20,976 nucleotides of DNA from a virus: IMG/VR virus record IMGVR_UViG_3300008110_000513, positions 1 through 20,976 of that record, one strand, 5' to 3'. The notes below the pieces were generated by a model that ran no database searches, was not told where the DNA came from, and was given only the letters and a program-made list of their open reading frames with translations. Shown here piece by piece: positions 1 through 20,976 of this stretch (its first letter is position 1; the number at the start of each line of letters is the position of its first letter). A program made the translations under genes and the position numbers.

Positions 1-20
1 ATATCTTCATTACCACTCAT
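1..20 (-). CDS. Start of next baseplate-operon gene (5' fragment)
   Basis: On the minus strand an ATG at 20-18 opens a reading frame (M-S-G-N-E-D) that runs off the window edge. It begins 13 bases after the stop codon of the 945-aa structural gene, in keeping with the tight packing of this operon. The purine-rich stretch GAAAGA just before it could act as a weak ribosome binding site. Too little is visible to name a product. From its position it is probably another tail or baseplate gene. Confidence 0.4.
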
Positions 21-33
21 GTGTTATCTTTCA

Positions 34-2871
34 TTATCTTGGCGTAAGCCTACGTGTTTTATTAGTAGTATCATATGTTCTAGGTGCTCCTCTGCCTGCT
101 ACTGGTTTAGGTTTTTCTCTAACATCGTCAGCGGGCCTTGCCGCATTCATAATTGCGGCCCCATCAGTTGTGCCCATTGGATCGGTGTAATCATCATTTG
201 AATTACTAGTGCCTGCAGACACCGGAGTTCTTCGCGGAACATAATTTTTCATACCTTCTGCTGTGTTACTATTAACCACTGCTGGTGTTGGCTTAGGATT
301 ATTATTAGTTACTACCGGCGGTCTTGTAGGTGTTACTACTGGTGCTGCCGGCTCTCTAGCTGTTGGTGGAGTGGTAGTTTTATCAGTACTAGCAGTAAAG
401 TCTGGAAGAATAGTTTTCAAATCTTGTGTGAATATTCCTCTACCAAATTTGCTAGTTACTTGTGTAACCATATAAATCATTCTGCCTTGACTTACTTGTT
501 CTATATCAGATGGGTAGTTCCAAAATTTAATATTATTTTTTGGCTTTAATAATCCTGAATCATTGTCATAATCTTCTACTTCTTTAAACCCAATTTCAAT
601 AAACACTTGACCAGTATTTGCATTTATAGAATAATCTTCACCATACCATAACTCTAGTGCCTGTTGAATAGACCCGGCTTCCACAGGCATTAAAAAATCT
701 GGATCACCTAAAATCTTTAGTTGTGCCTTCAACTGGTCTGCCGGACTATACAAAAATGTTTTGATATTGTTTTGTAATTCAAACTTACCAGGTAACTTGC
801 CTGTTGGATCAGCTCCCTGGCCAGGTACAGGACTATTTGGTGCAGTGTCTCTGGACTCTGTTGCAGATTCACTAGATAATGCCGCGGTATTATAATATAA
901 CAAGTTGAATTGCATTTCATAACTTAGCACTTCAGAATTTTCTCCAGTGTACCAATAGTTATAAATTTTATGAGGTCCGTAATAAGTTGATTTACCTTTT
1001 AATAAGAGAGACCTAACATAAGGCACTTTATATTGTTGTATAATATATGTTATTTTATAAGCATAATCTTTTCTAACATCATCCCACTCTTTTATATCAA
1101 CTTGTGGTCGTACACTATACCAAGTTAAAACTTTAGGATTTTTATTAGCTTCAACTGCTGTATCAGATTCACTAGTCTGTTCTGTTTCTTCTTTATCATA
1201 TGCTTTCATAGCATCTCTAAGATAAGTACTTTGCGAAATTATTTGGTCTATAGCTGTCATTATAGGAACACCTTCTGCTATCTTGACTGCTCTTTTACCT
1301 TTATCAACTGTTTGACCTTTTAATTGTGCTGTACGTAAATTAACTTGATTAGCATTAGTGACAGATACCGTTGGTGCAAATGTCTTAACATAAAAGTCTT
1401 TGTCTACAATTAATGCATCACCTATATTACTATCTTTTTGAAATACAATTTTATATTCATCAGCTACAGCCTGTTTCTTTGCAGTTACTAATGCTAATTG
1501 TTGTGCATTAAATTTATCCAGTAAACCATTTTTACTGTTATCAGTGCCACCTAACGCATTTTCTACGGTGTCCGCAGTAACTGTAATACCTGTCTTAGTT
1601 ATACCTCTTTTTAAACCATATGCAATTTGTTCATTTAACAACTTGCATGTTACATCATATACTGTTGTTTTGTTTTCTAGCTTAAACGTTAGTTTAGTAA
1701 TCAATACTGGAAACGCACGTTCAAACGCCGCAGTAGTATCTGTTTTAGTAAAGCTATTACTTGCACCACTATCAATGGGCTGAGTTACTAAACTACCATT
1801 AGCATCATAGCCGTAAAATCTCACTACAAGTAGAAACGGAGTATTCATTGCTTCAATTTCACTATTCAACTGTCTTGAAATTCTTGCACGTTGTTGTAAA
1901 TCTACTTGAGCAGCCACTAGTTTAGATGGGAAAGTCATGCCATAAGGTTCAAATATTTGAAATTTTAAATCTGATTGATTACCTGCAACAGCCGTTTCTT
2001 TTGAATTAGTTTTTGTAATTATTTCTAGATTATCAATGTACATATCTAAATTGAAAAACTTATTTCTAGCACTATCTACTCCCGCTGTTACTCCCCCGCT
2101 TTGTAATATTAATTCTAAATCTTTTGTTATCCACTTACCTTGTGTAAAAAAGTTATTATATGCGTCAGGTGTAAGGGCATATAAACTTATTTTATAAGTC
2201 ACGCTACTAAATTTACTCAATGGATTATATTGACGTTTGTTTGGTTTACTACTGGTAGAGTTTTCTGGTATAGACTCTGCCTTCTCTACTTGTGCTCCTG
2301 CACTATTAACTGCTGATGAATTAGTAGCCTGTGATTCTGAATTTCCTTGTTTTGATGTCTCTACCGGTTTAGTTTCATTTATTTTTGGATTATCATCGTT
2401 TACTTTATTTTCAGCTTGTGCTTTTGGAGGAGGATTTTCCGGAGAAGATTTATTTGGAGTTCCTAAATTGGATTCTAATTTTGCAATAGCTTCATTGTTT
2501 TTAGATACCGCAGTTTCTAGTCCTTTAAGTGTGTCTGCCTCAAACTTAAGATAGGTTACAGCATTTGAGCCAGGTGTAGACGGCAACTCCGACTGATTTA
2601 AAAAGATAGCTTTAGAATCAGCAATAGTTATACTTAATATTTCAGCTAATGGGCCCTTACGTATTTCTAAAATTTTTTGATTTTTTTCAGTATCACTAAG
2701 AGTAGAATTAGCTCTTATTTCTTTTATTTGATCCGTAAATTTGCCAACTTCTCTATTTCCGTTTTCTACTGTTTGTTTGAATGAATCATAAAATTGTTTG
2801 TTTAACTGTCTGTTTTTTTCTATTGCCGCAATGTTAGCGTCAAAATCAGCTTGATTTTTAATGTCTGCCAT
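34..2871 (-). CDS. Large virion structural protein, probably baseplate/tail (945 aa)
   Basis: This is the third gene of the minus-strand baseplate operon. Its ATG (2871-2869) follows the stop of the gp53-like gene with one base between them (TAA-A-ATG), and AGGAT lies upstream as a ribosome binding site, so translation is probably coupled. Residues 1 to about 135 are charged and helical, probably coiled coil. About 140-215 is a low-complexity linker rich in Pro, Ser, Asn and Lys. A long folded region follows (about 215-850), starting around YNPLSKFSSVTYKISLYAL and rich in aromatic and beta-type sequence. The C-terminal ~100 residues are again Pro/Thr/Asn-rich and end in a basic tail. There is no signal peptide or membrane segment. 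I do not recognise a specific T4 counterpart; the neighbours suggest a baseplate or tail component. Confidence 0.75.
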   Translation of the reverse strand: MADIKNQADFDANIAAIEKNRQLNKQFYDSFKQTVENGNREVGKFTDQIKEIRANSTLSDTEKNQKILEIRKGPLAEILSITIADSKAIFLNQSELPSTPGSNAVTYLKFEADTLKGLETAVSKNNEAIAKLESNLGTPNKSSPENPPPKAQAENKVNDDNPKINETKPVETSKQGNSESQATNSSAVNSAGAQVEKAESIPENSTSSKPNKRQYNPLSKFSSVTYKISLYALTPDAYNNFFTQGKWITKDLELILQSGGVTAGVDSARNKFFNLDMYIDNLEIITKTNSKETAVAGNQSDLKFQIFEPYGMTFPSKLVAAQVDLQQRARISRQLNSEIEAMNTPFLLVVRFYGYDANGSLVTQPIDSGASNSFTKTDTTAAFERAFPVLITKLTFKLENKTTVYDVTCKLLNEQIAYGLKRGITKTGITVTADTVENALGGTDNSKNGLLDKFNAQQLALVTAKKQAVADEYKIVFQKDSNIGDALIVDKDFYVKTFAPTVSVTNANQVNLRTAQLKGQTVDKGKRAVKIAEGVPIMTAIDQIISQSTYLRDAMKAYDKEETEQTSESDTAVEANKNPKVLTWYSVRPQVDIKEWDDVRKDYAYKITYIIQQYKVPYVRSLLLKGKSTYYGPHKIYNYWYTGENSEVLSYEMQFNLLYYNTAALSSESATESRDTAPNSPVPGQGADPTGKLPGKFELQNNIKTFLYSPADQLKAQLKILGDPDFLMPVEAGSIQQALELWYGEDYSINANTGQVFIEIGFKEVEDYDNDSGLLKPKNNIKFWNYPSDIEQVSQGRMIYMVTQVTSKFGRGIFTQDLKTILPDFTASTDKTTTPPTAREPAAPVVTPTRPPVVTNNNPKPTPAVVNSNTAEGMKNYVPRRTPVSAGTSNSNDDYTDPMGTTDGAAIMNAARPADDVREKPKPVAGRGAPRTYDTTNKTRRLTPR

Positions 2872-2872
2872 T

Positions 2873-3172
2873 TTAGAATCCTAATGCTGTTTTTAACACA
2901 GGCAGTTGTGGTAGGTATATTTTTGTACCTGTAACAAAATCAAACAAAGGATCCTTAATAGTATTGGGATTTCGTTGTGCAAATACCCACCATAGATTGC
3001 TATCATCGTATAAATCATATGCCAACAAATCAGGTCGCAAACTGTAGGTTTGAGTTATCTCCCAATACTGATCCAATGGATTTAATGGTACGGGTCTGTT
3101 AGTCATAAAGTCTAAAAATTTATTATTATAAATTTTACTAAGATAATAAGGGCTAGTTTGGGGATAAGACAT
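2873..3172 (-). CDS. 53: gp53-like baseplate wedge subunit (99 aa)
   Basis: Baseplate wedge component. The central motif RPDLLAYDLYDDSNLWWVFA, followed by an N-x-I-x-DPLFDF segment and G-T-K-I-Y-L-P, is typical of the gp53/LysM-like wedge proteins of T4-like phages. T4 gp53 (about 196 aa) has a similar 'RPDIISYKLFGD..LWW' stretch. At 99 residues this is about half that length and probably keeps only the core. I chose the ATG at 3172, which overlaps the upstream stop as TAATG and has AAAGGAGG 9 bases upstream. A TTG at 3178 would sit only 3 bases from that site. The small size and strong coupling fit a stoichiometric baseplate operon. The family is fairly certain; its exact place in the baseplate is inferred. 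Confidence 0.75.
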   Translation of the reverse strand: MSYPQTSPYYLSKIYNNKFLDFMTNRPVPLNPLDQYWEITQTYSLRPDLLAYDLYDDSNLWWVFAQRNPNTIKDPLFDFVTGTKIYLPQLPVLKTALGF

Positions 3173-4890
3173 TACCAAATGCCTCCTTTAAATAATTTTC
3201 CTGTAGCATACTGTTCTACACTAAAGTTGTTAGATATATCATTGCGAGTAACTACTGGTAAACAGGTCAAGTTGATTTGTAATTTAGTAGGTACATATGT
3301 TGCTTGAGGTCCTGACAATGAATTCCAAGCAGGATCTGCTGATATACCACCTTTATTTAAATTATTACTTGACCTTCTTAAAAAGCTAGTTATCTTAGCT
3401 AATGCTCCACCACCTGATGCCTGGGCGCTAGGTTTGGGTGCGTATGCTGATATATTCTGGCCTGCCCATTGCGATGTACTACCTGCTCTGATATAGTCAA
3501 CATCATTAGGTAAGTTATATGTAAACTGTGATATCAATAATGGATGGTCACTATATTGAAAATGACCGTAACCAGATAGGTAACATAAAGGAGGAGGAGT
3601 TCCCGCACTTGGGCCGCCACCTTTACCATCTTGACCATAAAACATTTTAGTAACCGTTCTGAAGAAATGTATCACTGCTAACATATAGTTAGCTTCAGTT
3701 GTATCTTGTGCAGTAAATTCTGCTTGAATAGTTATATCATCCACCGAACTATTTCTATAGTAAAACTGTTTAAAATTTACATGGGTTAAATCTGCTGGGT
3801 CATAATTTGCACGATATGCACTATTGATAACAGGAGTATAAGGGAATATAACACCATTAGTACCTTTTAGTGGGTATAGTAAATCATCTTTAGTTGCAAC
3901 ATTATATAGGTAATTTGCAGAAGGTGCTAATTGTAATCTAACTCTCCAATCATCTTGTTCTCTAGTTAATCTTGTTGTTTGATTTACTGCGGTTCTTCTA
4001 GCCGCGTCCACACTGCTTGAAATAGATACTGGATTGTTTATAATTGCACCCAACACATTATTTCTTGTAATCTCAATGGCACTCGGATTTAATGGATTAG
4101 AACTCGTTTGGTCGATGACTTGTTGTGGGGTTGGGGATGCATCTCTAGTTGGAAAATCGCCTCTAAGTGAGTCACCTGGATTTTGTTGTTTTGCGGTTGG
4201 CGGTGCCAATACAGGTGACCCTGATATAATTTCAGCAGTAGTAAGAGTTTTCTGGGGTGCCGGGGTCTCCGACGTACTACCTGCCGAACCGGGAGCATCA
4301 GCAGTTAAATCTACACCGGGTGCTACGTTAACTCTACCAGCATTAACATCGCCTCCAGGAACTACTGGAGATAATTCTACAGTTTGTTGTTGGGTAACAG
4401 GAGTAAAGCCACTCTCTCTTTGTTCTGTTGTTAATTGTGGTACTGGTTCTTGTGTAACAGGGGGTTGTTGAATATTAACTGGTACAGCGACTGGTGTCGC
4501 AAGTGGTGAAGGTGCGGCAGGTTCAGTTGCTGGAGATTGGGGTGGTGGGTCAGATGCCGGTGTTTGTGTCTTTTCAAATGCGGCCTTTTGTGCTGCCGAA
4601 GGCTCAGTATTACTTCTAAATTGTGCTCCTGTAGCAGGATTAGTGTATATTGCTAATCCAGTATTTGGATCCTGTCCTTGATATACGCCGGTCGCAGGAC
4701 TTTGATTAGTTGTTCGTGCTAATTCTGTCCTTAAGGCAGCTTCTTGATTTCGTAATTTTGTTCTCTCTGCTAGTAAAGAATCAAAGTTTTTACCACTGGA
4801 AGTTTCTGCCTGTAATTGTTTCTTCAGGTCTGCTTGCTTTTGTGCAAGAATATTTTGTTCTTCTTGTATCTCTTGGACTGTTCTAGCCAT
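3172..4890 (-). CDS. Baseplate/tail-tube junction protein, gp48-like (572 aa)
   Basis: First gene of the minus-strand operon. Residues 1 to about 60 form a Gln/Lys/Glu-rich coiled coil (AQKQADLKKQLQ). About 90-270 is disordered and very rich in Pro, Gln, Thr and Ala. About 280-572 is a folded domain with NFKQFYYRNSSVDDITIQAEF, ending in TKLQINLTCLPVVTRNDIS and a final GGIW. T4 gp48/gp54, which cap the baseplate at the tail tube, end in a similar beta-rich, membrane-free domain, and gp48-like genes lie near gene 53 in related phages. The gp48 assignment is therefore an inference from fold-like features and order. The ATG at 4890 has AAGGT 6 bases upstream and a GATAAATA late box at 4918-4911. 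The long N-terminal extension is unusual compared with T4 gp48 (about 360 aa). Confidence 0.6.
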   Translation of the reverse strand: MARTVQEIQEEQNILAQKQADLKKQLQAETSSGKNFDSLLAERTKLRNQEAALRTELARTTNQSPATGVYQGQDPNTGLAIYTNPATGAQFRSNTEPSAAQKAAFEKTQTPASDPPPQSPATEPAAPSPLATPVAVPVNIQQPPVTQEPVPQLTTEQRESGFTPVTQQQTVELSPVVPGGDVNAGRVNVAPGVDLTADAPGSAGSTSETPAPQKTLTTAEIISGSPVLAPPTAKQQNPGDSLRGDFPTRDASPTPQQVIDQTSSNPLNPSAIEITRNNVLGAIINNPVSISSSVDAARRTAVNQTTRLTREQDDWRVRLQLAPSANYLYNVATKDDLLYPLKGTNGVIFPYTPVINSAYRANYDPADLTHVNFKQFYYRNSSVDDITIQAEFTAQDTTEANYMLAVIHFFRTVTKMFYGQDGKGGGPSAGTPPPLCYLSGYGHFQYSDHPLLISQFTYNLPNDVDYIRAGSTSQWAGQNISAYAPKPSAQASGGGALAKITSFLRRSSNNLNKGGISADPAWNSLSGPQATYVPTKLQINLTCLPVVTRNDISNNFSVEQYATGKLFKGGIW

Positions 4891-4902
4891 ATGTGTACCT
4901 TT

Positions 4903-4910
4903 ACTAAATA
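4903..4910 (+). promoter_or_regulatory. Late-type box ACTAAATA, opposed to the baseplate promoter
   Basis: ACTAAATA on the plus strand lies directly against the minus-strand GATAAATA box at 4911-4918, so the combined 16 bases form an imperfect palindrome. It points at gp55 (start 5005). ACTAAATA also precedes the tape measure and gp67-like genes here, which supports it as a real variant. A start near 4917 would give a leader of about 88 bases. It could be a late promoter for gp55 or simply the other arm of the palindrome. Confidence 0.4.
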
Positions 4911-4918
4911 TATTTATC
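4911..4918 (-). promoter_or_regulatory. Late promoter box GATAAATA for the baseplate operon
   Basis: On the minus strand GATAAATA matches the T4 late -10 consensus TATAAATA at 7 of 8 positions. Transcription would start about 13 bases before the ATG at 4890, leaving room for the AAGGT ribosome binding site. The recognising factor would be gp55, encoded immediately to the right. There is no -35 requirement in T4-type late promoters. Confidence 0.65.
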
Positions 4919-4950
4919 GTATAAAAAACACCACTTTTTTACCATATTAG

Positions 4951-4979
4951 TTGCATTTTTACAACTATAGTGCTATACT
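4951..4979 (+). promoter_or_regulatory. Sigma70-type promoter upstream of gp55
   Basis: TTGCAT (4951-4956) and TATACT (4974-4979) are separated by exactly 17 bases. The -10 matches TATAAT at 5 of 6 positions; the -35 keeps the TTG. Transcription would begin near 4986, giving a leader of about 19 bases that contains GGAG at 4997-5000 before the gp55 ATG at 5005. This would let the host RNA polymerase make gp55 before late transcription begins. Confidence 0.6.
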
Positions 4980-5004
4980 TTTCTTATCAAAACTATGGAG
5001 AAAT

Positions 5005-5898
5005 ATGAGTTTACCAAGCAAAAAACCAGTTAATTATCTTAACAACAAAGATATTCTTAAAGAAATACACACAAGCAAAAACGCATTTTGTACATTTCTA
5101 GACCCAAATGAGGATCACAAATATGATTTTATTGTAGACATGCCTACCGAATCTATTGAAAAAAGTTTAGAGTATGCAAACAAGCGGGATAACATAAAAC
5201 AAGCACGTGAGACTAGAGCGGCAAGGTTAAGTGTAGAAACCGGAACTAAAATTGATCCAAAATCTATCCCTGTAACTGACCTAGTGTTTAGAGTGATGAC
5301 TTGGGATCATATTCCAGTTGCACCAAAACAACCTAGAAAAGTAGATAAGAAAAAAACGGCTAAAGATATTTTTGAATTTGATGAGGCTGGAGATGAAATA
5401 TTTGCTGAGTTAGAAGATCCGACTACTATAAAAGAAATTGATGACATGGTTCATGTCAAAGTTAATTTTCCCCCATTTCAACATTTTAGAATTGATGATA
5501 CTAAAACATTTAAATGTATCGGAAAAAGTCATTGGATGGGCAATTTAGAAAACGGCGAGTTTAGTAAGGACCATGGCAATATCACTAATAAACTTGCCCG
5601 TATGTACATTATGATGTGTGAAAAATACGCCATGAAATTTAATTGGCGTGGGTACACATACAATGACGAAATGCGTAATTCGGCAATATTACAACTAACA
5701 TATGTTGGGTTACGTTTCAATGAAGCCAAGAGTGCAAATCCTTTTGCATACTATACTGCGGCTATCACTAATAGTTTCTGTCGTGTACTAAACAGTGAAA
5801 AGCGCAATCAAAATATACGTGATGACATATTAGAAATGAATGGTCTTAATCCAAGTTGGACTAGACAAGGAACATCTAGTATGGTTTACGAAGAATAA
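5005..5898 (+). CDS. 55: Late-transcription sigma factor gp55 (297 aa)
   Basis: Sigma-family protein that directs host RNA polymerase to late promoters. The N-terminus has NYLNNKDILKEIHTSK, matching the YVNNKELLQAI start of T4 gp55. The core (about residues 185-275) has HGNITNKLARMYIMMCEKYA, FNWRGYT, EMRNSAILQLTYVGLRFNEA and KSANPFAYYTAAITNSFCRV, the region-2-like helices of gp55. T4 gp55 is 185 aa; the extra ~110 residues lie mostly between the N-terminal motif and the core and are Lys/Asp/Glu-rich. I chose the ATG at 5005 because GGAG (4997-5000) precedes it. An in-frame TTG at 4951 coincides with the promoter -35 and is rejected. T4 late transcription also needs gp33 and the sliding clamp gp45; neither is in this window. 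Confidence 0.88.
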   Translation: MSLPSKKPVNYLNNKDILKEIHTSKNAFCTFLDPNEDHKYDFIVDMPTESIEKSLEYANKRDNIKQARETRAARLSVETGTKIDPKSIPVTDLVFRVMTWDHIPVAPKQPRKVDKKKTAKDIFEFDEAGDEIFAELEDPTTIKEIDDMVHVKVNFPPFQHFRIDDTKTFKCIGKSHWMGNLENGEFSKDHGNITNKLARMYIMMCEKYAMKFNWRGYTYNDEMRNSAILQLTYVGLRFNEAKSANPFAYYTAAITNSFCRVLNSEKRNQNIRDDILEMNGLNPSWTRQGTSSMVYEE

Positions 5899-5906
5899 TT
5901 TAACCA

Positions 5907-5929
5907 CAGGGGTTGTAATCCAACCTCTG
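5907..5929 (+). terminator. Hairpin after gp55, possible weak terminator
   Basis: CAGGGGTTG (5907-5915) pairs over 9 positions, including one G-T, with CAACCTCTG (5921-5929) around a TAATC loop, 8 bases after the gp55 stop. The following TTTCTGTT is a poor U-tract, so termination may be partial. It overlaps the -35 of the promoter for the gp47 operon and probably separates the two transcription units. Confidence 0.5.
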
Positions 5930-5942
5930 TTTCTGTTATACT
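5913..5942 (+). promoter_or_regulatory. Sigma70-type promoter at the gp47 start codon
   Basis: TTGTAA (5913-5918) and TATACT (5937-5942) are 18 bases apart. The -10 ends 6 bases before the gp47 ATG at 5949, so the expected first transcribed base is at or next to the A of the start codon. No ribosome binding site lies between. This would drive the gp47-gp46-heptose operon from a leaderless mRNA. Confidence 0.55.
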
Positions 5943-5948
5943 ATACAA

Positions 5949-6962
5949 ATGAGTAACCTTTTTAAGAAAGCCGCCGTATTTACGGACATACATTTTGGTC
6001 TAAAGAGTAACAGCCTACAACATAATTTAGATTGTGCTAACTTTGTAGACTGGTTCATACAAAAAGCAAAACTTGAGGGATGCGAGACTTGTTTCTTTCT
6101 CGGTGATTACAATCACCATAGAGCAAGTATTAACATCCACACTTTGCAATTTGGACTACAGGCATTAGAAAAACTAAATGCTAACTTTGATAGAGTATAT
6201 TTTATCCCAGGTAATCATGACCTTTATTATCGTGACCGCCGTGACATTCATAGTGTTGAGTGGGCTAAACATTTACCCAATGTTCAAATCATCAATGACT
6301 TTTTTAGTGAGGGCGATGTAGTAATAACACCCTGGCTAGTACAGGATGATTATAAAAAGATTCAAAAACTAAGTGGCAAATATATGTTTGGTCACTTAGA
6401 ATTACCTAGATTCTACATGAATGCTATGGTAGAAATGCCAGACCACGGCGAGATTAATGAAGACCACATGACAGGCTTTGACAAAGTATTCAGTGGGCAT
6501 TTTCATAAACGACAAGCACGTAAAAATATTTGGTATATCGGTAATAGTTTTCCACATAATTATGCAGATGCCGGTGATGATGCACGTGGTATGATGATAT
6601 TAGAATGGGGCGAAGAACCAACATTTCATAGTTGGCCAAGACAACCGTTGTTTAGAGTTTATAAACTTAGCGATGTACTAGAAAATCCAGAAGGGTTGCT
6701 ATTGATTGACAGTCATGTTAGAGTACATCTTGACATTGATATTAGCTATGAAGAAGCAAACTTCATCCGTGAAACTATGATACCAGAACATAAACTTAGA
6801 GAAATGGCATTGATACCGATGAAAATGGAACAAACAGAGACTCAAGGCTTTGACGGTCTTAAGTTTGAAAGTGTAGACCAAATCGTCATTGACCAGATTA
6901 ACAGTATTGAATCAAATACATTTGATAAAAAAATACTGTTGGAGATTTATAACAACCTATGA
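5949..6962 (+). CDS. 47: Recombination nuclease subunit gp47 (Mre11/SbcD-like, 337 aa)
   Basis: Nuclease subunit of the gp46-gp47 complex, which resects DNA ends for recombination-dependent replication and host DNA breakdown. The calcineurin-type phosphoesterase motifs are all present: D13-x-H15 (TDIHFG), G52-D53, GNHD at 88-91, GH at 148-149 (FGHLEL) and GHFH at 183-186. These are the metal ligands of the Mre11/SbcD family. The length equals T4 gp47 (about 339 aa). There is no Shine-Dalgarno sequence before the ATG, and a -10 box ends 6 bases upstream, so the gene may be read from a leaderless transcript. Its stop overlaps the next start as ATGA. Confidence 0.93.
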   Translation: MSNLFKKAAVFTDIHFGLKSNSLQHNLDCANFVDWFIQKAKLEGCETCFFLGDYNHHRASINIHTLQFGLQALEKLNANFDRVYFIPGNHDLYYRDRRDIHSVEWAKHLPNVQIINDFFSEGDVVITPWLVQDDYKKIQKLSGKYMFGHLELPRFYMNAMVEMPDHGEINEDHMTGFDKVFSGHFHKRQARKNIWYIGNSFPHNYADAGDDARGMMILEWGEEPTFHSWPRQPLFRVYKLSDVLENPEGLLLIDSHVRVHLDIDISYEEANFIRETMIPEHKLREMALIPMKMEQTETQGFDGLKFESVDQIVIDQINSIESNTFDKKILLEIYNNL

Positions 6963-7180
6963 AGATACCCAGAGAAGTTAGAGAGTTAGAATCATTGATA
7001 AAAGTTAATAAGCATTTGGGTATTGCTTTGTCTGAGTTGACTAACACTCATTCTTACATAGGTAGTTTAAGAGAACAAAAGAAACTAATTGGAGTTAAAC
7101 TTAAACTAGAAGGCGTTATTGAGCGCACACTGAAGGCTGAAAAATTAGCCAAAGACAGTTTTTTTAGAAAATTAAAATGA
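6959..7180 (+). CDS. Small protein between gp47 and gp46 (73 aa)
   Basis: A short Lys/Glu/Leu-rich protein with no recognised domain, cysteines or membrane segment, predicted mostly helical (KLIGVKLKLEGVIERTLKAE). It overlaps gp47 (ATGA at 6959-6962) and gp46 (ATGA at 7177-7180), so its translation is tied to both subunits. The basic charge and heptad-like leucines would suit a small partner of the gp46/47 complex or a DNA-binding accessory protein, but this rests on position only. Confidence 0.75.
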   Translation: MKIPREVRELESLIKVNKHLGIALSELTNTHSYIGSLREQKKLIGVKLKLEGVIERTLKAEKLAKDSFFRKLK

Positions 7181-9249
7181 TAACACTGAAGAATATTACA
7201 TTACGAAACTTTTTATCAATCGGACAAGTCACTCAAGCAGTTGACTTTAACCGCCAAGACTTAACACTTATTCTAGGTGAGAACTTAGACTTAGGTGGCG
7301 ACGGCGCTCGTAATGGTACAGGCAAAACTAGTCTTATTCAAGGTCTATCATATGCATTGTTCGGCGTGCCCATTAACTCAATCAGAAAAGATAATTTAGT
7401 TAATCGTACAAATGGAAAGGGTATGCTAGTTACATTAGAGTTTAGTGTAAACGGTATAGACTACAAGATTGAGCGTGGTCGTAAACCAAACCTGTTAAGA
7501 TTTTATGTAAACAATGATTTGCAAAAAGGTACGGATGACGCACAGGGTGAGAACAAAGAAACACAGGCTCAGATTGAAAAAATAATTTGGATGTCTAGTA
7601 GCATGTTCCGTCACATTGTAGCACTCAATACATACAGCGAACCTTTTCTAGCACTAAAAGCAAACGAACAACGTGAAATCATTGAACAACTGTTGGGTAT
7701 TACACTACTATCCGAAAAAGCAGAATCAATAAAACAGTTACTAAAAGAAACCAAAGACTCTATTCAAAGTGAAGAATTTAAAGTCAAGGCTATTGAAGAG
7801 GCCAACAAGCGTGTAAAAGAACAGATTGAAAGTTTGAAACGTAGACAAGGGCTTTGGCAAAAGAAACATGAAAGTGATTTAGCTTACTTAGTTGCACAAT
7901 ATGATGAACTAGCAAAAATTGATATTGATGCGGAATTGTTAGCGCACAACGAATTAGTAATTTGGAATCAAAAGAAAAAGCAACAAGATACATATAACTC
8001 ATTGCTAGCTAGACAAACTGCATGGAAGCAGAAACAAGATAAAGACATTGATGATTTAGTTGTAAGTAGTGCAAAATTAGACACTATAGATATTGTCGCA
8101 GAAATTTTAGCACACCGCACATTAGCCGAATATAATACCAAGTCATCAGAGTTAGAAAATCGTGACAAAGACCTAGCACGACTACAAAAAGATATTGACA
8201 AAGAAAATAAGTTAATTAAGAAACTTGAGGCAGAGGTTGCTACACTACGTGACCATCAATGCTATGCATGTGGGCAAGAGTTCCATGATGAACAGCATAC
8301 TAAGGTTCTACATGATAAAGAACACATGTTGCTTGAAGCAAATATACACGTAACTTCATTATTAAATCAATACAAAGAACAAAATGACAAAGACATTGTA
8401 CCTGGTATTAAACCAAAGACACATTATAAAACAGAAGCAGAGGCAATTCGTCACGGTAGTGCTGCCGAAAATATTCGTACTAAAATACTTGAAAAAGAAG
8501 CAGAAACTGATCCATACGCTGAACAACTAGCAGAACTTACAATAGTAGAAGTGGGTCCAATGCCTGTTACTCAGTATGATACTGAATCACAAGCGGTTGA
8601 GCATCGCAGTAAAGTGTCTGGGTTGTTACAACAAATAGAAACTAAATCAATTGAAACGGATCCATATGCTGAACAAGTTTTTGAGATGGAAAGTAATGCA
8701 TTGCAAGCAATTGACTTTGAAGCAATCAATAAACTAACAAAGACTATGGAGCATCAAAAGTTTTTGTTAGATATATTAACTAGTAAGGACAGCTTTGTTC
8801 GTAAGAAAATCATTGACCAGAACCTAAGTTATTTGAATAGTCGTTTGACACATTACTTAGATAAGATTGGCTTACCGCATCAAGTTATCTTTCAAAATGA
8901 TTTGAATGTTGAGATTACAGAGTTGGGTCGTGAACTTGACTTTGATAACTTAAGTCGAGGTGAACGCAATCGTTTGATATTGGGATTAAGTTTTGCATTT
9001 CGTGATGTATGGGAGAACCTGTACGCACCAATCAATACCTTATTCATTGACGAATTGATTGACAGTGGGTTAGACACAATGGGTGTTGAAAACGCTATCG
9101 CTATTCTTAAGGATATGTCACGTAGGCGACACAAATCTATTTGGCTTGTTAGTCACCGTGAAGAACTAGCAGGACGAGTACCCAGTGTCTTAAAGGTAGT
9201 TAAAGAAAACGGATTTACAACATATAGTAATGCAGTGGATGTAGAATGA
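7177..9249 (+). CDS. 46: Recombination ATPase gp46 (Rad50/SbcC-like, 690 aa)
   Basis: SMC-type ATPase partner of gp47. The Walker A motif lies at about residues 43-51 (GARNGTGKT, K50). Two long coiled-coil arms flank a zinc hook, C362-Y-A-C365. The ABC signature LSRGE is at 592-596 and the Walker B FIDE at 623-626, followed by the D-loop region SGLD. This is the complete Rad50/SbcC order. It is longer than T4 gp46 (560 aa), probably through longer coiled coils. It acts in the cytoplasm on replication and recombination intermediates. The start overlaps the upstream stop as ATGA, and its own stop overlaps the next gene in the same way. Confidence 0.95.
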   Translation: MITLKNITLRNFLSIGQVTQAVDFNRQDLTLILGENLDLGGDGARNGTGKTSLIQGLSYALFGVPINSIRKDNLVNRTNGKGMLVTLEFSVNGIDYKIERGRKPNLLRFYVNNDLQKGTDDAQGENKETQAQIEKIIWMSSSMFRHIVALNTYSEPFLALKANEQREIIEQLLGITLLSEKAESIKQLLKETKDSIQSEEFKVKAIEEANKRVKEQIESLKRRQGLWQKKHESDLAYLVAQYDELAKIDIDAELLAHNELVIWNQKKKQQDTYNSLLARQTAWKQKQDKDIDDLVVSSAKLDTIDIVAEILAHRTLAEYNTKSSELENRDKDLARLQKDIDKENKLIKKLEAEVATLRDHQCYACGQEFHDEQHTKVLHDKEHMLLEANIHVTSLLNQYKEQNDKDIVPGIKPKTHYKTEAEAIRHGSAAENIRTKILEKEAETDPYAEQLAELTIVEVGPMPVTQYDTESQAVEHRSKVSGLLQQIETKSIETDPYAEQVFEMESNALQAIDFEAINKLTKTMEHQKFLLDILTSKDSFVRKKIIDQNLSYLNSRLTHYLDKIGLPHQVIFQNDLNVEITELGRELDFDNLSRGERNRLILGLSFAFRDVWENLYAPINTLFIDELIDSGLDTMGVENAIAILKDMSRRRHKSIWLVSHREELAGRVPSVLKVVKENGFTTYSNAVDVE

Positions 9250-9638
9250 GAAGGATAATAGTCAACGGAACGTTTGATATTTTACATAGAGGTCATTTAG
9301 AATTATTACAGTTTGCACGTAATCAAGGTGATTATTTAACTGTAGCAATTGACAGTGACCGAAGAGTAAAAGAGTTGAAAGGCAACAGTCGCCCAATCAA
9401 TGATATGAATGAACGTGGAATATTACTTATGTACTTAAAACCCGTTGACCAAGTTGTAGTGTTTGATACTGATACAGAACTAGTAGAATTGATACAACAA
9501 CATGATGCAATGATTAAAGGTAGTGACTATAGGGGCAAATCAATCGTAGGTGAAGATGTTTGCAAAGAATTAATATTTTTTGAGGTAATAAATGGATACA
9601 GCACAACAAACAAAATACAAGATATTATTAATCGGTGA
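9246..9638 (+). CDS. hldC: ADP-heptose synthase, adenylyltransferase domain (HldC/HldE-C, 130 aa)
   Basis: Transfers AMP from ATP to heptose 1-phosphate, giving ADP-D-glycero-D-manno-heptose, an LPS inner-core precursor. The protein follows the C-terminal domain of bacterial HldE along its whole length: NGTFDILHRGH (H14 and H17 of the nucleotidylyltransferase HxGH motif), VAIDSD, LKGNSRPIN, VD-x-VV-x-F-x-TDT, IKGSDY and the terminal GYSTTNKI. The size (130 aa) equals the stand-alone enzyme. It starts within gp46's stop (ATGA). The last 47 bases also encode the start of the kinase gene in another frame. A general cytidylyltransferase (TagD type) is less likely because LKG-x-SRP and GYSTT are HldE-like. 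Confidence 0.85.
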   Translation: MRRIIVNGTFDILHRGHLELLQFARNQGDYLTVAIDSDRRVKELKGNSRPINDMNERGILLMYLKPVDQVVVFDTDTELVELIQQHDAMIKGSDYRGKSIVGEDVCKELIFFEVINGYSTTNKIQDIINR

Positions 9639-10350
9639 TACATGTGATGACACATACACATACGGTTATGTAAATCGCATTAGTCCCGAAGCACCTGTTC
9701 CTATTTTTGAACCTAGATATCATATCAATCACGATGGCATGGGCGGCAATGTACGAAAGAATTTAGAAGCATTAGGGTGTGATGTTAAGTTCTTACACGG
9801 AAAAGTAAGCAAAAAGAATCGTCTGATTGATGCCCGCACTAAGCAACAACTACTAAGGCTTGATGAAGATTATATCAGTGATCCTATTACATTTGAAACA
9901 GCAATACCACCTATATATGATGCTATCGTTATCAGTGATTATAACAAGGGCACAGTAAGCTATGAGTTGATAGAAGAATTGGTTAAAGAAGTAAACATAC
10001 CAATCTTTGTTGATACAAAGAAAACAGATTTAGCAAGACTAGACGGGTGTTATGTTAAGATAAACAAATTAGAAAAAAGCCGTGCTACTAGTGAGTTACA
10101 CAATAAGGAGCATTTGATTGTTACTTATGGTGATTTGGGTGTTATCTGGAACGAGTGGGTATTCCCTGCTGAGATTGTAGGTGATGTAACTGACGTATGT
10201 GGCGCGGGTGATACATTCTTAGCGGCACTAACATACAAGTTTTTAGAAACCAAAGATATGAGAGAAGCAGTTATATTTGCAAATAAGGCTGCATCAATAA
10301 CAGTACAACACGTAGGGGTGTATGCACCCAGATTGGAACAAATCAAATGA
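9592..10350 (+). CDS. hldA: Heptose-7-phosphate kinase domain (HldA/HldE-N, PfkB family, 252 aa)
   Basis: Ribokinase-type sugar kinase expected to phosphorylate D-glycero-D-manno-heptose 7-phosphate at C1. It matches the N-terminal half of HldE: IGDTCDDTYTYG, the diagnostic ISPEAPVPIFE, GMGGNVRKNLEALGCDV, TKQQLLRLD, VISDYNKG, DTKKTDLARL and the catalytic GAGDTF. It is shorter than the bacterial domain (about 315 aa). Roughly 30 residues are missing after DVKFL, and the region around the usual 'TPN..E' is compressed, so activity should not be taken for granted. GAGG at 9582-9585 lies 6 bases before the ATG, fixing the start inside the adenylyltransferase gene (47-base overlap). The stop overlaps the cupin start as ATGA. 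Confidence 0.82.
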   Translation: MDTAQQTKYKILLIGDTCDDTYTYGYVNRISPEAPVPIFEPRYHINHDGMGGNVRKNLEALGCDVKFLHGKVSKKNRLIDARTKQQLLRLDEDYISDPITFETAIPPIYDAIVISDYNKGTVSYELIEELVKEVNIPIFVDTKKTDLARLDGCYVKINKLEKSRATSELHNKEHLIVTYGDLGVIWNEWVFPAEIVGDVTDVCGAGDTFLAALTYKFLETKDMREAVIFANKAASITVQHVGVYAPRLEQIK

Positions 10351-10706
10351 CACAATTACACGGATTAGTACCCAAAGGTTGGGGATCGGAATTTATATGG
10401 GCTAGTAATGATAGATACTGTGGCAAGTTTTTAAATTTTGAATCAGGTAAAAAATTCAGTATGCACTTCCATAAAGAAAAAGAAGAAACTTGGTATGTAC
10501 AATCCGGTAAGTTTATTGTTCGCTGGATTGATACCAACACTGCCGAACAACAAGAAACAGAATTGAGCACTGGTAGTGTTTGGCACAATAATCCGTGTTC
10601 TCCACATCAATTAGAGTGTATTGAAGCTGGAACAGTTATAGAAGTTTCTACACCAGATAGTGTCGAGGATAACTATAGGGTACTTCCTGGAGATAGTCAG
10701 AAATGA
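10347..10706 (+). CDS. Cupin, sugar-phosphate isomerase-like (119 aa)
   Basis: Single-domain cupin. Motif 1 fits G-x5-H-x-H-x4-E-x6-G exactly (G34, H40, H42, E47, G54), and a second-motif histidine is H87 within PCSPHQLE, so a metal site is likely. The opening KGWGSEFIWASNDRYCGKFL resembles the mannose-6-phosphate isomerase-like cupins fused to or associated with nucleotide-sugar enzymes. It sits between the heptose kinase and the epimerase, with ATGA overlaps on both sides. The substrate is unknown. It might supply an isomerase step, but this is inference and nothing here shows which sugar it binds. Confidence 0.75.
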   Translation: MTQLHGLVPKGWGSEFIWASNDRYCGKFLNFESGKKFSMHFHKEKEETWYVQSGKFIVRWIDTNTAEQQETELSTGSVWHNNPCSPHQLECIEAGTVIEVSTPDSVEDNYRVLPGDSQK

Positions 10707-11509
10707 AAATATTAGTTACCGGACATAAAGGGTTTATTGGACAGAACATGGTTCGATACCTACACAACAATACTGACTGGGAAGTTGATACATATGATTG
10801 GGACGGTGGTATACTACCTTCAATTATTGACCAAGATTGGATATTACACTTAGGTGCCATTAGTTCTACTACTGAACGTGATATTGATAAAGTTATGTTT
10901 CAAAATTTTGATTTTACTAGACAACTATTTGATGCTTGCAAAACATATGGAGTAAATTTACAATATTCTAGTAGTGCAAGTGTATATGGATTTGGAACTG
11001 ACTTCACTGAGGATGCAATCCCTGATCCAAAGACACCATACGCATGGAGTAAGTATCTAGTTGAGAGGCATCACCGAATGCATCAGGGCGGTAATATAGT
11101 ACATGGATTCAGATATTTTAACGTATACGGTAACGGTGAAGAGCATAAAGGATCACAGGCTAGCCCTATTTCAAAATTTAGAAAACAAGAAACTATCAAG
11201 TTATTTGAGGGTTCAACCAAGTATTTTAGAGATTTTATATGTGTTGAAGATATATGTAGAGTACACGTTGACTTCATTAAAAATGTTAAAAAATCAGGTA
11301 TTTTTAATCTAGGTACGGGCAAAAGTTACAGTTTTCAGCAAGTAGCTGACTTGATATCAAGTAAACAAGAATTAATTCCTATTCCAGAAGAAGTAAAATA
11401 CAGCTATCAGGAACTAACTTGTAGCGATAATACTAAACTAGAAAGTGTACTAGGTAGTCAAAAATGGATAACTATCGAAGAATTTTTGGAATCAAGTAAT
11501 AACAGATAA
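10703..11509 (+). CDS. hldD: ADP-glycero-manno-heptose 6-epimerase (HldD-like, 268 aa)
   Basis: Short-chain dehydrogenase-type epimerase predicted to convert ADP-D-glycero-D-manno-heptose to the L-glycero form. A Rossmann motif G7-x-x-G10-x-x-G13 opens the protein. The HldD-typical GAISSTTERD follows, then SSSASVYG and the catalytic Y113-x-x-x-K117. Further matches to E. coli HldD are GFRYFNVYG, EHKGSQASPISKF, KLFEGSTKYFRDF and GIFNLGTGKSYSFQQVADL. It is shorter than E. coli HldD (310 aa), mainly in the N-terminal half. It closes the heptose cassette, and its start overlaps the cupin stop (ATGA). Confidence 0.85.
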   Translation: MKILVTGHKGFIGQNMVRYLHNNTDWEVDTYDWDGGILPSIIDQDWILHLGAISSTTERDIDKVMFQNFDFTRQLFDACKTYGVNLQYSSSASVYGFGTDFTEDAIPDPKTPYAWSKYLVERHHRMHQGGNIVHGFRYFNVYGNGEEHKGSQASPISKFRKQETIKLFEGSTKYFRDFICVEDICRVHVDFIKNVKKSGIFNLGTGKSYSFQQVADLISSKQELIPIPEEVKYSYQELTCSDNTKLESVLGSQKWITIEEFLESSNNR

Positions 11510-11517
11510 GTAAGTCT

Positions 11518-12078
11518 ATGCCAAGTCCACAAAAAGCTAAAGGTTCAGGATACGAAAGAGAAGTTGCAAAATTTCTCTCAGATTTGTACGGTGAGAGTTT
11601 CATTCGTGCTCCTGGATCTGGTGCATATGTGGGTGGCAAGAATCAAGCAAGAACTCAATTCTTACATGAGGGACAGATTCGTTCTTTCAAGGGCGATATT
11701 GTTCCGGGAGAGAGTTTCAGCAAAATGAATGCAGAGTGCAAGTTCTATCAGGACTTCCCGTGGCACCTAATACTTACAGGTGAATGCAAACAACTTGATT
11801 CGTGGCTACAACAATTGTTAGATGTTGCCGATCCTAACGATTTTAACATTCTTTTTATGAAGTTTAATCGTAAAGGACAATATGTCGCAGTACAACCAAA
11901 GCATACATGGATAATAGATAATTTCTGTTTCTATGGTAGCAAAACGTACGGTGATTGGTACATCACAGAATTCAATAGCTTTTTCAAACTTAACAAAGAC
12001 TTAGTAAAATTATACTCAGGCTCAATCTCAGACACCAAGTCAATCAATACATTAGATTCTACAATCGTAAATAATTAA
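11518..12078 (+). CDS. Hjc-like PD-(D/E)XK nuclease, possible Holliday junction resolvase (186 aa)
   Basis: The N-terminal half carries the archaeal-Hjc-type nuclease pattern: KGSGYEREVAKFL (E13/E15), RAPGSGAY, then KGD60 and AE73-C-K75, together a PD-(D/E)XK active site. The C-terminal half (QPKHTWIIDNFCFYG onward) is unassigned. A junction resolvase would suit the neighbouring gp46/47 and could replace the T4 resolvase gp49, though substrate choice cannot be read from the motif. It starts 8 bases after hldD. The start has no clear Shine-Dalgarno sequence, but GATAAGTA (11505-11512), one base from the GATAAATA late box, ends 5 bases before the ATG. Confidence 0.72.
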   Translation: MPSPQKAKGSGYEREVAKFLSDLYGESFIRAPGSGAYVGGKNQARTQFLHEGQIRSFKGDIVPGESFSKMNAECKFYQDFPWHLILTGECKQLDSWLQQLLDVADPNDFNILFMKFNRKGQYVAVQPKHTWIIDNFCFYGSKTYGDWYITEFNSFFKLNKDLVKLYSGSISDTKSINTLDSTIVNN

Positions 12079-12531
12079 AAATTTGTTGGCTCAATTGTGA
12101 GTCCTCCTTGAGTTTGTACAGATTGTGCTGTGCCGACAGAACTGGAGTATGCGTATCAGCAATGATACGGAACACCGAGAAGGCAATCGGAAAAGCGAAC
12201 CTTCAATGAGTCTATATCTAACTCTATCTTGCGGATATAGAACATGCGTTGCTGAAGAATTGTATTAAACAATAGCTTCACTACAGTCCCATAAACTTTA
12301 CAGAGCAACCGGTGGCGAATGATAACAAAAAAGGTTAATTGTTCGGGGAATAGATGGCAAAGGATGACGGGCATGGCAAGTTTCCATTGGTAGTGCTGAA
12401 TAGCACTACCATGGCTTCAAAGCGGCAATCTATTTAAAAGAGATAACAATTAAAAAGAGTTTAAAACAATACCGAACAATGCGAACGAAGTGAGCAATGT
12501 GAAGGTATTAGATGACCGAAGGTCATCTTTT
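12079..12531 (+). ncRNA. Candidate large structured RNA (about 450 nt)
   Basis: This stretch has no credible gene but many compatible helices. ACCTTCA (12199-12205) pairs with TGAAGGT (12500-12506) as an outer stem. Inside it lie a 7-bp stem 12212-12218/12234-12240; a 5+5-bp stem 12253-12263/12269-12280; a 9-bp stem 12338-12346/12472-12480; nested in that, 7 bp at 12349-12355/12428-12434; and nested again a perfect 10-bp hairpin at 12388-12397/12402-12411. Upstream are a 6-bp hairpin (12088-12103) and a 7-bp hairpin with a GCAA tetraloop (12152-12169). A terminator hairpin closes the region. The GNRA loop and the U-tract both indicate the plus strand. CGTAAATA (12066-12073) could be a weak late promoter; otherwise it is the 3' end of the gp47 operon. 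It does not resemble tmRNA, RNase P RNA or a group I intron that I can recognise. Confidence 0.6.
12510..12531 (+). terminator. Intrinsic terminator at the end of the RNA candidate
   Basis: AGATGACC (12510-12517) and GGTCATCT (12521-12528) form a perfect 8-bp stem with a GAA loop, running into TTTT. The polarity is plus strand; the minus-strand side has no U-tract. It would end the gp47-to-nuclease operon and the RNA candidate before the convergent minus-strand operon. Confidence 0.7.
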
Positions 12532-12576
12532 AATAGAGTAGTAAGATGTTAAGTTGTGATAAATGACTTACTATGG

Positions 12577-12765
12577 TTAGAAGAATGGTAGATTTGATTT
12601 CTTAGTAGTTTCTAAGTTATCTTCAATAATTTTATTAATGGCATTTCGTTCATCTATACTCATGTTTAGTATATCTTCATAACTTATACCACCGCGCATA
12701 TACCAAGCCATTTTAAGCGAGTTGGATTTAATGGCTTTACACTCCTCTTCCATAGTATCTATCAA
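12577..12765 (-). CDS. Tail assembly chaperone, downstream (T-like) part (62 aa)
   Basis: Short protein with MAWYMRGGISYEDILNMS, then ERNAINKIIEDNLETTKK and a PFF ending. The pattern 'W-x-x-x-GG-x-[ST]-[YF]-E-D-[IVL]-[LM]-x-[ML]' is typical of the small second ORF of phage tail assembly chaperone pairs. The frame stays open upstream to 12807 without a stop and meets the gp26-like gene at a T-TTT-TTC heptamer, so it can be made as the C-terminus of a 351-aa -1 frameshift product. Independent initiation is also possible: a TTG at 12765 has GAGGAG 9 bases upstream, and the first ATG is at 12753. The gene order corresponds to T4 26-51, but T4 gp51 is much larger. Confidence 0.75.
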   Translation of the reverse strand: MIDTMEEECKAIKSNSLKMAWYMRGGISYEDILNMSIDERNAINKIIEDNLETTKKSNLPFF

Positions 12766-12783
12766 CTTCTTAATCTCCTCGGA

Positions 12784-12813
12784 GTCAAGAGACAGAAGTC
12801 TTAACCGAAAAAA
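12784..12813 (-). promoter_or_regulatory. Probable -1 programmed frameshift site with downstream hairpin
   Basis: On the minus strand the zero frame reads GAT TTT TTC GGT TAA, so T-TTT-TTC (12813-12807) is a perfect X-XXY-YYZ slippery heptamer one codon before the stop. After a -1 slip, reading continues CGG TTA AGA ... for 14 codons straight into the 62-aa frame with no stop. A 7-bp stem (GTTAAGA 12805-12799 with TCTTGAC 12790-12784, one G-T pair, 8-base loop) follows almost at once. The spacer is only 1 base, shorter than usual, so the hairpin's role is less sure than the heptamer's. Confidence 0.7.
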
Positions 12814-13631
12814 TCAGATACGTTTATATTGAATGGTTGTTCGTATTCATGTTCACAATGAATACACTTAAATTCTAATGGTTTTGTTTCAGTTGTCTTT
12901 TTAAGATTTATTGAGGCTTCTCTTATTTTCTCATAAGTTTTGATATCACAATTAGATAGATATTCTTTGATAAAATCTCTATCCATTACTACGGAGCCGT
13001 CAGCTTTGATAAACTCAATCATATCTACTATTAAATTCATAGCCAAATCGTTCATACCTTTAATAAGGTCACCGGATCTGTCATCTCTTTCTTTACCTTC
13101 GGGCATTGATTGAATTAAATTCAAAGCACGTTGCACTTCAAATTGGTTGTTACTAGCTTCATTCACTTTCTTATAAGTTAAAGACTTAAATTTAATTTGC
13201 AACTCACCAATTGGTAATAGTGTTTCATAGTTTCCGGGTTGATATCCACTTAGTAATCCGGATAAGTTTATATCATAGTTGCTAATCTCACCGCAATCAG
13301 TATTTTGACATTTTGATTCAATTTCCATAGTGGATCCATTACTTGCTATTTTAATAGCTAATAATAGCGCATCTAAATCTGTCTGTAGAACACTCCACGG
13401 GTCAATAATATTAGGGACACAACTTTTGATAAGTTCAGCTACAGCTACACCATTGAACAATGCATCAGGCGTTCTTGCAGTTATCTCATCAATTGCAGTC
13501 ATTGGATATATAGGCAGTTCACCGTTATCTGGTAGATTGATAGAGCCTGGAGGATACCCCTTGGCCTCGCTGGGAAGTCTCAGAAACAATGAAGGTCTGC
13601 GAAAATATTGTTTTAACGGATTATCGGACAT
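12801..13631 (-). CDS. 26: gp26-like tail/baseplate hub assembly chaperone (276 aa)
   Basis: Resembles the T4 gp26 family of hub-assembly chaperones: an N-terminal 'PS-x-FLRLPS' segment, the central PWSVLQTDLDALLLAIKIAS, and a Cys-rich part. C108 and C113 in the middle and C256-x-x-C259 near the C-terminus could bind one zinc ion. T4 gp26 is about 208 aa. AGGAG (13641-13637) lies 5 bases before the ATG. It lies divergently beside the tape measure gene, where chaperones of the lambda G/GT type are normally found, and a slippery heptamer at its end allows a -1 fusion to the 62-aa downstream ORF. The short form ends at DFFG. The role is inferred from family and context. Confidence 0.7.
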   Translation of the reverse strand: MSDNPLKQYFRRPSLFLRLPSEAKGYPPGSINLPDNGELPIYPMTAIDEITARTPDALFNGVAVAELIKSCVPNIIDPWSVLQTDLDALLLAIKIASNGSTMEIESKCQNTDCGEISNYDINLSGLLSGYQPGNYETLLPIGELQIKFKSLTYKKVNEASNNQFEVQRALNLIQSMPEGKERDDRSGDLIKGMNDLAMNLIVDMIEFIKADGSVVMDRDFIKEYLSNCDIKTYEKIREASINLKKTTETKPLEFKCIHCEHEYEQPFNINVSDFFG

Positions 13632-13663
13632 CTTTTCTCCTAATTTTTTGGATGTTTTAAAAT

Positions 13664-13671
13664 ACTAAATA
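13664..13671 (+). promoter_or_regulatory. Late promoter box ACTAAATA for the tape measure gene
   Basis: ACTAAATA lies 32 bases before the ATG at 13704, giving a predicted leader of about 26 bases. The same octamer precedes the gp67-like gene (18523). Its expected start point, near 13678, coincides with that of the opposing minus-strand promoter. Confidence 0.55.
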
Positions 13672-13684
13672 GATATGTACCGAT

Positions 13685-13692
13685 TATTTATT
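13685..13692 (-). promoter_or_regulatory. Late promoter box AATAAATA for the chaperone genes
   Basis: AATAAATA on the minus strand matches TATAAATA at 7 of 8 positions. Transcription would start near 13678 and give a leader of about 47 bases ending in AGGAG before the ATG at 13631. It faces the plus-strand ACTAAATA box at 13664-13671. Confidence 0.55.
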
Positions 13693-13703
13693 AAAGTAAA
13701 ATT

Positions 13704-16436
13704 ATGGCAGAACCTTTCTCACCTGAACAGCAAGACAATTTAAACCGTTTCATGGAGTTGATAACCAGTGTCAACCGTGAAATGGATCCATTAGTACAGG
13801 CTGAAAAAGAAGCCGCAGAAAGAGTACGTAAAGCTAACGATGAATTCAAAAAACTTTCGGATACTCTAAAGCAACAATTAGGTGATTCAAGTATTAGAAT
13901 AGGTAAGGCTATGCTTAATACTGAGCCCGGATTAAACAAGTTCTCAGAAGGAGTTACCGGGGCAAGTGATGCTGTTGGTAATTTTGCTTATGCTATGGGA
14001 GGTGCTTGGAAAGTTGTAGGCCTCTTTATCAAGGCAATAGGATCCTTAGTAGGTGCTAGTCTTAAGCAAAATGATGATATGATGAAATCATATCAATCAT
14101 TGAGTGATATGGGTTATGTAGTATCTGATGGATTTGATGGGTTATTGAATCAGTTACATAGAGTTGGATTAGTAGCAAGCGAAGCAGAAAAGTTTGAAAA
14201 AGCACTAAAACCAGTAACTGGTGAAATGGCTTTGTTCGGCGGCAGTGTTACAAAAGGTTCTGAAAAACTCGTAGGCGTTATACAAGGATTAGTAGGCCCT
14301 AATAATGAACTTGAAAAAACACTATTACGTTTGGGATATACAACACAAGATATACGTCAAGGTGCCGCAGACTTTGTACAACGCCAAACTAGATTGGGCT
14401 TGGCCCAATCGGCTACAACCGGGGATTTAACAAGACAGTCATTTAAATATTTGACAACTATGAAAGAGTTACAAGAGTTGACTGGTATGACACGTGATGA
14501 ACAACAAAAAGCCAGAGATGCCATTATGGCTGATGCTAGAATGACATTATACTTAAGTAAACAAAAGGGCGATGATGCTGAAAATTTAAGCAATTATTTG
14601 TTAGCATATGAACAAAGATTTGGTAAAGAAGCAGCCGCTGGTTTAAAAGATAGAATTGTTAATCAGGGTAGAATCACTACTGATTTAGCAGCCGCCTCGT
14701 ATCAATCAGCCGCTACAGCATATGATGACGCAATGAAGGCACAAAAGGGCGGTACTAAAGTATTCATGGAATCGTTGACTAATACTGCAGGATCTATTAG
14801 AAAAAGATTGCGTAGTGTTGAAGGTAGCTTTATGATAACTGAAGGTGGACTCAAAGATATGGGTCTTACTAGCGAAGCAGTTAACGGTGCAATAGGACTA
14901 ACTGATGTAAACAGTAAAGAATATGCAGAAACACTTAAGAATCTTAATAATATTGGCAAAAAGGAAGAAGGTCAATTAAACAATAACATTCTTAATGAAC
15001 AAAAAATGAGAGCCATGCGAATTGCCGCAGATAAAATGGTAGCTGGAGCTGGTGAGTTAGTAGTTGGTATGTTTACTAAACTTATTGATATTGGATATAA
15101 GTTTGCTAAATTTATGGCTAAAATGGTTGATAAATTTAGCCTGGTAGTTTTAGGGAAAAAGACCAATTTATCAGCCTCATTCAGAGACTCGGATGATGTT
15201 GCTGAAGATGAAAAACAGTCTAAAAGAAAAATTATACAGTTACGACAAGAACTTTCAGATTCAATTTCAGATTATAAAATTGCAATGGAAGGTAAAACAG
15301 GTGTAGAAGACCAAATAAAAGAGCAACGAAAAATAATTGATAATCTAGAAAAACGTAAAGATGATGAAAAATTATCTGACTTGGAAAGACTCAGAGCAGA
15401 AGTTGGTTTAATTGCCGCTGAAAAAAGATTAAAATTACTAGATGAAGAATGGTCACAAACACGCAAACTGACAGGCGGTACAGACTTTGAAAAATTAAAA
15501 ATTCTACGTATGAAACGATACAACGAATTAGAGGCTTCTGGATTTGAAACAGAAAAAGAATTACAAGAACTTAAAAAAGAGAAAATAGAAATAGCTAAAA
15601 GACAATCAGCTAGTATTGGTCAAATGGATCCTGATACCGGAGTAAAAACAGCAGGAAATCAAGGTGCTGAGGTAGACATACAGGGTAAAAAAGTATCAAC
15701 GGAAAAAATGGCTCAACGACAGTCTGCACAAAATTCATTGCAAACAGTAGGTGCAACTCGTAATAGTGATGAAATTCTATCTAAAATTAAATTTAGAGAT
15801 AGGGATGAAAACACCGGTGGCGGTGGCGCGGACCCTGCATTACTTGTATTAGCTGAAAGAATACAACAGGCTATTCCTGGTTCTATGGTAACTGGAATGA
15901 ATGATTTATATCATAAAATAAATGCTCCAAATAGTAGACATACACAGGGTAAAGCATTAGATTTTGTACTACCAGAAAACCCAACACCAGACCAAGCAAA
16001 ATTAATCAAAGAACAGTTAAAAGATTTGGGAGCGGCTAAAGTATTAGACGAATACTATCAGGATAAAAACAAAAATACAAAAGGCGGTCATTTTCACGTT
16101 GAGGTAGCTAGATTTGGGGGACTGTTTAGTGGACCCGACCAAGGTTACCCTATTATGATGCATGGTAAAAAAGAAAGTGCTTGGCCTGAAAAAGAATTAA
16201 AAGGTTTATTAAAAGACGTTCAAAAAAGTAGTTTAACACAATATAAGAAAGAACTGATGCAAGAGATGGGATTAAACACAGACAATGCTGGCGGTACAGG
16301 TGTTGCTAATCCTAATAACGATAGATTGTCTGTTATGCTTGTGGAAACACTGACAGCTAAATTAGATGCTGTTATATCAAGATTGGATAAGGGTAACGGA
16401 ATCCAAGATGATATATTAACATACACTAAAGCGTAA
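13704..16436 (+). CDS. Tape-measure-like tail protein with C-terminal M15-type peptidase (910 aa)
   Basis: Long, helix-rich protein with Ala/Gly-rich hydrophobic stretches (about 90-115 and 440-475) and a Lys/Glu coiled coil (about 490-640), as in tail tape measure proteins that set tail length and may enter the cell envelope during injection. Around residues 730-810 it has SRH746-TQGKALD753 and GGH796-F-H798-VE, the S-x-H-x-x-G-x-A-x-D and H-x-H pattern of M15 metallopeptidases that cut peptidoglycan cross-links. The T4 tape measure gp29 is about 590 aa and lacks this domain; T4 carries lysozyme on gp5 instead. There is no strong ribosome binding site. The gene pair of likely chaperones lies divergently next to it. 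Hub and tape measure roles cannot be fully separated here. Confidence 0.7.
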   Translation: MAEPFSPEQQDNLNRFMELITSVNREMDPLVQAEKEAAERVRKANDEFKKLSDTLKQQLGDSSIRIGKAMLNTEPGLNKFSEGVTGASDAVGNFAYAMGGAWKVVGLFIKAIGSLVGASLKQNDDMMKSYQSLSDMGYVVSDGFDGLLNQLHRVGLVASEAEKFEKALKPVTGEMALFGGSVTKGSEKLVGVIQGLVGPNNELEKTLLRLGYTTQDIRQGAADFVQRQTRLGLAQSATTGDLTRQSFKYLTTMKELQELTGMTRDEQQKARDAIMADARMTLYLSKQKGDDAENLSNYLLAYEQRFGKEAAAGLKDRIVNQGRITTDLAAASYQSAATAYDDAMKAQKGGTKVFMESLTNTAGSIRKRLRSVEGSFMITEGGLKDMGLTSEAVNGAIGLTDVNSKEYAETLKNLNNIGKKEEGQLNNNILNEQKMRAMRIAADKMVAGAGELVVGMFTKLIDIGYKFAKFMAKMVDKFSLVVLGKKTNLSASFRDSDDVAEDEKQSKRKIIQLRQELSDSISDYKIAMEGKTGVEDQIKEQRKIIDNLEKRKDDEKLSDLERLRAEVGLIAAEKRLKLLDEEWSQTRKLTGGTDFEKLKILRMKRYNELEASGFETEKELQELKKEKIEIAKRQSASIGQMDPDTGVKTAGNQGAEVDIQGKKVSTEKMAQRQSAQNSLQTVGATRNSDEILSKIKFRDRDENTGGGGADPALLVLAERIQQAIPGSMVTGMNDLYHKINAPNSRHTQGKALDFVLPENPTPDQAKLIKEQLKDLGAAKVLDEYYQDKNKNTKGGHFHVEVARFGGLFSGPDQGYPIMMHGKKESAWPEKELKGLLKDVQKSSLTQYKKELMQEMGLNTDNAGGTGVANPNNDRLSVMLVETLTAKLDAVISRLDKGNGIQDDILTYTKA

Positions 16437-16438
16437 GA

Positions 16439-16446
16439 GATAAATA
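16439..16446 (+). promoter_or_regulatory. Late promoter box GATAAATA directly before the portal gene
   Basis: GATAAATA starts 3 bases after the tape measure stop and ends 7 bases before the portal ATG at 16454. A start 6-8 bases downstream, as in T4 late promoters, would fall on the start codon. No Shine-Dalgarno sequence lies between box and ATG. Confidence 0.6.
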
Positions 16447-16453
16447 TTTAACT

Positions 16454-18223
16454 ATGTCATATAAAAAGCGTTTTTCTAATTTAACCGGGCAGATGAGCCC
16501 TATTACAGGGTACAATAATAATACTGGTGCCTGGAATGGACCGGGGCAAAACAACAGTCCTACAGGTGGTTGGAACAACACAGACTTTGGTTATAAGAAT
16601 TATCAAAGTCGTTTACCGGAAGTATATACTGGTCATCCAAATCGTATTGAACGTTATAATCAATATGAAATGATGGATGTAGATGCTGAAATCAATGCAT
16701 GTCTAGATATTATTGCTGAGTTTAGTACACAAAAAAACGAACAGAATAGTACACCTTTTGAGATTGAATTTCGTGAAGAACCAACACCCCATGAAGTTGA
16801 ATTAATTAAAAAGCAACTACAACAATGGTGTAAACTCAATGAGTTTGATACAAGAACATTTAAAATATTCCGTAACACTATAAAGTACGGTGACCAAGTC
16901 TTTATTCGTGATCCAGAAAACTTTAAGTTATATTGGGTAGATATGACTAAAGTTAGTAAGGTTATTGTTAACGAGAGTGAAGGTAAAAAACCTGAACAAT
17001 ATGTGGTTAAAGATATTAATCCTAATTTACAAAATTTAGCAATAGCTGAAAAAACAACAACAGATTTCCAAGCACAACCACCAACTGCTGGTTATAGTGC
17101 CCCGTATAGCTATACAGTTCCAAACGAACCTTATGGTACAACTGGTAGCAGATTTAATTTGGGGATTAATGAAGCCGCAATTGATGCTAAACATGTAGTG
17201 CATTTAAGTTTGACAGAAGGGCTGGACCGTTACTGGCCTTTTGGTCAATCTATATTAGAAAATATTTTTAAAGTATACAAACAAAAAGAATTACTTGAAG
17301 ATGCTATTTTAATCTATCGTATTAGTCGTGCACCAGAACGTAGAATCTTTAAAATTGATGTGGGCAATATGCCAAGTCACATGGCTATGGCGTTTGTTGA
17401 CCGTATTAAGAATGAGATACATCAACGTAGAATTCCAAGTGTAAACGGTGGACAAAGCGTAATTGATGCTACATACAATCCATTAAGTATCAACGAAGAT
17501 TATTTTTTCCCAGTAACTGCTGACGGCAGAGGTAGTGATGTAACCACTTTACAAGGTGGACAAAATCTTGGTGAAATTGATGACTTAAAATATTTCAATA
17601 ACAGACTAGCACGTGGATTGCGTGTTCCGAGTAGTTACTTACCTACTGGTCCTGAAGATAATGCAACTCCATTAAGTGATGGCCGTGTTGGTACAGCAAT
17701 GATACAAGAGTTTCGTTTTAATCAATATTGTGAACGACTGCAAAAGTATATCAGTCAAAAACTCAATGATGAATTTAAATTATTCATGCGTTGGAGGGGA
17801 TTGAATATTGATAGTAGTTTATTTGATATTAAATTTAACGCACCTCAAAATTTTGCCGCATATCGTCAAAGCGAATTAGATACAGCACGTGTTACCGTGT
17901 TTCAAACAATGGAACAATTTCCGTATATAGCAAAAAGATTTGCTATGCAACGTTTCTTAGGATTAACTGAGGAAGAGATTGAAGAAAATAGCAGATTGTG
18001 GTTTGAAGAACGTGAGCAACCAGAAGATAGTGAAGCAACTGGTAGCGATTTACGTAGTATTGGTATCAGTGCCGGTGACATTGAAACTGATAGTGATAAT
18101 GCAGAAAATCTTCCAGATGAAGAAAATCAGGGTGACCAAATGCCACCTGAGATTGGGCCTGCAGTAGCAGGACCTGAAGCTATGCCAGCCGGTGGGTCTC
18201 CTCCCCCACCTCCTCCAGCATAA
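16454..18223 (+). CDS. 20: Portal vertex protein gp20 (589 aa)
   Basis: Forms the dodecameric ring at the unique capsid vertex through which DNA is packaged and ejected, and initiates prohead assembly. Typical gp20 features are the early YEMMDVDAEINACLDIIAEF, then FRNTIKYGDQVF, the central HLSLTEGLDRYWPFGQSILE, YRISRAPERRIFKIDVGNMP, and the Y-F-N-N-R-L-x-RGLRVPSSYLPTG region. T4 gp20 is 524 aa; this one has a Gly/Asn-rich N-terminal tail (about residues 10-50) and an acidic then Pro-rich C-terminus ending in consecutive prolines. It opens the head module in the usual T4 order 20-67-21-22. A late box lies 7 bases upstream. Confidence 0.93.
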   Translation: MSYKKRFSNLTGQMSPITGYNNNTGAWNGPGQNNSPTGGWNNTDFGYKNYQSRLPEVYTGHPNRIERYNQYEMMDVDAEINACLDIIAEFSTQKNEQNSTPFEIEFREEPTPHEVELIKKQLQQWCKLNEFDTRTFKIFRNTIKYGDQVFIRDPENFKLYWVDMTKVSKVIVNESEGKKPEQYVVKDINPNLQNLAIAEKTTTDFQAQPPTAGYSAPYSYTVPNEPYGTTGSRFNLGINEAAIDAKHVVHLSLTEGLDRYWPFGQSILENIFKVYKQKELLEDAILIYRISRAPERRIFKIDVGNMPSHMAMAFVDRIKNEIHQRRIPSVNGGQSVIDATYNPLSINEDYFFPVTADGRGSDVTTLQGGQNLGEIDDLKYFNNRLARGLRVPSSYLPTGPEDNATPLSDGRVGTAMIQEFRFNQYCERLQKYISQKLNDEFKLFMRWRGLNIDSSLFDIKFNAPQNFAAYRQSELDTARVTVFQTMEQFPYIAKRFAMQRFLGLTEEEIEENSRLWFEEREQPEDSEATGSDLRSIGISAGDIETDSDNAENLPDEENQGDQMPPEIGPAVAGPEAMPAGGSPPPPPPA

Positions 18224-18225
18224 TA

Positions 18226-18233
18226 GATAAATA
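18226..18233 (+). promoter_or_regulatory. Late promoter box GATAAATA before the 74-aa gene
   Basis: GATAAATA begins 3 bases after the portal stop and ends 5 bases before the ATG at 18239, so the predicted RNA start lies on or next to the start codon. There is no Shine-Dalgarno sequence. The layout copies that before the portal gene. Confidence 0.6.
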
Positions 18234-18238
18234 GTAAT

Positions 18239-18463
18239 ATGAAACTTTTTGAAATGTATGACGCTCCAGTACAAGGTTATCAAGATACGAGTCAAGATAA
18301 CAGTAAGTACAAGTGGGGCGAAACTCGCAAAACAAAACTAACATTAAGACAGATTCGCAAATTGCGTAGGATGTTGGATGTTCGTAACTATGAGCATGCC
18401 AAAAATCTCAAAAAAGTTCGCAAGCAATATACTCCTGTAAGTCCAGAACAGCCTGGTTTATAA
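18239..18463 (+). CDS. Small basic head-module protein between gp20 and gp67-like (74 aa)
   Basis: Short, strongly basic protein: a polar N-terminus (APVQGYQDTSQDNSKYKWG) followed by a Lys/Arg-rich helical half (KLTLRQIRKLRRMLDVRNYEHAKNLKKV). It lies where T4-like phages keep small prohead core genes (67, 68), but it has no acidic gp67-type composition and I cannot assign it to gp68. The charge suggests binding to DNA or to the very acidic neighbour. It is preceded by its own late box and followed immediately by a hairpin, so its expression may be set apart from the next gene. Confidence 0.8.
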   Translation: MKLFEMYDAPVQGYQDTSQDNSKYKWGETRKTKLTLRQIRKLRRMLDVRNYEHAKNLKKVRKQYTPVSPEQPGL

Positions 18464-18483
18464 GCACTTTTAGGCAAAAGTGT
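18464..18483 (+). repeat. Hairpin directly after the 74-aa gene
   Basis: CACTTTT (18465-18471) and AAAAGTG (18476-18482) pair perfectly around AGGC, with a further G-T pair outside. The stem starts at the base after the stop codon and is followed by seven A residues rather than T residues, so it is not a standard intrinsic terminator on either strand. It may protect the 3' end of an RNA or mark a processing point. Confidence 0.5.
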
Positions 18484-18500
18484 AAAAAAATAGCACTTAT

Positions 18501-18523
18501 TGAGTAGTTTTACCGACTACTCA
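18501..18523 (+). repeat. Inverted repeat before the gp67-like gene
   Basis: TGAGTAGT (18501-18508) and ACTACTCA (18516-18523) form an 8-bp stem with a 7-base loop. The last base overlaps the ACTAAATA late box at 18523-18530. It could act as a weak terminator for upstream transcripts or as an operator; the sequence alone does not decide. Confidence 0.5.
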
Positions 18524-18530
18524 CTAAATA
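18523..18530 (+). promoter_or_regulatory. Late promoter box ACTAAATA for the gp67-like gene
   Basis: ACTAAATA, as before the tape measure gene. An RNA start near 18537 gives a leader of about 27 bases containing AGGAG (18552-18556), 7 bases before the ATG at 18564. Here box, leader and ribosome site are all well spaced. Confidence 0.6.
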
Positions 18531-18563
18531 ATTCTACAAAGCCATTTTATCAGGAGAAAAACA

Positions 18564-19445
18564 ATGGATAACAAAAAATTTGAGCAACTTATTGATTTAA
18601 TTATCAATGAAGATGAAGATAAAGCACGTGCGTTGTTTCACGATATCGTAGTTGAAAAAAGCCGCGAAATCTATGAATCAATGATTAGCATGGATGAAGA
18701 AATGATGGATGCCCCAGTAGAAGGTCTTTTAGACGAAATTTCTGCTGAAGAACAAGGCATGACAGAAGAAGAAGATGAATTTGCCGATATCGAAATGGAT
18801 GACGGCGAAAGCGATATGGAAGTTGACCTAGACGCTGACGATATGGGCGGCGAAGAAGGTGAAGGCGATTTAGAAGACCGCGTTGTTGACTTAGAAGATA
18901 AGTTAGACGAATTGATGGCCGAGTTTGAAGAACTAATGGGTCAAGAAGGCGGCGAAGAAGGCGGCATGGGTGACGAAGAAGGCTCAGGAGACTTTGGTGA
19001 TGAAGATATGATGGAAGCCAAAGAAGATGATGAGTTAGAAGAATCTGAAGAACTTGAAGAAGAAGAAACGCTTGAAGAAGCAGTTCAACTTCAAAAAGTT
19101 TCTGTAACAAAAAACCCAAATGGTGATAATGTAAAAAGTATCACATTAGGCGCAAATAGTAAAGTATCTAGTAACGGTGCAAAAGCTGTTAACTTTACAT
19201 CTGGCGACGGTGGTAAAGGTGGTACACAAGGTGGTTTGTTAAACCCAGCTACTAAAGACCTAAAAGGTGCAGGACAATTTAAGAATGCTCCAGGCAAAGG
19301 TAACTTTAGTGAAAAAGGTGAGGCAGCTCCAAAACCAAAACATGGTGATGATGGTGCAGACAAGAAAAGCCCAGTAGCTGAATCTAAGAAGATGGTTAAA
19401 AAGCCAATCACACAGCAAGCTACTAAAAAGATTGTTAAGAGATAA
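18564..19445 (+). CDS. 67: Acidic prohead core protein, gp67-like (293 aa)
   Basis: Internal scaffold component of the prohead. The N-terminus (LIDLIINEDEDKARALFHDIVVEKS) follows T4 gp67 (LIEAIKSNDLVAARKLF..), and like gp67 it runs into a long Asp/Glu-rich tract (about residues 40-175). T4 gp67 is only 80 aa. This protein has a further ~115-residue C-terminal part rich in Gly, Lys, Asn and Ala, with basic end KKPITQQATKKIVKR, not known to me from T4. gp67 is normally degraded by the gp21 protease, whose gene follows 14 bases later. Strong AGGAG ribosome binding site, fitting an abundant product. Family call rests on the N-terminus, composition and position. Confidence 0.68.
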   Translation: MDNKKFEQLIDLIINEDEDKARALFHDIVVEKSREIYESMISMDEEMMDAPVEGLLDEISAEEQGMTEEEDEFADIEMDDGESDMEVDLDADDMGGEEGEGDLEDRVVDLEDKLDELMAEFEELMGQEGGEEGGMGDEEGSGDFGDEDMMEAKEDDELEESEELEEEETLEEAVQLQKVSVTKNPNGDNVKSITLGANSKVSSNGAKAVNFTSGDGGKGGTQGGLLNPATKDLKGAGQFKNAPGKGNFSEKGEAAPKPKHGDDGADKKSPVAESKKMVKKPITQQATKKIVKR

Positions 19446-19459
19446 GGAAATCTGAGATA

Positions 19460-20104
19460 ATGGCTTTGTATCTCAAAGAGCATCTAACTTTCGACCGTGC
19501 CAGTATGGAGGTCTTGAGTGAAGGTGAAGGCAGCAAGAAGTCCCTTTATATGAAAGGGATATTCATTCAGGGTGGGGTACGCAACGCTAACGAGCGTGTG
19601 TATCCTGTTTCTGAAATTGAAAGCGCAGTTCAACAACTTAATGAGCAGATTCAAGAAGGCCATTCTGTATTAGGTGAAGTGGATCACCCAGATGACTTAA
19701 AAATTAATTTAGACCGTGTATCGCATATGATTACTAGTATGTGGATGGACGGTGCTAATGGCTTCGGCAAATTAAAGATTTTACCAACTCCAATGGGACA
19801 GTTAGTGTCTACAATGTTGGAGAGTGGTGTCAAACTAGGAGTTAGTAGCAGAGGTAGCGGTAACGTTAACGATGCTAATGGCCAAGTTAGTGACTTTGAA
19901 ATAGTCACTGTGGATATTGTCGCCCAACCTAGCGCACCCAATGCATATCCTAAAGCAATCTATGAAGGCATGATGAATTTACGTCATGGACATAGAATGT
20001 TAGATATTGCAAAAGATGCACAAAGCGACAGAAAAGTACAGAGATACCTGAAAGATGAAGTGGTTCGTCTTATCAAGGATCTCAAAATCAATAAAGGGGA
20101 TTAA
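19460..20104 (+). CDS. 21: Prohead core protease gp21 (214 aa)
   Basis: Serine protease that cleaves scaffold and capsid proteins during head maturation. It matches T4 gp21 in length (212 aa) and at the catalytic sites: the histidine in LGEVDH76P and the serine in KLGVSS130RG, with RNANERVYP and VDIVAQPSAPNA also typical of this family. It destroys the scaffold (gp22, gp67) after assembly. AAGGAAA lies before the ATG at 19460. Its stop is 2 bases before the gp22 start. Confidence 0.92.
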   Translation: MALYLKEHLTFDRASMEVLSEGEGSKKSLYMKGIFIQGGVRNANERVYPVSEIESAVQQLNEQIQEGHSVLGEVDHPDDLKINLDRVSHMITSMWMDGANGFGKLKILPTPMGQLVSTMLESGVKLGVSSRGSGNVNDANGQVSDFEIVTVDIVAQPSAPNAYPKAIYEGMMNLRHGHRMLDIAKDAQSDRKVQRYLKDEVVRLIKDLKINKGD

Positions 20105-20106
20105 GC

Positions 20107-20976
20107 ATGTTAGATGCTATCAAACCATTACTTGAAAGTGGATTAATCAATGAAGAAACTGGTGTCGCTATTAATGAGGCATGGGAATCAAAATTGAATG
20201 AAGCCAAAGAGCAAGTACGTGCGGAACTTCGTGAGGAGTTTGCACAACGTTATGAACATGACAAACACATAATGGTTGAAGCCCTTGATAAAATGGTATC
20301 AGACGGTTTATCAGCAGAAATTGAAGAATTTAATGCTGAGAGACAAGCGATGAATGAAGACCGTGTTAACGCAAAACGCAAGCTACATGAAAATGCAGTT
20401 AAGTTCAATAATTTTATGGTTGAGAAATTAGCCGAAGAAATTAAAGAACTACGCAATGAGCGTAAACTACAAATGGAAAGTCAGCAAAAGCTAGAGCAAT
20501 TTATTGTTAAAGCACTTGCGGGTGAAATTAAAGAATTTGCCCAAGACAAACAAGCAGTTGTAGAAGCAAAGGTTAAGTTGATTGCAGAAGGTCGTAAACA
20601 ACTTGAAGCATTGAAGGCGAAATTCGTCACTGAAAGTGCTAAGAGAATGAACGAGTCTGTATCTAAACATCTTAAGGGTGAATTAGGTCAATTGAAAGAA
20701 GATATTAAGACTGCACGTGAAAACGATTTTGGTCGCCGTATCTTTGAATCTTTTGCAGGGGAATACAGTAGTACTTATTTAAATGATAAGGCTGAAACAC
20801 GCAAACTATTTGTACAACTACAAGCTAAAGATAAACAATTAGCCGAGTCCATTAATACAATTAGCAACGCTAAGAAGTTAATTGAAAGTAAAGAACGTGA
20901 AGTTCGTATTATCAAAGAAAGTAACCAACGTGAGAAGGCTATGGGAGAATTGCTAGGAACTCTTAATGAGGAAAAA
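20107..20976 (+). CDS. 22: Prohead core scaffold protein gp22 (first 290 aa, cut by window end)
   Basis: Major internal scaffold of the prohead. The frame opens at ATG 20107 with AGGGG about 8 bases upstream, 2 bases after gp21 ends, and stays open to the last base of the window (290 codons), so the 3' end is missing. It begins LDAIKPLLESGLINEETG and is almost wholly charged alpha-helix (Lys, Glu, Gln, Ala, Leu) likely to form long coiled coils, with the conserved-looking FGRRIFESFAGEYSSTYLND block near residues 208-230. T4 gp22 is 269 aa, so this version is longer. The gene order 21-22 is as in T4; gene 23 (major capsid) is expected next. Confidence 0.88.
   Translation, partial: MLDAIKPLLESGLINEETGVAINEAWESKLNEAKEQVRAELREEFAQRYEHDKHIMVEALDKMVSDGLSAEIEEFNAERQAMNEDRVNAKRKLHENAVKFNNFMVEKLAEEIKELRNERKLQMESQQKLEQFIVKALAGEIKEFAQDKQAVVEAKVKLIAEGRKQLEALKAKFVTESAKRMNESVSKHLKGELGQLKEDIKTARENDFGRRIFESFAGEYSSTYLNDKAETRKLFVQLQAKDKQLAESINTISNAKKLIESKEREVRIIKESNQREKAMGELLGTLNEEK

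Follow-up and report, generated by a model that had tools for sequence, protein, structure and literature searches.

Directly after the stop codon of a phage resolvase gene lies a stretch of about 450 nt (positions 12079-12531 of the window, the 20,976-base IMG/VR fragment analysed here, which derives from a T4-like myovirus, a giant lake phage) that almost certainly constitutes a conserved, structured non-coding RNA, as judged from its sequence and that of its homologues. Toward its 3' end, the RNA carries two direct repeats whose mutual identity is very probably maintained by selection. We tentatively favour a reading in which this putative stand-alone RNA would offer a pair of identical strands to a single nucleic acid that complements them. 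The class is absent from Rfam and is carried by large lake and marine phages that are abundant. Its signature, in which direct repeats and not complementary strands co-vary, is rare and yields a concrete and testable prediction of mechanism.

Locus, conservation, and coding potential

The window encodes a gp55-like sigma, gp47, gp46, a heptose/sugar operon, a PDDEXK (RusA-like) resolvase, a gp26-like baseplate protein, a portal, and a head protease. The portal is 50-56% identical to those of the jumbo phages Atu_ph07, Phosso, and PA5oct, which places the virus near these; the RNA occurs on contigs of up to 367 kb. At about 4900, some 7 kb upstream of the RNA, lies the window's main divergent gene-strand switch. 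As claimed in a preliminary description of this DNA, the ~450-base stretch holds no gene: positions 12079-12576 are gene-free among the open reading frames of the window, and no open frame, in any of the six, is common to the homologues, on which ground a coding-region reading was rejected. The strand folds better than 100 of 100 dinucleotide shuffles (z -4.0).

Homologous loci were sought in IMG/VR with the two neighbouring proteins and a DNA pattern, giving 218 loci with the region and 106 non-redundant homologues, all on phage contigs. These occupy one syntenic position, flanked by the gp46/47 and PDDEXK resolvase genes on one side and by the p62/gp26 baseplate genes on the other; the resolvase lies upstream in 201 of the 218 loci and p62 downstream in 202, most of the remaining loci being cut by contig ends. 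Each of seven large genomes has a single strong match to a covariance model of the central domain. When genome contigs were searched with a loose pattern, the homology scan confirmed no locus among the matches listed, and a bacterial origin of the RNA was rejected accordingly. In the named phages PA5oct, Phosso, SCTP-2, and Atu_ph07, an HMM of the RNA has no match, and the covariance model, whose E-values are rough, gives nothing credible (best E 0.04, a partial hit in SCTP-2 far from the locus).

The preliminary description had placed the RNA at the end of a gp47-heptose operon, an association that proved accidental: the RNA is kept beside the PDDEXK resolvase, and the sugar genes are inconstant neighbours that many homologues lack, with gp46 ending ~0.6 kb upstream of the RNA. 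Those of the window (9246-11509) comprise a phage-encoded cytidylyltransferase, a PfkB-type kinase, a cupin, and an epimerase, consistent with a heptose-like sugar pathway, and are missing from the same place in many relatives. The downstream neighbour p62 has 62 residues and no Pfam or PHROG match, and is conserved beside gp26 clade-wide. Elsewhere, permuted tmRNAs occur in five of six large relatives (G003 c116069-116461, also G002, G006, G007, and G008); that of G003 is also matched by the betaproteobacterial tmRNA model, which hints at a betaproteobacterial host.

With a length of about 450 nt and a closing hairpin of its own, this is, we infer, a stand-alone phage RNA. Alternatively, the same stretch could act in cis as a 3' UTR, protecting or terminating the gp46/47-resolvase mRNA and insulating the convergent p62/gp26 genes. 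It does begin at the resolvase stop codon (12078) and end at a conserved hairpin between convergent genes; however, it is far too elaborate for such a role, which would also leave the identity of the repeats unexplained, and we regard a cis element as very unlikely.

Consensus fold of the RNA

The proposed structure comprises 117 pairs (Table 1) and was scored on 68 sequences. Paired cells amount to 92.8%, versus 79.5% in shuffled and 33-43% in slid controls, and double changes are seen in 85 pairs and 1124 cells, versus 58 and 333 (shuffled) or 41-47 and 140-197 (slid). An independent R-scape-like test, our own approximation by tree-based simulation (106 sequences, 30 null alignments, E<0.05), returned 22 significant column pairs, 20 of them Watson-Crick and 2 cross-terms of neighbouring pairs. 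The fold includes two covarying pseudoknots, in which the segment 3' of P10 pairs with the internal loop of P8 and with the loop of P7. Among the hairpins, P2 has two significant pairs (12092/12099 and 12093/12098), and the P3 helix is 99.5% paired and nearly invariant, with covariation in its extension. The alignment of the 3' linker is uncertain.

Table 1. Features in and beside the RNA, in window coordinates; "significant" refers to the tree-based null.
Feature	Position	Strand	Support or remark
PDDEXK/RusA-like resolvase	11518-12078	+	conserved upstream neighbour, outside RNA
RNA core	12079-12430	+	106 non-redundant homologues aligned; 5' boundary good to about 10 nt
P1, tentative closing helix	12085-12087/12424-12426	+	paired in 85%, compensatory pairs lacking; weakest of the helices
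P2 hairpin	12088-12093/12098-12103	+	double changes in 6/6 pairs
P3, invariant CUCCUUGA/UC-U-GGAG helix with variable extension (12112-12137)	12104-12147	+	
P4, GNRA-capped hairpin	12152-12169	+	94% paired; double changes in 7/7 pairs
P5, closes central domain	12173-12177/12310-12314	+	99.4% paired
P6 hairpin with internal loop	12179-12204	+	100% paired; 12181/12202 significant
P7 hairpin	12206-12245	+	99.1% paired; double changes in 11/11 pairs; loop is part of PK2
P8, with variable hairpin P9 within	12248-12253/12304-12309	+	P8 97% paired
P10 hairpin	12316-12345	+	double changes in 11/11 pairs
Pseudoknot PK1	12287-12290 with 12346-12349	+	97.3% paired; 12287/12349 significant
Pseudoknot PK2	12224-12229 with 12352-12357	+	98.3% paired; 12224/12357 and 12226/12355 significant
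Direct repeat copy 1, GC-AU-GGCAAG	12371-12380	+	letter N matches copy 2 in 87/88 sequences
Near-invariant 10-bp hairpin between repeats, GGUAGUGC..GCACUACC	12388-12411	+	98% paired (68 sequences)
Direct repeat copy 2, GCGGCAAU	12422-12429	+	letter N matches copy 1
Hairpin, A-rich tail	12479-12497	+	inner pairs covary; 12485/12491 significant
Closing hairpin, presumed terminator	12510-12531	+	98.9% paired; double changes in 7/8 pairs
p62	12577-12765	-	conserved downstream convergent neighbour, outside RNA

The preliminary description had called the stretch an undescribed large structured RNA, a reading now supported by its conservation, strong covariation, lack of coding potential, and lack of an Rfam match. 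Two of the hairpins named there are real: the 10-bp hairpin at 12388-12411, with rare compensatory changes at 12394/12405 and 12397/12402, and the GCAA-capped hairpin, which is P4 and carries GUAA, GCGA, GCAA, or GUGA loops in homologues. The "clean terminator" stands as a hairpin (12510-12528), but its U-run is short and it is missing from the terminator scan list. The covariation belongs to the fold of Table 1 and not to the three long-range stems predicted earlier: in homologues, pairing stands at 46% both for the outer stem (12199-12205/12500-12506), which has 4 compensatory cells, and for the 9-bp stem (12338-12346/12472-12480); the nested 7-bp stem, taken as 12349-12355/12428-12434, reaches 61%, no better than shuffles. 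Since they pair poorly in homologues and clash with the covarying helices at 12179-12204 and 12316-12345, as well as with PK1 and PK2, these stems were rejected.

Direct repeats and a candidate partner strand

Across the family, the repeats take the forms NC-AU-GGCAAG (copy 1) and NC-GGCAAU (copy 2), and the two copies vary jointly among 118 distinct forms: AGCAG/AGCAG, AGCAA/AGCAA, GGCAU/GGCAU, CC-GGCAA/CC-GGCAA, GUUGAA/GUUGAA, CUGCAUGU/CUGCAUGU, and others. At position N, the best resolved of the repeat, the 88 parsed sequences have GG (60), UU (22), CC (4), or AA (1), with one exception, and the 68-sequence alignment has 50 GG, 18 UU, and 0 mixed. Parsimony counts 15 independent joint changes at this position, which switches between G and U at least 13 times. 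Sequences with rare motifs match within their own repeat pairs better than 2000 of 2000 permutations. No column of the RNA, nor any repeat-anchored position, complements the state of N, and there is no third co-varying site; a third complementary strand inside the RNA was thus rejected.

Because the copies change jointly and no column within the RNA complements them, both would appear to meet the same partner. All four letters at N, together with the frequent switches, argue that this meeting occurs by base pairing rather than through a protein. Large phage RNAs are often protein-bound, and two identical sites would suit a dimer, such that the RNA might instead be an RNP scaffold with a phage protein binding both repeats, one subunit each; however, with at least 13 G/U switches and four letters at N, the specificity of that protein would have to change each time, and we hold the scaffold to be quite improbable.

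In the tentatively favoured reading of two identical strands and one partner, the folded 5' domain would hold the 3' module in position, and the two strands of the module would base-pair with one and the same complementary strand, for which the candidates are an RNA in trans, a DNA in trans, or the second copy's own template DNA. The hairpin between the repeats would set their spacing, or would let the partner pass from copy to copy. We favour this arrangement because repeat identity has persisted through 15 joint changes without a complementing column in the RNA, and because the modules of two sister classes, types C and D (below), also change both copies alike. Against it, the partner would have to change 15 times in step; tRNAs and tmRNAs hold no convincing complement to the repeats, and two large genomes have no complement of at least 10 nt at a telling place and nothing consistent elsewhere.

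A related but distinct possibility is that the RNA is a replication or R-loop primer, in which one repeat of the folded transcript would anneal to template DNA at the second repeat and the RNA-DNA hybrid would be cut or extended to start replication. The mechanism of ColE1 RNA II involves identity between an RNA loop and the non-template DNA, and the RNA II pre-primer is likewise a structured transcript, of about 500 nt; it has no match to the RNA here, for which priming is proposed by analogy. Priming would account for identity without a third site, the template DNA changing along with the repeat itself, and the RNA does lie among recombination and replication genes (gp46/47, resolvase), with an RNase HI gene adjoining the equivalent gap in phage Phosso. 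The main gene-strand switch is near the RNA, within a few tens of kb, in six of six large genomes. The cumulative GC-skew minimum falls about 8 kb from the RNA in two of the six; however, it lies 20-48 kb away in the other four, and third-position skew tracks gene strand and not replication, so that skew as an origin test is suggestive in two of six genomes only and confounded by gene strand. A 7-bp hybrid would also be short, and on balance we consider a primer unlikely.

The order repeat, hairpin, repeat is also the anatomy of two template-copying machines whose take-off and landing sites, one on each side of a hairpin, have to be identical, namely, DRT2-like template switching by a reverse transcriptase and ribosome bypassing like that of T4 gene 60. 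DRT2-type template RNA is a hairpin with matching flanks, as here; in contrast, no partner reverse transcriptase is present, PF00078 (RVT_1) being absent from seven large genomes in which the controls were positive, and a template RNA of this type was rejected. So was a translational bypassing element, as the sequence before copy 1 has no frame open into a take-off codon (median 11 codons or fewer). A jump module of either kind, which we rate as exceedingly improbable, is already largely refuted. A TnpB guide RNA of the OMEGA type was likewise rejected, as PF07282, sought as the sign of an adjacent or genome-encoded TnpB, stays below the cut-off in seven genomes.

Sister clades and known RNA families

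In relatives that lack the RNA, the site or its vicinity is occupied by other gene-free stretches, none with a credible Rfam match. The marine class, type C, is a large structured RNA class found near the same locus, at L123:6536-7049 (minus strand) and in a total of about 40 marine loci; it has its own consensus fold (24 full sequences aligned), with direct repeats ACAUGAA flanking a conserved 12-bp hairpin. In L417 and L449, neither of which is the closest relative of the other, an identical A-to-G change turns the two copies into ACGUGAA and occurs almost nowhere else; both copies read ACAUAAA in L428 and ACAUAAU in L481, L486, and L492. Type D (L396 about 1800-2500, and L402), in which these two sequences share 66% identity across 719 nt, has rearranged neighbouring genes and changes both copies around its hairpin from GGCAAGT in L396 to GGGACAGA in L402-L404. 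Candidate modules in L394, L400, L410, and Phosso belong to single-sequence classes and were excluded as evidence, repeats beside hairpins being no commoner there than in shuffles (combined p 0.23).

No sequence similarity connects the 12079-12531 family (type A) with types C and D; on the basis of locus and module, we infer that the three are one RNA by descent. A jumbo-phage RNA superfamily, sequence-unrelated between clades and held together by one locus, one 3' module, and a mechanism needing identical flanking strands, is a possibility that we put forward with reserve. If real, such a superfamily would amount to a strand-passing or R-loop device with two sites, found in no RNA family known to us. 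Long unannotated gaps occupy the corresponding place in cultured jumbo phages (L371:8759-9774, i.e., Phosso 229758-230773; L370:8517-9181 in PA5oct). That of Phosso, a cultured Sinorhizobium phage, is about 1 kb long and full of hairpins, and may permit laboratory tests.

In Rfam 15, the RNA has no match at gathering score to any family, ROOL, OLE, HEARO, RNase P, tmRNA, and group I/II introns included, and none credible at a relaxed threshold (best E about 3). No description of it was found in the literature searched, most subscription journals being outside its reach. The manA and wcaG motifs, putative 5' UTR elements of T4-like cyanophages (PMC2864571), are likewise structured RNAs of T4-like phages, but the RNA here has no Rfam match to them.

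The preliminary description recognised neither GOLLD nor ROOL here, and rightly so. The GOLLD model (RF02032) has no match in the window or in 12 diverse loci; the search does detect a GOLLD at another place in G001, a 367-kb relative, within an array of 33 tRNA genes (L503:4359-4824, G001 about 164359-164824). G001 thus carries both RNAs, with its tRNAs about 100 kb and its GOLLD about 110 kb from the RNA. Identity with GOLLD was rejected on the lack of a match and on a locus between resolvase and p62/gp26 instead of in a tRNA island; identity with ROOL, on the lack of an Rfam match and a locus away from tRNA islands. GOLLD and ROOL form cages (PMC12286853), and by analogy the repeats might be contact sites in an RNA-only dimer, ring, or cage. 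Subunit contacts should, however, be complementary or symmetric, and the repeats are identical and mostly not self-complementary; the distance from tRNA genes and the separate GOLLD of G001 also speak against such an assembly, which we judge improbable. What recalls these families is size, ornateness, pseudoknots, and phage origin: the RNA is large, ornate, and phage-borne like GOLLD, from which it differs in sequence and in setting, and large, pseudoknotted, and phage-borne like ROOL.
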